NCBI GenBank assembly: GCA_003248315.1
Contig: QKWM01000004.1
Span: forward strand, 4,461,001 to 4,525,000
From: Streptomyces sp. SW4
GTDB lineage: Bacteria; Actinomycetota; Actinomycetes; Streptomycetales; Streptomycetaceae
Reading direction: 5' to 3'
Length of the DNA: 64,000 bases
The notes below the pieces were generated by a model. It was not told the DNA's origin, did no database searches, and saw nothing but the letters and a program-made list of their open reading frames with translations. Both the position numbers and the translations under genes were made by a program. Of the stretch, positions 1 through 64,000 are shown piece after piece; within the stretch, counting starts at the first letter, position 1; every line of letters begins with the position of its first letter.

Positions 1-1286
1 CTCAAGGAGATCCTCGAGGACGGCGAGCGCGCCCTGGTGCTCGGGCACACCGACGAGGAGCGGGTGGTGCGGCTCGCCGAGCCGCTGCTGGACGTCACCA
101 TCCGCGCCGGCGACGCGCTCCTGCTCGAGCCCCGCTCCGGGTACGTCTACGAGGTCATCCCCAAGAGCGAGGTCGAGGAGCTCGTCCTCGAAGAGGTCCC
201 CGACATCGGCTACGAGCAGATCGGCGGCCTCGGCAACCAGATCGAGATGATCCGCGACGCGGTCGAGCTCCCCTACCTCTACCCGGACCTGTTCAAGGAG
301 CACGAGCTGCGTCCGCCCAAGGGCGTCCTGCTCTACGGGCCGCCCGGATGCGGAAAGACGCTGATCGCCAAGGCGGTGGCCAACTCGCTGGCCAAGAAGG
401 TCGCCGAGGTCACCGGCCAGGCCGCCGGCAAGAGCTTCTTCCTCAACATCAAGGGTCCCGAGCTGCTCAACAAGTACGTCGGCGAGACCGAGCGGCAGAT
501 CCGCCTGGTCTTCCAGCGGGCCCGTGAGAAGGCCAGCGAGGGCACGCCCGTCATCGTCTTCTTCGACGAGATGGAGTCCCTCTTCCGCACCCGTGGCTCC
601 GGTGTCAGCTCGGACGTGGAGAACACCATCGTCCCGCAGCTGCTCGCCGAGATCGACGGCGTGGAAGGCCTGCAGAACGTGGTCGTGATCGGCGCCTCCA
701 ACCGTGAGGACATGATCGACCCCGCCATCCTGCGGCCGGCCGGCTCGACGTGAAGATCAAGATCGAGCGTCCGGACGCCGAGGCGGCCAAGGACATCTTC
801 GGCAAGTACCTCACCGAGCGCCTCCCGCTGCACGAGGAAGACCTCAAGGAGCACGGCGGCGACAAGGGCTCCACCGTCCAGGCGATGATCCAGACGGCGG
901 TGGAACAGATGTACGCCGAATCCGAGGAGAACCGCTTCCTGGAGGTCACCTACGCCAACGGCGACAAGGAAGTCCTCTACTTCAAGGACTTCAATTCCGG
1001 CGCCATGATCGAGAACATCGTGGGCCGCGCCAAGAAAATGGCGATCAAGGACTTCCTCGAAAAGAATCAGAAGGGCCTTCGCGTCTCCCACCTGCTCCAG
1101 GCATGCGTGGACGAGTTCAAGGAGAACGAGGACCTGCCCAACACCACCAACCCGGACGACTGGGCCCGGATCTCCGGAAAGAAGGGCGAGCGGATCGTGT
1201 ACATCCGTACGCTCGTCACCGGAAAGCAGGGCGCGGACACCGGACGCTCCATCGACACGGTGGCGAACACCGGTCAGTACCTGTAA
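1..1286 (+). CDS. arc: Proteasome-associated AAA+ ATPase Arc/Mpa (5' truncated)
   Basis: Ring ATPase that recognises pupylated proteins, unfolds them and feeds them into the 20S proteasome. Only the C-terminal part of the family length is present because the window starts inside the gene. Visible are the interdomain OB region, the Walker A motif GPPGCGKT (about 343-366), Walker B FFDEMES (about 559-580), and an arginine-finger region [13 protein letters not shown]. The protein ends in GQYL, the C-terminal tail that mycobacterial Mpa uses to dock on the proteasome. The frame breaks at about 735-741, where CGGCCGGCCGG should carry one more G ([13 protein letters not shown] expected). A strong terminator follows, so arc is probably transcribed apart from dop and pup. 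Confidence 0.95.
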
Positions 1287-1294
1287 AAGGCGGG

Positions 1295-1338
1295 CGGCTG
1301 CGGGTGCCCCTCGGCGGGTACCCGCAGCCGACGTTTTT
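1295..1338 (+). terminator. Rho-independent terminator after arc
   Basis: An 11-bp perfect inverted repeat CGGCTGCGGGT (1295-1305) / ACCCGCAGCCG (1320-1330) is followed by ACG and a run of five T. It sits 8 bases after the arc stop codon, between arc and dop. Confidence 0.85.
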
Positions 1339-1520
1339 CAGGGCCACGGTTGGAGCAAGGCAATGACGCAAATGATCTCCCCACCAGCGCAAAGGCGTTC
1401 TAGGCTCTTCCGTACCGCCGAGTCGCGCAGTGCGGGGACGGGCACCGCACACGCAACCGAGCACCGGCGGTATCTGAGCGGCGTCCACGACCGAGGCCGC
1501 CGCCGGGCAAGGAGGGCCGC

Positions 1521-3031
1521 ATGACCGTACGGCGAGTAATGGGCATCGAGACGGAGTACGGGATCTCCGTCCCGGCCACCCCAACGCCAATGCCATGCTC
1601 ACCTCGTCCCAGATCGTCAACGCGTACGCCGCGGCGATGCACCGGGCCCGCCGGGCCCGCTGGGACTTCGAGGAGGAGAACCCGCTGCGGGACGCGCGAG
1701 GCTTCGACCTCGCCCGCGAGGCCGCCGACTCCAGCCAGCTCACCGACGAGGACATCGGCCTGGCCAACGTGATCCTCACCAACGGAGCACGGCTCTACGT
1801 CGACCACGCGCACCCCGAGTACAGCGCGCCCGAGGTCACCAACCCCCTGGACGCCGTCCTGTGGGACAAGGCCGGCGAGCGGATCATGGCCGAGGCGGCC
1901 GAACGGGCGGCCCAGCTCCCCGGGGCCCAGCCGATCCACCTCTACAAGAACAACACCGACAACAAGGGCGCCTCCTACGGCACGCACGAGAACTACCTGA
2001 TGAAGCGGGAGACCCCCTTCTCGGACATCGTGCGCCACCTGACCCCGTTCTTCGTCTCCCGGCAGGTCTTCGCCGGCGCCGGTCGCGTCGGCATCGGCCA
2101 GGACGGCCACGAGCACGGCTTCCAGCTCAGCCAGCGCGCCGACTACTTCGAGGTCGAGGTGGGCCTCGAGACGACGCTGAAGCGCCCGATCATCAACACC
2201 CGCGACGAGCCGCACGCCGACGCGGAGAAGTACCGCAGGCTGCACGTGATCATCGGCGACGCGAACCTCTCCGAGATCTCGACCTACCTCAAGCTGGGCA
2301 CGACGTCCCTGGTCCTGTCGATGATCGAGGACGGCTTCATCGCCGTGGACCTCGCCGTCGACCAGCCCGTGCGCACGCTGCACCAGGTCTCGCACGACCC
2401 GTCGCTGAAGCGGCTGGTCACCCTGCGCAGCGGCCGCACGCTCACCGCGGTACAGCTCCAGATGGAGTACTACGAGCTGTCCCGCAAGTACGTGGAGGAA
2501 CGGTTCGGGGCCGACGCCGACGACCAGACCAAGGACATCCTGGCCCGGTGGGAGGACACCCTCAACCGTCTGGAGAACGACCCGATGAGCCTGGCCGGCG
2601 AGCTGGACTGGGTCGCCAAGCGGGAGCTGATGGAGGGCTACCGGCGCCGCGACGGCGTGGACTGGGACGCCCCGAGGCTGCATCTGGTCGACCTGCAGTA
2701 CGCCGACGTACGGCCCGAGAAGGGCCTGTACAACCGTCTGGCGGCCCGTGGGCGCATGAAGCGCCTGCTGGACGAGTCCGAGGTCGAGCGGGCCCGCACG
2801 AAGCCGCCAGAGGACACGCGTGCGTACTTCCGCGGACGGTGCCTGGAGCAGTACGCCGACGACGTGGCGGCGGCCTCCTGGGACTCGGTGATCTTCGATC
2901 TGCCGGGCCGGGACTCGCTCCAGCGGGTACCCACGCTGGAACCGCTTCGCGGAACGCGTAATCACGTCAAGGAGCTGTTGGACCGCTGCCGCACGGCGGA
3001 GGACCTGGTCAGGGTGCTCTCCGGCGGCTGA
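1521..3031 (+). CDS. dop: Deamidase/depupylase of Pup
   Basis: Converts the C-terminal glutamine of Pup to glutamate and removes Pup from substrates. It belongs to the glutamine-synthetase-like Dop/PafA fold family. The start ATG at 1521 reads [16 protein letters not shown], the conserved N-terminal strand with the metal-binding glutamate. Further conserved blocks are [37 protein letters not shown] and the C-terminal [11 protein letters not shown]. The expected length is 503 residues. The frame breaks at about 1571-1575, where TCCCGGCCACC should be TCCCGGGCCACC ([12 protein letters not shown] expected). The paralogue pafA lies 5.6 kb downstream. The stretch [18 protein letters not shown] and the position next to pup identify this copy as Dop rather than PafA. 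Confidence 0.95.
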
Positions 3032-3197
3032 GGGTACTGGAGCGGAGTCGGCCGGCAGGGTGGAAAGTCCCTGGCCCGGGAATCATCGAGGTGGTCCCCG
3101 TACGTTGGAGCAACTGCGGGGCCATTGTCGGACCCGGCTTGTAGGGTCTGATCTTGACCGAGCAACTGTGTCGGGCGAACCGAGCGGGGTGAGGGTT

Positions 3198-3416
3198 ATG
3201 GCGACCAAGGACACCGGCGGCGGGCAGCAGAAGGCCACGCGTTCCACCGAGGAGGTCGAGGAGCAGGCGCAGGACGCGCAGGCATCGGAGGACCTCAAGG
3301 AGCGCCAGGAGAAGCTGAGCGACGACGTCGACTCCGTCCTGGACGAGATCGACGACGTCCTCGAGGAGAACGCCGAGGACTTCGTCCGGTCCTTCGTTCA
3401 GAAGGGCGGTCAGTAG
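3198..3416 (+). CDS. pup: Prokaryotic ubiquitin-like protein Pup
   Basis: Small disordered protein tag (72 residues) that is ligated to lysines of proteasome substrates. ATG at 3198 (MATKDTGGGQQKATR) is chosen because it gives the family length. It is rich in Glu, Asp, Lys and Gln, with a predicted helical segment LKERQEKLSDDVDSVLDEID, the part that binds the Arc coiled coil. It ends in QKGGQ, so it needs deamidation by Dop before PafA can use it. The gene is intact and follows dop by 166 bases. Confidence 0.97.
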   Translation: MATKDTGGGQQKATRSTEEVEEQAQDAQASEDLKERQEKLSDDVDSVLDEIDDVLEENAEDFVRSFVQKGGQ

Positions 3417-3844
3417 GCCGCTCCTGCCTTCACGACGAAGGCCGACGGGCCGGGCGGGCGGCGCAGGAACGATACGTGAGGGGTCGCGCGCGGTGCGGGG
3501 TTGCCGTGCCGCGCGCGACCCGCTCCGGGGTGTCGTGGCTGGTCCGGGGCGTCGTGGTCGCTTCGGGCTGCCTTGGGCGTCGTGGTCGTTTCGGGTTGCT
3601 TCGGGCGTCGTGGTCGCTTCAGGGCGGCGTTTTCGTGGAGGGCGGGGACTCGGTTCGTGGTGTCGGCGGGGCGCGTTGGTCCGTGGCTCTGCTTGGACCC
3701 GGGCCGCGGTTTCCGCGGAGTATGTGGATCACCGCCGGAGGGCGGGTAGGGTCCGTGGCATACCGTGCTCCGGCCCGTGGCCGGGGCGTTTCGCAATCGG
3801 CCCGGCGGCTCCCGGCGGGCTGCCGCCTATGTGGAAGGAAACGC
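3417..3844. other. Gene-free pup-prcB spacer with a short tandem repeat
   Basis: This 428-base stretch carries no open frame that looks like a protein; the frames present are G/R/W-rich. Three 28-bp tandem units lie at 3547-3630. A small hairpin GCCTTC/GAAGGC (3426-3442) follows the pup stop. As I recall, related Streptomyces carry a small endonuclease-like gene in this position; I see no trace of it here. Confidence 0.6.
3547..3630 (+). repeat. Three 28-bp tandem repeats
   Basis: Units start at 3547, 3575 and 3603, each beginning GGGCGTCGTGGTCG followed by YTTC. The first two match at all but a few positions and the third diverges at its 3' end. A shorter imperfect copy (GGGTGTCGTGG) lies just upstream at about 3528. 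The unit length is not a multiple of three, which argues against coding. Confidence 0.75.
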
Positions 3845-4688
3845 GTGGAACCCAACACTCGTAGCACCGGGCGTCTGCCGGCTGCCTTCCTGACGCCTGG
3901 ATCCTCCTCGTTCATGGACTTCCTCGGGAGCACCAGCCGGAGCTGCTTCCGGCAACCGGCAGCTGCCGCCGGTGCAGGGCGTGGTCGAGGCGCCGCACGG
4001 CACCACGATCGTGGCCGTGACGTTCCCCGGCGGCGTCGTGCTGGCCGGTGACCGGCGGGCCACCATGGGCAACGTCATCGCGCAGCGGGACATCGAGAAG
4101 GTGTTCCCGGCCGACGAGTACTCCGCGGTGGGCATCGCCGGTACGGCGGGGCTGGCCGTGGAGATGGTGAAGCTGTTCCAGCTGGAGCTGGAGCACTTCG
4201 AGAAGGTCGAGGGTGCCCAGCTGTCGCTGGAGGGCAAGGCGAACCGCCTGTCGACCATGATCCGGTCGAACCTCGGCATGGCGATGCAGGGGCTGGCCGT
4301 GGTCCCGTTGTTCGCGGGGTACGACGTGGACCGGGGCAAGGGCCGGATCTTCTCCTACGACGTGACGGGCGGCCGGTCCGAGGAGCAGGGCTACGCTGCG
4401 ACCGGGTCGGGGTCGATCTTCGCCCGAGGTGCCATGAAGAAGCTCTTCCGGGAGGACCTGAGCGAGGAGCAGGCCACGACGTTGGTGGTGCAGGCTCTGT
4501 ACGACGCGGCAGACGACGACTCGGCGACCGGTGGTCCCGATGTCGCCCGCCGGATCTACCCGATCGTCACCGTGATCACCGAGGACGGCTTCCGCCGGCT
4601 GACCGAGGACGAGTCCTCGGAGATCGCCCGCTCCGTGCTGGAGCGGCGGCTGGAGCAGCCGGACGGTCCGCGGGCGGCGCTGCTCTAG
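3845..4688 (+). CDS. prcB: Proteasome beta subunit
   Basis: Catalytic subunit of the 20S proteasome. The GTG at 3845 gives [19 protein letters not shown], the usual Streptomyces propeptide. Self-cleavage before the nucleophile occurs in the motif [15 protein letters not shown]; the catalytic threonine codon is 4002-4004. Other conserved blocks are [33 protein letters not shown] and [16 protein letters not shown]. The expected length is 281 residues. Two single-G losses in the propeptide (3926-3928 and 3951-3952) break the frame; restoring both gives [20 protein letters not shown]. prcA follows after 67 bases. Confidence 0.95.
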
Positions 4689-4755
4689 CCGGCGCGGCGC
4701 GGTTGCTTTGTTGTCAGGTGATCCAGTGACTTCGACAGAAAGGGACGGATAACCG

Positions 4756-5520
4756 GTGTCGACGCCGTTCTATGTCTCACCCCAGCAGGCCATGGCCGAC
4801 CGGGCGGAGTACGCCCGCAAGGGCATCGCCCGCGGCCGCAGCCTGGTCGTGCTGCAGTACGCCGACGGCATCGTGTTCGTCGGTGAGAATCCGTCCCGTG
4901 CGCTGCACAAGTTCAGCGAGATCTATGACCGGATCGGATTTGCCGCCGCCGGTAAGTACAACGAGTACGAGAACCTGCGGATCGGGGTGTGCGCTACGCC
5001 GACCTGCGGGGCTACACCTACGACCGTGAGGACGTGACCGCTCGGGGCTGGCCAACGTCTACGCCCAGACGCTGGGCACGATCTTCTCCAGCGCCGGTGA
5101 GAAGCCGTACGAGGTGGAGCTGGTCGTCGCCGAGGTCGGGGAGACGCCCGAGGGCGACCAGATCTACCGGCTGCCGCACGACGGCTCGATCGTGGACGAG
5201 CACGGGTCGGTGGCGGTGGGCGGTAACGCCGAGCAGATCAGCAGCTACCTGGACCAGCGGCACCGGGACGGGATGACGCTGGCGGAGGCGTTGCAGCTGG
5301 CGGTGCAGGCGCTGTCCCGGGACACGAACGGAAGCCAGCGGGAGATTCCGGCGGAGCGGCTGGAGGTCGCGGTGCTGGACCGGACGCGTCCGCAGAAGCG
5401 GAAGTTCAAGCGGATCGTCGGCGGCCAGCTGTCCCGCCTGCTCTCCTCGGCCTCGGGGCCGGGGAGCCGGCGGGGGGCGGTGCAGACGCCGACGCCGAGG
5501 CGGAGGACACGGAGGAGTAG
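4756..5520 (+). CDS. prcA: Proteasome alpha subunit
   Basis: Outer-ring, non-catalytic subunit that gates the chamber and docks Arc. The GTG at 4756 gives [20 protein letters not shown], the family start; there is no N-terminal threonine. Conserved segments are [43 protein letters not shown] and [19 protein letters not shown]. The expected length is about 255 residues with an acidic tail ending DAEAEDTEE. Three single-base losses interrupt the frame: 4984-4987 (IGGVRYAD expected), 5044-5047 ([11 protein letters not shown] expected) and somewhere in 5448-5490. The stop at 5518-5520 is reached only after the third is corrected. Confidence 0.93.
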
Positions 5521-6278
5521 CGGGGGCGCGCCTGCGACACCTCGGGTGGCGGCGCCGCGGGTGGTGTACCTGCGGCGCCGCTGCGCGTCGCCTGCGGGTG
5601 GTCGGTGGGTCGGGGGTGGGGTGGGGGTGTCCGTCCTCGGGGCGCCGCGAAACCCGCCAGCTGCCACAGCCCCGCACGCCGCCTCGCGACGCCCCTGCGG
5701 GCGAACACCCCCCACCCCACCCCCTCACCGCCCCACCCAGCCGCGGGCACCGGCCCCACCCAGCCGCGGGCACCGGCCCTGCCCGGCCGCGGGCACCCGC
5801 CCCGCCCAGCCGCGGGCAGTCGTGCGGCTGGGGTGGCAGGGGTGGGCGCGGGTGGTTTCGCCGTCGTGTCGGGTTGCGCGATGTCCCTGGCGTCGGGGTG
5901 GACGCCGTTCTCGCCCAGCCGCGGGCAGTCGTGCCGCTGGGGCGGCACCCGGTCACGCCGTGTTGCGTGACGTCCCTGGCGTCGGGGCGGACGCCGCTCC
6001 CGCCCAGCCGCGGGCAGTCGTGCGGCAGGGGTGGGCGCGGGTCGTTTCGTCGTCGTGCGGGGTTGCGCGATGTCCCTGGCGTCGGGGCGGACGCCGTTCC
6101 TGCCCAGCCGCGGGCAGTCGTGCCGCTGGGGCGGCACGGGTGGGCGCGGGCGGCTCCCGTCGCGCCGGGTTGCGCAACGGCCCCCGACCCCGGCACGAAC
6201 GCCGGGTAGGTGGGTCATCCGGGCGCGCGGGCGGCGCCCGTACCCGCCCAGTCGCCGTTCCCGGGGGAGGTGGGCAGG
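5521..6278. repeat. Repeat-filled intergenic region (23-bp array plus longer units)
   Basis: No gene is visible in 758 bases. CCGCGGGCA recurs exactly every 23 bases at 5741, 5764, 5787 and 5810, giving four tandem units. It then recurs at 5919, 6008 and 6108 inside larger imperfect units 89 and 100 bases long. Those units share GATGTCCCTGGCGTCGGGG, GACGCCG and CCAGCCGCGGGCAGTCGTG. Most units have a CCGCGG centre able to pair locally. The region separates prcA from the convergent LacI gene. Long frames through it are low-complexity G/R/P/A-rich translations. Confidence 0.8.
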
Positions 6279-7333
6279 TCAGGGGCGGGGTGGGGCTGTG
6301 GAGCCTCGGACGATCAGGTGGACCGGGATGTCGCCGGCCTCGGGTGGGCGGTCGTCCAGGACGGCCAGGAGAGCCCGCATGCCCCGCTCGCCGAACAGCT
6401 CCGCGTCCAGGCGGACGGTCGTCAGCTCGGGGTCGATGGCCGTGGCCAGGGCCAGGTCGTCCAGCCCGGTGACCGAGACGTCGTCGGGCACCCGCAGGCC
6501 CAGCCGGCGCAACGCCTTGTAGGCGCCGGCGGCGAGCTTGTCGTCGTCGCAGACGATCGCCGTGGGCGGCGGCGCCGGCCCCGCCAGCGCGGTCTCCACG
6601 GCGGTCCGGGCGCCGTCGATCGAGATGGGGGCGCGGACGGTGCCCAGCTCGGTTCCGGGCACGGCCGCCAGCCGCGTGGCCAGCTCCCGCGCCCGTACCT
6701 CGAACGTCCACGACGCGACGTCCGCCGCGAGATGCAGGATCCGGCGATGGCCCAGCGACAGCAGGTGGTCCGCGACCTGGCGGATGCCGTCGGCGATGTC
6801 CAGGTTCACCGTGGCCGCCCCCAGGCTCCCCTCCGGATCGCTGTCCAGCATGACCAGGGGCAGCTGGTCGCCGCGGATCGCGGTGAGCGCGTCGGCGGCC
6901 ATGGACGAGGCGATCACGCCGTCCAGCGCGGCCTGCGCCGAGGCGAACGGGTCCCGGGCCGGCCCGATGCCCTCGGGGAGGGATAGAGGACGACCCCGAA
7001 GCCGTGCTCCGCGGCGACCCGGGCCGCGCCGGTGTAGACGCCGGCGAAGAACTCCGTGGTCAGCGCCGGAACCACCAGCAGCACCGTACGCGTGTGGCCC
7101 AGCCGCAGATTGCGGGCCGCCAGATTGGGCCGGTAGCCCAGGTCCCGCGCGGCCTGCCGGACGCGCCGCGCCGTCGCCTCGGAGACGCGTCCGCGCCACT
7201 TGTCGCCGAGGACCAGCGAGACCGCGGCCTGGGAGACCCCGGCGGCCTCGGCGACGTCCCGGCTCGTCGGGCGTGAGCTGCCTCGTGCCACCGCGGGCCC
7301 GCTCCTTCGTCTGGACTGGTGAACAGCGGACAT
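6279..7333 (-). CDS. LacI-family transcriptional regulator
   Basis: Repressor-type protein, expected 351 residues. The N-terminal helix-turn-helix is SRDVAEAAGVSQAAVSLVLGDKWRGRVS and the hinge is YRPNLAARNLRLG. It is followed by a periplasmic-binding-protein-like sensor domain: GHRRILHLAADV, AIVCDDDKLAAGAYKALRRLG and LGLRVPDDVSVTGLDD. A frame break at 6975-6978 (one base missing from a G run; VLYPSPEGIGPARDPF expected) joins the two parts. The start at 7333 overlaps a candidate operator, so a later GTG (MARGSSRPTSRDV) is an alternative. The gene diverges from the MFS gene and is likely its regulator. The effector is unknown. Confidence 0.88.
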
Positions 7334-7335
7334 GG

Positions 7336-7362
7336 TACGTATGGACCCGGGCGTTATACGTA
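7336..7362. promoter_or_regulatory. Candidate LacI-family operator between regulator and MFS gene
   Basis: Perfect inverted repeat TACGTAT (7336-7342), N13, ATACGTA (7356-7362) in the 59-base divergent gap. It is much more AT-rich than its surroundings. Its position fits control of both genes. Confidence 0.6.
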
Positions 7363-7392
7363 AAACGTGGGTGTCGGCGGAGGGAGTACGGC

Positions 7393-8649
7393 ATGGTCAC
7401 GGGGTATCTCGAGATCCTCCGGGCGCGGCACGCCGTCCGGCTGCTCGCCGGCACGCTCGTGGGGCGGCTGCCCAATGCCACGGCGGCGATCGCGATCGTG
7501 CTGTTCGTGCGCGCGGAGGGCGGGACGTACAGCCTGGCCGGTGCGCTCGCGGCCGTGTACGGCGTCGCCAACGCGGTGGGGCAGCCCGTCCTGGGACGGC
7601 TCGTCGATCTGCACGGGCAGCCGCGGGTCCAGCTGCCCGCCGCCCTGGCGTCGGGCGCCGCGATGGCCGTCTTCGCCTTCTCGGGCATCGAGCCGCTCGC
7701 CGTCGCCGTCGCCGCGGTGGCGCTCGCCGGGCTGTTCACGCCGCCCCTCGAGGGCGGTCTGCGGGCCCTGTGGCCCAGCGTCCTCGGCAAGGAGGACCAG
7801 GTGCACACGGCGTACGCCATGGACGCCATCGCCCAGGAGGTGATGTTCACCGTCGGCCCGCTGCTGGTGACCGTGTGCGTGTCGGTCTGGTCGGAGCAGG
7901 CGGCGCTGCTCGTCCTGAACGGCGTCGGGGTGCTGGGCGCCCTGTCCGTCGTCGTGTCGCCCCCTCGCGCGCGTGGCGCTCCGCCCGCGCGAGGCGCACT
8001 GGCTCGGCGCGCTGCGCTCGCCGGGGCTGCTGGCGCTGCTCGCCGCGTTCCTGTTCGTGGGCAGCGCGATGGGCTCCATCACGGTGGCCGCCGTGCCCTA
8101 TGCGGACGAGCACGGGGGCGACGCCGTGTACGGCTGGCTGATGGCCGCCATCGGGCTGGGCGCGCTGATCGGCGGCGCGGTCTACGGCGGCCGGCGGTGG
8201 TCCGGTGAACCGGCCCGGCGACTGACCCTGCTCGTGGCCCTTCTGGCGGTGTGTTACGTCCCCTGATGCTCATGCCGGACGTGGTGCCGATGGTGCTGCT
8301 GACGGTGGTGGCCGGCCTGTTCCTGGCCCCGGCCATCGCCTGCGCCTTCGTCCTGGTCGACCGGCACGCGCCGCGGGGCACCGTGACCGAGGCGTTCTCC
8401 TGGCTGGTGACCACGTTCACCGTGGGCGCGTCCGTGGGCACCGGCCTCGCGGGGCCCGTCGTCGAGGCGGGCGGGGCCCTGTGGGGCTTCGCCGTGCCGG
8501 GAGCGGCCGGAGCGGTGTCCCTGCTGGTTCTCCTGGCCACCGGACGGGTCCTCGCAGCTCCCGCCGGGGGAGCGGTGGTTGCGGCTTCGACGGAAAATGA
8601 TCCGAACCGTGCCGTCGAACCCCGTTTCAGCTCAGGGGATCGGGCGTAA
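7393..8649 (+). CDS. MFS transporter
   Basis: Major facilitator superfamily membrane protein, expected about 419 residues with twelve hydrophobic segments. ATG 7393 reads MVTGYLEILRARHAVRLLAG. The loop QPVLGRLVDLHGQPR between helices 2 and 3 resembles the MFS motif-A position. Substrate is unknown. The frame breaks near 7960-7972 (net two bases) and at 8260-8263 (one C missing; CYVPLMLMPD expected). It diverges from the LacI regulator, and pafA starts 9 bases after its stop. In my recollection this pair also sits between prcA and pafA in other Streptomyces. Confidence 0.85.
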
Positions 8650-8658
8650 TGTTCAGTC

Positions 8659-10020
8659 ATGGACCGCCGCATTTTCGGGCTGGAGAACGAGTACGGCGTC
8701 ACGTGCACGTTCAGGGGACAGCGCCGCCTGTCGCCTGACGAGGTGGCGCGGTACCTCTTCCGCCGTGTCGTGTCATGGGGCCGCAGCAGCAATGTCTTTC
8801 TGCGCAACGGCGCCCGCCTCTATCTCGACGTGGGGTCACATCCGGAATACGCGACACCCGAATGTGACAACGCGATCGAACTCGTCACCCACGACAAGGC
8901 GGGCGAGCGCATTCTGGAAGGACTCCTGGTAGACGCGGAACGACGCCTGCACGAGGAGGGAATCGCGGGCGACGTCTACCTCTTCAAGAACAACACCGAC
9001 TCGGCGGGCAACTCCTACGGCTGCCACGAGAACTACCTGGTGGCCCGGCACGGGGAGTTCTCGAGGCTCGCGGACATCCTCATCCCGTTCCTGGTGACCA
9101 GGCAGCTGCTGTGCGGCGCGGGCAAGGTGCTGCAGACGCCGCGCGGCGCCGTCTACTGCGTCAGCCAGCGCGCCGAGCACATCTGGGAGGGCGTCTCCTC
9201 GGCGACGACCAGGTCCCGCCCGATCATCAACACGCGCGACGAGCCGCACGCCGACGCCGAGCGCTACCGCCGGCTGCACGTGATCGTCGGCGACTCGAAC
9301 ATGTCCGAGACGACGATGCTGCTCAAGGTAGGCGCCACCGACCTGGTGCTGCGCATGATCGAGGCCGGCACGGTGATGCGGGACCTCACCCTGGAGAACC
9401 CGATCCGGGCGATCCGCGAGGTCAGCCACGACATCACCGGGCGGCGGAAGGTGCGCCTCGCCAGCGGCCGGGAGGCGTCGGCCCTGGAGGTGCAGCGGGA
9501 GTACTACGAGAAGGCCGTGGACTTCTGCGAGCGCCGCGGCATCCGCACCGGCACGGTGGAGCGGGTGCTGGAGCTGTGGGGCCGCACCCTGGAGGCGATC
9601 GAGACCGAGGACCTCGACCGCATCGACACCGAGATCGACTGGGTCATGAAGTACAAGCTCCTGGAGCGGTACCGCGCCAAGCACAACATGACCATGTCGC
9701 ATCCGCGGGTCGCCCAGATAGACCTCGCCTACCACGACATCCACCGGCGTCGTGGCCTGTACTACCTGCTGGAGAAGAAGGGCCAGGCGGCCCGGGTCTG
9801 CAACGACCTGAAGATCTTCGAGGGCAAGTCCGTTCCGCCGCAGACCACTCGGGCCCGGCTGCGCGGCGACTTCATCCGGCGGGCCCAGGAGCAGCGCCGG
9901 GACTTCACGGTCGACTGGGTCCACCTCAAGCTCAACGACCAGGCCCAGCGCACCGTGTTGTGCAAGGACCCGTTCCGCTCCGTCGACGACCGGGTGGAGA
10001 AGCTCATCGCGGGCATGTGA
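8659..10020 (+). CDS. pafA: Pup-protein ligase
   Basis: ATP-dependent ligase that joins the C-terminal glutamate of deamidated Pup to a lysine of the target. It has 453 residues and is intact. ATG 8659 reads [18 protein letters not shown], with the glutamates that coordinate ATP/Mg. Conserved blocks are [59 protein letters not shown] and [22 protein letters not shown] after the first strand and the shorter N-terminal loop separate PafA from Dop. A perfect-stem terminator lies downstream. Confidence 0.97.
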
Positions 10021-10082
10021 GCGGACCTCCGGCCGGGTGACGCGCGACACGCGGGCCCGCACGGAATTCCGGAACGCCACAC

Positions 10083-10111
10083 GGGCGCCGTACGTTTCCC
10101 GTACGGCGCCC
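10083..10111 (+). terminator. Hairpin after pafA
   Basis: 11-bp perfect inverted repeat GGGCGCCGTAC (10083-10093) / GTACGGCGCCC (10101-10111) with a seven-base loop. There is no long T run, which is usual in this GC range. Confidence 0.7.
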
Positions 10112-10122
10112 TGCTCACGCCG

Positions 10123-10128
10123 TAGAGT
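10123..10128 (+). promoter_or_regulatory. Candidate -10 element for the FKBP lipoprotein gene
   Basis: TAGAGT, a good Streptomyces sigma-HrdB-type -10 sequence. It lies directly after the pafA terminator and 49 bases before the GTG at 10178. I see no convincing -35. Confidence 0.4.
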
Positions 10129-10177
10129 TGCGCGCGCACGCCATCACCGACGATCGACCGATTACGAGGCCCCCACC

Positions 10178-11179
10178 GTGCGCCGACGCTCACTTCTCAT
10201 CGCCGTACCCGCCGGACTGGTCACGCTCGCCGCATGCGGCGACGAAGGGTCCGATTCGAGCAAGGCCAGCGACAGCGCCTCGCCCTCGGCACCGGCCACC
10301 TCCGCGCCGCCCGCGCCCAAGATCGTCGACGGTCCGCTGCCCGCGATCACGGCGGGCACCGGGTTCGACGAGAAGCCCACCGTCGCCAAGGGCAGCGGCG
10401 ACCCCTCGGACCAGCTGGCCGTGAAGACGGCGATCGTCGGCAACGGCAAGACGGTCGCGGAGAACGACTTCGTCGTGGCGAACTACCTCGGCCAGATCTG
10501 GGCCACGGCGAAGGTGTTCGACAACTCCTACGACCGCAAGACCCCGATCGTCATCCAGCTCGCCCAGGGCAGCATCATCGACGGCTGGCGGTACGCGCTC
10601 ACGGGCAAGAAGACCGGCAGCCGCGTCGAGTTCTCCGTGCCTCCCACCTGGGGCTACGGCAAGCAGGGCAACGAGCAGGCGGGCATCAAGGGCGACGACA
10701 CCCTGGTGTTCGTCGTCGACCTGCAGGACACCTTCAACGCCAAGAGCTCGGCCAAGGGCGAGGAGGTCCCGCAGGACGACGCGGCCCTGCCGAAGGTGGG
10801 CACCAACACCGACGGCAAGGCGCCCTCCATCGAGGTGCCCAGGACCGACGCGCCGAAGAAGCTCGTGGCGGAGTACGTCATCGAGGGCGACGGCGCCGAG
10901 GTCGGCGAGCAGGACAGCGTCCTCGTCCAGTACAAGGGCGTGCTGTGGGACGGCGGCAAGGAGTTCGACTCGACGTACAAGCGCAAGCAGCTGGCGTCGT
11001 TCTCGCTCCAGCAGGTCGTCAAGGGCTGGGCGCAGGGCCTGACCGGCAAGAAGGTCGGCAGCCGCGTCCTCATCGTCGTACCGCCGAACCTGGGCTACGG
11101 CGAGAGCCCGCCGCCGAACAGCGGCATCGAGAAGGACTCCACCCTGGTCTTCGCCGTGGACATCCTGGCGAAGCTGTGA
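10178..11179 (+). CDS. FKBP-type peptidyl-prolyl isomerase lipoprotein, two FKBP domains
   Basis: Exported prolyl isomerase, 333 residues from GTG 10178. The signal MRRRSLLIAVPAGLVTLAAC ends in a lipobox cysteine (position 20), followed by a Ser/Ala/Pro-rich linker. Two FKBP domains follow. The first (about 85-185) has FDNSYDRK, IIDGWRYALTGKK and TWGYGKQGN. The second (about 230-333) has VQYKGVLWDGGKEFDSTY, VVKGWAQGLTGKKVG and PPNLGYGESPPPNSGIEKD. The second is closer to active FKBPs. Only a few bases separate it from the cytosolic FKBP gene, suggesting one operon. The gene is intact. Confidence 0.92.
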   Translation: MRRRSLLIAVPAGLVTLAACGDEGSDSSKASDSASPSAPATSAPPAPKIVDGPLPAITAGTGFDEKPTVAKGSGDPSDQLAVKTAIVGNGKTVAENDFVVANYLGQIWATAKVFDNSYDRKTPIVIQLAQGSIIDGWRYALTGKKTGSRVEFSVPPTWGYGKQGNEQAGIKGDDTLVFVVDLQDTFNAKSSAKGEEVPQDDAALPKVGTNTDGKAPSIEVPRTDAPKKLVAEYVIEGDGAEVGEQDSVLVQYKGVLWDGGKEFDSTYKRKQLASFSLQQVVKGWAQGLTGKKVGSRVLIVVPPNLGYGESPPPNSGIEKDSTLVFAVDILAKL

Positions 11180-11239
11180 TCGCGGGGGATGACAGACTGA
11201 CGGACGTTGCCTTTTCGCAGACAAGCAGGAGCTGAACAC

Positions 11240-11610
11240 GTGAGCATCGACAAGCCCGAGATCGACTTCCCGGGCGGCGAGCCCCCGGCGGACCTCGAGA
11301 TCAAGGACATCTGGGAGGGCGACGGGCCGGTGGCTCAGGCGGGCCAGACCGTCACCGTCCACTACGTGGGCGTCGCCTTCAGCACGGGCGAGGAGTTCGA
11401 CGCCAGCTGGAACCGCGGCACCCCCTTCCGCTTCCCGCTGGGCGCCGGCCGCGTCATCAAGGGCTGGGACCAGGGCGTGCAGGGCATGAAGGTCGGCGGC
11501 CGCCGCCAGCTGACCATCCCGGCCCACCTCGCCTACGGCAACCAGAGCCCGACCCCGGCGATCAAGCCGGGCGAGACCCTGATCTTCGTGGTCGACCTGC
11601 TCGGGTCTGA
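11240..11610 (+). CDS. FKBP-type peptidyl-prolyl cis-trans isomerase
   Basis: Single-domain cytosolic FKBP, expected 123 residues. GTG 11240 is preceded by AGGAG at proper spacing. It contains the full signature VTVHYVGVAFSTGEEFDASW, GAGRVIKGWDQGVQGMKVGG, PAHLAYGNQSPTPAIKPGE and TLIFVVDLLG. A G is missing from the run at 11603-11605; restoring it gives the usual ending VDLLGV and a stop at 11608-11610. Without it the frame runs on through the terminator. It may help fold clients shared with the upstream lipoprotein, but its link to pupylation is positional only. Confidence 0.93.
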
Positions 11611-11650
11611 GCGAGAACCCGACCGGGTTCCGACCGGACCCGATCATCCG

Positions 11651-11678
11651 GGGCCCATGCCTGTCCGGGCATGGGCCC
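11651..11678 (+). terminator. Terminator after the FKBP genes
   Basis: Perfect 11-bp inverted repeat GGGCCCATGCC (11651-11661) / GGCATGGGCCC (11668-11678), loop of six, then TCGGCTTTT. It separates the FKBP pair from pafBC. Confidence 0.85.
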
Positions 11679-11748
11679 TCGGCTTTTGCCACGCCATCGC
11701 GGGGCGGTACGGTCATCCGTTGTAAGCACCATAGGGAGAAGGGCGTCG

Positions 11749-12700
11749 ATGGCCATTGCCAAGGCCGAGCGGCTGATGAACCTGGCGCTGTGCCTGCTCG
11801 GCACGCGGCGGCCGCTCAGCAAGCACGAGCTGCGTCAGTCCATCGAGGCCTACATGGAGGCCGGGTCCGACGACTCCTTCAACCGCATGTTCGAGCGGGA
11901 CAAGGACGACCTGCGGGAACTCGGCCTGGTCATCGAGACCGTCGAGAACCTGGAGGGCGAGGTCGGCTATCTCGCCCGCCGCGACAGCAACCGCCTGCCT
12001 CCCATCACCCTGGACGCCGAGGAGGCCGCCGCCCTGGGCCTGGCCGCCAAGGTCTGGCAGCAGGCCCGGCTGGCCGGCGCGGCCAGCGGCGCCCTGCAGA
12101 AGCTGCGCGCCGCGGGGCTGCCGGAGGACGTCGACCCCTACGAGGCGCACGGTGCGCTGGAGCCGCGCATCCCGGTGCACGAGGCCGCCTTCGAACCGCT
12201 GATGCTGGCCTGCCGGGACCGCCGCCCGGTCGTCTTCGACTACCGCAAGGCCACCGCCGCCCGGCCCGAGACCCGGCACGTGGAGCCGTGGGCGCTGGAG
12301 TGCTGGCGCGGCCACTGGTACCTGGCGGGCTTCGACCGCGACCGCGGCGCGGAGCGCGTCTTCCGGCTGTCCCGGATCACCGGCAAGGTCCGCTCGCGCG
12401 GGGGCGCTTCACCGCCCCCGTGCCGGACGTCGTCACCGTGCGCGAGACCGTCGCGAGCTGGGCGGGGGAGACCGCCGACCGCTCCGCGCGGATCCGGCTG
12501 CGCTCCGGGGCGGGGTACCCCTTCGGGCGAAGGCCACCGTCGTGCGGGAACTCGGCGACGGATGGGACGAGTTGGAGATTCCGTACGGGCACGGACTCGA
12601 CGCCTGGCTGGTGGAGTTCGGGCCCGACGTGGTGGTCGTCGAGCCCGCCGAGCTGCGGGCCGACGTGGTCGACCGGCTGCGCGCCGTCGCCAAGGGCTGA
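11749..12700 (+). CDS. pafB: Proteasome accessory factor B, WYL-domain transcriptional regulator
   Basis: With PafC forms the activator of the actinobacterial LexA-independent DNA-damage response. Expected 317 residues from ATG 11749, which has AGGGAGAAGG upstream. The N-terminal winged helix is LSKHELRQSIEAY through FERDKDDLRELGLVIETVEN. The WYL-type sensor contains VVFDYRK, HVEPWALECWRGHWYLAGFDRDR and ERVFRLSRITGKVR. Frame breaks at 12400-12404 (one G missing) and 12518-12521 (one C missing; GYPLRAKATVVREL expected). pafC begins 17 bases after the stop. Confidence 0.93.
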
Positions 12701-12717
12701 GGGGAGCGGACAACACA

Positions 12718-13801
12718 GTGGCAGGCAAACCGGTCAGGCCCGTCAACGCCATCGACCAGACGCGGCGGATGCTGTCGTTGGTGACGTATCTGCGCGAGCG
12801 CCCCGGCGCCCGGATCGAGGACGTGGCACGCGCCTTCGGCATCACCGAGGACGAGCTGGTCTCCGACCTCGACGTGCTGCCCATGTGCGGCACCAGCTTC
12901 CGCGGCGGCGATCTGCTCGACATCGACACCGACGGCGAGCGCATCTGGTGGCACAACCCGGCCGCGCTCGGCGCGGACGCCGCCGAGCCGCTGCGGCTCG
13001 CCGCCGACGAGGCGACGGCCCTGCTGGTCGCCGCCCGGGCCGTGGCGACGCTGCCCGGACTGCGCGAGAGCGACCGGCAGGCGCTGCTGCGGGCCACCGC
13101 CAAGGTGGAGGCCGCGGCCGGAGAGGCGGCCGGGCCAGCTCCCGGCTGTCGGTGACCTTCGAGTCCGAGGGCGGTGTCTTCGCCGACGTCGACCGGGCCA
13201 TCTCCGAGCGCCGCCGCCTGTGGATCAGGTACTACTCGCCGGCCCGGGACGAGGTCACCGAGCGCGAGATCGACCCGATCCGCCTGGTCAGCGTCGGGCA
13301 CACCTACGTCGAGGCCTGGTGCCGCCGCTCCGAGGCCCGCCGCACCTTCCGGCTCGACCGGGTCGCCGAGATCAGGATCCTCGACGAGCCGTCGGCGCCG
13401 CCGGAGATAGAGCTGCGGGACCTGTCCGAGGGCTGGTGCAGCCCGCCGCGGAGGACCCCGAGGTCGTCGTCGAGGTCGGGCCGGGCGGCCGCTGGGTCGC
13501 CGAGTACTACCCGCACGACAGCGCGGAGGAGCTTCCCGACGGCGGGCTGCGCATCACCCTGCGCACGCCGGACCCGGCGTCCCTGCGCCGGCTGGCCCTG
13601 CGGCTCGGGCGCGACGGGCGGATCGTCGCCCCCGCAGCGCTCGCCGACAGCGCCCGGGAGGCCGCCCGCGAGGCCCTGGCGGCCTACGACGGGATCGAGG
13701 ACGCGACGGATCCGGCCGGTGCCGGCGGCACACGGCCGCCGGCGCCCGTGGGGCATGCGGTGCACGCCGGGCAGGACGACGGGCGGGAGCGAGGGCTGTG
13801 A
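12718..13801 (+). CDS. pafC: Proteasome accessory factor C, WYL-domain transcriptional regulator
   Basis: Partner of PafB, expected about 361 residues. GTG 12718 reads MAGKPVRPVNAIDQTRRMLSLV. The N-terminal helix-turn-helix is RIEDVARAFGITEDELVSDLDVL. The WYL region has LWIRYYSPARDEVTEREIDPI and HTYVEAWCRRSEARRTFRLDRV. Two single-G losses break the frame, at 13132-13134 (AGASSRLSVTFE expected) and 13430-13432 (SEGLVQPAAEDPE expected). The stop overlaps the GTG of the next gene (GTGA), indicating translational coupling. Confidence 0.93.
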
Positions 13802-14091
13802 GCGAGTCGGCGGGCAGCTCGGTGGCGGGCATGACGGTGGCGGCCGCGTTCGCCGGGATGAGAAGCGTCACTCCCGTCGTGTTCAGAGCGGGCTGCCCCG
13901 ACTGCCGGGGCCGCTTCGAGCTCGCCGCCAGCGCCCTGCGGCTGGCCATCGGCGCCAGCAGCCGTACGACGTTCTACTCGTTCACCTGCCCCGAGTGCGG
14001 CGCGGCCGTCCGCAAGCCGGCGGGGGAGCGGATCGTGGAACTTCTCACGGGCGGCGGCGTCCGGACCCTGCGGCTGCACTCCACCGTCTAG
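13798..14091 (+). CDS. Small zinc-ribbon-like protein
   Basis: 97 residues if translated from the GTG overlapping the pafC stop; ATGs at 13831 and 13858 are alternatives. Two CxxC knuckles, GCPDCRGRFEL and FTCPECGAAVRKP, about 35 residues apart, suggest one zinc ribbon. Between them is LAASALRLAIGASSRTTFYS. No catalytic motif is visible. It is the last gene of the pafBC unit, so it may act with PafBC or be a passenger. I do not recognise a named family. The gene is intact. Confidence 0.75.
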   Translation: MSESAGSSVAGMTVAAAFAGMRSVTPVVFRAGCPDCRGRFELAASALRLAIGASSRTTFYSFTCPECGAAVRKPAGERIVELLTGGGVRTLRLHSTV

Positions 14092-14163
14092 TCGCCGCAC
14101 TCCACCGGCCGGACGGCGCTGCGCGATTGGGACCGCTCGGCGCGACGGTCTAGGCTTCCCGTC

Positions 14164-14358
14164 ATGTTCTGGCCGATGTTCGCGGTAGCCGTGGGATTCC
14201 TGGGTCTGTGCGTCCTCGCGGTGCTCGCCGTCCGGGTGTTCGTGGAAGCCCAGCGCCTGGGCCGGCAGGTCACCGACTCCGCGCACCGGATCAGCCGGGC
14301 CGCCGAGGACCTGGAGCGGGCGACGGCGAGCGCGGCCCGTTCCGTCGACGCGCTGTGA
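14164..14358 (+). CDS. Small single-pass membrane protein
   Basis: 64 residues from ATG 14164. One N-terminal transmembrane segment (FAVAVGFLGLCVLAVLAVRVF) is followed by an amphipathic helix with regularly spaced Ala, Arg and Glu (QRLGRQVTDSAHRISRAAED). This is the general layout of DUF948-like and TatA-like proteins, without the TatA FGxxKLP hinge. Function is unknown. It lies between the pafBC unit and the tatA promoter. The gene is intact. Confidence 0.65.
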   Translation: MFWPMFAVAVGFLGLCVLAVLAVRVFVEAQRLGRQVTDSAHRISRAAEDLERATASAARSVDAL

Positions 14359-14496
14359 GCGTCGGCGCCTCCACCGACGCGCGGTAGGAGACCGCGCCCT
14401 GTCACCACGCCGCGGCGGGCGGGTACGCTGCTGAATTGCGGCCCGGAGAACGAGGCCCGGGCACGGACGGGAGTACGCACAGGGTATGCACGGGGA

Positions 14497-14526
14497 TTGC
14501 CTCACGTTCACCCTCGGCGTTACGAT
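14497..14526 (+). promoter_or_regulatory. Promoter upstream of tatA
   Basis: TTGCCT (14497-14502), 18-base spacer, TACGAT (14521-14526); both hexamers fit the housekeeping consensus. The tatA ATG is 88 bases further on. The predicted leader contains TCGGAC/GTCCGA (14546-14561), a 6-bp inverted repeat with a four-base loop. Confidence 0.6.
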
Positions 14527-14613
14527 CGCTGCACAACACGATCGATCGGACGCATGTCCGACCGATCGGACAGCGCCCCCACCCCAGCCGCCTCGGTGAG
14601 AAGGTAAAGACTT

Positions 14614-14898
14614 ATGTTCGGAAAGCTCGGAGCCCCCGAGATCATTCTCATTCTCGTCGTCATCATCCTGCTGTTCGGCGCGAAGAAGCTTCCGGACATG
14701 GCGCGCTCGCTCGGCAAGTCCGCGCGCATCCTCAAGAGCGAGGCCAAGGCCATGAAGGAGGACGGCAACAAGTCCTCCGCCCCGGCCGACCCCCCCAACC
14801 CCGGCGACACCCCGTCCCAGCGCACCATCCAGGCGGCCCCCGGCGATGTGACCAGCTCCCGCCCGGTCAACGAGCCGACGGACACGACCAAGCGCTGA
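14614..14898 (+). CDS. tatA: Twin-arginine translocase subunit TatA
   Basis: Pore-forming subunit of the Tat export system, 94 residues, intact. It has a short N-terminal transmembrane helix (EIILILVVIILLFGA), the conserved hinge FGAKKLPDMARSLGKS, an amphipathic helix ARILKSEAKAMKED and an unstructured hydrophilic tail. RBS GAGAAGG precedes the ATG. tatC follows after 47 bases. Confidence 0.95.
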   Translation: MFGKLGAPEIILILVVIILLFGAKKLPDMARSLGKSARILKSEAKAMKEDGNKSSAPADPPNPGDTPSQRTIQAAPGDVTSSRPVNEPTDTTKR

Positions 14899-14945
14899 CG
14901 CAGGGCCGGTGACCTCCGGCCCGCCGCACGAGATGGGAACGTGGG

Positions 14946-15892
14946 TTGCTGAAGTCTGCCCGCAACAAGGAGAGGGATCCGGAGGGGCGGATGCCCCTCG
15001 CGGAGCACCTTCGTGAGCTTCGCAACCGGCTCGCGAAGGCGCTGCTGGCGATCGTCGTCGTCGCCGTCGCCGCCGCCTTCTTCTACAACGACATCATCAA
15101 CTTCTTCACCAAGCCGATCCTCGACTCGGTCGGGTGCAAGGAGTCCTTCGAGGAGCTGGCCAAGGCCGCCGACGGTGAGAGCTGCGCCCGGATCACGATC
15201 AACGGTCTGCTGGCGCCCTTCACCCTGGCCCTGAAGGTCTCCCTCATGGCCGGTGTCGTGCTGGCCTCCCCGGTCTGGCTGTACCAGCTGTGGGCCTTCG
15301 TCGCCCCGGGCCTGCACAAGCACGAGAAGAAGTACGCCTACGTCTTCGTCGGCACGGGCGTGCCCCTCTTCCTCGGCGGTGCCTTCTTCGCCTACCTGGT
15401 GCTGCCCACGACGGCGAAGGTGCTGATCGAGTTCACCCCCTTCGGCGTCGACAACCTGCTGCCGCTGGACGAGCTGCTGGACCTCGTCACGCGCATGGTG
15501 GTCGTCTTCGGCCTCTCCTTCGAACTGCCGCTGCTGCTGGTCATGCTCAACTTCAGCGGGGTGCTGAGCGGCAAGCGGATGCTCGGCTGGTGGCGCGCCA
15601 TGATCATGGGATCACGCTGTTCGCGGCGATCGCCACGCCCAGCACGGACCCGGTCTCCATGCTGGGGCTGGCCGGTCCGATCTGGGTGCTGTACTTCGCC
15701 GCCGTGGCCATCGCGCTGCTGAACGACCGCCGGGCCAGCCGCCGCGAGGCCCTCGGGCCCGCCGACGACGAGGCCTCCGAGCTGGACCTCACCCCCGAGG
15801 ACATCGGCGAGATCGAGCCCGTCACCACCAGCCGCGCCCTGCCCGAGCAGAGCCGCACGGACCGGGTCAACGGCTACGACGACGTGACCTGA
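14946..15892 (+). CDS. tatC: Twin-arginine translocase subunit TatC
   Basis: Polytopic receptor for twin-arginine signal peptides, expected 315 residues with six transmembrane helices. The start is taken as TTG 14946 (MLKSARNKERDPEGRMPL), which retains the conserved cytoplasmic lead-in MPLAEHLRELRNRL. Other family blocks are LLAPFTLALKVSL, SPVWLYQLWAFVAPGLHKHEKK and FGLSFELPLLLVMLNF. One G is missing at 15608-15610; restoring it gives MIMGITLFAAIATPSTDP. The cytoplasmic tail is acidic. It is followed by the helicase gene, as in mycobacteria. Confidence 0.94.
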
Positions 15893-16039
15893 GGCACCCG
15901 TCGCCAGGCCGTTCCCGCCCCGGACCGCACCGCGCGCCCGGGGCGGCGCCGTGTCCGCCCGGGGCGGCGCCGTGCCCGGGGGCCGATCCGGATAATGATC
16001 GTCCTGTTGTCGGTGCGGCCCGGTACGCTCGAAAGCACG

Positions 16040-18846
16040 ATGACAGAGGACCTCTCACCGGCCGAGCGGTACGCGGCAGCCCGCAGGCGCGCTGCCGAGC
16101 AGGCCACCGCGCTCGCCTCCTTCCGCGAGATGTACGACTTCGGCCTCGACCCCTTCCAGATCGAGGCCTGCCAGGCGCTCGAGGCGGGAAGGGCGTGCTG
16201 GTGGCCGCACCCACCGGTTCCGGCAAGACGATCGTGGGCGAGTTCGCCGTCCACCTCGCCCTCCAGCAGGGCAAGAAGTGCTTCTACACCACGCCGATCA
16301 AGGCGCTGTCGAACCAGAAGTACGCCGACCTGTGCCGCCGCTACGGCCAGGACAAGGTGGGCCTGCTCACCGGCGACAACAGCGTGAACTCCGGCGCCCC
16401 CGTGGTCGTGATGACCACCGAGGTGCTGCGGAACATGCTGTACGCCGGCTCGCAGACCCTCCTGGGCCTGGGGTACGTGGTCATGGACGAGGTGCACTAC
16501 CTCTCCGACCGCTTCCGCGGCGCCGTGTGGGAGGAAGTGATCATCCACCTCCCCGAGTCGGTGACGCTCGTGTCACTGTCGGCGACCGTGTCCAACGCCG
16601 AGGAGTTCGGTGACTGGCTCGACACCGTCCGTGGCGACACCGAGGTGATCGTCTCCGAGCACCGGCCCGTCCCGCTCTTCCAGCACGTACTCGCCGGACG
16701 GCGGATGTACGACCTGTTCGAGGAGGGCGAGGGCCACAAGAAGGCCGTCAACCCCGACCTGATGCGCATGGCCCGGATGGAGGCCAGCCGTCCCTCGTAC
16801 CAGGACCGCAGACGCGGCCGGTCGATGCGGGAGGCCGACCGGGAGCGGGAGCGCAGACAGCGCTCGCGGATCTGGACGCCGAGCAGGCCCGAGGTCATCG
16901 AGCGGCTGGACGCCGAGGCGCTGCTTCCGGCGATCACCTTCATCTTCAGCCGCGCCGCGTGCGAGGCCGCCGTCGAGCAGTGCCTGTACGCGGGGCTGCG
17001 CCTCAACGACCAGGACGAGCGGGCCGAGGTCCGCGCCCTGGTCGAGGAGCGCACGTCGTCGATCCCGCCGGAGGACCTGCACGTCCTCGGCTACTACGAG
17101 TGGCTGGAGGGCCTGGAGCGGGGCATAGCCGCGCACCACGCGGGCATGCTGCCGACCTTCAAGGAGGTCGTCGAGGAGCTGTTCGTACGGGGCCTGGTCA
17201 AGGCGGTCTTCGCGACCGAGACGCTCGCCCTCGGCATCAACATGCCGGCCCGCTCGGTGGTCCTGGAGAAGCTCGTCAAGTGGAACGGCGAGCAGCACGC
17301 CGACATCACCCCCGGAGAGTTCACGCAGCTCACCGGGCGCGCCGGGCGCCGCGGCATCGACATCGAGGGGCACGCCGTGGTGCTGTGGCAGCGCGGCATG
17401 AACCCCGAGCACCTCGCGGGGCTGGCCGGCACCCGCACCTATCCGCTGCGCTCCAGCTTCAAGCCGTCGTACAACATGGCGGTCAACCTCGTGGAGCAGT
17501 TCGGCCGGCACCGCTCGCGCGAACTGCTGGAGACGTCGTTCGCCCAGTTCCAGGCGGACCGGTCGGTCGTCGGGATCTCCCGGCAGGTGCAGCGCAACGA
17601 GGAGGGCCTGGAGGGCTACAAGGCCTCCATGACCTGCCACCTCGGCGACTTCGAGGAGTACGCGCGGCTGCGCCGCGAACTGAAGGACCGCGAGACCGAG
17701 CTGGCCCGGCAGGGCGCGGTGCAGCGCCGCGCGGAGGCCGCCGTCGCCCTGGAGAAGCTGAAGCCCGGCGACGTCATCCACGTCCCCACCGGCAAGTACG
17801 CGGGCCTGGCCCTGGTGCTGGACCCGGGCCTGCCCGCCGGCCGGTCCAACGGCCACCGCGGCCTGGAGTACCACGACGGGCCGCGTCCCCTGGTGCTGAC
17901 GGCCGAGCGGCAGGTCAAGCGGCTGGCGTCGATGGACTTCCCGGTGCCTGTGGAGCCGCTGGAGCGGATGCGCATCCCCAAGTCCTTCAACCCGCGTTCG
18001 CCGCAGTCCCGGCGCGACCTCGCCTCCGCGCTGCGGACCAAGGCCGGGCACATCCCGCCCGAGCGGCACCGCAAGCGGCGCTCCCAGGCCGCCGACGACC
18101 GGGAGATCGCCCGGCTGCGCAAGGCCATCCGGGCCCACCCCTGCCACGGCTGCAGCGACCGCGAGGACCACGCCCGCTGGGCCGAGCGCTACCACCGGCT
18201 GCTGCGCGACACCTCCCAGCTGGAGCGCCGCATCGAGGGCCGTACGAACACCATCGCGCGCACCTTCGACCGTATCGTCGCCCTGCTGACCGAGCTGGAC
18301 TATCTGCGCGGCGACGAGGTCACCGAGCACGGCAAGCGGCTCGCCCGGCTCTACGGCGAGCTGGACCTGCTCGCCAGCGAGTGCCTGCGCGAGCGGGTCT
18401 GGGAGGGGCTCGGCCCGGCCGAGCTGGCCGCGTGCGTCTCGGCCCTGGTGTTCGAGTCCCGGGTCGCCGACGACGCGATGGCGCCCAAGCTGCCCTCGGG
18501 CAACGCCAAGGCGGCCCTCGGGGAGATGGTGCGCATCTGGGGCCGGCTGGACGCGCTGGAGGAGGAGTTCCGGATCAGCCAGACCGAGGGGGTCGGCCAG
18601 CGCGAGCCCGACCTCGGTTTCGCCTGGGCCGCGTACATGTGGGCCTCCGGCAAGGGCCTGGACGAGGTGCTGCGCGAGGCGGAGATGCCGGCCGGCGACT
18701 TCGTGCGCTGGTGCAAGCAGGTCATCGACGTCCTCGGCCAGATCGCGGCGGCCGCCCCCGCCGAGGGGTCGACGGTGCCGAAGAACGCGCGCAAGGCCGT
18801 CGAAGGGCTGCTGCGCGGTGTGGTGGCCTACTCGTCGGTGGGGTAG
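16040..18846 (+). CDS. helY: Ski2/Mtr4-like DEVH-box helicase HelY
   Basis: Large superfamily-2 helicase, expected about 935 residues from ATG 16040 (MTEDLSPAERYAAARRRA). Motifs in order: Q-like FGLDPFQIEACQAL, Walker A AAPTGSGKT, TTPIKALSNQKY, DEVH (VVMDEVHYLSDRFRG), SLSAT, and QLTGRAGRRGID (motif VI). The C-terminal part resembles the Mtr4/DSHCT domain. It probably acts on structured RNA, but the substrate is not shown by the sequence. One G is missing at 16186-16188 (ALEAGKGVLVAAPTG expected). Neighbourhood paf-tatA-tatC-helY matches the mycobacterial order. Confidence 0.92.
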
Positions 18847-19216
18847 CGGGTACTCCCAGCCGGCTTCTTCCGGGCGCCCGAGCACTGTTGCTCGGGCGCC
18901 CGCGTCATGTCCGGGCCTGTCGGTTCACTCGTTACGGTGAGTGACATTCGCACGGCTGTGCAGCGATACTGTGTGTGTTCGAACAGCTTCGCACCGTGCA
19001 AATGGGCCCGAGGTTACCCCCTCTCCAGGGGCCGTTTCAGGTGCTTGCCGAATATGACACGGCGATGATCCGCTCGGACTAAGCTCGCCCGCAGCGCGCC
19101 GAGTTGAGGCGAATTCGCGCGTTTGTTCCTCATACCCAGAACAGCCCCATCGATCCCATGACATACCCCCTTGCAAGCTCCCCCATCCCCAGCCGACTCC
19201 TTTTCAGAGGGCCCAC
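18847..19216. other. Intergenic region before the conservon
   Basis: 370 bases without a gene. It holds the helY terminator and an inverted repeat TCACTC (18925-18930) N8 GAGTGA (18939-18944), then less GC-rich sequence that probably carries the cvn promoter. I cannot assign a specific -35/-10 pair with confidence. Confidence 0.5.
18871..18902 (+). terminator. Terminator after helY
   Basis: 14-bp perfect stem CGGGCGCCCGAGCA (18871-18884) / TGCTCGGGCGCCCG (18889-18902) with loop CTGT. No T run. Confidence 0.8.
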
Positions 19217-20829
19217 ATGGTGAGTGTTGCTTCCCCTCCCGGCAGCCGTGAACTCCCCTATCTGCGGGTGCTGTTGCTGCCCGCCATACTGATGGCGGCG
19301 ACGACCGGGGCCGCCGTCGCCGTGGTGACGGAACCGGCCCGGATCGCCGTCGGCGTCTGCGGCGCCGTCGCCACGCTCCTGGTGACCGTCACGGCCGCCG
19401 AAGCCGTGCGCCGCGGCCGGGCCCTGCACGCCCAGAGCGCCGAACACGCCCGTCACACAGCGTGTCTGGAACAGCGGATCGCCGGCCACGACGCCGAGCT
19501 GGTCCGGCTCGGCCGCGAGATCCTGCCCAGGGCACTCGCCTACATGCGCCAGGGCAACCACCCGCGGGACGTGATGGCGCGCCTCGGGGTCCTCGACCCC
19601 TCCTACACCACGCTGGGCGAACCGCAGCTCGCCCTGCTGCGCCGGGTCCTCGACATCATCGACCACGAGGACACCGCCCTGGAGGCCTCGCAGCGGTCCT
19701 TCGTCGACATCGCCCGCCGCGTCCAGGCCATCGTCCACCAGCAGGCCAACGAACTCCGTGAGATGGAGGAGGACCACGGGCGCAACCCCGAGGTCTTCGA
19801 CGACCTGCTGCGCATCGACCACGGCAACGCGCTGATCGGCCGGCTCGCCGACTCCATCGCCGTCATCGGCGGCGGCCGGCCCGGACGGCAGTGGCCCTCC
19901 CCGGTCGCCCTCTACAGCGTGCTCCGCGGCGCCATGTCCCGGATCCTGGAGTACCGCCGCATCGACCTGTCCTCCATCGCCAAGGTCAACATCAAGGGCA
20001 CCTCCGTCGAGCCGGTCATCCACGCCGCCGCGGAGCTCCTGGACAACGCCACCCGCTACTCGCCGCCGAACACCAAGGTGCACGTCACCGCCACCGAGGT
20101 GCAGACCGGCGTCGCCATCGAGATCGAGGACGCCGGCGTCAACCTCAGCGAGGACGCCCGGCTGCGCATCGAGGGCATGCTGGAGAGCGCCAAGGCCGGC
20201 ACCGACCTCGCGGACATCAGCGGCAACCCCCGCCTGGGCCTCGCCGTCGTCGGCCGACTGTGCGCGGCGTTCAACATGCAGGTCTCGCTGCGGGCCTCCG
20301 CGTACGGCGGTGTCCGCGCGATCCTCATCGTGCCGAGCGAGATGATGACCACCGAGCCCGGCGTCGGACTCGCCCACGGCATCGGCGCGACCTCGCTGCC
20401 CTCCCCGGGCCCCGACGCGCTCCCCGGCCCGCAGCGCCGGCCGAAGAAGCGCCGCCCGACCAGCCCGAAGATCCCCGCCTCGGTCTCCCTGGAGGACGAC
20501 GTCCCGAGGTCACCGAGTGGACGGCGGGCGGCCTGCCGCAGCGCCGCAGCCGGGTCAAGATGCCGCTCAGCCAGCGGCTCGCCGAACAGGCCAAGTGGGA
20601 GCGGGAGGACGCCGAACGCGAGGCCCGCCAGGCCGCCGAACGCGCCCGGAACGCCGCCTGGCCGGCCCCCGAGCCGGAGCCGGTGAAGGAGGAGGACGAC
20701 ACCCCGCCGGGCCTGTGGGTCGAGGCCTTCTGGGAGGGCCTCAAGGGCGATCCCGACCCGAACGCATTCACCCAGCCGCCCAATGAGCCGGCCCACGCCC
20801 CGGCCGACGACGAGGGGGACACCAAGTGA
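19217..20829 (+). CDS. Conservon sensor-like histidine kinase/ATPase (CvnA)
   Basis: First protein of a Streptomyces conservon, expected 537 residues. The N-terminus carries two hydrophobic segments (LRVLLLPAILMAATTGAAVA and RIAVGVCGAVATLLVTVTAA), followed by a helical region and a HATPase_c domain: N box HAAAELLDNATRYSPPN, G1-like IEIEDAGVNLSED, G2-like GLAVVGRLCAAF. The phospho-acceptor position is degenerate (LLRIDHGNALIGRLAD). The tail is Pro- and Lys/Arg-rich, then acidic. One G is missing at about 20516 (LEDDVPEVTEWTAGG expected). It overlaps cvnB by 4 bases. Gene order and the linked P450 resemble S. coelicolor cvn9/rar. Confidence 0.88.
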
Positions 20830-21233
20830 TCCAGCAGCAGGGCAAGTTCGACTGGATGCTCAAGCAGCTCTACGACGGCGTCCCCGGCATCGAGATGATC
20901 GTGGTGCTGTCCGCCGACGGACTGCGCATCGCCCGCTACTCGGGCGACCCGGACGCCGCCGACCGCGTCGCGGCCGCCTGCGCCGGGCTGCAGAGCCTCG
21001 CCGGGGCCGTCGCCGAGGAGATCCCGACCAGCGACGGCAAGATGAAGCTGGTCATCATCGAGATCAACGGCGGCTACTTCTACCTCATGGCCGCGGGCGC
21101 CAACGCCTATCTCGCCGTGCTCTCGGACATCCGGTGCGAGCCCGGCATGATGAGCAACCGCATGCGCGACCTGGTCGCGCGGATCGGCCCGCACCTGACC
21201 AGCCCGGCCCGACGCAACGGGCAGACCGTATGA
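20826..21233 (+). CDS. Roadblock/LC7-domain protein (CvnB)
   Basis: 135 residues from GTG 20826, overlapping the cvnA stop. It is a single roadblock domain: FDWMLKQLYDGVPGIEMIVVLSADGLRIA, then RVAAACAGLQSLAGAVAEE and LVIIEINGGYFYLMAAGANAYL. In conservons this protein is a GTPase-activating or adaptor partner of CvnD. The stop overlaps the cvnC ATG (ATGA). Intact. Confidence 0.92.
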   Translation: MIQQQGKFDWMLKQLYDGVPGIEMIVVLSADGLRIARYSGDPDAADRVAAACAGLQSLAGAVAEEIPTSDGKMKLVIIEINGGYFYLMAAGANAYLAVLSDIRCEPGMMSNRMRDLVARIGPHLTSPARRNGQTV

Positions 21234-21644
21234 CTCCTCCCCGACGCCAACGGCGACAGCGCGAACCCGAGCCGCCCCCGCCGCCCCCTCGGCGGACCCG
21301 CCGCCCAAGGAGGGCGAGAAGAAGAACCCGAGCGGCTGTACGTGATCGGTGACGGCGACGGCGGGCGCGCCGAACTCGACCTGGTGACGCTGATCGTGGC
21401 GCGCTCCGACACCCCTCCGGCGTCCGCCACGCCGGAGCAGGCCGCCCTGCTGCGGCTGTGCGTCGCGCCCCTGTCGGTCGCGGAGCTGTCGGCCTATCTG
21501 AACCTGCCGTTCAGCGTGGTGACCGTGCTGCTCACGGACCTGCTCACGGCGGAACTGGTCCAGGCACGCGCCCCGATCGTCCGCCAGAAGGTCGCCGACC
21601 GATCCCTCCTCGAAGCGGTGATGCATGGACTTCAAAGGCTCTGA
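21230..21644 (+). CDS. DUF742 protein (CvnC)
   Basis: Third conservon protein, expected about 138 residues. The N-terminus is Pro/Arg-rich and basic. The DUF742 core reads LYVIGDGDG, LVTLIVARSD, PEQAALLRLCVAPLSVAELSAYLNLPFSVV and VLLTDLLTAELV, which includes a winged-helix-like segment. Two single-base losses are needed to join start and core, one within 21240-21300 (exact place unclear) and one at about 21330 (NPERLYVIG expected). It overlaps cvnD by 20 bases in the restored frame. Confidence 0.82.
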
Positions 21645-22260
21645 CACGATGCACCCCGACACCATTCCGGGCCCCCGCGCGGAGGACCGGCTCCCGCAGT
21701 CCGCCGAAGCCGCCGTGAAGATCGTCATCGTGGGCGGTTTCGGCGTCGGCAAGACCACCATGGTCGGCTCGGTCAGCGAGATCAGGCCGCTGACCACCGA
21801 AGAGACCATGACCCAGGCCGGCATCGGCGTCGACGACAACTACGGGTCGGCCTCCAAGACGGCCACCACCGTCGCCATGGACTTCGGCCGCATCAGCATC
21901 ACCGACCAACTGGTGCTCTACCTCTTCGGCACACCGGGCCAGGAGCGCTTCTGGTTCCTGTGGAACGGCCTGTTCGAGGGCGCCCTCGGCGCGGTCGTGC
22001 TGGTGGACACCCGGCGGCTGGAGGTCAGCTTCGACGTGATGGGGCGGCTGGAGGAGCGCGGCGTGCCGTTCGTCGTGGCCGTCAACACCTTCCCGGACGC
22101 GCCCCGTTACCCCATCGAGGAGCTGCGCACCGCCCTGGACCTGTCGCCCGAGATCCCGATCTTCGAGTGCGACGTGCGCCGCCGGGCCTCCAGCCGCGAC
22201 GCCCTGATGACCCTGATGCGTTTCCTGCACTCCCTCGCCATGACGGGCGCGCTGGCCTGA
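21625..22260 (+). CDS. Conservon small GTP-binding protein (CvnD)
   Basis: Ras-like GTPase, 211 residues, intact. P-loop GGFGVGKTTMVGSVSE; switch region TMTQAGIGVDDNYGS; G3 FGTPGQERFWFLW, where the usual DTPG aspartate is replaced; G4 VAVNTFPDA in place of NKxD. These departures are typical for conservon D proteins. Its likely partners are CvnA-C. The P450 gene follows after 52 bases. Confidence 0.92.
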   Translation: MDFKGSDTMHPDTIPGPRAEDRLPQSAEAAVKIVIVGGFGVGKTTMVGSVSEIRPLTTEETMTQAGIGVDDNYGSASKTATTVAMDFGRISITDQLVLYLFGTPGQERFWFLWNGLFEGALGAVVLVDTRRLEVSFDVMGRLEERGVPFVVAVNTFPDAPRYPIEELRTALDLSPEIPIFECDVRRRASSRDALMTLMRFLHSLAMTGALA

Positions 22261-22312
22261 CCCGCGCCCCCTTCCTCTGCTCGGCCCACTCCTCAGCTTC
22301 GGAGCGACCACT

Positions 22313-23947
22313 GTGACGGCTGAATCCCCTTCCCGACCGGACCGGACGACCTCGTGCCCGGCCCGCCCCCGGCTGCCCGCACACGGGCTCGGCCCCGGAG
22401 GACTGCACCGGCTGCACGAGGTGGAGGACCTGGACGAGCTGTACGAGCAGCTCCGGGAGCAGCACGGCCCCGTGGCGCCCGTCCTGCTCCACGACGACGT
22501 GCCGATCTGGGTGGTCCTGGGGCACGCCGAGAACCTCCATCTGGTCTCCACGCCCGCGAAGTTCACCCGGGACAGCCGGATCTGGACGCCGCTCAAGGAG
22601 GGCATGGTCAAGCCCGACCACCCGCTGATGCCGCACATCGCCTGGCAGCCCATCGCCTCCCACGCCGAGGGCGACGAGCACAAGCGGCTGCGCGGCGCGG
22701 TCACCGGCGCCATGTCCACGATCGACTACCGCGGTCTGCGCCGTCACATCCGCCGGCACAGCCAGATCCTCGTCAACAAGTTCTGCGAGCAGGGCCGCGC
22801 CGATCTGGTCGGGCAGTTCGCGGAGTACCTGCCGATGGGCGTCATGTGCGAGATCCTCGGCATGCCGGGCGAGTACGACGACCGGCTGGTGGAGGCCGCC
22901 CGCGACGCGCTCAAGGGCACCGAGACGGCGATCGCCAGCCACGCCCATGTGATGGAGGTCCTGGAGCGACACACCGCCCGGCGTCGTGCCCGGCCCGACG
23001 AGGACTTCACCTCCCACCTCATCGGCCACCCGGCCCGGCTCACCGACGACGAGGTCCGCGAGCACCTGCGGCTCGTCCTGTTCGCCGCCTACGAGGCGAC
23101 CGTCAACCTCATCTCGAACGTGCTGCGCGTGGTCCTCACCGACCCGCGGTTCCGGGCCCGGCTCAGCGGCGGGGAGATGACCGTGCCCGAGGCGGTCGAG
23201 CAGTCCCTGTGGGACGAGCCGCCGTTCAGCACGATCTTCGCCTACTTCGCCAAGCAGGACACGGAACTGGGCGGGCAGCGCATCCGGCAGGGCGACGGCC
23301 TTCTGCTGGGCATCGCGCCGGGCAACGTCGACCCGCGCATCCGGCCCGACCTGTCCGCCGGCATGCAGGGCAACCGCTCCCACCTCGCCTTCGGCGGCGG
23401 CCCGCACGAGTGCCCCGGCCAGGACATCGGCCGTGTCATCGCCGACGCCGGCGTGGACGCCCTGCTGATGCGGCTGCCGGACGTGCAGATCGACTGCGCG
23501 GAGGAGGACCTGCGCTGGCGTTCCTCGATCGCCTCGCGCCATCTGGTCGAGCTGCCGGTGCGGTTCGAGCCCAAGCCGCAGCAGGAGGTGACCATGGCGC
23601 CGAGCCACGCGCCGGTTCCGCCGCGGCCGGCCCTCTGGCACGTGGGGGCGCCGCTGCCGGAGCCGGTGACGGTGCCGTCGCCGACCTCGGCCGAGCCGGA
23701 GCCCGTGCCGGCCGGAGTGTCCGCTTCCGCGCCGGCCGGTGCGCCGGCTCCTACGCCGGCCGGTGCGCAGGCTTCGGCGGCGGCTCCGGCGTCGGTGTCC
23801 GCGCAGGCCGCCGTGCCGTCGACGGCGCCGTTCCCGGCGGAGGGGCGGCAGCCGGTTCCTCCGGTGTCCGCGCAGGCGGCACCCCGGCCGGACGACCGGC
23901 CCCGCGGTGCCTGGCAGCGTTTCCTGCGCTGGTGGCGTGGCTACTGA
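22313..23947 (+). CDS. Conservon-associated cytochrome P450 (CYP157-like)
   Basis: 544 residues from GTG 22313, longer than a usual bacterial P450 (about 400). I helix LRLVLFAAYEATVNL, heme-ligand loop FGGGPHECPGQDIGR. The K-helix position reads AVEQSLWDEPPFS: E-Q-S-L-W in place of ExxR, so the usually invariant arginine is absent. This is the published hallmark of CYP157 enzymes from S. coelicolor. After about residue 430 comes an Ala/Pro/Ser-rich linker of some 95 residues ending in the basic aromatic segment RGAWQRFLRWWRGY. Substrate unknown. It is the last gene of the cvn operon and overlaps the convergent pseudouridine synthase gene by 7 bases. Intact. Confidence 0.9.
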   Translation: MTAESPSRPDRTTSCPARPRLPAHGLGPGGLHRLHEVEDLDELYEQLREQHGPVAPVLLHDDVPIWVVLGHAENLHLVSTPAKFTRDSRIWTPLKEGMVKPDHPLMPHIAWQPIASHAEGDEHKRLRGAVTGAMSTIDYRGLRRHIRRHSQILVNKFCEQGRADLVGQFAEYLPMGVMCEILGMPGEYDDRLVEAARDALKGTETAIASHAHVMEVLERHTARRRARPDEDFTSHLIGHPARLTDDEVREHLRLVLFAAYEATVNLISNVLRVVLTDPRFRARLSGGEMTVPEAVEQSLWDEPPFSTIFAYFAKQDTELGGQRIRQGDGLLLGIAPGNVDPRIRPDLSAGMQGNRSHLAFGGGPHECPGQDIGRVIADAGVDALLMRLPDVQIDCAEEDLRWRSSIASRHLVELPVRFEPKPQQEVTMAPSHAPVPPRPALWHVGAPLPEPVTVPSPTSAEPEPVPAGVSASAPAGAPAPTPAGAQASAAAPASVSAQAAVPSTAPFPAEGRQPVPPVSAQAAPRPDDRPRGAWQRFLRWWRGY

Positions 23948-24939
23948 CCCGTGGCCCGGGCGTCCCGCGACACCCGGGCACCGTACGTCTCCCAGGCGTC
24001 GTACGACTCCCAGGCCGTGAGCGTCCGGCGGCTGCGGAACCGGTGCTCGCGTCCCGTGACCGGATCGGTGAACTCCAGGGACCGCGCCAGCAGTTGCAGC
24101 GGGCGGCGGAAGTCGCCGGCCGGTGCCGGGGTGGTCGCCTCGGGGTAGAGCGGGTCGCCGAGGATCGGCACGCCGAGGGCGCTCATGTGCACCCTCAGCT
24201 GGTGTGTCTGTCCGGTGGCGGGCACCAGGCGGTAGAGCCCGAGCGGGCCGGCCGGCCCTGGCGCCGGTCGAGCAGTTCGACGCGGCTCTCGGCGTTCGGT
24301 TCGCCCGGCACCTCCCGGGCGGCCGGCTCCCCGCGTTCCTTCACGATCCGGCTGCGCATGGTCCGGGGAGGGCGAGTCCGGGGTCGTAGGGGGCGACGGC
24401 CTCGTACTCCTTGCGCACGCGGCGGTCGCGGAACAGCGTCTGGTAGGCGCCGCGTTCCTCGGGCCGCACCGTGAAGAGCAGCAGGCCGGCGGTGAGCCGG
24501 TCGAGGCGGTGCGCGGCGGTGAGCGAGGGGATGCCCAGTTCCCGCCGCAGCCGCGCCAGCGCGGTCTGGCTGACATGGCCGCCGCGCGGAGTGGTGGCCA
24601 GGAAGTGCGGCTTGTCGGCGACGACGATGTGCTCGTCCCGGTGGACGACCTCCAGCGGGAAGGGCACCGGGACCTCGGCGGGCAGTTCGCGGTGGAACCA
24701 CAGGTAGGAGCCGGGACGGTAGGGGCGTCCGCGGTCACCGGGCGTCCGTCCGCGCCGACGACCAGCCCCGCGTCGAGCATGCGGGCGACGGCTCCCGGGG
24801 GCGCGCCGGACAGCCGCTCCACCAGGTGCTCGCCCACGGTCGCCCACGGGCCCTCGGCGGGCAGCCGCACCCGCACCGGGTCGACCCCGTCACGCTGGGG
24901 GAGGGGCGAGGGAGGCGGAGGGGTACGGCGACGTCTCAT
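23941..24939 (-). CDS. RluA-family RNA pseudouridine synthase
   Basis: Converts uridine to pseudouridine in rRNA or tRNA; the target is not evident. Expected 333 residues from ATG 24939 (MRRRRTPPPPSPLPQRDGVD). Conserved motifs are VVADKPHFLATTPRGGH, AAHRLDRLTAGLLLF (HRLDR with the catalytic aspartate), GQTHQLRVHMSALGVPILGDPLYP and LQLLARSLEF. Three single-base losses (24722-24725, 24364-24367, 24248-24255) cancel, so the start and stop are in the same frame although the middle is not. Confidence 0.9.
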   Translation of the reverse strand: MRRRRTPPPPSPLPQRDGVDPVRVRLPAEGPWATVGEHLVERLSGAPPGAVARMLDAGLVVGADGRPVTADAPTVPAPTCGSTANCPPRSRCPSRWRSSTGTSTSSSPTSRTSWPPLRAAAMSARPRWRGCGGNWASPRSPPRTASTGSPPACCSSRCGPRNAAPTRRCSATAACARSTRPSPPTTPDSPSPDHAQPDREGTRGAGRPGGAGRTERREPRRTARPAPGPAGPLGLYRLVPATGQTHQLRVHMSALGVPILGDPLYPEATTPAPAGDFRRPLQLLARSLEFTDPVTGREHRFRSRRTLTAWESYDAWETYGARVSRDARATGQ

Positions 24940-25290
24940 CGGGGAGCCAGGGTACGGGGATGTCCGCGGCACCGGGTGCCGCAGGGGGGTGCCGTCGGAG
25001 GGGCCGGCCCCGGAAGGGCTGCCCTCCGACCCGGGCGGCGCGCGGCCGACCCCGGAAGAGCCTGCCCCTGGGCCAGCCCCGGAAGAGCCCGCCCCCGGGC
25101 CAGCCCCGGAAGGGTCTGCCGCAACGGACGGCCCCGTAAGGGCACGCCCTGCGGAAGGGCACGCCCTGCGGAAGGGCACGCCCTGCGGAAGGGCACGCCC
25201 TGCGGAAGGGCACGCCCTGCGGAAGGGCACGCCCTGCGGAAGGGCACGCTCCGAAGCGTCCGCGCCCGCCGGGAGGACGGGGGACGGTGT
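24940..25290. repeat. Intergenic repeat region with six 17-bp hairpin units
   Basis: 351 bases with no credible gene, upstream of the pseudouridine synthase. At 25141-25242 there are six perfect copies of GGCACGCCCTGCGGAAG. Each can fold as GCCCT-gcgga-AGGGC. A second array of about 27 bp (CCCCGGAAGAGCC then TGCCCCTGGGCCAG) lies at about 25055-25120. Related CCCCGGAAGGG fragments flank it. Confidence 0.85.
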
Positions 25291-26144
25291 CTATGCGGCC
25301 GAGGAGGCCGGGGCCGGGTTCTCCTGCTCCGCCTCGATACGCGCGTTCCACTCCCGCTTCGACGCCTGCCAGCCGTCCTCGTTGTGGCCGAGCCGCCAGT
25401 AGCCCGAGATGGACAGGTCCTCGCGGGGGACCCGGTGCTCCACCCGCAGCAGCCGGCGCAGCTCCTTCACACAGCCGGCCTCGCCGTGCACGAACGCGTG
25501 CATCCGGCCCTCGGGAAGTCCAGGCCCCGCACGGCCTCCACCAGCGCCTCGCCGACCGGGCGGTTCCCGCGGTGCAGCCAGACGACCTCGGCCGCGGAGT
25601 CGATCTTCTGTTCCTCCTCGGGGCCGGCCACCTCCACGAAGGCGTGCACGCGGGCACCCTCCGGCAGGGCCTCCAGGGAACGGGCGATCGCGGGCAGGGC
25701 GCTCTCGTCACCGGCGAGCAGGTGCCAGTCGGCGGTGGGGTCGGGGGCGTAGGCGCCGCCGGGACCGAGGAAGCGCACGGTGTCGCCCGGCCGGGCGCGC
25801 AGGGCCCAGGGACCGGCCAGGCCCTCGTCGCCGTGCACCACGAAGTCCAGGGTCATCTCCCGCTGCTCGGGGTCCCATCGGCGCACGGTGTACGTCCGGG
25901 TCACCGGCCACTGCTCCCGCGGGAACTCCGCGCGGATCCGCTCCAGGTCGAAGGGCTCCGGGTAGGTGGCGCCACCGGACGGGAAGAGGAGCTTCACATA
26001 GTGGTCGGTGCAGGTGTCGGCCGAGAAGCCGGCGAGTGACTCGCCGCCGAGGACCACACGCTGCATGTGCGGGGTCAGCCGCTCGGTGCGGACGACCTGC
26101 GCGGAGTACGGCGTCCGCGGCTTGCGTGCCGGTCGGTCTGCCAT
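25291..26144 (-). CDS. Siderophore-interacting FAD-dependent reductase
   Basis: Cytosolic flavoprotein of the ViuB/SIP family that reduces ferric siderophores to release iron. Expected 284 residues. N-terminal FAD domain: YVKLLFPSGGATYPEPFD, RTYTVRRWDPEQREMTLDFVVHGDEGLAGPW, GPGGAYAPDPTADWHLLAGDESALPAIARSLEAL. C-terminal SIP domain: MHAFVHGEAG, LSISGYWRLGHNEDGWQASKREWNA. One base is missing at 25513-25515 (GLDFPEGRMHAF expected). Iron-box-like repeats lie 31 bases upstream, consistent with iron-repressed expression. Confidence 0.93.
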
Positions 26145-26174
26145 GACGGCCTCCCTGTCCCTGAGGTCCCTGAG

Positions 26175-26203
26175 TTAGGCTCACCTGAGTTAGGTTCACC
26201 TAA
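26175..26203 (-). promoter_or_regulatory. Iron-box-like repeats upstream of the SIP gene
   Basis: TTAGGTTCACCTAA (26190-26203) and TTAGGCTCACCTGA (26175-26188) stand in tandem, with further TTAG fragments beside them. The first is a perfect 6+6 palindrome. These half-sites match the TTAGG..CCTAA core of DtxR/IdeR/DmdR-type iron boxes. Confidence 0.7.
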
Positions 26204-26412
26204 GTTAGCACCTCCCCGGCGGTCGGTGCCGCCGGGACACGGCTGACACGCGATGCCGGCGGGCCCCGCCACCAAAGATGACGCGCCTGCGCCTTCGCCG
26301 CCGGAAGACGCGCACCGTGCGCGTGCGTCGCCGGAGAAGCGCACCGTACGCGTTCCCGTGGGCGGGAGCCCTGATGCACCGCGGAAACGAGGGAGCCGTG
26401 CGGAGGGCCCGC

Positions 26413-27341
26413 TCAGGCGGAGAGCGTCGTCAGCAGCCGCTCCAGGGAACCGCCCAGGCCCCAGCGCGCGGTCAGCTCCTTCAGGGCCGCGGGGTCGCGC
26501 GGTGCGCGGGGAGCGCGGTGTCGACGTCGGGCAGGGGGACGTCGTCGGCGACGCGGACGACCTTGGGGGCCACCGCCAGGTAGGGCCGGGCCTCGGTCAG
26601 GCGCTTGCGCTGGGTGGGCGTGAGCTTCGCGCGCGGGTCGTCGACCGCGGCGAGGATGCCCGCGAGGTCGCCGAACTCGGCCAGCAGCTTGGCCGCCGTC
26701 TTCTCGCCGACCCCGGCCACCCCGGGCAGGCCGTCGCTCGGGTCGCCGCGCAGCAGCGCCAGATCGGCGTAGCCGCGGCCGTCGACGCCGTACTTCTCCC
26801 GCAGGACCGCCTCGTCGGTGAGCTGGAGGGTGCCGACGCCCTTGACGGGGTAGAGCACCCGCACGCCCCGGGCGTCGTCGACGAGCTGGTAGAGGTCGCG
26901 GTCCCCGGTGACGATGTCGACCGGTCCGGCGGCGCGGGCCGTGTACGTGCCGATCACGTCGTCGGCCTCGTAGCCGGGCACGCCGACGCGGGCGATGCCG
27001 AGGGCGTCGAGGACGGCCTCGATGACCGGCACCTGCGGCGACAGGGTGTCGGGCACCTCCTCCTCGTCCGGCCCGGCCTCGTGCTCCTCGGCCACGCGGT
27101 GCGCCTTGTACGAGGGGATCAGCTCGACCCTCCACTGCGGGCGCCAGTCGGCGTCCATGCAGGCCACCAGCCGGTCCGGCCGGTGGTCCTTGACGAGGCG
27201 GTCGATGAAGTCGAGCAGCCCGCGCACGGCGTTCACGGGGGTGCCGTCGGGGGCCTTCACGGACTCCGGGACGCCGAAGTAGGCGCGGAAGTAGAGGGAG
27301 GCGGTGTCGAGAAGCATCAGTCGTCCGGTCACCCTCCGCAT
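26413..27341 (-). CDS. 5'-3' exonuclease (FEN/PIN-like)
   Basis: Stand-alone relative of the DNA polymerase I 5' nuclease domain, expected 309 residues. Metal-ligand motifs: LMLLDTASLYFRAYFGVP, GYEADDVIGTYT, DIVTGDRDLYQLVDD. A helix-hairpin-helix follows: RGDPSDGLPGVAGVGEKTAAKLL. One base is missing at about 26509 (DTALPRAPRDPAALKEL expected). The start is uncertain among ATG 27341, ATG 27344 and GTG 27332. The product ends SLERLLTTLSA. Confidence 0.9.
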
Positions 27342-27466
27342 CATGCCGCAGGGCGTGCGGCCGTACCCGCGGGCAGGTGGCCGGGGTGGTGAAGGCGGTG
27401 TGAAGCCGGTCACTGTCGAGTTTGGCGGTCGGCGATCGGGGCAGGCGCGCTGCCGGATCAAAGCTG

Positions 27467-27481
27467 GTTGAAAACTTCAAC
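27467..27481. promoter_or_regulatory. Palindrome upstream of the betaine transporter operon
   Basis: GTTGAAAACTTCAAC: perfect 6-bp arms with a 3-base centre, in a locally AT-rich stretch 53 bases before the GTG of the ATPase gene. It is a candidate operator; I cannot name the protein. Confidence 0.5.
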
Positions 27482-27534
27482 TGTTAGCCAGTCTTTGCTT
27501 TTCCGTGTCCTTGTCCCCGAGTCAAGAGGTAAGC

Positions 27535-28623
27535 GTGTCAGCGAGGCTAGAGGCCGAACATCTGTACAAGGTGTTCGGCAGACAACCGGACCAGGCAGTC
27601 GAGCGACTGCGCCAGGGCGCCGACCGGAAGGAGCTGCGCGCGGACGGCACCACGGCCGCCGTGATCGACGCCTCCTTCACCGTCGAGCCGGGCGAGATAT
27701 TCGTCGTCATGGGCCTGTCGGGGTCCGGCAAGTCCACGCTGCTGCGCATGCTCAACGGCCTGCTGGAGCCGACCGCGGGCCACGTCCGTTTCGGGGGCGA
27801 GGATCTGACCGAGCTGAGCGAGCGCCGGCTGCGGGAGGTCCGCTCGAAGAAGATCAGCATGGTCTTCCAGCACTTCGCGCTGTTCCCGCACCGCAGCGTC
27901 CGTGACAACGCTGCCTACGGCCTGGAAGTGCAGGGCGTGCCCCGCGCCGAGCGCGAACGCCGCGCCGACGAGGCGCTCGCCCTGTGCGGCCTGGCCGGCT
28001 GGGAGAAGTCCTGGCCGGACGAGCTGTCCGGCGGTATGCAGCAGCGCGTCGGCCTCGCCCGCGCGCTCGCCACCGACGCCGACCTGCTGCTGATGGACGA
28101 GTCCTTCAGCGCGCTCGACCCGCTGATCCGCCGCGACATGCAGGACCAGCTGCTGGAGCTGCAGAAGACCTTGAAGAAGACGATCGTCTTCATCACCCAC
28201 GATCTCAACGAGGCCATGCGCCTGGGCGACCGCATCGCCGTCATGCGCGACGGCCGGATCGTGCAGATCGGCACCGCGCAGGACATCCTGATGCGGCCCG
28301 CCAACGACTACGTCGCCTCCTTCACCCAGGACGTCGACCGCTCCCGGGTGCTGACCGCCGGTGCCGTCATGGACACCGACGTCAGCGGCGACGAGGCCGA
28401 CTGCGCCTGCGAGACCGCCACGCCGGACACCCCGTTCACCGAGCTGTGCGCCATCAGCGCCCGGGTCCCGCACCCCGTGGCCGTCGTCGACGGCGCCGAC
28501 GCCCTGGTCGGTGTCGTGCCCCGGCAGCGGCTGGTCGGCTTCATCGGGGACGAGCAGGCCGCCCAGGGCACCTGCGACGCCCCGCAGGACAAGGGCGGCG
28601 AGAAGGTGATGGCGCGTGCCTAG
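27535..28623 (+). CDS. Glycine betaine/proline-type ABC transporter ATP-binding protein
   Basis: ProV/OpuAA-type ATPase, 362 residues from GTG 27535 (MSARLEAEHLYKVFGRQ). Walker A MGLSGSGKSTLLRMLNGL, Q-loop MVFQHFALFPHRSV, signature LSGGMQQRVGLARAL, Walker B LLLMDESFSALDPLI, H-loop FITHDLNEAM. The C-terminal region after about residue 260 is a reduced CBS-like accessory domain (PHPVAVVDGADALVGVVPRQRLVGFIG). It overlaps the next gene by 8 bases, so the two are coupled. Intact. Confidence 0.93.
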   Translation: MSARLEAEHLYKVFGRQPDQAVERLRQGADRKELRADGTTAAVIDASFTVEPGEIFVVMGLSGSGKSTLLRMLNGLLEPTAGHVRFGGEDLTELSERRLREVRSKKISMVFQHFALFPHRSVRDNAAYGLEVQGVPRAERERRADEALALCGLAGWEKSWPDELSGGMQQRVGLARALATDADLLLMDESFSALDPLIRRDMQDQLLELQKTLKKTIVFITHDLNEAMRLGDRIAVMRDGRIVQIGTAQDILMRPANDYVASFTQDVDRSRVLTAGAVMDTDVSGDEADCACETATPDTPFTELCAISARVPHPVAVVDGADALVGVVPRQRLVGFIGDEQAAQGTCDAPQDKGGEKVMARA

Positions 28624-31232
28624 GATTCCGCTCGGCGACTGGGTCAACAGCAGCGTCGACTGGCTGCTCGACAACGTCTCCTGGCTCTTCACCTTCTGCA
28701 AGAGCGTCTTCACCGGTGCCTACGACGGCATCAACACCGTCCTCCAGGCGCCCGAGCCGCTGCTGCTCGCCGGCATCTTCGCGGTGCTGGCCTTCTGGCT
28801 GCGCGGCACCCTCGCCGGTGTCCTCTCCTTCGCGGGCTTCGCCTTCATCGACTCCCTCGGGCTGTGGGAGGACGCGATGGTGACGCTGGCGCTGCTGCTG
28901 GTCGCCACGGTCATCGCGCTGGTGATCTCGGTGCCCCTCGGCATCTGGGCGGCCCGCTCCGACCGGGTCAGCGCGTTCGTCCGGCCGGTCCTGGACTTCA
29001 TGCAGACCCTCCCGGCGATGATCTACCTCATCCCGGCGATCCTGTTCTTCGGCACCGGCTCCGCCCCCGGCATCGTCGCGACCCTGATCTTCGCGCTCGC
29101 CCCGGGCGTGCGCATGACCGAACTGGGCATCCGGCAGGTCGACAAGGAACTGGTGGAGGCCGCCGAGGCGTTCGGTACGACTCCCCGCAACACCCTGCTG
29201 CGCGTCCAGCTCCCGCTGGCCCTGCCCACGGTGATGGCCGGCGTCAACCAGGTCATCATGCTCGGCCTGTCCATGGCCGCGATCGCCGGCATGGTCGGCA
29301 CGGGCGGTCTCGGCGGCGCCGTCATGGAGTCCATCGGCCAGCTCAACGTGGGCCTCGGCTCCGAGGCCGGTGTCGCCATCGTCATCCTCGCGATCTACCT
29401 GGACCGGATGACCAGCGCCCTGGGCACCCAGGTGTCGCCGCTGGGCCGCCGCGCCGCCGCCAAGGCCCGCGCGGCCAAGGGCGGCCTGAAGATCTGGTCC
29501 TACCGCCCCCGTCCGCAGGTCGCCGTGATCGGCGTCGTGATCCTCGGCCTGGTCGCCGGCGGCATGGGCATGTTCGGCGGCGCCGGCGAGGCCGGCAAGG
29601 CCGCCGACGGCAAGAACGTCGGCCAGGGCGAGAAGATCAGCATCGGCTACATCCCGTGGGACGAGGGCGTCGCCTCCACGTTCCTGTGGAAGGAGATCCT
29701 GGAGCAGCGCGGCTACGAGGTCGAGGCCAAGCAGTTCGAGGCCGGCCCGCTCTACACCGCGCTGGCGCAGGGCAGCGTCGACTTCCAGACCGACTCCTGG
29801 CTGCCGACGACCCACTCGCAGTACTGGAAGAAGTACGGCGAGCAGCTCGACGACCTCGGTGCCTGGTACGGCCCCACCTCGCTGGAGCTGACCGTCCCGG
29901 CGTACATGAAGGACGTCGACTCCCTGGAGGACCTCAAGGGCAAGGCCGGCCTCTTCGGCGGCAAGATCACCGGCATCGAGCCCAGCGCCGGTGAGATGGC
30001 CCTGCTGAAGAGCAAGGTCCTCAAGGAGTACGGTCTCGACAAGGAGTACAAGGTCGTCGACAGCTCCACGCCGGCGATGCTGGCCGAGCTGAAGCGGGCC
30101 TACAGCAAGAAGGAGCCGATCGTCGTCACGCTCTGGTCCCCGCACTGGGCGTACAACGACTACGAGCTGAAGAAGCTGAAGGACCCCAAGGGTGCCTGGG
30201 GCGAGGGCGACGGCGTGCACACGCTCTCCCGCAAGGGCTTCGCCGGCGACAACCCGACCGTCGCCAAGTGGCTGAAGAACTTCAAGATGAGCGAGAAGCA
30301 GCTCACCAGCCTCGAGGCCGAGATCAACAAGGCGGGCAAGGGCAAGCAGCAGGACGCCGTGCGCGCCTGGCTGAAGGACAACCCGGGCCTGGTCGACCGG
30401 TGGGCCCGGTCGAGGGCGGCTCCGGCTCCGCCCCGGCGGAGGCCAAGCGTCCGCTGGACGTGGCCTGGTTCCCGTGGACGAGGACATCGCCGTCACCTAC
30501 CTGTGGAAGAACGTCCTGGAGCGGCGCGGCTACAAGCTGAACCTCAAGCAGATGGACGTCGGCCCGGTCTACACCGGCCTGGCCTCCGGTGACCTCGACC
30601 TCAACTTCGACGCCTGGCTGCCGCACGCCCAGAAGAACTACTGGGACAAGAGCAAGGACGACCTCTCCGACCTGGGCAGCTGGTACGAGCCCACCTCGCT
30701 GGAGATCGCCGTGCCCTCGTACGTCAAGGACGTCAAGTCCATGGCGGACCTCAAGGGCAAGGCCGACCTCTTCGGCGGGCGGATCATCGGCATCGAGCCG
30801 GGCACCGGCCAGATGAACCTGCTGAAGAAGAGCGTTCTGCCCGCGTACGGCCTCCAGGACGAGTACGAGGTCGTCGACGGCTCCACGCCGGCGATGCTGG
30901 CCGAGCTCAAGCGCGCCTACGCCCAGAAGAAGCCGATCGCGGTCACCCTGTGGTCGCCCCACTGGGCCTACGCCGAGTACGACCTGACCAAGCTGGCGGA
31001 CCCCGAGAAGGCCTGGGGCGAGAACAACAAGATCCACACGATCGCCAGCAAGAAGTTCCCGGAGCAGTACCCCCGGCTCACCGAGTGGATCAAGAACTTC
31101 TCGATGAGCGAGGAGGAGCTCGCCACCCTGGAGGCGGAGATCAAGAACCGCGGCCAGGGCAACGAGGAGGAGGCCGTCGCGGCCTGGCTGGAGGAGCACC
31201 CGGAGGTGGCCGAGCGGATGACCGCCTCCTAG
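28616..31232 (+). CDS. Betaine-type ABC permease fused to two substrate-binding domains
   Basis: Expected 872 residues. Residues 1 to about 290 form the permease, with several membrane helices and a EAAxxFG-type loop (VEAAEAFGTTPRNTLLRVQLPLALP). A further helix is followed by two consecutive OpuAC-like binding domains. The first (from about 340) has ISIGYIPWDEGVASTFLWKE; the second has DVAWFPWDEDIAVTYLWKNVL. Each repeats the blocks YGPTSLEL or YEPTSLEI, TPAMLAELKRAY and VTLWSPHWAY. Frame breaks at 30402-30404 and about 30477 (one G each) fall in the linker and start of the second domain. Likely substrates are glycine betaine or related quaternary amines. Confidence 0.9.
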
Positions 31233-31671
31233 GTCCCGGCCCGCGACGGGCCCGGCCGCCGTCGTCCGGTGGCCCCGGCGTCCGCAAAGGGGTGTGCCCG
31301 CGCTGCCACGCGCGGGGCACACCCCTTTCACGACCCGTCCGCCACCCCGTGGAACACGGCAAGGATCCGGACAACCACGGAGCGCCACACCTCGGCCCGA
31401 ACCTGGTTCCCAGGAGGTATGGGAGACAGCCGGGGAACCCGGTAGATTCGCAAGTCCCGGCTCACCCGGGCGGGACGGCGGGCGGCCGGGCCGGGCCGGA
31501 ACCCGTGGCGAGAAGTGTGAGGCAGGAACCGCCCGGGCGCGACACCGATGGGACGGGCGCGGGAAACGGTTTGCCGAACATGCGTAGGGTGCAGAGAACT
31601 CATCAGGAGAACGGCGCCCGGTCCCGGGCACGGTGACGGCACGACGACGGGTGAAGGAGGGAGCCGGAGCG
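31233..31671. other. Intergenic region with terminator and a structured stretch
   Basis: 439 bases without a gene. After the transporter terminator, GGTTCCC (31405-31411) and GGGAACC (31433-31439) can pair around a purine-rich loop. GGAAAC (31562-31567), N17, TAGGGT (31585-31590) is a possible promoter for the XRE gene. I tried to match the 31400-31480 stretch to cobalamin and other riboswitch cores and could not. Confidence 0.45.
31286..31328 (+). terminator. Terminator after the betaine transporter operon
   Basis: Long stem AAAGGGGTGTGCCC followed by GCG (31286-31302) pairs with CGCGGGGCACACCCCTTT (31311-31328), with one bulge and an eight-base loop. Confidence 0.85.
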
Positions 31672-32240
31672 ATGGGCGACCACAAAGAACAGCCCCTCCG
31701 TGTGGGCGCGGCCGTGCGGCGGCGCCGCCGCGCCCTGGAACTCACCCTCGCCGTCGTGGCCGAGCGCAGCGGCCTGTCGGTGCCCTTCCTCAGCCAGGTC
31801 GAGAACGACCGGGCCCGGCCCAGCCGCGGCTCCCTGGAGAAGGTGGCCGACGCCCTGCGCACCACCGCGGTGGAGCTGCTCGCCGCCGCCGACCCCGCGT
31901 GCAGTGTCGACGTGGTCCGCGCCGAGGACCCGAGCCCGCGTTCCGGCCACGGGTGCGGTCCCTGGTCCGCGGCCACCACCAGATGCACGCCTCGGAGTTC
32001 ACCGGCGACCACGACGCGGGCCGCGAGCTGCAGTACCGCAACGACCAGTTGATGTACGTCGCGGAGGGCGCGGTCGAGATCGAGGCCGAGGGCCGCGCCT
32101 ACCGGCTCGGCCGCGGCGACACGCTGTACCTCACCGGCGGTGTCCGGCACCGCTGGCGGGCCACGGTGCCCGACACCCGGATGATCGTCGTCGCCGTCGC
32201 CGAGCACATCGAGGCCGTCCGCGACCGGCCGCACGGGTGA
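31672..32240 (+). CDS. XRE-family regulator with C-terminal cupin domain
   Basis: Expected 189 residues from ATG 31672, with GGAGGGAGCCGGAG as RBS region. N-terminal helix-turn-helix: LTLAVVAERSGLSVPFLSQVENDRARPS. C-terminal cupin: YRNDQLMYVAEGAVEIEAEG, RLGRGDTLYLTGGVRHRWRA. The cupin probably senses a small molecule. One G is missing at 31929-31932 (AEDPEPAFRPRVRSLVRG expected). The stop overlaps the GTG of the next gene by 4 bases, so the two are co-translated. Confidence 0.88.
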
Positions 32241-32968
32241 CCGGCAGGGTGCGCGTCGTCTCCCTGGTGCCGTCCCTGACGGAGACCGTCGCCCGTACGC
32301 TCCCGGGCGCCCTCGCCGGTGCCACCGACTGGTGCACGCACCCGGCGGACCTCGACGTCGTCCGGATCGGCGGCACCAAGAACCCGAAGACCGGGCGCAT
32401 CGTCGGCCTCGCCCCCGACCTGGTGCTCGCCAACGAGGAGGAGAACCGCGCCGAGGACCTCCAGGTCCTGCGGGCCGCGGGCCTGGAGGTGCTGGTCACC
32501 GAGGTGCGCTCCGTCCCGCAGGCCTTCACCGAGCTGGCCCGGGTGCTCACGGCGTGCGGCGCCGGATCCCGGCCGCGCTGGCTGGACGAGGCGGAGGAGG
32601 CCTGGGCGGCGCTGCCGGTGCCGGAGCACCGCCTCAGGGCCGTCGTGCCGGTCTGGCGCCGCCCGTGGATGGTGCTGGGCCGCGACACCTTCGCCGGTGA
32701 CGTCCTGGCCCGTCTCGGCGTCGACCACGTCCACGCCGGTCACGCCGAGCGCTACCCGAGGGTGCCGGCCGAGGAGCTGCGGGCGGCCCGCCCGGACGTC
32801 GTCGTCCTCCCCGACGAGCCCTACCGCTTCACCGCCGGCGACGGCCCCGAGGCCTTTCCCGGCCTGCCCTGCGCCCTCGTCAGCGGGCGGCACCTGACCT
32901 GGTACGGGCCGTCGCTGGCCGAGGCGCCGCGGGTGCTGGGCGAGGCCCTGCGAGCAGCCCGCCGCTGA
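32237..32968 (+). CDS. Helical-backbone metal receptor-like protein (BtuF/periplasmic-binding fold)
   Basis: 243 residues, starting MTGRVRVVSLVPSLTETVARTLPG. The fold and motifs (VVSLVPSLTE, IGGTKNPKTGRIVGLAPDLVLANEEENR, EVLVTEVRSV) are those of cobalamin or siderophore binding proteins. There is no signal peptide or lipobox: the first beta strand begins at residue 5. It is probably cytosolic or acts without ABC partners; none lie nearby. It is coupled to the XRE/cupin regulator. Ligand unknown. Intact. Confidence 0.82.
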   Translation: MTGRVRVVSLVPSLTETVARTLPGALAGATDWCTHPADLDVVRIGGTKNPKTGRIVGLAPDLVLANEEENRAEDLQVLRAAGLEVLVTEVRSVPQAFTELARVLTACGAGSRPRWLDEAEEAWAALPVPEHRLRAVVPVWRRPWMVLGRDTFAGDVLARLGVDHVHAGHAERYPRVPAEELRAARPDVVVLPDEPYRFTAGDGPEAFPGLPCALVSGRHLTWYGPSLAEAPRVLGEALRAARR

Positions 32969-34076
32969 CCAGCCCGCGTCCGGTCTGCACGGCGGCCACC
33001 GCCCAGGCGGCGAGCAGCCCGGCGTAGAGCAGGACGGCGAGCCCCTCGTACACGGCGAGCCCGGTGTGCCGGGCCAGCGACTCGGCGCCGGTGACGCACG
33101 TGCCCACCGGGAAGGTGAACGACCACCAGGTCATCGAGAAGCGCATGCCGGCCCGGCGGGCCCGGACCACGTGCGCGGTGGCGAGGCCGAGCCACAGCAG
33201 GGCGAAGCCGGTCACGGGCACCCCGTACAGCACGGCCAGGACCTCGAAGCCGCGGTCGTACGGGGCCGGTACGACGCCCGGGGCGACGTCCGCGAACTGG
33301 CCGACGGCGGTGGTGGACTGCCCGAGCGGGCCCAGCACCAGGAACAGCGACGGTGTCAGGGCGAGCGGCAGCGGACCTCCCGTCACCAGCCGCGCGAAGA
33401 TCACCGGCAGCATGACCAGGGTGGCGAGCAGGCTCACCCCGAACAGGGCGACGCAGGCCAGCAGCAGGGTCTGCCGGGGCTGCCCGGGCGGGAGGTGGGG
33501 GACCAGCAGCGGGCCGACGGCGGCCGACACCATCGGCGCCACCAGCGGCAGCAGCCACACGGGACTGGCCTGCGACGGCTCCACCCGGTGGCGTACGGCC
33601 ATCAGATACGGGACGGCGACGGCGGCCGCCAGTCCGACGGCCGTGCCGGCGGTGAACAGCACGGCGTCCAGCCCCACGGCGACGGGCTCGCCGAGCCAGT
33701 CCCGGCCGACGGTGAGCGCGCCGCCGCCGACGGCCAGCAGCGCCATCGCCGGACAGCCGTAGAACGGTGCCGCCGCCGGGTCGAGCAGATGGGCGCGGGC
33801 CTGGTCGCGGTGGTGCAGCCAGTGCAGCGACCGGGCCGTGAGCAGGGCCACGAGCAGCAGGAGGGCGAACGCCCAGACGGCCGTGCAGGCCGTGCGCAGC
33901 CCGGGGACGCGCAGGGGGAGCGCGGCGCCGGCGGTGGCCACGATGGAGGTGCCCATGACGCACGCGTACCAGTTGGGCCCGAGATGGCGGACGGCCGGTG
34001 CGCGGGGCGGGCGGACTGCGGCACGGGGCAGGGGCTGGGCTGCGGTGACCATGACCCCACGGTCGCCGGGATCCAT
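32880..34076 (-). CDS. TDT/SLAC1-type transporter (TehA family)
   Basis: 398 residues with about ten transmembrane helices. Family blocks: HLGPNWYACVMGTSIVATAG near the N-terminus, SPVWLLPLVAPMVSAA, and RFSMTWWSFTFPVGTCVTG. Members move C4-dicarboxylates, sulfite or anions; I cannot assign the substrate. The start could also be ATG 34052. Its 3' end overlaps the convergent receptor gene by 89 bases, and the last 30 residues (AGPRPAPAAPRPATARTRS) look non-conserved, so the true stop may differ. It diverges from the LysR gene. Confidence 0.82.
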   Translation of the reverse strand: MDPGDRGVMVTAAQPLPRAAVRPPRAPAVRHLGPNWYACVMGTSIVATAGAALPLRVPGLRTACTAVWAFALLLLVALLTARSLHWLHHRDQARAHLLDPAAAPFYGCPAMALLAVGGGALTVGRDWLGEPVAVGLDAVLFTAGTAVGLAAAVAVPYLMAVRHRVEPSQASPVWLLPLVAPMVSAAVGPLLVPHLPPGQPRQTLLLACVALFGVSLLATLVMLPVIFARLVTGGPLPLALTPSLFLVLGPLGQSTTAVGQFADVAPGVVPAPYDRGFEVLAVLYGVPVTGFALLWLGLATAHVVRARRAGMRFSMTWWSFTFPVGTCVTGAESLARHTGLAVYEGLAVLLYAGLLAAWAVAAVQTGRGLVSGGLLAGPRPAPAAPRPATARTRSGAAR

Positions 34077-34122
34077 GCCCCGGACCAGGGATCATGACCC
34101 TATGACCACATAAACTGGGGTT

Positions 34123-35058
34123 ATGGGCAACACGGAGGAGGGCGGCGCGGCCGGCCGGACGGCCGCCGGATCGCTGGCGCACCGGGTACCGGACCTGGGC
34201 GCCCTGGAACTTCTGCTGGCGGTGGCGCGCCTGGGCAGCCTCGGCGGCGCGGCACGCGAGCTGGGCATCACCCAGCCGGCGGCCAGCAGCCGCGTCCGCT
34301 CCATGGAACGCCAGCTGGGCGTCGCGCTCGTGGACCGGTCGCCGCGGGGATCCCGGCTCACCGACGCCGGCGCCCTCGTCACGGACTGGGCGCGGCGGAT
34401 CGTCGAGGCGGCCGAGGCCTTCGACGCGGGTGCGCAGGCGCTGCGGGACCGCAGGGACTCGCGGCTGCGGGTGGCGGCGAGCATGACGATCGCCGAGTAC
34501 CTGCTGCCGGGCTGGCTGCTCGCGCTGCGGGCCCAGCGGCCGGACACGGCGGTCTCCCTGCTCGCCGGGAACTCGACGGCGGTGGCCGAGCGGCTGCTGG
34601 CCGGCGAGGCCGATCTGGGGTTCGTGGAGGGGGTGAGCGTCCCGGCCGGGCTGGACTCGGCCGTCATCGCCCACGACCGGCTGATCGTGGTGACGGCGCC
34701 GGGTCACCCCTGGGCCCGGCGGCGCCGGCCGCTGGCCGCGGCGGAGCTGGCGGCGACCCCGCTGATCCTGCGGGAGAAGGGCTCCGGCACCCGGCAGGTC
34801 CTGGACGCCGCGCTGGGCGGCCTCGCCCGGCCGCTGATCGAACTGTCCTCGACGACCGCCGTGAAGGCCGCCGCGGTGAGCGGCGCGGGCCCCGCCGTCC
34901 TGAGCGAACTGGCCGTCGGCGAGGAACTGTCGATGCGGCGTCTGGTCCGGGTGCCGGTGGCGGACGTCGCGCTCGCCCGCGACCTCCGTGCCGTCTGGCC
35001 CACGGGCCACCGTCCGACGGGCCCCGCCCGCCAGCTGCTGTCCCTGACCCGCGGCTAG
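34123..35058 (+). CDS. LysR-family transcriptional regulator
   Basis: 311 residues from ATG 34123. N-terminal HTH: LELLLAVARLGSLGGAARELGITQPAASSRVRSMERQLG. The effector domain is of the periplasmic-binding type (LRVAASMTIAEYLLPGWL, LGFVEGVSVPAGLDSAVIAHD). It diverges from the TDT transporter with a 46-base gap holding ATAA-N7-TTAT (34110-34124), a LysR-type T-N11-A motif, so it probably controls the transporter. Intact. Confidence 0.9.
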   Translation: MGNTEEGGAAGRTAAGSLAHRVPDLGALELLLAVARLGSLGGAARELGITQPAASSRVRSMERQLGVALVDRSPRGSRLTDAGALVTDWARRIVEAAEAFDAGAQALRDRRDSRLRVAASMTIAEYLLPGWLLALRAQRPDTAVSLLAGNSTAVAERLLAGEADLGFVEGVSVPAGLDSAVIAHDRLIVVTAPGHPWARRRRPLAAAELAATPLILREKGSGTRQVLDAALGGLARPLIELSSTTAVKAAAVSGAGPAVLSELAVGEELSMRRLVRVPVADVALARDLRAVWPTGHRPTGPARQLLSLTRG

Positions 35059-35169
35059 CCGCTCCGGACCGCCGGCCGGGGCCCTCGCCGCGGGCGGTCG
35101 TGCCCGCGGGCGGCCGCCCCGGGGCCGGCGGTCCGGGTGGCCGCAGCCCCGAGCGGTCGTCCCGGGGCG

Positions 35170-35861
35170 TCAGCCGCCGCCCGCCGCCCGCACCAGGGCC
35201 CGCATCACGCGCAGGTCCTCGCCCATCTCCGGATGCCACTGGACGCCCAGCACCCAGCTCTCGGCGGACGGCAGTTCCACCGCCTCCACCGTGCCGTCCG
35301 CCGCGTACGCGGACGCGACCAGGCCCGCGCCGAGCCGGTCCACCGCCTGGTGGTGGTACGTGGGGACGAACGACTCCTCCGGCACGATCCCGCGTACACC
35401 GTCCCCGGCACCGGCTTCACCGGGTGGCCGCCGAACACGCCCACGACCTCGGCGTGGCCGTCGATGTGCTGGACGAGGGTGCCGCCCAGGGCGACGTTCA
35501 GCAGCTGCATCCCCCGGCAGATGCCGAGCAGCGGCACCCGTGCCTGGAGCGCCGCCTCGATGAGCGCCAGCTCCCACGCGTCCCGCTCGCGGGCGGGCGG
35601 CCCGGTGCGCGGGCCGGGTTCCGCGCCGTAGCGGACCGGTTCCACGTCCGGGCCCCCGGAGACGACCAGCCCGTCGAGACGGGCCACGGCCGCCGCCGCG
35701 TGCTCCGGCGCGTCCGGCGGCAGCATCGCGGCCAGGCCGCCCGCGCGCTGCACCAGCCGCGGGTACCCGGCGGGCAGCAGCGCCGCCTCCAGCTCCCACA
35801 CGCCCCAGCGCGCGCCGGTCTCCAGATACGTACTGACGCCGATCAGCGGCCTGGCCACCAT
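35170..35861 (-). CDS. Class-I amidotransferase-type gamma-glutamyl hydrolase (PuuD-like)
   Basis: Expected 230 residues from ATG 35861 (MVARPLIGVSTYLETGARWG). Nucleophile elbow LLGICRGMQLLNVALGG and catalytic pair WVLGVQWHPEMGE fit the gamma-glutamyl-GABA hydrolase (PF07722) family, which frees the product amine or acid from its glutamyl carrier. One base is missing at 35403-35406 (PGDGVRGIVPEESFVPTYHH expected). It lies 21 bases downstream of the permease gene on the same strand, and belongs to the glnA4-type pathway. Confidence 0.9.
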
Positions 35862-35882
35862 GAACTCCCTGTCTCCTCGGAC

Positions 35883-37326
35883 TCAGTCCCGTGCCAACTC
35901 TGCCTCCGCGGCCGCCAGCGCCGCGAACTCCTCCTCCGGGGCCTTCGCCACCAGCCGCTTGCGGCTGTACAGCCCGAAGTAGGCCACGGCCACCGCGTAC
36001 ACCGCGAGCGCGATGAGCGCCGCCGTCACGTCGACGAGGAACGTGGCGACGAGTGCGGCGCAGGCCAGCGTCAGCGCGACCGAGGAGGTCAGCACCCCGC
36101 CCGGCGTGCGGTAGGGCCGTTCCAGGCCGGGCTCCCGGCGGCGCAGCACGATGTGGGACAGCGACATCAGCGCGTAGGAGATCGTCGCGCCGAACACCGC
36201 CACGTTCAGCATGCGCGCACCGTCCCCGTACCGGCGGCCAGCGCGAAACCGATCGCGCCCGGCACCAGCAGGCCCAGGTAGGGCGCCTTGCGGCTGCTGG
36301 TCAGCGACAGGAAACGGGCAGGTAGCCCGCGCGGGACAGCGCGAACAGCTGGCGCGAGCCCGCGTAGATCAGGGAGAAGAACGAGGCGACCAGGCCGGCC
36401 AGGCCCGCGTAGTTCACGATCCGGCTCAGCGCCGTGGCCTCCCCGTCCGGCTGGAGCGCCTCGACGAGCGGGTTGCCCGCCTCCTGGATCGCCGCCGAGC
36501 CCCGCGCGCCCGCCGCGGCGAAGAACGTCACCAGGGCCAGCAGCACCAGGATGCCCATCGACCAGCGGATCGCCCGCGGCAGCGTGCGCGCCGGGTCCCG
36601 GGTCTCCTCGGCGGCGAGCGGCACCCCCTCCACGCCGAGGAAGAACCACATCCCGAACGGGAACGCGGCCCAGATGCCCAGCAGGCCCATCGGGAGCCAG
36701 GAGCTCGCGCCGAAGGCGTCCGGGTCCACCGGGATGTCGTCCAGGCCGGAGGCGTCGAACTCCGCGAAGGCGCCGACCGCGAAGACCAGCAGCGCGGCGA
36801 CCGCGATGCCGGTGACGACGAAGCTGAAGCGCAGTGCCTCGCCGACGCCCCACAGATGGATGCCGATGAAGATCACGAAGCAGGCGAGGTAGACCGGCCA
36901 GCCGGACTCCAGGCCGAACAGGCCGAGCGACTCGACGTAGTCGCCGATGAAGATGGCGATGGCGGCGGGCGCGAGGACGTACTCGATGAGGATCGCGGTG
37001 CCGGTCAGGAAGCCGCCCCAGGGGCCGAGGGCCCGGCGCGCGAAGCCGTAGCCGCCGCCCGCGGTGGGCAGGATCGAGGAGAGCTCGGCCAGCGCGAACA
37101 CCATGCAGGTGTACATCAGGCCCATGAGCACCATGGCGACGGCGAGGCCGCCGAAGCCGCCCTCGGCGAGGCCGAAGTTCCAGCCGGAGTAGTCGCCGGA
37201 GACGACGTAGGCGACGCCGAGGCCGGTCAGCAGCAGCCAGCCGGCGCTGCCCCGGCGCAGGGCCCTGCGTTCGAGATAGTCGTCCGCCTCGCCGGCGGAG
37301 CGCTGTCGGGTGGAATCCACGGTCAT
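35883..37326 (-). CDS. APC-family amino acid/ethanolamine permease
   Basis: Expected 481 residues, twelve transmembrane helices. ATG 37326 follows GGGGAG at 8 bases. It contains LGVAYVVSGDYSGWNFGLAEGG, PTAGGGYGFARRALGPWGGF and GVEGVPLAAEETRDPARTLPRAI, typical of the ethanolamine permease group. Breaks at 36316-36318 (AGYLPRFLSLTSSRKAPYLG expected) and 36223-36226 (TGDGARMLNVAVFG expected). Substrate inferred from context: ethanolamine or related amines. Confidence 0.88.
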
Positions 37327-37568
37327 CGGCACGACTCCCCACGGGGGCGGAAGCTCAATGGAATGGCCCCATACCTTTGCGGTGCCGACGGGGGAAATCA
37401 AGACCCGTGCGTAACGTCCCCGTAAACGCGCCGCTCCCCGCCCCCGCGCGCCCGTCGAACGCGCCGCTCCCGCCCCCGCGCGTCCACCGCCCGCGCCGGC
37501 CCCCGCCCGCGCGCCCCGGTCACTGCGCCGTCCCCGCCCCCGTCGAACGCGCCGCTCCCCGCCCGCCG
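37327..37568. repeat. C-rich intergenic repeat
   Basis: 242 bases without a gene between regulator and permease. CGCGCCGCTCC plus CGCCCC recurs three times (about 37427, 37459, 37549), twice preceded by GTCGAA. Apart from this the stretch is C-rich and shows no clear promoter. Confidence 0.5.
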
Positions 37569-38326
37569 TCAGGTGAGGAAGCCGCGCAGCAGGGCCGCCG
37601 TCCCCGCGCAGTGCTCGCGCATCATCTCCCGCGCCCCGTCGGCGTCCCCGTCGAGCACGGCCTCCACCAGCGCGGTGTGCTGGCGCTGGGAGTGCTCCAG
37701 GTTGCGCACCAGCAGCGGGATGCAGTCGAGGAGGTCGTTGACCTTCGCGCGGACGGCCGCGTACTGGGCGGTGAGCGTCGGGGAACCGGACAGCTCGGCC
37801 AGCGTGAGGTGGAGCAGCGTGTCCTGGCGCCGGTACTCCGCGAGCGGCGCGTCGTGGGTCCGGGCGAGCGCCGTGCGCAGCCGGTCCGCCTGCCCGTCCG
37901 TCAGCCCGTGCCCGGCGCACAGCCCGGCCGCGCCGACCTCCAGCACCTCCCGGAAGCGCAGCGTGTCCTCCACGTCCACGTCCCGCAGCCGGCGCCGCAG
38001 CTCCTCCTCGCCGGGCGTCTCGGTGCGGGGCAGCACGAACGTGCCGCCGTACCGCCCGCGCCGGGCCTCGATCAGGCCCTGGTCCTGGAGGACCTTCAGC
38101 ACCTCGCGCAGGGTCACGCGGCTGATGCCGAGCCGCTCGGCCAGCTCCCGCTCGGACGGCAGCCGCCCGCCGCCCGGCACCAGTCCGAGCCGCACCACCT
38201 GGAGGATCTGCTCCAGGGCCTCCTCGAAGCCGTTGCCCGCCCGCACCGGCCGCAGCACCGGGGCGAGCCGGTCACCGCCCTCGCCCCCGCCGCGACCGCC
38301 GCGCGCTCCGCGTCCGCCTGCGACAT
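37569..38326 (-). CDS. GntR-family (FadR/FCD) transcriptional regulator
   Basis: Expected about 252 residues. The winged HTH is RLPSERELAERLGISRVTLREVLKVLQDQGLIEARRG and the FCD ligand domain follows (DVEDTLRFREVLEVGAAGL, EYRRQDTLLHLTLAELSG). The start is taken as ATG 38326 (MSQADAERAAVAAG), which requires one missing base at about 38286; the uncorrected frame would instead start far upstream inside glnA. It diverges from the glnA-type gene with an 85-base gap and probably controls the whole cluster. Confidence 0.87.
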
Positions 38327-38411
38327 GCAGCGGTACCCCCTTCCCAAGCAATGGTTCTCGGCAATACCTTATGGCTCCCGGCTGACCGAAGCGCCCGAAG
38401 GAGGCCTTCCC

Positions 38412-39775
38412 GTGGCAGACCGCACACCCCCGCTCGCCGTCGAGGAGCTGCACGCCCTCGTCGCGGCGGCGAGATCGACACTGTCGTCCTGGCCTTCCCC
38501 GACATGCAAGGACGGCTCCAGGGCAAGCGGTTCGCCGCCCGCTTCTTCCTCGACGAGGTCCTGGAGCACGGCACGGAGGGCTGCAACTACCTGCTCGCCG
38601 TCGACGCCGAGATGAACACCGTCGACGGCTACGAGATGTCGTCCTGGGACCGGGGCTACGGCGACTTCGCCATGCACCCGGACCCCACCACCCTGCGCCG
38701 GGTGCCCTGGAACGAGGGCACCGCCCTGCTCGTCGCCGACCTCGCCTGGAACGACGGCAGCCCCGTCGTCGCCGCCCCCCGCCAGATCCTGCGCCGCCAG
38801 CTCGAGCGTCTCGCCGAACGCGGACTCACCGCCCAGGTCGGCACCGAGCTGGAGTTCATCGTCTTCAAGGACACCTACGAGCAGGCCTGGGACGCCGGCT
38901 ACCGCGGCCTGACCCCGGCCAACCAGTACAACGTCGACTACTCGGTGCTCGGCACCGGCCGCGTCGAGCCGCTGCTGCGCCGCATCCGCAACGAGATGGC
39001 CGCCGCCGGCCTCACCGTCGAGTCCGCCAAGGGCGAGTGCAACCCCGGCCAGCACGAGATCGCCTTCCGCTACGACGAGGCCCTGGTCACCTGCGACCAG
39101 CACGCGATCTACAAGACCGGCGCCAAGGAGATCGCCGCCCAGGAAGGCGTCTCCCTCACCTTCATGGCCAAGTACGACGAGCGCGAGGGCAACTCCTGCC
39201 ACATCCACCTGTCCCTCGCGGACGAGAACGGCACAAGCGTGATGGCGGGCGACGGGCCGGACGGCATGTCCGACACCATGCGGCACTTCCTCGCCGGCCA
39301 GCTCGCCGCACTGCGGGACTTCTCGCTCCTCTACGCCCCCAACATCAACTCCTACAAGCGGTTCCAGCCCGGCTCCTTCGCCCCCACCGCCGTCGCCTGG
39401 GGCCACGACAACCGCACCTGCGCGCTGCGCGTGGTCGGCCACGGCCCCTCCCTGCGCTTCGAGAACCGGCTGCCCGGCGGCGACGTCAACCCGCACCTGG
39501 CGGTCGCGGGCATGGTGGCCGCCGGCCTCCACGGCATCGAGCAGGGACTCGAACTGCCCGAGCCCTGCCCCGGCAACGCCTACACCGCCGGCTTCGAGCA
39601 CGTCCCCACCACCCTGCGCGAGGCCGCCGAGCTGTGGGAGACCAGCCCCATCGCCAAGGCCGCCTTCGGCGACGAGGTCGTCGCGCACTACCGCAACATG
39701 GCCCGCGTCGAGGTGGACGCCTTCGACGCCGCGGTCACCGACTGGGAGCTGCGCCGCTCCTTCGAACGCATGTGA
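38412..39775 (+). CDS. glnA4: Glutamine synthetase-like gamma-glutamyl amine ligase (GlnA4-type)
   Basis: Ligates glutamate to an amine such as ethanolamine or a polyamine, ATP-dependent. Expected 454 residues from GTG 38412 with GGAGG upstream. GS motifs: VGTELEFIVF (metal-binding glutamates), AKGECNPGQHEIAF, NSCHIHLSL, INSYKRFQPGSFAP and LRFENRLPGGDVNPHLA. The sequence EFIVFKDTYEQAW and absence of the adenylylation loop separate it from GlnA1. One G is missing at about 38468 (VAAGEIDTVVLAFPDMQG expected). The symbol rests on similarity of gene order to S. coelicolor glnA4, recalled from memory. Confidence 0.87.
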
Positions 39776-39783
39776 GGCCCTTC

Positions 39784-41177
39784 GTGTCGCACGAGTACGC
39801 ACTCCACGTCCTGAACCCGGCGACCGAGGAGGTCGTCGCCACCGTCCCCGGCGCCACCGAGGCCGACGTCGACGCCGCCGTCGTACGGGCCGCGCGGGCC
39901 CAGGCCGGCTGGGCCGCCCTCGCGCCCGGCGACCGCGCCCGCCTGCTGCGCCGCTTCGCCGCCGCCGTCGACGACCACCTCGAGGAACTGGCCCTGCTGG
40001 AGGTCCGCGAGGCCGGCCACACCGTCGGCAACGCCCGCTGGGAGGCCGGCAACGTCCGCGACCTGCTCGACTACGCGGCCGGCGGCGTCGAGCGGCTCAC
40101 CGGCCGCCAGATCCCGGTCCCCGGCGGCCTCGACGTCACCATCCTCGAACCGCTCGGCGTCGTCGGCGTCATCGCGCCCTGGAACTTCCCCATGCCGATC
40201 GCCGCCTGGGGCACCGCCCCGGCCCTCGCCGCGGGCAACGCGGTGATCCTCAAGCCCGCCGAGACGACCCCGCTGACCGCGCTGCGCCTGGCCGAACTCG
40301 CCCTGGCCGCCGGACTCCCCGAGGACCTGTTCCAGGTGCTGCCCGGCCACGGTTCCGTCGCCGGCAACGCCCTCGTCGAGCACCCGGGCGTCGCCAAGAT
40401 CGTCTTCACGGGGTCCACCGCCGTGGGCAGACAGGTGCTGGCCAAGGGCTCGGCCCTCCTCAAGCGCGTCACCCTGGAACTCGGCGGCAAGAGCCCCAAC
40501 ATCGTCTTCGCCGACGCCGACCTGGAGGCGGCCGCGGCCGCCGCCCCCATGTCCTTCCTCGACAACTCCGGCCAGGACTGCTGCGCCCGCACCCGCATCC
40601 TCGTCCAGCGGTCCGTGTACGACCGGTTCCTGGACCTGCTCGCCCCCGCCGTCGAGGCCGTACGGGTCGGCGACCCGGCCGACGAGCAGACCCAGATGGG
40701 CCCGCTGATCTCCCGCACCCAGCTGGACCGGGTCCGCTCCTACGTCCCGGCCGGCGCCGACGGCATCCGCGGCAAGGCGCCCGAGGGCCCCGGCTTCTGG
40801 TTCCCGCCCACCGTCCTGACCGGCGTGGACCCGGACGCGCGGGTGGCCGTCGAGGAGGTCTTCGGTCCCGTCGCCGTCGTGCTGCCGTTCGACGACGAGG
40901 CCGACGCCGTCCGCCTGGCCAACGCCACCGACTACGGCCTCTCCGGGTCCCTGTGGACCCGGGACGTCGGCCGGGCGCTGCGCGTCTCGGCGGCCGTCCG
41001 GGCCGGGAACCTGTCCGTCAACTCCCACGCCAGCGTCCGCTACTGGACCCCGTTCGGCGGCTTCAAGCAGTCCGGCATCGGCCGCGAGCTGGGCCCGGAC
41101 GCCCTCGCCGCCTTCACCGAGACCAAGAACGTCTTCATCAGCAACGTCCCACGAGCACGGAGGGCCCCGCACAGTGA
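39784..41177 (+). CDS. NAD(P)-dependent aldehyde dehydrogenase
   Basis: Expected 464 residues. GTG 39784 is chosen because GTGAGG lies at good spacing; GTG 39772 overlapping the glnA stop is an alternative. Family motifs: GVIAPWNFPMPIAAWG, NAVILKPAETTPLTAL, FTGSTAVGRQV, LELGGKSPNIVFADAD, catalytic cysteine in NSGQDCCARTRI, EEVFGPVAVVLPF. One C is missing at 41148-41150, moving the stop to 41175-41177, where it overlaps the SDR start. Likely oxidises the gamma-glutamyl aldehyde intermediate. Confidence 0.92.
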
Positions 41178-41956
41178 CCGCACAGGAGAACATCTGCCGC
41201 CGCCTGGTCGGCCGTACCGCCGTCGTCACCGGTGCCGGCAGCGGCATCGGACTCGCCGCGGCCCGCCGGCTCGCCTCCGAGGGCGCGAACGTCGTCTGCG
41301 GCGACGTCGACGAGACCCGCGGCAAGGCCGCCGCCGAGGAGACCGGCGGGACCTTCGTCCAGGTCGACGTCACCGACCCCGAGCAGGTCGAGGCCCTGTT
41401 CCGGACGGCGTACGACACCTACGGCAGCGTCGACGTGGCCTTCAACAACGCCGGCATCTCCCCGCCCGACGACGACTCCATCCTGGAGACCGGCCTGGAG
41501 GCCTGGAAGCGCGTCCAGGAGGTCAACCTCACCTCCGTCTACCTGTGCTGCAAGGCCGCCATCCCCTACATGCGGCGCCAGGGCCGGGGCTCCATCATCA
41601 ACACCGCCTCGTTCGTGGCCCGGATGGGCGCGGCCACCAGCCAGATCTCCTACACCGCCTCCAAGGGCGGCGTCCTCGCCATGTCCCGGGAACTGGGCGT
41701 GCAGTTCGCGCGGGAGGGCATCCGCGTCAACGCGCTCTGCCCGGACCGGTCAACACCCCCTCCTCCAGGAACTCTTCGCCAAGGACCCCGAGCGGGCCGC
41801 GCGGCGCCTCGTCCACATCCCGCTGGGCCGGTTCGCCGAGGCCGAGGAGATCGCCGCCGCCGTCGCCTTCCTGGCCAGCGACGACTCCTCGTTCGTCAAC
41901 GCCACCGACTTCCTCGTCGACGGCGGGATTTCGGGGCGTACGTCACACCGCTGTAG
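41174..41956 (+). CDS. Short-chain dehydrogenase/reductase
   Basis: Expected 261 residues. Classical SDR: TGAGSGIGLAAAR (cofactor), NNAGIS, NTASF catalytic serine region, YTASKGGVLAMSREL (YxxxK), and C-terminal FLVDGGISGAYVTPL. Three single-base losses (about 41742, 41757, 41934) cancel, so start and stop agree in frame while residues 190 to 255 do not. It is translationally coupled to the aldehyde dehydrogenase. In the pathway it could oxidise the hydroxyl of gamma-glutamylethanolamide; this is an inference. Confidence 0.9.
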   Translation: MTAQENICRRLVGRTAVVTGAGSGIGLAAARRLASEGANVVCGDVDETRGKAAAEETGGTFVQVDVTDPEQVEALFRTAYDTYGSVDVAFNNAGISPPDDDSILETGLEAWKRVQEVNLTSVYLCCKAAIPYMRRQGRGSIINTASFVARMGAATSQISYTASKGGVLAMSRELGVQFAREGIRVNALCPDRSTPPPPGTLRQGPRAGRAAPRPHPAGPVRRGRGDRRRRRLPGQRRLLVRQRHRLPRRRRDFGAYVTPL

Positions 41957-41977
41957 CGGTCGCCTTACAGTGCCCGC

Positions 41978-42951
41978 ATGAGCATGACGCCCCCGCCCGG
42001 CTGGTACCGAGACCCGTCGTCCCCCCACCTGGAACGCTGGTGGGACGGCACGGCCTGGACCGAGCACCGGCGCGCCCCGGAGCCCGCCGGGCAGCCGCCG
42101 GTGCCGCCGCCGCAGCCGACCGTGCCGCTGTTCACCGGCGGCCCGGCACCGTCCGCGGTGGGCACCGGGCGGGGCAGGGCCGTCGCCGTGACGGCCGCCG
42201 CCGCGGTCCTCGTCGCGGCGATCGTCACGGGCGCGCTCGTCCTCGGCGAGGACGGCGGCGGCGCCGCGGACGCCGGGCCGCCGCCGGGAACCGTCTCCAC
42301 CGGCGCGGCACCGGCGGGCGAGCCGCCCACCGCCTCGCCCTCCACCGCCCCGCCCCAGGCCTCCGGGCCCTCCGCCGACGATCCGGCCGTCGTCGAGGAC
42401 CAGCTCAACGGCGTCACCTTCCCGCTGCTCGACGGCTGGGTCCGGCCGCAGTACGTCTCCCAGGACGACGTCATGATGACCACGGACGGCACCTACGACT
42501 GCCCCGGCGACGAGGGCGTGTGCCGGCACGGCATGGTCATCTCCCGCACGGTGACCGTGAACGACGAGACCTCGCCCAAGGTGCTCGCCGAACAGGACAT
42601 CGAGGACGCGGCCGAGGACGCCTACGACCGCGACCTGATCGGCAACAAGCCCTTCGGCGGCATGGAGTCCCACGAGGTCGTGAAGTCCGGGCCGGTCGCG
42701 GTGGCCGGCCGCGCCGGGTACTTCGTCCGCTGGCGGGTGAAGACCGCCAAGGGCCCGGCGGCTACGTCCAGTCGCTGGTCTTCCCGTCCAGCGTCGGCAC
42801 CGGCTCCCCGGTCCTCGTCCGCTACGTCTTCGACGCCGGCGAGGACGGCCCGCCGCTCTCCGACATGGACAGGATCACCAAGGGCATCCGGGCGGTCGGC
42901 GACGCGGACCCGGGCGGCGGCGTGGGCAACAGCCTCGGCCCGGCCGACTGA
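41978..42951 (+). CDS. DUF2510 membrane protein
   Basis: Expected 324 residues. N-terminal DUF2510 motif PPGWYRDPSSPHLERWWDGTAWTEH, a Pro-rich linker, one transmembrane helix (AVAVTAAAAVLVAAIVTGALVL), a Ser/Pro/Ala linker and a C-terminal extracytoplasmic domain of about 170 residues with two cysteines (YDCPGDEGVCRHG) that could form a disulfide. One G is missing at about 42757 (AKGPGGYVQSLVFP expected). Function unknown. Confidence 0.82.
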
Positions 42952-42978
42952 ACTCCGCCGCGGGGCCGCCGGGCCGCG

Positions 42979-44171
42979 TCAGAGGAACGTGCGCCCCTCG
43001 CCCCGGTACGTCGGCACGGTCGCGGTCACCTCGTCGCCCTCGACCAGGTGCAGCGCCTCGAACCGCTCGCACAGCTCACCGGCCTTCGCGTGCCGGAACC
43101 ACACCTTGTCGCCGATGAGCAGATCGTCGGCGGCGGGCCCGAGCAGCGGCGTCTGCACCTCGCCGGCGCCCTCCTGCGGGTCGTAGCGCAGCCCCTCCGG
43201 CAGATACGGCACCGGCGACCGGTCGGGCCCGGCCGCACCGGAGGCCGGATACCCCCGCCCAGCACGGTCACCACCCCGACCCCGGCCGGCGGACCACGGG
43301 CTGGGCGAACAGGGCGGCCGGACGGCCCGGAACGACGAGTAGTTGTCGAACAGCCTCGGCACGTACAGCCCCGACCCGGCGGCCACCTCGGTGACCGCGT
43401 CCTCCGCCGCCGTGTGCTGCACACTGCCCGTGCCGCCGCCGTTGACGAACTCCAGGTCCGGCACGAGCGCCCGCACCGCCCGCACCACCGCCGCGCGGCG
43501 CTCCGCCAGCTCCCGGCGGGCCGCGGCCTGCATCAGCCGGATCGCCCGGGACCTGAGCGGATGCCCGGCCACCGCGTCCCCGACCCCGCGACATGCCCTC
43601 GTACGCCATGATCCCACGACCCGGAAACCCGGCCGCCGGGCCACCGCCCGGGCCAGAGCGGCCACTTCGGCGGGGAGTGCAGCGGCGAACGGCGGCCCCG
43701 ACCCGCACCCGGCCGCCCAGCAGCCGCAGCGAGGTGTCCAGTTCCAGGCAGACCCGGATCTCCTCCCGCCCGCCGTCGCGCGCCGCGTCGATCAGGTCGA
43801 GCTGCGCCGGGTCGTCCACCATGACGGTCACGGCCGCGGCCAGCTTCGGATCGGCGGCCAGCTCGGCGTACCCGGCCCGGTCCGCCGACGGGTACGCCAG
43901 CAGCACGTCGTCCACACCGGAACGCGCCAGCCACAGGGACTCGGCGAGCGTGAAGGACATGACCCCGCGAAACCGTCCCGGGACAGGACCCGTTCGAGCA
44001 GCGCCCGGCAGCGCACGGACTTGCTGGCGACCCGCACCGGCTTCCCCCGGCCCGGCGGACCAGATCCTCCGCGTTGGCGTCGAAGGCCGCCAGGTCCACG
44101 ATCGCCAACGGGGCGTCGAGATGGGCGGTGGCACGGTCGTAACGAGCCCGGTCGGCGGCGCGCGCAGTCAT
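42979..44171 (-). CDS. PLP-dependent amino acid deaminase/aldolase (alanine-racemase fold)
   Basis: Expected about 400 residues. Start ATG 44171 (MTARAADRARYDRATAHLD). Recognisable blocks of the D-threonine aldolase/D-serine deaminase group: PLAIVDLAAFDANAEDLV, VASKSVRCRALLERVL (PLP lysine), MSFTLAESLWLARSG, DDVLLAYPS, VCLELDTSLRLLGGRVRVG, EFVNGGGTGSVQHTA, GDKVWFRHAKAGELCERF. About ten single-base losses are required, including clusters at about 43585-43612 (IMAYEGHVAGVGDAV expected) and 43255-43325. This is the most broken gene in the window. All breaks are in G/C runs, so I read them as errors, but real decay cannot be excluded. Confidence 0.75.
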
Positions 44172-44438
44172 GGACGCAGCCTGCCAGACCGGATTACCGC
44201 AGGGTAGGGGACGTTCCGGGCCAATGCCCGGGGCGTGGACTGGTTCCCCTTCGCGCCGGATCACGCCGTAGAGTGACGCGCACGCACGGCGGAACGGCCC
44301 CGGCACCGGGTCCGGCGTCCGCGCCGGGACCGTCCGCTCGGGATGGCGGTCCGTCCGTGCGGGTATGCGTGCCGGGAGGAGCGTGCACCGCGTACCACGT
44401 CACGAGCAACGGCCCGGGCACGAGGAAACGGGGGGTGC

Positions 44439-46266
44439 ATGAGCACCGAAGCGCCACGCACCCGCGCCGCCTTCCCTCCGCCCCCGCCACGCCGCCCCGC
44501 CGGCCGCGCCGCCCGCCCTCCGGGCCGCCCGCTGCCGCGACTCCGGCATCACGTCGCCGCCTCCGCCCCGAGCCTCCGCGCGCTTCCGGACGCGCCGCCG
44601 ACCGTGGGCGCCGGCCCGCCGCCCGCCGCAGCCGCCCCGCACCGACGGCCCGGACCCGACCCCGGCCCGCCGCCCCGCCCGGCGCCGTCTCCGGCGCCCG
44701 GTCCGGCGTCGCAGCCGTCGTCCGGTCCGGCGTCGCAGCCGTCGTCCGGCGCGGCCTCACCGGGGTCGCCGTCGTCGCAGCCGTCGTCCGGCGCGGCCTC
44801 ACCGGCCTCGCCGTCGTCGTCCGGCCCGGGCTCGCCGTCGCCGTCGTCGTCCGGTCCTGCGGCGTCGGCCTCGCCGTCGTCCGGTGCGGCGTCGTCGCCG
44901 ACGGCCCGTCCCGCCTCGCCGTCCCCTCGGGCCGACGCCCCCGCCGAGAGCGCCGCGGAGACGACGACCCGCCTGCGGCCCGTCACGGACGGCCCCGCCG
45001 CGGGGTCTTCGGGCGGCTCGGGCGCGGCAGCCGCTGCGCGCGGTTCCGCGTCCGGCCCGTCCGGACAGCCCGGCCAGCCCGGTCACCCCGAGTCCGCGCG
45101 TACCTCGCACACCCCGCACACCCCGTCCGTGTCCCGGGCCGGCGCCGACGCCGACCCCGGCGCCGGGCCGTCCGGCCGCACCGGCACCACGGTGGGCTTC
45201 ATGGCCGGCGGCGCCCAGGGGACCCCGACGCCGGGCGGGCAGGGAACCCCGGCCGCTCCTGGTGCTCGGGAACCTCGGCCGGTCCCGGTGCCCCGGGCAC
45301 CCCGGCGGCCCCCGGCGCTCAGGGCACTCCCGGTGCCACCGGGGGCCAGGCCACCCCCGGTGCCACCGGCGGCCAGGGAACCCCGGCCGCCCCCGGCACC
45401 CGCAGCACCTCCGTCGTGCCCGACCCCGCGTTCTCCTGGGGCTCCCCGACGGTGTCCGTCGGGGAGCCGGCCGGGTACGGCCGCGGACGTACGGCGCGGC
45501 CGGCGGGCGGGCGGATGCGGGGACAGGCCGTCGCCGCGGGCGTCTGCCTCGTGCTCGGGCTCGGACTCGTCACCGGCGCCGTCACCGGCAGCTGGCTCAC
45601 CGGCGACTCCGGCGACGACGGCGCCCGCCGCGGGTTCGCCGCGGCCGGCGAGCTGTGGCACAGCGTGCCGGTCGACCGGCTGTTCCCGCCCACGGTGGCG
45701 GGCCGCGGCGCCGGCCCCGGCGGAGCCGACCGCACCTGGACCCGGATCGCCGTCGCCCCCGACGGCGGCTGCGCGGACGCCTTCGACCCCCTGCTGCGCA
45801 AGGCCCTCGCGCCCGTCGGCTGCGCCCGCCTGCTCCGCGCCACCTACACCGACGCCACGCAGAGCCACGTCACCACCGTCGGCCTGCTGTTCACCAAGGC
45901 CGACGCCGCCGCGATGACCGCGCTGGCCCGCCGGTTCGACCGGGAGGGCCTGGACCGCCGTACCGACCTGATGCCGCTGCCGTACGCCGCGAAGGGCACC
46001 GTCGCCGCGGACTTCGGGGCGCCGCAGCGCGCCGCCTGGACGGTGTCCGTCCTCACCGACGCCCCCGTCGTCGTGTACGCCGTCTCCGGCTGGGCCGACG
46101 GCCGCACCGTCGACGACCCGCTGCCCGCCGAACAGGCCATGGCCTCCGGCGAGACCGCCGCCCCGCGCAGGCCGGCCTCGGCCACGAGGCCCAGGGCCTC
46201 GCCGACCGCGTCGAACGCGGCCTGCGCAAGACCGCCGACCCGACCGCCACGGAGACGCCCCGGTGA
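44439..46266 (+). CDS. Pro/Ala-rich single-pass membrane protein coupled to mycosin
   Basis: Expected about 609 residues from ATG 44439 (MSTEAPRTRAAFPPPPPRR). The first 350 residues are low-complexity: a Pro/Ala/Ser stretch with SSGPAS-type repeats, then GTPAAPGAQ and GATGGQ repeats. One transmembrane helix follows (AGVCLVLGLGLVTGAVTGSWL), then an extracytoplasmic domain of about 200 residues (RTWTRIAVAPDGGCADAFDPLL, GCARLLRATYTDATQSHVTTVG). Frame breaks at 45268-45270 and 46161-46164. The stop overlaps the mycosin start by 4 bases. No named domain is recognised. Confidence 0.78.
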
Positions 46267-47450
46267 CAGCCGCCCGAAGCCGCCGCGGTGCCGCGCTCAG
46301 CCTCCTGCTGGCCGCCGCCGTCGCCCTCGTCCCGGCCACCGCCGCGCACGCCGACGGCATCCGCGCCCGGCAGTGGTCCCTCGAGGCCATGCACACCGCC
46401 GAGGCCTGGCAGACCACCCGCGGCGCGGGCGTCACCGTCGCCGTCCTCGACACCGGCGTCGACGCCGGCCACCCCGATCTCGCCGGGAACGTCCTCGACG
46501 GCAGGGACCTGGTCGGGTTCGGTGCCGGGAAGGGCGACCGCGCCTGGGCCCGGCACGGCACCGCGATGGCCGGGATCATCGCCGGCCACGGCCACGGCCC
46601 GGGCAACGCCGACGGCGTCATGGGCGTCGCGCCCGAGGCGAAGATCCTGCCCGTCCGCGTCATCCTCGAGGACGGCGACCCGGCCCGCGCCAAGGCCCGC
46701 AAGACCCGCGGCAACGCCCTGGCCGAGGGCATCCGCTGGGCCGCCGACCAGGGCGCCGACGTCATCAACCTCTCTCTCGGCGACGACTCCGCCTCCGCCC
46801 ACCCCGAGGCCGCCGAGGACGAGGCCATCCAGTACGCCCTCGACAAGGGCGTGGTCGTCGTCGCGTCGGCCGGCAACGGCGGCGAGAAGGGCGACCACAT
46901 CTCCTACCCGGCCGCCTACCCCGGCGTGATCGCCGCGACCGCCGTCGACCGCTACGGCACCCGCGCCTCCTTCTCCACCCGCCGCTGGTACGCCACGGTC
47001 AGCGCCCCCGGCGTCGACGTGATCATCGCCGACCCGGACCGCAAGTACTACGAGGGCTGGGGCACCAGCGCCGCGGCCGCCTTCGTCTCCGGCGCCGCCG
47101 CGCTCGTCCGGGCGGCCCACCCCGGCCTCACCCCGGCCCAGGTCAAACGGCTGCTGGAGGACACCGCCCGCAACGCGCCCGAAGGGGGACGCGACGACTC
47201 GCGCGGCTTCGGGTTCGTCGACCCGGCCGCCGCCATCGAGGCGGCCGGCCGTCTGGACCCGGCCGGGCTCACCGCGGCCGCGTACGGCGACGAGTACTTC
47301 GGCCCCGGCCCGGACACCGGCGGCCCCGGCGACGACCCCTCCGGCTGGGCCGCCCCGCTCGCGGGCGGCGCCGGCGGCGTCCTGCTGGTCGCCTCCGTGA
47401 TGCTCTGGCGCGGCCGGCGCCGCCGCCTCGCCGAGTCCGACCGCCTCTGA
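46263..47450 (+). CDS. Type VII secretion-associated subtilisin-like protease (mycosin)
   Basis: 395 residues, intact. Signal peptide LSLLLAAAVALVPATAAHA; subtilase core with Asp (VTVAVLDTGVDAGHPDLAG), His (WARHGTAMAGIIAG) and Ser (EGWGTSAAAAFVSGAAAL); oxyanion-site AGNGG. C-terminal transmembrane helix (LAGGAGGVLLVASVMLW) and an Arg-rich cytoplasmic tail anchor it on the outer face of the membrane, the mycosin layout. No ESX core genes (EccB/C/D, WXG100) are in the window, so it is an orphan or acts with the upstream membrane protein. Confidence 0.9.
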   Translation: MTAARSRRGAALSLLLAAAVALVPATAAHADGIRARQWSLEAMHTAEAWQTTRGAGVTVAVLDTGVDAGHPDLAGNVLDGRDLVGFGAGKGDRAWARHGTAMAGIIAGHGHGPGNADGVMGVAPEAKILPVRVILEDGDPARAKARKTRGNALAEGIRWAADQGADVINLSLGDDSASAHPEAAEDEAIQYALDKGVVVVASAGNGGEKGDHISYPAAYPGVIAATAVDRYGTRASFSTRRWYATVSAPGVDVIIADPDRKYYEGWGTSAAAAFVSGAAALVRAAHPGLTPAQVKRLLEDTARNAPEGGRDDSRGFGFVDPAAAIEAAGRLDPAGLTAAAYGDEYFGPGPDTGGPGDDPSGWAAPLAGGAGGVLLVASVMLWRGRRRRLAESDRL

Positions 47451-47475
47451 CCGGCGTCGGACCCCGCGACGGCCC

Positions 47476-47493
47476 GCGGGCGGCGCCGCCCGC
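47476..47493 (+). terminator. Palindromic hairpin after mycosin
   Basis: GCGGGCGGC/GCCGCCCGC forms a perfect 18-base palindrome directly before the next promoter. Confidence 0.45.
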
Positions 47494-47501
47494 ACCCCCG
47501 A

Positions 47502-47507
47502 TAGGGT
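47502..47507 (+). promoter_or_regulatory. -10 element suggesting a leaderless sseB-like mRNA
   Basis: TAGGGT ends 7 bases before the GTG at 47515 and no proper Shine-Dalgarno fits between them, which is the layout of leaderless Streptomyces transcripts. Confidence 0.5.
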
Positions 47508-47514
47508 CGAGGAC

Positions 47515-48246
47515 GTGGCGAACAAGAACATCCCCGACCCCGGCTTCTCCGACGACGACGGCTCCGCCGACCCCCGGCTGAGCGCGGCACTCGCCGCCTG
47601 GGCCGAGGACCGCACCGCCGTCGCACCGGTGCTCGAAGCCCTCCGGGACGCCCGGCTGCTCGTCCCCGTCGTCGCCGTGCTGGGGGAGGTCGAGGAGGAC
47701 GCGAACGGGCTGCGCCGCGAGAAGACCAGCGACATGGCCGTCCCCACCCTCAAGGCGGCCGGCCGCACCGCCCTCCCGGCGTTCACCTCCACCGACTCCC
47801 TCGCCCGCTGGGACCCGGCGGCGCGCCCCGTCGCCGTGCCCCTGCACCAGGCGCTGCAGGCGGCGGCGCACGAGAAGGCCGACACGGTCGTGCTGGACCT
47901 GGCCGGACCGGTGCCGTTCGAGCTGACCGGTCCCGTCCTGCTCGCCCTCGCCGAGGGCCGCACCACCACCGACCCGCTCGCGGACCCCGCGGTCGCCGGG
48001 GCCGTGCGCACGGTCCTCGCCGCCGAGCCCGCCGTGCTGCGCGCCCACCTCGGACCGGGACGGGCCGACGGCACCCTCGCCCTCGTGCTCGACCCCGCCG
48101 CACCGGCCGCCGAGGCGGCCCGCGCCGTGGCCCGGCGGCTGGCCGCCGACGAAACGCTCAGGGCCCGCCTGGTGCGCGGCCTCGACCTGGCGGTACTGCC
48201 GGCCGAGGTCGTCCCACCGGGCGAGCCCCTGTACGTGAAGGAGTAG
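47515..48246 (+). CDS. SseB-family protein
   Basis: 243 residues from GTG 47515 (MANKNIPDPGFSDDDGSADP). SseB N-terminal domain: LSAALAAWAEDRTAVAPVLEALRDARLLVPVVAVLGEVE, then EKTSDMAVPTLKAAGRTALPAFTSTDSLARWDP. A second region resembles the SseB C-terminal domain. Despite the family name, such proteins in Streptomyces are cytosolic with no type III system; function unknown. Intact. Confidence 0.88.
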   Translation: MANKNIPDPGFSDDDGSADPRLSAALAAWAEDRTAVAPVLEALRDARLLVPVVAVLGEVEEDANGLRREKTSDMAVPTLKAAGRTALPAFTSTDSLARWDPAARPVAVPLHQALQAAAHEKADTVVLDLAGPVPFELTGPVLLALAEGRTTTDPLADPAVAGAVRTVLAAEPAVLRAHLGPGRADGTLALVLDPAAPAAEAARAVARRLAADETLRARLVRGLDLAVLPAEVVPPGEPLYVKE

Positions 48247-48279
48247 TCCGGGGCGGCGGCCCCGGGCGGGGAGGGCGGC

Positions 48280-48639
48280 TCAGCCGCCGTAGACCGGACC
48301 CGTGTACTTCTCGCCGGGCCCCTGTCCCGGCTCGTCCGGCACGAGCGACGCCTCGCGGAAGGCGAGCTGGAGCGACTTCAGCCCGTCCCGCAGCGGCGCC
48401 GCGTGGAAGGAGCTGATCTCCGTCGCGCTCGCGTCCAGCAGGCCGGCCAACGCGTGCACCAGCTTGCGGGCCTCGTCCAGGTCCTTGTGCTGATCCCCCT
48501 CCTCGGTCAGACCGAGCTTCACCGCGGCGGCGCTCATCAGGTTGACGGCGACCGTCACGATCACCTCGACCGCCGGGACCTCCGCGATGTCGCGGGTCAT
48601 GGCGTCGAAGTCCGGGTTCTCAGGAGGGGTCTCACTCAT
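48280..48639 (-). CDS. DUF1844 protein
   Basis: 119 residues from ATG 48639 (MSETPPENPDFDAMTRDIAE). Conserved DUF1844 core: IVTVAVNLMSAAAVKLGLTEE, DLDEARKLVHALAGLLDA. All-helical, with unknown function; commonly encoded beside infC. It is convergent with the SseB gene and divergent from infC. Intact. Confidence 0.9.
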   Translation of the reverse strand: MSETPPENPDFDAMTRDIAEVPAVEVIVTVAVNLMSAAAVKLGLTEEGDQHKDLDEARKLVHALAGLLDASATEISSFHAAPLRDGLKSLQLAFREASLVPDEPGQGPGEKYTGPVYGG

Positions 48640-48687
48640 GCCGCACACGATAGGCGCAGGCCGGGCCGGGTCCCCACCCAGTCTCGG

Positions 48688-48716
48688 TTAGCCCTTCCCC
48701 GGCGAGCTGCTAACCT
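48688..48716 (+). promoter_or_regulatory. Candidate infC operon promoter
   Basis: TTAGCC (48688-48693), 17-base spacer, TAACCT (48711-48716). The elements coincide with an inverted repeat GGTTAG (48686-48691) / CTAACC (48710-48715). The ATC start of infC is about 300 bases further on, so the leader would be long. Confidence 0.5.
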
Positions 48717-48907
48717 GGTGCAACGACCGGTCGGACGCGCATGCCTCGCGGCAGCGGGCCCGGCCCACAAAGTGGAGGCTTTCGAACTCCCACCTTGCCG
48801 TCCCCCGGACGGCGGGTCACCGGTCAGGCGGCAGCCGTCCCCGAGGCGGTGGCCGACCCGAAAGCGCGCCCCGCGATCCCCGCGGCGGTGCTCCGGTAGT
48901 TCGAGGA

Positions 48908-48938
48908 GCCCCGCCTGTGATCGTCCGGGGCATTTTTT
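48908..48938 (+). terminator. Terminator/attenuator in the infC leader
   Basis: GCCCCG (48908-48913) / CGGGGC (48926-48931) followed by A and six T (48933-48938). It is the clearest intrinsic terminator with a T run in the window and lies 85 bases upstream of infC, inside the predicted leader. A terminator in that position suggests transcription attenuation of the IF3-L35-L20 operon. Confidence 0.65.
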
Positions 48939-49022
48939 CTGCTTCGGCGCGGTTAGGTCTAACAACACAGACGTTACGCGGCTGTCCGCCAGACCGTCGC
49001 GTGGTGCTACCGAGGAGGATCC

Positions 49023-49649
49023 ATCAGCGCCGAGCCCCGCATCAACGACCGGATTCGCGTTCCCGAGGTGCGACTTGTCGGTCCCAGCGGCGAGCAGGTC
49101 GGGATTGTCCCGCTTGCCAAGGCCCTGGAGCTTGCGCAGGAGTACGACCTCGACCTCGTCGAGGTCGCGGCGAACGCCCGTCCGCCCGTGTGCAAGCTCA
49201 TGGACTACGGGAAGTTCAAGTACGAGTCGGCCATGAAGGCCCGTGAGGCGCGCAAGAACCAGGCGCACACGGTCATCAAGGAGATGAAGCTCCGGCCGAA
49301 GATCGACCCGCACGACTATGACACCAAGAAGGGTCACGTCGTCCGGTTCCTCAAGCAGGGCGACAAGGTCAAGATCACGATCATGTTCCGTGGTCGCGAG
49401 CAGTCCCGGCCCGAGCTGGGCTACCGGCTGCTGCAGCGGCTCGCGGAGGACGTCCAGGACCTCGGCTTCGTGGAGTCGAACCCGAAGCAGGACGGCCGCA
49501 ACATGATCATGGTCCTCGGTCCGCACAAGAAGAAGACCGAGGCGATGGCCGAGGCCCGCCAGGCGCAGGAGGCCCGCAAGGCGTCCGCGAAGGCCAACCC
49601 CGGCCGCTCGCAGAACCCTGCGGACGCCGAGGAGCCTGCCGAGGCGTGA
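49023..49649 (+). CDS. infC: Translation initiation factor IF-3 (ATC start)
   Basis: Binds the 30S subunit and controls start-codon selection. Residues from the start read [20 protein letters not shown], the usual N-terminus, and continue through [20 protein letters not shown] and the C-terminal [19 protein letters not shown]. No ATG, GTG or TTG occurs in frame at the expected site; ATC 49023 follows GAGGAGG (49012-49018) at 4 bases. IF3 genes of many bacteria use non-canonical starts (AUU, AUC, AUA) for autoregulation. 208 residues, with a Lys/Ala-rich tail. Intact. First gene of infC-rpmI-rplT. Confidence 0.93.
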
Positions 49650-49695
49650 TCCCCGGGACGCGAGTCCCAGGCATCAGTAACCGAAACAAGAGCGA

Positions 49696-49735
49696 CGCTC
49701 CACCGTGCCCGGTTTCACGACCGGGCACCGGAGCG
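49696..49735 (+). promoter_or_regulatory. Two-tier RNA hairpin between infC and rpmI
   Basis: Outer stem CGCTCC (49696-49701) / GGAGCG (49730-49735) and inner perfect 9-bp stem GTGCCCGGT (49705-49713) / ACCGGGCAC (49720-49728) with loop TTCACG. There is no T run, so it is not a normal terminator. It ends 25 bases before the rpmI ATG, where L20-type autoregulation acts in other bacteria. Confidence 0.6.
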
Positions 49736-49760
49736 CCACCGACGAGGAGAGAACGGCGCT

Positions 49761-49955
49761 ATGCCGAAGAACAAGTCGCACAGCGGTGCCAGTAAGCGCT
49801 TCAAGATCACCGGCTCCGGCAAGGTGCTCCGTGAGCGCTCCGGCAAGCGCCACCTGCTCGAGCACAAGTCGTCCCGCGTGACGCGTCGCCTCACCGGCAA
49901 CGCCGAGATGGCCCCGGGCGACGCCAAGAAGATCAAGAAGCTTCTCGGCAAGTGA
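49761..49955 (+). CDS. rpmI: Ribosomal protein bL35
   Basis: 64 residues, [20 protein letters not shown], highly basic, with the family blocks [15 protein letters not shown]-like [16 protein letters not shown] and [12 protein letters not shown]. Part of the large subunit. GAGGAGAG RBS. Intact. Confidence 0.97.
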
Positions 49956-50052
49956 CGCCGGGCGCGCACGCCGCGCCCGACCTCTGACCGGGACCCAGTC
50001 GTTTTCCGGGCCGTGTGAGGACCACCACGGCCCCGCTACAAGGAGTTAACAA

Positions 50053-50436
50053 GTGGCACGCGTCAAGCGGGCAGTCAACGCCCACAAGAAGCGCCGGGCA
50101 ATCCTCGAGCAGGCCTCCGGCTACCGCGGTCAGCGTTCGCGCCTGTACCGCAAGGCCAAGGAGCAGGTCACCCACTCGCTGGTCTACAACTACAACGACC
50201 GCAAGAAGCGCAAGGGTGACTTCCGCCAGCTGTGGATCCAGCGCATCAACGCCGCTGCCCGCGCCAACGGCATCACGTACAACCGCTTCATCCAGGGCCT
50301 GAAGGCCGCCAACGTCGAGGTCGACCGCAAGATCCTCGCCGAGCTGGCCGTCAACGACCCGAACGCGTTCGCCGCGCTCGTCGAGGTCGCGCAGAAGGCG
50401 CTGCCGAGCGACGTCAACGCGCCGAAGGCCGCGTGA
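50053..50436 (+). CDS. rplT: Ribosomal protein bL20
   Basis: 127 residues from GTG 50053 ([18 protein letters not shown]). Conserved [28 protein letters not shown] and [20 protein letters not shown]. Large-subunit assembly protein and, in other bacteria, repressor of its own operon. AGGAGTT RBS. A hairpin GGGCCGTG (50008-50015) / CACGGCCC (50026-50033) lies in the rpmI-rplT gap. Intact. Confidence 0.97.
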
Positions 50437-50468
50437 CGCTGCGCCGGCTCTGAAGCCGACGTGAGTGT

Positions 50469-50498
50469 GCGGACCCGTGGGATCACCCGCGGGTCCGC
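50469..50498 (+). terminator. Terminator after rplT
   Basis: GCGGACCCGTGGG (50469-50481) pairs with CCCGCGGGTCCGC (50486-50498) with one G-T pair and loop ATCA. It marks the end of the infC operon. Confidence 0.8.
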
Positions 50499-50597
50499 TT
50501 GCGTCTGCCGTCTTCTGCCGTCTCGCGGGTGCCGGCCCGTCGTGGTTTCCCGCGCAGTTCCCGCGCCCCTTCGGGCGCTTCCCGAAGGTACGTCGCC

Positions 50598-51441
50598 ATG
50601 GTTGCTGCTCCTGAGCTGATCTCCCCCGTTCCCCCGCGTCACCGCCGCGCGGCGGCTGGCCAAGCGGAACTTCCGGGGGAAGGAGCGGCTGTTCCTCGTC
50701 GAGGGGCCGCAGGCCGTGCGGGAGGCGACGGCGTACGGGGACACCCTCGTCGAGCTGTTCGTGACCGTCGAGGCGGCCGAGCGGTACGCCGACATCATCG
50801 GCGCCGCCCGTGACGCCGGCGCCCGGGTGCACCTCGCCGCCGAGCAGGTGATCGCCGACATCTCCACCACCGTCACCCCGCAGGGCCTGGTCGGGGTCTG
50901 CCGGTTCCTGGACACGCCCTTCGAGGAGATCCTCGCCGCCCGCCCGAAGCTGGTCGCCGTCCTCGCCAACGTCCGCGACCCCGGCAACGCGGGCACCGTG
51001 CTGCGATGCGCCGACGCCGCCGGCGCCGAGGCCGTGGTCCTCACCGACGCCTCCGTCGACCTGTACAACCCCAAGGCCGTCCGGGCCTCCGTCGGCTCCC
51101 TGTTCCACCTGCCGGTCGCCGTCGGCGTCCCCGTCGAGCGGGCCGTCGCCGGGCTGCGGGAGACCGGCGTCCGGGTGCTCGCCGCCGACGGCGCGGGCGA
51201 GGACGACCTCGACGCCGAGCTGGACGCCGGCACCATGGGCGGGCCCACCGCCTGGATCTTCGGCAACGAGGCCTGGGGGCTGCCGGAGGAGACCCGCGCC
51301 CTCGCCGACGCCGTCGTCCGGGTCCCGATCCACGGCAAGGCCGAGAGCCTGAACCTCGCGACCGCCGCCGCCGTATGTCTCTACGCGTCGGCGCGTGCAC
51401 AGCGCGCCGCCGGAGGGTGCCGCTCCGTCACCGGGAACTAG
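50598..51441 (+). CDS. SpoU/TrmH-family RNA 2'-O-methyltransferase
   Basis: Expected 281 residues from ATG 50598 (MVAAPELISPRSPRVTAARRLAKRNFRGKERLFLVEG after correction; shown here only to mark the start). SPOUT knot motifs: VLANVRDPGNAGTVLRCADA (motif 1), AWIFGNEAWGLPEE (motif 2) and VRVPIHGKAESLNLATAAAV (motif 3). The N-terminal substrate-binding domain precedes it. Two C losses, in the runs at 50623-50627 and 50631-50635, break the first 20 codons. Commonly found between rplT and pheS. Confidence 0.9.
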
Positions 51442-51491
51442 TAGGGTGACCAGCTCGGAGCCCCTGCGCGGTCGAGAGGTGGGGTACGGGG

Positions 51492-52630
51492 ATGCACGTC
51501 GGCACGAGCAGCGCACCGGGAGCACGTCAGGCGCGGCGCCCGCCCACGCCCCGCCGCCCCGGTGACCTCGCCGACCTCGGACTCGACCCCGACCAGCTGC
51601 CCGACGGACTCGTCGTCGCCGACGAGCACGGGCGCGTCATCTGCTTCAACGCCGCCGCCGAGCGCATCACCGCCCGGCGCGCCGCCGACACCCTCGGCCG
51701 GCGCCTGGAGACGGCCCTGCCGTTAGAGGACCTCGAGGGCCGGCGCTGGTGGCAGCTGACCGACCCCTACGGCGGCCTCGCCATCCGGGTCCGGCAGCCC
51801 GAGCGGAACCTGCTGCTGCCCGGCGGACGGGAGGTGCTTGTCTCCGCCCGCTACGTGCGCACCCGCCCCACCGGCCCCCTGCACCGCCTCGTCGTCACCC
51901 TGCGCGACACCGAGGCCCGGCGCCGCACCGAGCGCAGCCACGCCGAGCTGATCGCCACCGTCGCCCACGAACTGCGCTCCCCGCTCACCTCCGTCAAGGG
52001 CTTCACGGCCACGCTGCTGGCCAAGTGGGAGCGGTTCACCGACGACCAGAAGCGGCTGATGCTGGAGACCGTCGACGCCGACGCCGACCGCGTCACCCGG
52101 CTCATCGCCGAGCTCCTCGACATCTCGCGGATCGACAGCGGACGGCTGGAGGTCCGACGCCAGCCCGTCGACATCGGCGCCGCCGTCGGCCGCCACATCC
52201 AGGCCTACGTCGCCTCCGGCCAGCCCGCCGACCGCTTCCTGCTGCGCCTGTCCCAGCCGCTGCCCGCCCTCTGGGCCGACCCCGACAAGATCGACCAGGT
52301 GCTGAGCAACCTCCTGGAAAATGCCGTGCGGCACGGCGAGGGAACCGTCACCATCGACATCACGGCCACGGCGTCGCCCCGCGAGGGGGAGGACGCCGGC
52401 ACGTCGGTCACGGTGAGCGACGAGGGGCCCGGCATCCCGGAGGAGTCCATGAACCGCGTCTTCACCCGCTTCTGGCGGGCAGCAAGCGCGGCGGCACCGG
52501 CCTCGGGCTCTACATCGTCAAGGGCATCGTCGAGGCCCACGGCGGGACGATCACGGTCGGCCGCGCCCCCGGCGGCGGCGCCGAGTTCCGATTTACGTTG
52601 CCCGTGAGCGCTCCGGCCTACCTGGCCTGA
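51492..52630 (+). CDS. PAS-domain sensor histidine kinase with a TTA codon
   Basis: Expected 379 residues from ATG 51492. PAS domain ([22 protein letters not shown]), H box [22 protein letters not shown] box [16 protein letters not shown] boxes [10 protein letters not shown] and [18 protein letters not shown]. No transmembrane segment, so cytosolic. One G is missing at 52477-52479 ([15 protein letters not shown] expected). Leu78 is encoded by TTA (51723-51725), the rare codon read by bldA tRNA. No response regulator gene is adjacent. Confidence 0.9.
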
Positions 52631-52664
52631 GGCCCACGGGCTCATCCGCACACCTTCACCCCGT

Positions 52665-52670
52665 TAGACT
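52665..52670 (+). promoter_or_regulatory. Candidate -10 for pheST
   Basis: TAGACT, close to the TAGRNT consensus, 96 bases upstream of pheS. The leader shows no T-box-like specifier or terminator that I can recognise. Confidence 0.4.
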
Positions 52671-52727
52671 CGGCCTTTGGCACCTTTGTGTCCTGCACAC
52701 GGCCCACGCCTGGTGGCCAGTCGGTGA

Positions 52728-53884
<1,157 letters not shown>

Positions 53885-53885
<1 letters not shown>

Positions 53886-56398
53886 TGCGGGTCCCGCTTT
53901 CTTGGCTGCGGGAGTACGTCGACCTGCCGGAGACGGAGACCGGTCGTGACGTGCAGGCCAAGCTGATTTCGGCCGGTCTGGAGATCGAGACCGTCGAGCA
54001 CCTCGGCGCCGACCTCAAGGGCCCGCTGGTCGTCGGCCAGGTGCTGACCATCGAGGAGCTGGAGGGCTTCAAGAAGCCGATCCGCTTCTGCACGGTCGAC
54101 GTCGGCCAGGCCAACGGCACCGGCGAGCCGCAGGAGATCGTCTGCGGCGCCCGCAACTTCTCGGTCGGCGACAAGGTCGTCGTGGTCCTGCCCGGCGCCA
54201 CCCTGCCCGGCGGCTTCTCCATCTCCGCGCGCAAGACCTACGGCAAGGTCTCGCACGGCATGATCTGCTCCAGCGACGAGCTGGGCATGGGCGACGACGG
54301 CACCCACGGCATCATCGTGCTGCCGCCGGAGACCGAGGTCGGCCGCGACGCCATCGAGCTGCTCGAACTGGTCGACGAGGTGCTGGACATCGCCGTCACC
54401 GCCAACCGCGGCGACTGCCTGTCCATCCGCGGCGTCGCCCGCGAGACGGCCATCGCCTACGGCCTGCCGCTGCGCGACCCGGCGCTGCTCGACGTCCCCG
54501 CGCCGAACGCCTTCGGCTACCCGGTGAAGATCTCCGAGCCGATGGGCTGCGACCGCTTCACCGCCCGCACGGTCTCCGGGCTGCGCCCCGAGGCCCGCTC
54601 CCCGATCTGGCTCCAGCGCCGGCTCCAGAAGGTCGGCATGCGCCCGATCTCGCTCGCCGTCGACGTCACCAACTACGTGATGATGGAGCTGGGCCAGCCG
54701 CTGCACGCCTACGACCGGAAGCTGGTCCAGGGCGCGATCGGCGTGCGCCGCGCCGAGGAGGGCGAGAAGATCGTCACCCTCGACGGCGTCGAGCGGACGC
54801 TGCACTCCGAGGACCTGGTCATCACCGACGACCGCGGCCCCATCGGCCTCGCGGGCGTCATGGGCGGCGCCAACACCGAGATCGCCGACCACGACGACGT
54901 GGAGGGCGCCACCACCGACGTGGTGATCGAGGCCGCGCACTTCGACGCCGTCTCCGTCGCCCGCACCGCCCGCCGCCACAAGCTCTCCTCCGAGGCCTCC
55001 CGCCGCTTCGAGCGCGGCGTCGACCCGCAGGCCGCGGCCGCCGCCGCCCAGCGCACCGTCGACCTGCTGGTCCTCCTCGCGGGCGGCACCGCCGAGGCCG
55101 GCGTCACCGAGGTCAGCGCACCCTCCGCGCCGCGCACCATCACCGTGCCGGCCGACCACCCGGACAAGGTCGCGGGCGTCACCTACGGCCGCGAGACCGT
55201 CGTACGCCGCCTCCAGGAGGTCGGCTGCGACGTGTACGGACAGGACGAGCTGATCGTCACCGTGCCGTCCTGGCGGCCCGACCTCACCGACCCCAACGAC
55301 CTCGCCGAGGAGGTCATCCGGCTCGAGGGCTACGAGAACCTGCCCTCCACGCTGCCCAGGCCGCCCGCCGGCTTCGGGCTGACCCGGCGCCAGCGGCTGC
55401 ACCGACGCGTCGGCCGGGCGCTGGCCGGCGCCGGCTACGTCGAGGCGCCGAACTACCCGTTCGTCTCCGAGCAGGTCTTCGACCAGCTGGCGCTGGAGGC
55501 CGACGACCCGGTCCGCCGCGTCGTGAAGCTGGTCAACCCGCTCAGCGACGAGGAGCCCGCGCTGCGCACGACGCTGCTGCCCGGCCTGCTGGGCGCGCTG
55601 CGCCGCAACGACGGCCGCGGCAGCCACGACCTGGCCCTCTTCGAGACCGGCCTGGTCTTCCGGCCGCGCGAGGAGCGGCAGGTCGCCGCCGATCTGCCCG
55701 TCGACCGGCGCCCGAGCGACGAGGAACTGGCCGCGCTGAACGCCGCGCTGCCCGACCAGCCGCGGCACGTCGCCGTGGTCCTGGCCGGCGCCCGTGAGCA
55801 GGCCGGCTGGTGGGGCAAGGGCCGTCCGGCCGACTGGGCCGACGCGGTCGAGGCCGCCCGGACCGTCGCCCGCGAGGCCGGCGCCGAGCTGATCGTCCGC
55901 AAGGGCCAGTACGGGCCCTGGCACCCGGGCCGCTGCGCCGAACTGGCGGTCGTGACCGACGGCGCCGAGCGGATCGTCGGCCACGCCGGCGAGCTGCACC
56001 CGCGCGTGCTCAAGACGCTCGGCCTGCCCGCGCGGAGCTGTGCGATGGAGCTGGACCTCGACGCCGTCGCCCGGGCCGGCGACGACACCCCGCAGGCGCC
56101 CGGCATCTCCACGTTCCCCGTGGCCACGCAGGACGTCGCCCTCGTGGTCGACGCGTTCGTCCCGGCCGCCGAGGTCGAGGCGGCGCTGCGCGAGGGCGCG
56201 GGCGAACTGCTGGAGGGCATCCGGCTGTTCGACGTGTACGAGAACGCCGAGCAGCTGGGCGAGGGGCGCAAGTCCCTGGCGTACGCGCTGCGGTTCCGGG
56301 CCGGGGACCGGACGCTGACCGTGGACGAGGCGTCGGCCGCGCGGGACGCGGCCGTGGCGCTCGCCGGGGACCGCACGGGGGCCGTGCTGCGCAGCTAG
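53885..56398 (+). CDS. pheT: Phenylalanyl-tRNA synthetase beta subunit
   Basis: 837 residues, intact. N-terminal [19 protein letters not shown], the tRNA-binding (EMAP-like) domain with [21 protein letters not shown]3/4 editing domain ([12 protein letters not shown]), B5 domain ([16 protein letters not shown]), and the C-terminal ferredoxin-fold anticodon-binding domain ([20 protein letters not shown]). The heterotetramer charges tRNA-Phe. Confidence 0.97.
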
Positions 56399-56402
56399 CG
56401 CA

Positions 56403-56421
56403 GCCCGCGGGAGCCGCGGGC
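56403..56421 (+). terminator. Hairpin after pheT
   Basis: GCCCGCGG (56403-56410), GAG, CCGCGGGC (56414-56421), a perfect 8-bp stem 4 bases after the pheT stop. Confidence 0.6.
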
Positions 56422-56548
56422 GGCCGCCGGACACGTCCCGGCCGATCGCGCGGCTTCCCGCACCCCGGGGCCGGGCTCCGGTCACGTCACTCGTCCGGGT
56501 GACGTTTCCGGATGATCTGGCCTTTTGCGGCCATGCCGTCGACAGAAT

Positions 56549-56574
56549 CGGACCGGCCCTTCGGGGCCGGTCCG
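56549..56574 (+). terminator. Second hairpin between pheT and the phosphatase gene
   Basis: CGGACCGGCCC (56549-56559) / GGGCCGGTCCG (56564-56574), perfect 11-bp stem with loop TTCG. It lies 32 bases before the next ATG. Confidence 0.6.
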
Positions 56575-56606
56575 CGCTGTCTGGGCCTGACTGGGGGGCC
56601 AACGGC

Positions 56607-57722
56607 ATGAATCACCTCAGGGCCAGGGCTTCCCGTCGGCTGCTCGCGCTCGGGCTGCCCACCGTCTGGGGTGCCACCGCCGTCACGTACAACCTGGCCT
56701 GCCCGCTCGCCCGGCAGGACGGGCTCGGGGCGAGAATCGTCACCAGCGCGGTGTTCTTCGCCGTCGGCACCGGGCTGGTGCTGCACGTGAGGCGCACCCT
56801 CCTGCGCGAACTGCGGCAGGCGCGCCGGGTCGCGGGCGCCGCCCAGCGCCTGCTGCTGCGCCCCCTGCCGCCGCGCGTCGGCGGGCTCGACGTCGCCGCC
56901 GTCCAGCTGTCCGCCGACCCCGGCGCGCAGATCGGCGGCGACCTCTACGACGTCGTCGGCACCGAGCACGGGGTGCGGGTCGTCATGGGGGACGTCCGCG
57001 GGCACGGCCTCGGCGCCGCCGGCACGGCCGCCGCGGTGCTCGGCAGCTTCCGCGAGGCCGTGCACGACGAGCCCTGCCTCGGCGGTGTGCTGCGCCGGCT
57101 GGAACGGGCCCACGCCCGGTATCTGCGCGAGGCGGCGGGCGGCACCGCGGTCGAGGACTTCGTGACCGTCCTGCTGCTGGAGATCCGCCCGGACGGCGCG
57201 GTGCGGGCCCTCAACTGCGGCCATCCGTGGCCGTATCTGCTGCACGGCACCCGGATCGAACCCCTGGGCCGTGCCGACCCCCTGCCGCCGCTCGGACTCG
57301 TGCCGCTGCCCGCCGACCTGGCCGACGTGCCCTGCGGGACCCTGCGCCCCGGCGAGGCCCTCTTCCTCCACACGGACGGCGCGGAGGACGCCCGGGACGC
57401 GCAGGGCCGGTTCTTCCCGCTGCCGGAGGCGCTGGCGGACGCCGCGCGGGCGGAGCCCGGCTCGCCCGCCGCCGTACTGCACCGGACGCTCACCGCCCTG
57501 CTGCACCACACGCGCGGCGCACCGGGCGACGACATCGCCCTGCTGATGCTCGCCGACGACGGCGCCGGCAGGGGACCCGGGGCCGCGCGGCCGGCCACGA
57601 CGCACCCGGGGCCGACCGGTCGCCGCTCGTCAACGGCGCGTGGCCCTCGGCATGACCGGCGGGCCAGCTGCCGTCCGTCCGGCCACGGAGTGTCGGGCAG
57701 GCAGCCGGACGGACGGCTCTGA
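56607..57722 (+). CDS. PP2C/SpoIIE-type serine phosphatase, membrane-associated
   Basis: Up to 371 residues from ATG 56607. One or two N-terminal hydrophobic segments (TVWGATAVTYNLACPLA and IVTSAVFFAVGTGLVLHV) precede the SpoIIE domain: QIGGDLYDVVGTEHGVRVVMGDVRGHGLGA, VTVLLLEIRPDGAVRALNCGHPWPYLL, LFLHTDGAEDARDAQG, GDDIALLMLAD. Metal-binding aspartates are present. The C-terminal 40 residues look unnatural; a lost base at about 57570 would instead give an end ADRSPLVNGAWPSA with a stop at 57655. No sensor domain is attached. Confidence 0.85.
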   Translation: MNHLRARASRRLLALGLPTVWGATAVTYNLACPLARQDGLGARIVTSAVFFAVGTGLVLHVRRTLLRELRQARRVAGAAQRLLLRPLPPRVGGLDVAAVQLSADPGAQIGGDLYDVVGTEHGVRVVMGDVRGHGLGAAGTAAAVLGSFREAVHDEPCLGGVLRRLERAHARYLREAAGGTAVEDFVTVLLLEIRPDGAVRALNCGHPWPYLLHGTRIEPLGRADPLPPLGLVPLPADLADVPCGTLRPGEALFLHTDGAEDARDAQGRFFPLPEALADAARAEPGSPAAVLHRTLTALLHHTRGAPGDDIALLMLADDGAGRGPGAARPATTHPGPTGRRSSTARGPRHDRRASCRPSGHGVSGRQPDGRL

Positions 57723-57909
57723 GAACGGGCCGCCGCACTGTACGAGGGGGAGCCGGCGGCCCGGCCGGCCTCTTGCGAGGCACCCAAGTCAACCGGTCCG
57801 GAACTCTCCGCGACAGCGCGCACACCGTACGGATTCGGGCACTCCGTTCACACCCCGTGTGAAGGCGCACCCACTACTCTCTACGGCACCGAGCCACCGG
57901 GGGGCACCC

Positions 57910-59250
57910 ATGCAGCCCAACACTCTCCTCGACGCGATCCTGGACGAGGCAGGGATCTCGCACGCGGGCCTGGCGGCCCACGTCAACCAGGCGGGGCGGG
58001 CACGCGGTCTCGCGCTCCGCTACGAACACACCGCCGTCGCCCGCTGGCTGAAGGGCCAGCGGCCCCGCGGCCAGGTGCCCGACCTGATCTGCGAGGTGCT
58101 CGCGGCCCGGCTGCACCGGCCGGTCACCCTCGACGACATCGGGCTCGGCGTCCCCGGCGAACCCTCCGCCCCGCACACCGGCTCGCTCTCCGGGTTCGTG
58201 GAGCGCGCCACCGCCCTGTGGCGCTCCGACCAGCAGCAGCGCCCGCACATCCTGGGCGCCCCCGCCCTGACCGGGACGCCGGCCGTCATGCCGGTGTGGG
58301 AGTGGGAGAACCCGCCCGAGGACGTGGACGTCTCCCGCGGCGGCCGGCACCGGGTCACCCCCGCCGACCTGGAGATGCTGCGCGCCGCCCGCAGCCACTA
58401 CGAGCAGATGTACCGCAAGGCCGGCGGCATCGCGACCCGCGCCCGGATCGTCGGCTTCCTCAACGCCGAGGCCGCCCCGCTGCTGCGCGGCGGCTACACC
58501 GACGCCACCGGCCGCCAGCTGCACCGGGCCACCGGCGGGCTGGTGGCGATCGCCGGCATCTGCGCCTACGACTCCGACGCCCACGGACTGGCCCAGCGCT
58601 ACTTCCACCAGGCGCTGCGCCTGGCCAAGGCCAGCGGCGACCGGGGGCTGGGCGCCTACGTCATCGCGCTGCTGGTCAACCAGGCGCTGTTCCTGCGGGA
58701 GTACCGCCAGGCGGTCGCCTTCGCCGAGGCCGCGCTGCGCGCCGCCGGGCGGGACATCACCCCGGCGCTCGCCTCGGACCTGTACGCGATGCAGGCGAAG
58801 GCGTACGCCCACCTCGGCGACGGCACCGGCGCCCTGTCCTGCATCCGGCGGGCCGAGCAGGCCGCCGAACGCATCCGGCGCGGTTACGAACCCGACGAGA
58901 CCGGCTATGTCCAGCCGGGGCTGGTCAACGTGCAGGTGGCGGAGGCGCTGCTGAGCCTCGGTGAGCTGGCCGCCGCGGCGGAGCACGCGGCGGAGGCGGT
59001 CGGCAACCCCGCGCACGACCGCGGACGGGTGCACCGGCTGGCCATGCTCAGCACGATCGAACTGCGCCAGGGCAACGCCGACAAGGCGGTGGCCACCGCC
59101 GTGCAGATGGCCGAGCAGGCGCGGGGGATGGAGTCGCAGCGGCTGCGCGACCGGCTCCGCGCGGTGCGCGAGCATCTGGTGCGCAGCGGCTGTTCCGGCA
59201 CGGCCGAGGCGGCCGAACTCATCGACGGGGCCCTGCGCGTGCCCCTGTAG
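57910..59250 (+). CDS. TPR-containing regulatory protein (NsdA/BldD-like layout)
   Basis: 446 residues from ATG 57910. The N-terminal 80 residues resemble an HTH of the XRE kind (LDEAGISHAGLAAHVNQAGRARG, YEHTAVARWLKGQRPRGQVPDLICEVLAARL). After a linker come several tetratricopeptide-like helical repeats (HGLAQRYFHQALRLAKASGD, YRQAVAFAEAALRAAG, LGDGTGALSCIRRAEQAAERI). Streptomyces have many such proteins; some control differentiation. I cannot name the signal. Intact. Confidence 0.82.
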   Translation: MQPNTLLDAILDEAGISHAGLAAHVNQAGRARGLALRYEHTAVARWLKGQRPRGQVPDLICEVLAARLHRPVTLDDIGLGVPGEPSAPHTGSLSGFVERATALWRSDQQQRPHILGAPALTGTPAVMPVWEWENPPEDVDVSRGGRHRVTPADLEMLRAARSHYEQMYRKAGGIATRARIVGFLNAEAAPLLRGGYTDATGRQLHRATGGLVAIAGICAYDSDAHGLAQRYFHQALRLAKASGDRGLGAYVIALLVNQALFLREYRQAVAFAEAALRAAGRDITPALASDLYAMQAKAYAHLGDGTGALSCIRRAEQAAERIRRGYEPDETGYVQPGLVNVQVAEALLSLGELAAAAEHAAEAVGNPAHDRGRVHRLAMLSTIELRQGNADKAVATAVQMAEQARGMESQRLRDRLRAVREHLVRSGCSGTAEAAELIDGALRVPL

Positions 59251-59378
59251 GCGCGACACGTCGTCCCTGTATGCGGGCACTGCGCCCGACGCTGCGCCCG
59301 GAGCGGCCCGCCGTGCGCCTCCTGCAAGCCCGCTCCGGCTGCGATATTGCCATCTACGCGTCGGAAGGTGGCAGAACC

Positions 59379-59914
59379 GTGCAGTGGACGAAACAGAACG
59401 AGCAAACTGTGTACTCAAATCGCTGGTTCAGCGTCAATCTGGCAGACGTCGAGCTGCCGGACGGCCGGCATCTGGACCACTTCCTCATACGGCTGCGGCC
59501 CGTCGCCGTGGCCACGGTGGTGAACGAGGCCAACGAGGTCCTCCTGCTGTGGCGCCACCGCTTCATCACCGACAGCTGGGGCTGGGAACTCGCGGCCGGC
59601 GTCGTGGAGGACGGCGAGGACGTCGCGGCCGCGGCGGCCCGGGAACTGGAGGAGGAGACCGGCTGGCGGCCGGGGCCCCTGCGCCACCTGATGAGCGTGG
59701 AGCCGTCCAACGGGCTCACCGACGCCCGGCACCACATCTACTGGGCCGACGAGGGGGAGTACGTCGGACACCCCGTGGACGACTTCGAGTCGGACCGCCG
59801 GGAATGGGTCCCGCTGAAGGTCGTCCCCGATCTCGTCGCCCGGGGGAGGTCCCGGCCGCCAACATGGCGGCGGCGTTACTCCTGCTGCACCATCTCCGGC
59901 TCGGGCAGGACTAG
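59379..59914 (+). CDS. Nudix hydrolase with a TTA codon
   Basis: Expected 178 residues from GTG 59379 (MQWTKQNEQTVYSNRWFSVN). Nudix box GVVEDGEDVAAAAARELEEETGW carries the REL-EEETG core with catalytic glutamates; the layout is ADP-ribose pyrophosphatase-like. One G is missing at 59842-59846 (VARGEVPAANMAAALLLLHH expected). In the restored frame a leucine near the C-terminus is TTA (59876-59878), making it potentially bldA-dependent. It overlaps the convergent small membrane protein gene by 4 bases. Confidence 0.88.
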
Positions 59915-60168
59915 CGTCCCAGGGCCTGCCAGAGCGCCACCACGAGCGCGCCCACGGCCGTGAGCACCGCGACCGAGGGCAGGGGCCAGCGGGCGTGCTC
60001 CAGGGCGGTCAGCCGTGTGTTCAGATCCTCCAGCTCCTTGGCGGTCTCCTCGGTGCGATGGGAGAGCAGGGCCAGTCCGCCCTCGACGCGGGCGTAGGCC
60101 ACGTCCAGCCGGCGTCGTAACTCTGCGAGTTCTCCCTGGTGGACGGAATGCTCGGGTCCGGCGGTCAC
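59911..60168 (-). CDS. Small coiled-coil membrane protein with a TTA codon
   Basis: 85 residues from GTG 60168, chosen because AGGAG precedes it at 7 bases; the frame extends further upstream but without conserved features. Coiled-coil part (ELRRRLDVAYARVEGGLALL, TEETAKELEDLNTRLTALEH) then one C-terminal transmembrane helix (SVAVLTAVGALVVALWQALG). Leu17 is TTA (60120-60118 on the minus strand). Function unknown. Confidence 0.75.
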   Translation of the reverse strand: MTAGPEHSVHQGELAELRRRLDVAYARVEGGLALLSHRTEETAKELEDLNTRLTALEHARWPLPSVAVLTAVGALVVALWQALGR

Positions 60169-60301
60169 GAAACCGCTCCTTTCCGTGGTCGTCTCACGTC
60201 CCTTGCATGCGCATGCTGAGTCAACTCGCCTGGTGGGCGCATGGGGAGCGTGTGCGAACGGCATATGCGTGCCCGCCGCGCACACGGTGTGTGAACGCCG
60301 A

Positions 60302-60331
60302 GGGCCCGGCACCCGAGGGGGTGCCGGGCCC
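60302..60331 (-). terminator. Terminator after the hydroxyacyl-CoA dehydrogenase gene
   Basis: GGGCCCGGCACCC (60302-60314) / GGGTGCCGGGCCC (60319-60331), perfect 13-bp stem with loop GAGG, 41 bases downstream of the minus-strand stop. Confidence 0.8.
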
Positions 60332-60371
60332 GTCCGACCTCACCGACGGTAATCGGCCAGCGGTGCCGGAA

Positions 60372-61244
60372 TCAGCCGTAGGTGTAGAAACCCGAGCCGC
60401 TCTTGCGGCCGAGGCGGCCGGCGTCGACCATTCGCTGGAGCAGCGGGGGAGCGGCGTACAGCGGCTCCTTGTACTCCTCGTACATCGAGTACGCGACCGA
60501 GGCGACCGTGTCCAGGCCGATGAGGTCGGCCAGCTTCAGCGGGCCCATCGGGTGGGCGCAGCCCATCTCCATGCCGTTGTCGATGTCCTCGCGGCTGGCG
60601 ATGCCCGACTCGAACATCCGGATCGCGGAGAGCAGGTACGGGATCAGCAGCGCGTTGACCACGAAACCGGAGCGGTCCTGGGCCCGGATGGCGTGCTTGC
60701 CGAGCACCTTCTCGGTGAACAGCTGGGCCCGGCTGAGCGTGCCCTCCGAGGTGGTGAGCGCCGGGATCAGCTCGACGAGCTGCTGCACCGGGGCGGGGTT
60801 GAAGAAGTGGATGCCGAGCACCTGGTCCGGGCGCGAGGTCGCGACCGCCAGCTTCACCAGCGGGATGGAGGAGGTGTTGGAGGCGAGGATCGCGTCCGGA
60901 CGGGTCACGATCTGGTCGAGCACCTGGAAGATCTCGGTCTTGACCTGCTCGTTCTCGACGACGGCCTCGATGACCAGGTCACGGTCGGCGAACTCGCCCA
61001 GGTCGGTGGTGAAACCGAGGCGGGCCTGCGTGGCGTCCCGCTCCTCCTCGGTGATCTTGCCGCGCTCGGCGGCCTTGGCCAGGGAGTTGAACAGCCGGGT
61101 CCGGCCGATCTCCAGGGCCTCGCCGGTGGTCTCGGCGACCATCACCTCCAGGCCGGCGCGCGCGCAGACCTCGGCGATGCCCGCCCCCATCTGACCGCAA
61201 CCGACCACTCCGACGCGTGCGATATCTCCCGAGATGCCGGTCAC
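60372..61244 (-). CDS. 3-hydroxybutyryl-CoA dehydrogenase
   Basis: 290 residues, intact. Rossmann motif RVGVVGCGQMGAGIAEVCARAG, then LVIEAVVENEQVKTEIF, ILASNTSSIPLVKLA, GIHFFNPAPVQQLVELI (catalytic His region), RSGFVVNALLIPYL. Oxidises (S)-3-hydroxybutyryl-CoA to acetoacetyl-CoA with NAD(P), in butanoate or polyhydroxybutyrate-type metabolism and precursor supply. It stands alone, with its own terminator. Confidence 0.94.
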   Translation of the reverse strand: MTGISGDIARVGVVGCGQMGAGIAEVCARAGLEVMVAETTGEALEIGRTRLFNSLAKAAERGKITEEERDATQARLGFTTDLGEFADRDLVIEAVVENEQVKTEIFQVLDQIVTRPDAILASNTSSIPLVKLAVATSRPDQVLGIHFFNPAPVQQLVELIPALTTSEGTLSRAQLFTEKVLGKHAIRAQDRSGFVVNALLIPYLLSAIRMFESGIASREDIDNGMEMGCAHPMGPLKLADLIGLDTVASVAYSMYEEYKEPLYAAPPLLQRMVDAGRLGRKSGSGFYTYG

Positions 61245-61416
61245 ATCGTCCCTTTCGCTGTCCTACGGCTGTGGCAGGCCCGCCGGGGTCGCCGGCGTCT
61301 GCTCCGATCGTGCACGTTACCCCCGCGGTGCCCGTGATCGGGCCGCCGGGTCGGGCATGCTGAGGCGCGGAGACGATCCGTGACCGAGCGGATCCGCAGC
61401 GTTGGGAGGTCACTAG

Positions 61417-62710
61417 ATGGGCCGAGTCTCACGACGGGCGTTCGCGGTGGCCGCGCTGTCCGCGCTCACCCTGGCGCCCCGGGCGTCGGCGGCACCCGGA
61501 CACGGCGGCGGGCGGCACCGGAGGGCGGCGGGCAGGCCGGGCCGCGGACGGCGGACGCCGCCGGGCCGGCCCGGCGGGGCGGTGCCGCGGCGACCGAGAT
61601 GCGGGGCATGTGGCTGGCGACCGTCGCCAACCGCGACTGGCCCTCCCGGCCGGGGCTCACCGCGGACGTGCAGCGCCGGGATCTGATCGCCCACCTGGAC
61701 ATGGCGGTGCGCCACCGCCTCAACACGGTGATCTTCCAGGTGCGGCCGACGGCCGACGCCCTGTGGCCGTCACCGCACGAGCCCTGGTCGGAGTACCTGA
61801 CCGGCATCCAGGGCCGCGACCCCGGCTGGGACCCGCTGGGCACGGCGGTGCGCGAGGCCCACGCCCGCGGCCTGGAACTGCACGCCTGGTTCAACCCTAC
61901 CGGGTCGCCGTCCACGCCGACCCGACCCGGCTGGCGGCGTCCCACCCGGCCCGCCGCAACCCCGGCTGGGTGGTGCCCTACGGCGGGAAGCTCTACTACA
62001 ACCCCGGGCTGCCCGAGGTCCGCGCCTTCGTGCAGGAGGCGATGCTCGACGCGGTGCGCCGCTACCCGGTCGACGGCGTCCACTTCGACGACTACTTCTA
62101 CCCGTACCCGGTGGCGGGCCAGACCTTCGACGACAGCGCCGCCTACCGCACCCACGGCTCCGGCAGCCGGGCCGACTGGCGGCGCGGCAACATCGATCTG
62201 CTCGTACGGGAGACGGCGGCCCGCGTCAAGGAGATCCGGCCCACCGCGCAGTTCGGCATCAGCCCCTTCGGCGTGTGGCGCAACGCCGCCAGCGACGCGC
62301 GGGGATCGGCCACGCGGGCCGGCGTCCAGACGTACGACGACCTCTACGCGGACACCCGCAAGTGGGTCGCGGAGGGCTGGATCGACTACGTCGTGCCGCA
62401 GCTGTACTGGCACATCGGCCAGGACGGCGCCGACTACGCGGATCTCGTGCCCTGGTGGGCGGAGGTGGCCAGGGGCAGCCGGACCAGGCTCTACATCGGC
62501 GAGGCCCTGTACAAGGCCGGCGACCCCGCCCAGGCCGACGCCTGGGAGGACGCGGGGGAGCTGTCCCGGCACCTGGCCCTGGCGGCCCGCCACCCGGAGG
62601 TGCGCGGGCACGTGTTCTTCGCCGCGCGGGACATGGCCACCGACCGCGTCGGCGCGATGGCGCGGGTCGCCGCCGACCACTACACGCGGCCGGCCGGCGC
62701 CCCGCGCTGA
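61417..62710 (+). CDS. Secreted GHL10-type glycosyl hydrolase-like protein
   Basis: Expected 431 residues from ATG 61417 with GGGAGG upstream. N-terminal export signal RVSRRAFAVAALSALTLA, with RR suggesting Tat export but no strict SRRxFLK. Core: EMRGMWLATVANRDWPS, LNTVIFQVRPTADALWPS, VDGVHFDDYFYPYPV, QFGISPFGVWRN, WIDYVVPQLYWHIGQ. This is the YngK/DUF187 (GHL10) family, thought to act on cell-surface polysaccharides. Breaks at 61519-61522 and 61895-61897 (HAWFNPYRVAVHADP expected). Confidence 0.88.
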
Positions 62711-62731
62711 ACCCGGGGGCCCGGTGGTCTC

Positions 62732-62926
62732 CTACCGGGTCTCCTCGTGGTGCCGGATCTCGGAGTCGGGGCCGGGGGAGCACACGGCCTCGTGCCCGTC
62801 CTCGAAGCGGACGCGGTACGGAGGGTTGCCCTCCTGGCCCATGACTTCGACGATCTCGGCGACCTTGTCGTGTTGCCCGACGACCCGGCCGTGCTGGACA
62901 AGCTGGTCGCCCACGGTTGCACGCAT
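62732..62926 (-). CDS. DUF1918 protein
   Basis: 64 residues, MRATVGDQLVQHGRVVGQHD. The family is a small SH3-like barrel with the ending YRVRFEDGHEAVCSPGPDSEI. Function unknown; common and often multicopy in actinobacteria. Convergent with the upstream hydrolase gene. Intact. Confidence 0.88.
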   Translation of the reverse strand: MRATVGDQLVQHGRVVGQHDKVAEIVEVMGQEGNPPYRVRFEDGHEAVCSPGPDSEIRHHEETR

Positions 62927-63020
62927 CTGCGGGGCCTCCTCACCAAGTGCGGGAGCAGCGGTCCGTGGCCTCGAGTCTACGGCGCGGACGGCCGGGTGAG
63001 GACCTGCGTGCGCGCACCGC

Positions 63021-63933
63021 TCAGCCTCGCGCCCGCTGCGTCACCGCGATGCACACCAGGACCGCCGCGGCCGTCACAGGGGCGGCCACCGTCAGGTGCT
63101 CGCCCAGGAGGAGCACCGACCACACCAGTGTGAGCAGCGGCTGCGCGAGCTGCAACTGGCTGGCCTTGGGGATGCCGATGGCCGCCATCCCCGGTACCAG
63201 ACGACGAGTCCCAGGAACTGCGAGCCCGCCGCCACCCACAGCAGCCCGGTCACGCTGTGCGCGGTCAGCCGCACCGGCTCCAGCGACAGGGCCACGGCGG
63301 CGGCCGGCACCGCCAGCGGCAGGCACAGCACCAGCGCCCAGCCGATCACCTGCCAGCCCGGCATCACCCGGGCCAGCCGCCCGCCCTCGGTGTACCCGGC
63401 CGCGCACACCAGCAGGGCCGCGAAGAGGTAGGCGTCGGCCGCGGTCAGGGAACCGCCGCTCTGCTGCACGGTGAAGGCGACCACCGCCGCCGCGCCGGCC
63501 AGCGCCGCCAGCCAGAACGTCCGCGACGGCCGGGTGCCCGTGCGCAGGGCGGACAGCAGCGCCGTGGTGAGCGGCAGCAGGCCGACCACGACGGCCGCGT
63601 GCGCCGTGGTCGAGGTCTGCAGCGCCAGCGTGGTCAGCATCGGGAAGCCGACCACGACCCCGGCGGCCACCACCGCCAGGCCCGCCCAGTGCCGGCGGTC
63701 GGGCAGCGGCACGCGCAGGGCCAGCAGACAGCCCCGGCGACGACCGCGGCGAGGACACTGCGCACGGCGACCAGCGACCAGGGCCCGAAGCCCTCCAGGC
63801 CCCATGCCGTGGCGGGGAAGGTGAGCGAGAAGGCGGTGACGCCCAGCGCGGCCTGGAGGGTGCCGAAGGAGCGGCTGTCGGGTCCGCCGACCGCTATCGC
63901 CGCGGGGGCGGTAGCGCTACTCTGTGTTCTCAT
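63021..63933 (-). CDS. EamA/DMT-family transporter
   Basis: Expected 304 residues, ten hydrophobic segments in two EamA repeats (LGVTAFSLTFPATAWGLEGFG ... and GLLWVAAGSQFLGLVVWYRGMAAIGIPKASQLQLAQP). Two single-base losses, 63731-63735 (VVAGGCLLALRVPL expected) and 63189-63192 (VWYRGMAAIG expected). It diverges from a GntR/MocR gene with overlapping start codons. Substrate unknown. Confidence 0.87.
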
Positions 63934-63934
63934 G
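63918..63934. promoter_or_regulatory. Overlapping divergent starts (CATG) with -10 elements
   Basis: Plus strand: TACTCT (63918-63923), 8 bases, ATG 63932. Minus strand: TACGCT ends 5 bases before ATG 63933-63931. Both genes share the CATG at 63931-63934. GTAGCGCTAC (63911-63920) is a perfect 10-base palindrome next to it, and GTAGC recurs at 63947. Confidence 0.6.
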
Positions 63935-64000
63935 CAACAGCGTAGCAGCGCCGGTGACCTGGTGGCCGATCTGCGGAAGGAACTCGACCGCTACTCTCCC
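63932..64000 (+). CDS. GntR/MocR-family regulator (3' truncated)
   Basis: Only 23 codons are present (MQQRSSAGDLVADLRKELDR, then YSP). The pattern matches the start of MocR-type GntR regulators with an aminotransferase-like domain, which often control a divergent EamA or aminotransferase gene. The rest lies outside the window. Confidence 0.6.
   Translation, partial: MQQRSSAGDLVADLRKELDRYSP

What the first reader, a model, noticed from the sequence alone, without database searches (positions are those of the whole stretch)
44439..47450. Orphan mycosin coupled to a large disordered membrane protein
Mycosin normally acts with the ESX/type VII machinery, none of which is within the window. Here it overlaps the stop of a protein with a 350-residue Pro/Ala/Gly-rich cytoplasmic part, one membrane helix and an unknown external domain. 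The two probably form a complex on the outer membrane face. This is the best candidate for an under-described system in the window.
Basis: partly seen in the sequence, partly recalled or inferred. Interest (0 to 1): 0.52.

Follow-up and report, generated by a model that had tools for sequence, protein, structure and literature searches.

The report
Mycosin protease unit independent of ESX
Nearly all Streptomyces genomes examined carry, beside a translation gene, a pair of overlapping genes for a membrane-tethered protease and an unnamed membrane partner; the pair stays even in species that have lost the secretion machine this protease is thought to belong to, so it probably does a different, unstudied job at the cell surface.

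Summary
The two-gene unit is real. Window 46263-47450 encodes an intact S8 protease that passes NCBI's mycosin model. Upstream lies an unnamed membrane protein with a long Pro/Ala/Gly-rich tail, one membrane helix and a two-cysteine outer domain that matches no Pfam family. In relatives the partner is one ORF whose stop overlaps the mycosin start by four bases (79 of 80 named loci). In this assembly it is split over three frames, probably by indel errors.

The outer domain occurs in 141 of 150 genomes of the genus. Eleven of the 150 lack an EccC over cut-off; EccB is absent from all 11. Ten of those 11 keep exactly one over-cut-off mycosin, always beside the partner. Three genomes of a second family keep tandem pairs without EccB/EccC. 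Partner-linked mycosins separate from those without a partner in an unrooted tree (100/98); the partner tree shows the same groups.

Best reading: an ESX-independent protease-receptor complex on the outer membrane face. Independence is well supported, physical contact inferred, sensing speculative. The outer domain weakly resembles the PknH sensor domain; a direct profile test did not confirm this.

The parts
44439..46266 (+). Partner gene (split over three frames in this assembly): disordered Pro/Ala/Gly-rich N-terminus, one membrane helix, two-cysteine outer domain
   Evidence: single ORF in relatives
45527..45598 (+). Predicted single membrane helix of the partner (N-in, C-out inferred)
   Evidence: read by eye from the translation P0001
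45599..46266 (+). Outer domain of the partner; invariant Cys at 45770-45772 and 45821-45823 and motif LRATYxDxT
   Evidence: alignments A1 and A2; codons checked; model pLDDT 83.4, pTM 0.83 for the relative L116
46263..46266 (+). GTGA overlap of partner stop and mycosin start
   Evidence: same ATGA/GTGA overlap in 79 of 80 named loci
46263..47450 (+). Mycosin-type S8 protease: signal peptide, catalytic domain (Asp 46449-46451, His 46554-46556, Ser 47067-47069), C-terminal membrane helix about 47355-47417
   Evidence: TIGR03921 339.8 bits; PF00082; triad columns, codons checked
47515..48246 (+). Neighbour: SseB-domain protein, constant neighbour but not shown to be part of the unit
   Evidence: PF07179 90.2 bits; found in 77 of 80 named loci
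49068..49649 (+). Neighbour: infC-like gene that marks the chromosomal position
   Evidence: found in 73 of 80 named loci, (several of the others end before it); the name infC is recalled, no call assigned it

Best explanation
The two genes encode an ESX-independent, membrane-tethered protease unit on the outer face of the cytoplasmic membrane. The mycosin (signal peptide, subtilase domain, C-terminal membrane helix) is translated coupled to a single-pass partner whose outer domain most likely holds or regulates it, while the partner's long disordered tail lies in the cytoplasm and may link the complex to an internal factor. Shown: the genes, their overlap, matching tree groups, an intact triad in the infC-linked mycosins, and persistence without EccB and EccC. 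Inferred: physical contact, translational coupling, topology. Speculative: that the partner senses a ligand and controls the protease.
For: Overlapping start and stop in 79 of 80 named loci and mycosin directly downstream in 79 of 80. 141 of 150 same-genus genomes have the outer domain; 8 of the 9 misses are assemblies of 540-1770 contigs, the ninth is 78% complete. EccC over cut-off in 139 of 150; the other 11 have EccB in 0 of 11, with 3 of 3 positive controls. Ten of those 11 hold exactly one over-cut-off mycosin, on the same strand directly beside the outer domain in 10 of 10. In a second family, G400, G302 and G165 lack EccB and over-cut-off EccC but carry tandem partner-mycosin pairs. 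Unrooted mycosin tree: 30 partner-linked rows against 41 without a partner, 100/98; the partner tree gives the same groups. Two Cys columns common in the rows without a partner (35 and 37 of 41) reach half of the rows in no partner-linked group; the window's mycosin has no Cys at all. Asp motif and HGT 79 of 79, GTS 78 of 79 in the named loci.
Against: No interaction or activity data. Branch B pairs sit about 6, 13 and 26 kb from EccC in three genomes, so some relatives may serve ESX. With other subtilases as outgroup the relation of partner-linked and other mycosins is not resolved. The PknH-like fold is weak: best Z 7.5, which the tool rates as possibly a common arrangement, and direct profile comparison gave 0.2-0.4% probability. 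One genome (G012, L093) has a shortened outer domain without an adjacent mycosin. In L209, L278 and L279 the second tandem mycosin has lost its catalytic residues, which suggests a structural role in part. Tandem-type mycosins may fall under NCBI's cut-off (268.6 against 278.75 for L228).
Confidence: 0.52

Rival explanations
1. ESX accessory: the pair acts in trans on the ESX machine encoded elsewhere in the genome, for example capping or processing its substrates.
For: The protease passes the T7SS mycosin model. The window's genome has EccC and EccB, and 139 of 150 genomes of the genus have EccC over cut-off. Branch B pairs lie near EccC, or near proteins that look WXG100-like by eye, in some genomes.
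Against: 10 of 11 genomes without over-cut-off EccC and without EccB keep the pair, and it holds their only over-cut-off mycosin; three genomes of another family keep tandem pairs without them.
Confidence: 0.15
2. Site-1-type signalling: the partner is the substrate. The mycosin cuts its outer domain, which releases or alters the cytoplasmic tail, as in regulated intramembrane proteolysis.
For: Partner topology (long tail inferred cytoplasmic, one helix, outer domain); triad motifs almost always intact in the named loci; short motifs recur in the tail, a RASARFP-like one in 41 of 56 and ETT-x-RLR in 35 of 56.
Against: No site-2 protease or regulator was noticed beside the pair (not searched for by profile); in three tandem loci the second mycosin has lost its catalytic residues yet keeps its own partner.
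Confidence: 0.18
3. The partner is only a tether or folding chaperone for the protease, without sensing or signalling.
For: One-to-one gene pairing and matching tree groups; the catalytically dead copies keep a partner.
Against: The mycosin has its own C-terminal hydrophobic stretch in 76 of 78 relatives measured, so no tether is needed; the long tail with recurrent motifs is unexplained.
Confidence: 0.13

Closest known systems
Mycosin MycP of ESX (type VII) secretion systems
   Same: S8 subtilase with signal peptide and C-terminal membrane helix; TIGR03921 over cut-off; mycosins with and without a partner hold together against seven rows (five proteins) of other S8 proteases of this genome (98/98)
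   Different: No adjacent EccB or EccC; present in genomes without them; no Cys in the window's mycosin, while most rows without a partner share two Cys columns. Passages of PMC8131196 say MycP5 caps an EccB5 chamber; here no EccB is at hand.
PknH-like extracellular sensor domain (PF14032, PDB 4esq)
   Same: Top structural match, Z 7.5, rmsd 4.3 over 142 residues; sub-threshold PF14032 hits in related proteins; single-pass with a Pro-rich part inside (PknH layout recalled)
   Different: No kinase; 0 Pfam hits for the window's own outer domain and none to PF14032 among the families listed for the 74 members of A2; profile comparison not significant; one conserved Cys pair, whereas passages of PMC4118811 give two disulfides for PknH
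EccB, the ESX partner of mycosin
   Same: Single membrane helix with an outer domain and a mycosin as likely contact (EccB role from passages of PMC8131196)
   Different: No match of the partner to PF05108 or to any NCBIfam model

Membership tests
Mycosin (TIGR03921) | Score over NCBI's curated cut-off | tested here: met
   339.8 against 278.75 bits; a tandem-type relative falls just below, 268.6
Mycosin (TIGR03921) | Catalytic Asp, His, Ser and signal peptide plus C-terminal membrane helix | tested here: met
   Triad in 9 of 9 infC-type, 15 of 15 branch-B and 5 of 6 tandem rows; tail hydrophobic stretch in 76 of 78, N-terminal one in 66 of 79 named loci
Mycosin (TIGR03921) | Encoded with ESX core genes EccB and EccC | tested here: not met
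   EccB and EccC are about 3.9 Mb away; pair kept in 10 of 11 genomes without them
Mycosin (TIGR03921) | Cys pair common in mycosins without an outer-domain partner | tested here: not met
   Columns 65 and 353: 35 of 41 and 37 of 41 rows without a partner; under half in each partner-linked group; none in the window's mycosin. That they form a disulfide is recalled
PknH_C (PF14032) | Score over Pfam's gathering cut-off | tested here: not met
   No hit for the window protein; relatives 14.0-22.9 bits where shown, against 27
PknH_C (PF14032) | Fold of the PknH sensor domain | tested here: inconclusive
   Z 7.5 to 4esq, top row; Foldseek gave no match with E below 0.001; hhalign 0.2-0.4%
Known Ecc proteins | Partner matches an Ecc model | tested here: not met
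   0 NCBIfam families for the two partner pieces given; Pfam 0 for the three given and 0 for the outer domain

The most novel reading that the evidence does not exclude
The pair is a dedicated envelope sensor-protease system of streptomycetes and relatives: a PknH-sensor-like receptor without a kinase controls, or is cut by, its own mycosin and passes a signal through its disordered tail. On this view partner-bound mycosins are a branch as old as the ESX-bound ones, and 'mycosin' is not a safe marker for type VII secretion.
Probability: 0.2. Interest if true: 0.75.

Novelty: new variant of a known kind. Interest (0 to 1): 0.52.

Why it matters
Mycosins are annotated and discussed as type VII secretion components. 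If a mycosin subfamily with its own co-inherited receptor works without ESX, such annotations mislead, and the question of what mycosin proteolysis is for becomes testable in harmless Streptomyces strains that naturally lack ESX. A near-universal but unnamed Streptomyces membrane gene pair would also gain a first functional hypothesis.

Tried and rejected
Chance ORF: rejected, since the pair is conserved. Partner as an Ecc protein: no model matched. Homology to PknH_C: weak hits and a top structural match, but hhalign A3 against A4 0.4% and A1 against A4 0.2%, with unrelated comparisons at 0.1%. Other sub-threshold Pfam hits were as good or better: CwsA over the membrane helix (E 4e-4) and DUF7373 (E 3.8e-4). 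PF14032 also gave only sub-threshold hits in 12 of 148 class genomes, so chance is not excluded; left open. PDB sequence search of the outer domain: one chance-level hit with A1 (E 2.4), none with A3. No MycP entry is named among the 60 chains shown of the 121 that phmmer matched to the window mycosin. Third branch (C): relatives of the outer domain in stretches with truA/rplQ-like and rplM-like genes, names by eye, profile-linked to the others (98.6%, E 5.6e-16). That this is the ESX-4 slot of mycobacteria is recalled; the paper search listed no paper with ESX-4. EccB and EccC were over 300 kb away or on other contigs in G239, G424, G408, G185 and G263.

Labels and rows dropped: L213 was first labelled infC-linked and moved to branch B. 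The 41 rows 'without a partner' are rows with no outer domain beside them in the fetched stretch; only L229-L231 (fetched by EccB) and one of L080 are known to lie beside EccB. The mycosin tree left out L003-L006, L008 and L081 and domains under 200 bits; outer-domain hits under 60 bits were not counted as partners. One search sampled 10 rows from each larger group and added six named rows without a partner. One search kept the best 80 of 536 confirmed loci, so these are close relatives. Alignment A2 used 73 of those 80 plus the window. The N-terminal statistics cover 56 of 80 loci. The lists were cut short, so adjacency was not counted over all 150 genomes.

Not in print: searches showed no paper on this pair in their listings; only the open library was searched. 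The SCO1603 passages place it in a duplicated block and among transposase genes, so I do not know the S. coelicolor tags of the pair.

Full report
What is there. Window 46263-47450 is an S8 protease of 395 residues with a signal peptide, an intact Asp/His/Ser triad and a C-terminal membrane helix; it scores 339.8 bits against the mycosin model TIGR03921, cut-off 278.75. Its GTG start overlaps the TGA of an upstream gene that begins at 44439. That gene encodes a Pro/Ala/Gly-rich N-terminus, one membrane helix (about 45527-45598) and an outer domain of about 200 residues with two invariant cysteines and the motif LRATYxDxT. Downstream lie an SseB-domain gene, a small reverse-strand gene (DUF1844 by recall) and infC (by recall).

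Frameshifts. In this assembly the partner is spread over three frames, whereas relatives have one ORF. The genome is 83.4% complete in four contigs, its EccC and EccB matches are split over frames, and other genes in the neighbourhood break frame against a relative. Assembly indels are the likely cause; a real pseudogene cannot be excluded from the sequence alone.

Conservation. The outer domain was found in 141 of 150 genomes of the same genus, this one included. The genus is Streptomyces by inference: 79 of the 80 named loci bear that name (one is titled Kitasatospora), and contig G049:C1 has the length of S. cyaneochromogenes NZ_CP034539.1. Two of the 141 matches are weak (G119 E 1.5e-9, G135 E 3.7e-6). 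In the 80 named loci, mycosin lies directly downstream in 79 and the ATGA/GTGA overlap is seen in 79; L158 is the exception, its outer-domain frame stopping early. From the overlapping start the mycosin frame is open for over 300 residues in 79 of 80; L166 breaks at 288 (L158 passes this count by an unrelated frame and was dropped later). SseB was found in 77 and infC in 73. Over the class, 74 of 394 genomes and 15 of 137 genera matched, third-branch hits included.

Independence from ESX. In the same 150 genomes EccC passes its cut-off in 139. The other 11 were searched for EccB: 0 of 11, while 3 of 3 positive controls matched. Ten of the 11 have exactly one mycosin over the cut-off, and in all ten it follows the outer domain on the same strand. 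The eleventh, G050, is 82% complete in 1770 contigs and has neither. In a second, unnamed family (f17), 12 genomes (one of them from family f37) were checked: EccB in 9 of 12 and EccC over cut-off in 9 of 12; the same three, G400, G302 and G165, lack both, and each carries two tandem partner-mycosin pairs. In the window's own genome EccC and EccB exist about 3.9 Mb away.

Subfamily and co-inheritance. In a tree of 71 mycosins, all 30 partner-linked rows lie on one side of a branch and 41 rows without a partner on the other, support 100/98. With L213 relabelled, the partner-linked rows fall into infC-linked (A, 9), island (B, 15) and tandem (T, 6) groups, and the outer-domain tree recovers the same groups; L211's two copies swap places within T. 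The tree is unrooted. With other subtilases of this genome added, mycosins hold together (98/98), but the order of the groups with and without a partner is unresolved, and the rows without a partner have support of only 79/69. Rows without a partner carry Cys at two alignment columns (35 and 37 of 41); neither column reaches half in any partner-linked group. Some branch B pairs sit near proteins that look WXG100-like by eye and, in G022, G049 and G097, about 6, 13 and 26 kb from EccC, so links to ESX are not absent in the wider family.

The outer domain. AlphaFold2 gave a good model for the relative L116 (pLDDT 83.4, pTM 0.83; 74-row alignment of close relatives); the five models ranged from 34.0 to 83.4 in mean pLDDT. 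The best structural match was the M. tuberculosis PknH sensor domain 4esq (Z 7.5, rmsd 4.3, 142 aligned), then TiME proteins; Foldseek alone had no match below E 0.001 and did not list 4esq among the 50 rows shown. PF14032 (PknH_C) hits related outer domains below its cut-off, including the tandem-type one of G165 (22.9 bits; cut-off 27). Against this, profile comparison with 14 true PknH_C domains was not significant, and sub-threshold PF14032 hits were the only ones in 12 of 148 class genomes. A PknH-like fold is therefore a lead. Passages of PMC4118811 describe that domain as having two disulfides and a large cleft thought to bind a ligand.

Mechanism. Gene coupling, shared trees and one-to-one pairing make a complex the simplest reading. 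Passages of PMC8131196 show that MycP5 caps and stabilises the EccB5 assembly, and passages of PMC5082899 that protease activity is dispensable for secretion there. In the partner-linked group without EccB the outer domain may take EccB's place as binding partner. The triad motifs are kept almost throughout the infC-linked set (Asp motif and HGT 79 of 79, GTS 78 of 79), which argues for active proteolysis. In L209, L278 and L279 the second tandem mycosin has lost the Asp, His and Ser motifs, which argues for a structural role of that copy. The tail has recurrent short motifs (RASARFP-like in 41 of 56, ETT-x-RLR in 35 of 56) that may bind a cytosolic factor; this is inference.

Literature. Searches showed no paper on this pair in their listings. 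PMC10924467 (passages) treats mycosins as type VII proteins and tail-anchored; PMC11217815 (passages) lists MycP as a component of all five mycobacterial ESX systems; PMC5994538 (section 6) lists two S8 deletions in S. lividans, one of them annotated as a T7SS mycosin; that neither is the infC-linked one is inferred from locus numbers.

Verdict. It is a new variant of a known kind, of moderate to good interest.

Noticed in passing
L209, L278, L279 (family f17), second mycosin of the tandem pair: The downstream mycosin lacks the Asp, His and Ser motifs while its partner gene is kept: a likely pseudoprotease copy beside an active one.
   Followed up: partly
L210, L212, L214-L221, L226, L227: A third branch of the outer domain lies in stretches with truA/rplQ-like and rplM-like genes (names by eye) in several genera, with no mycosin hit at E 1e-20 in those stretches.
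   Followed up: partly
L083, L086, L089, L091, L224: Partner-mycosin pairs in islands, some with proteins that look WXG100-like by eye and further Pro-rich membrane proteins of unknown function.
   Followed up: partly
window 41978-42948 and 51492-52627: Two more genes break frame against a relative, which fits indel errors in this assembly.
   Followed up: partly
L093 (genome G012): The outer domain is shortened and no mycosin lies next to it; thiolase and fatty-acid-oxidation-like genes (by eye) follow instead, which suggests a rearrangement.
   Followed up: no
own genome C1:4261236-4263777 (L004, L005, L081): Two tandem S8 proteases that score low with the local mycosin profile (134-140 bits) and fall outside the mycosins in the tree.
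   Followed up: partly
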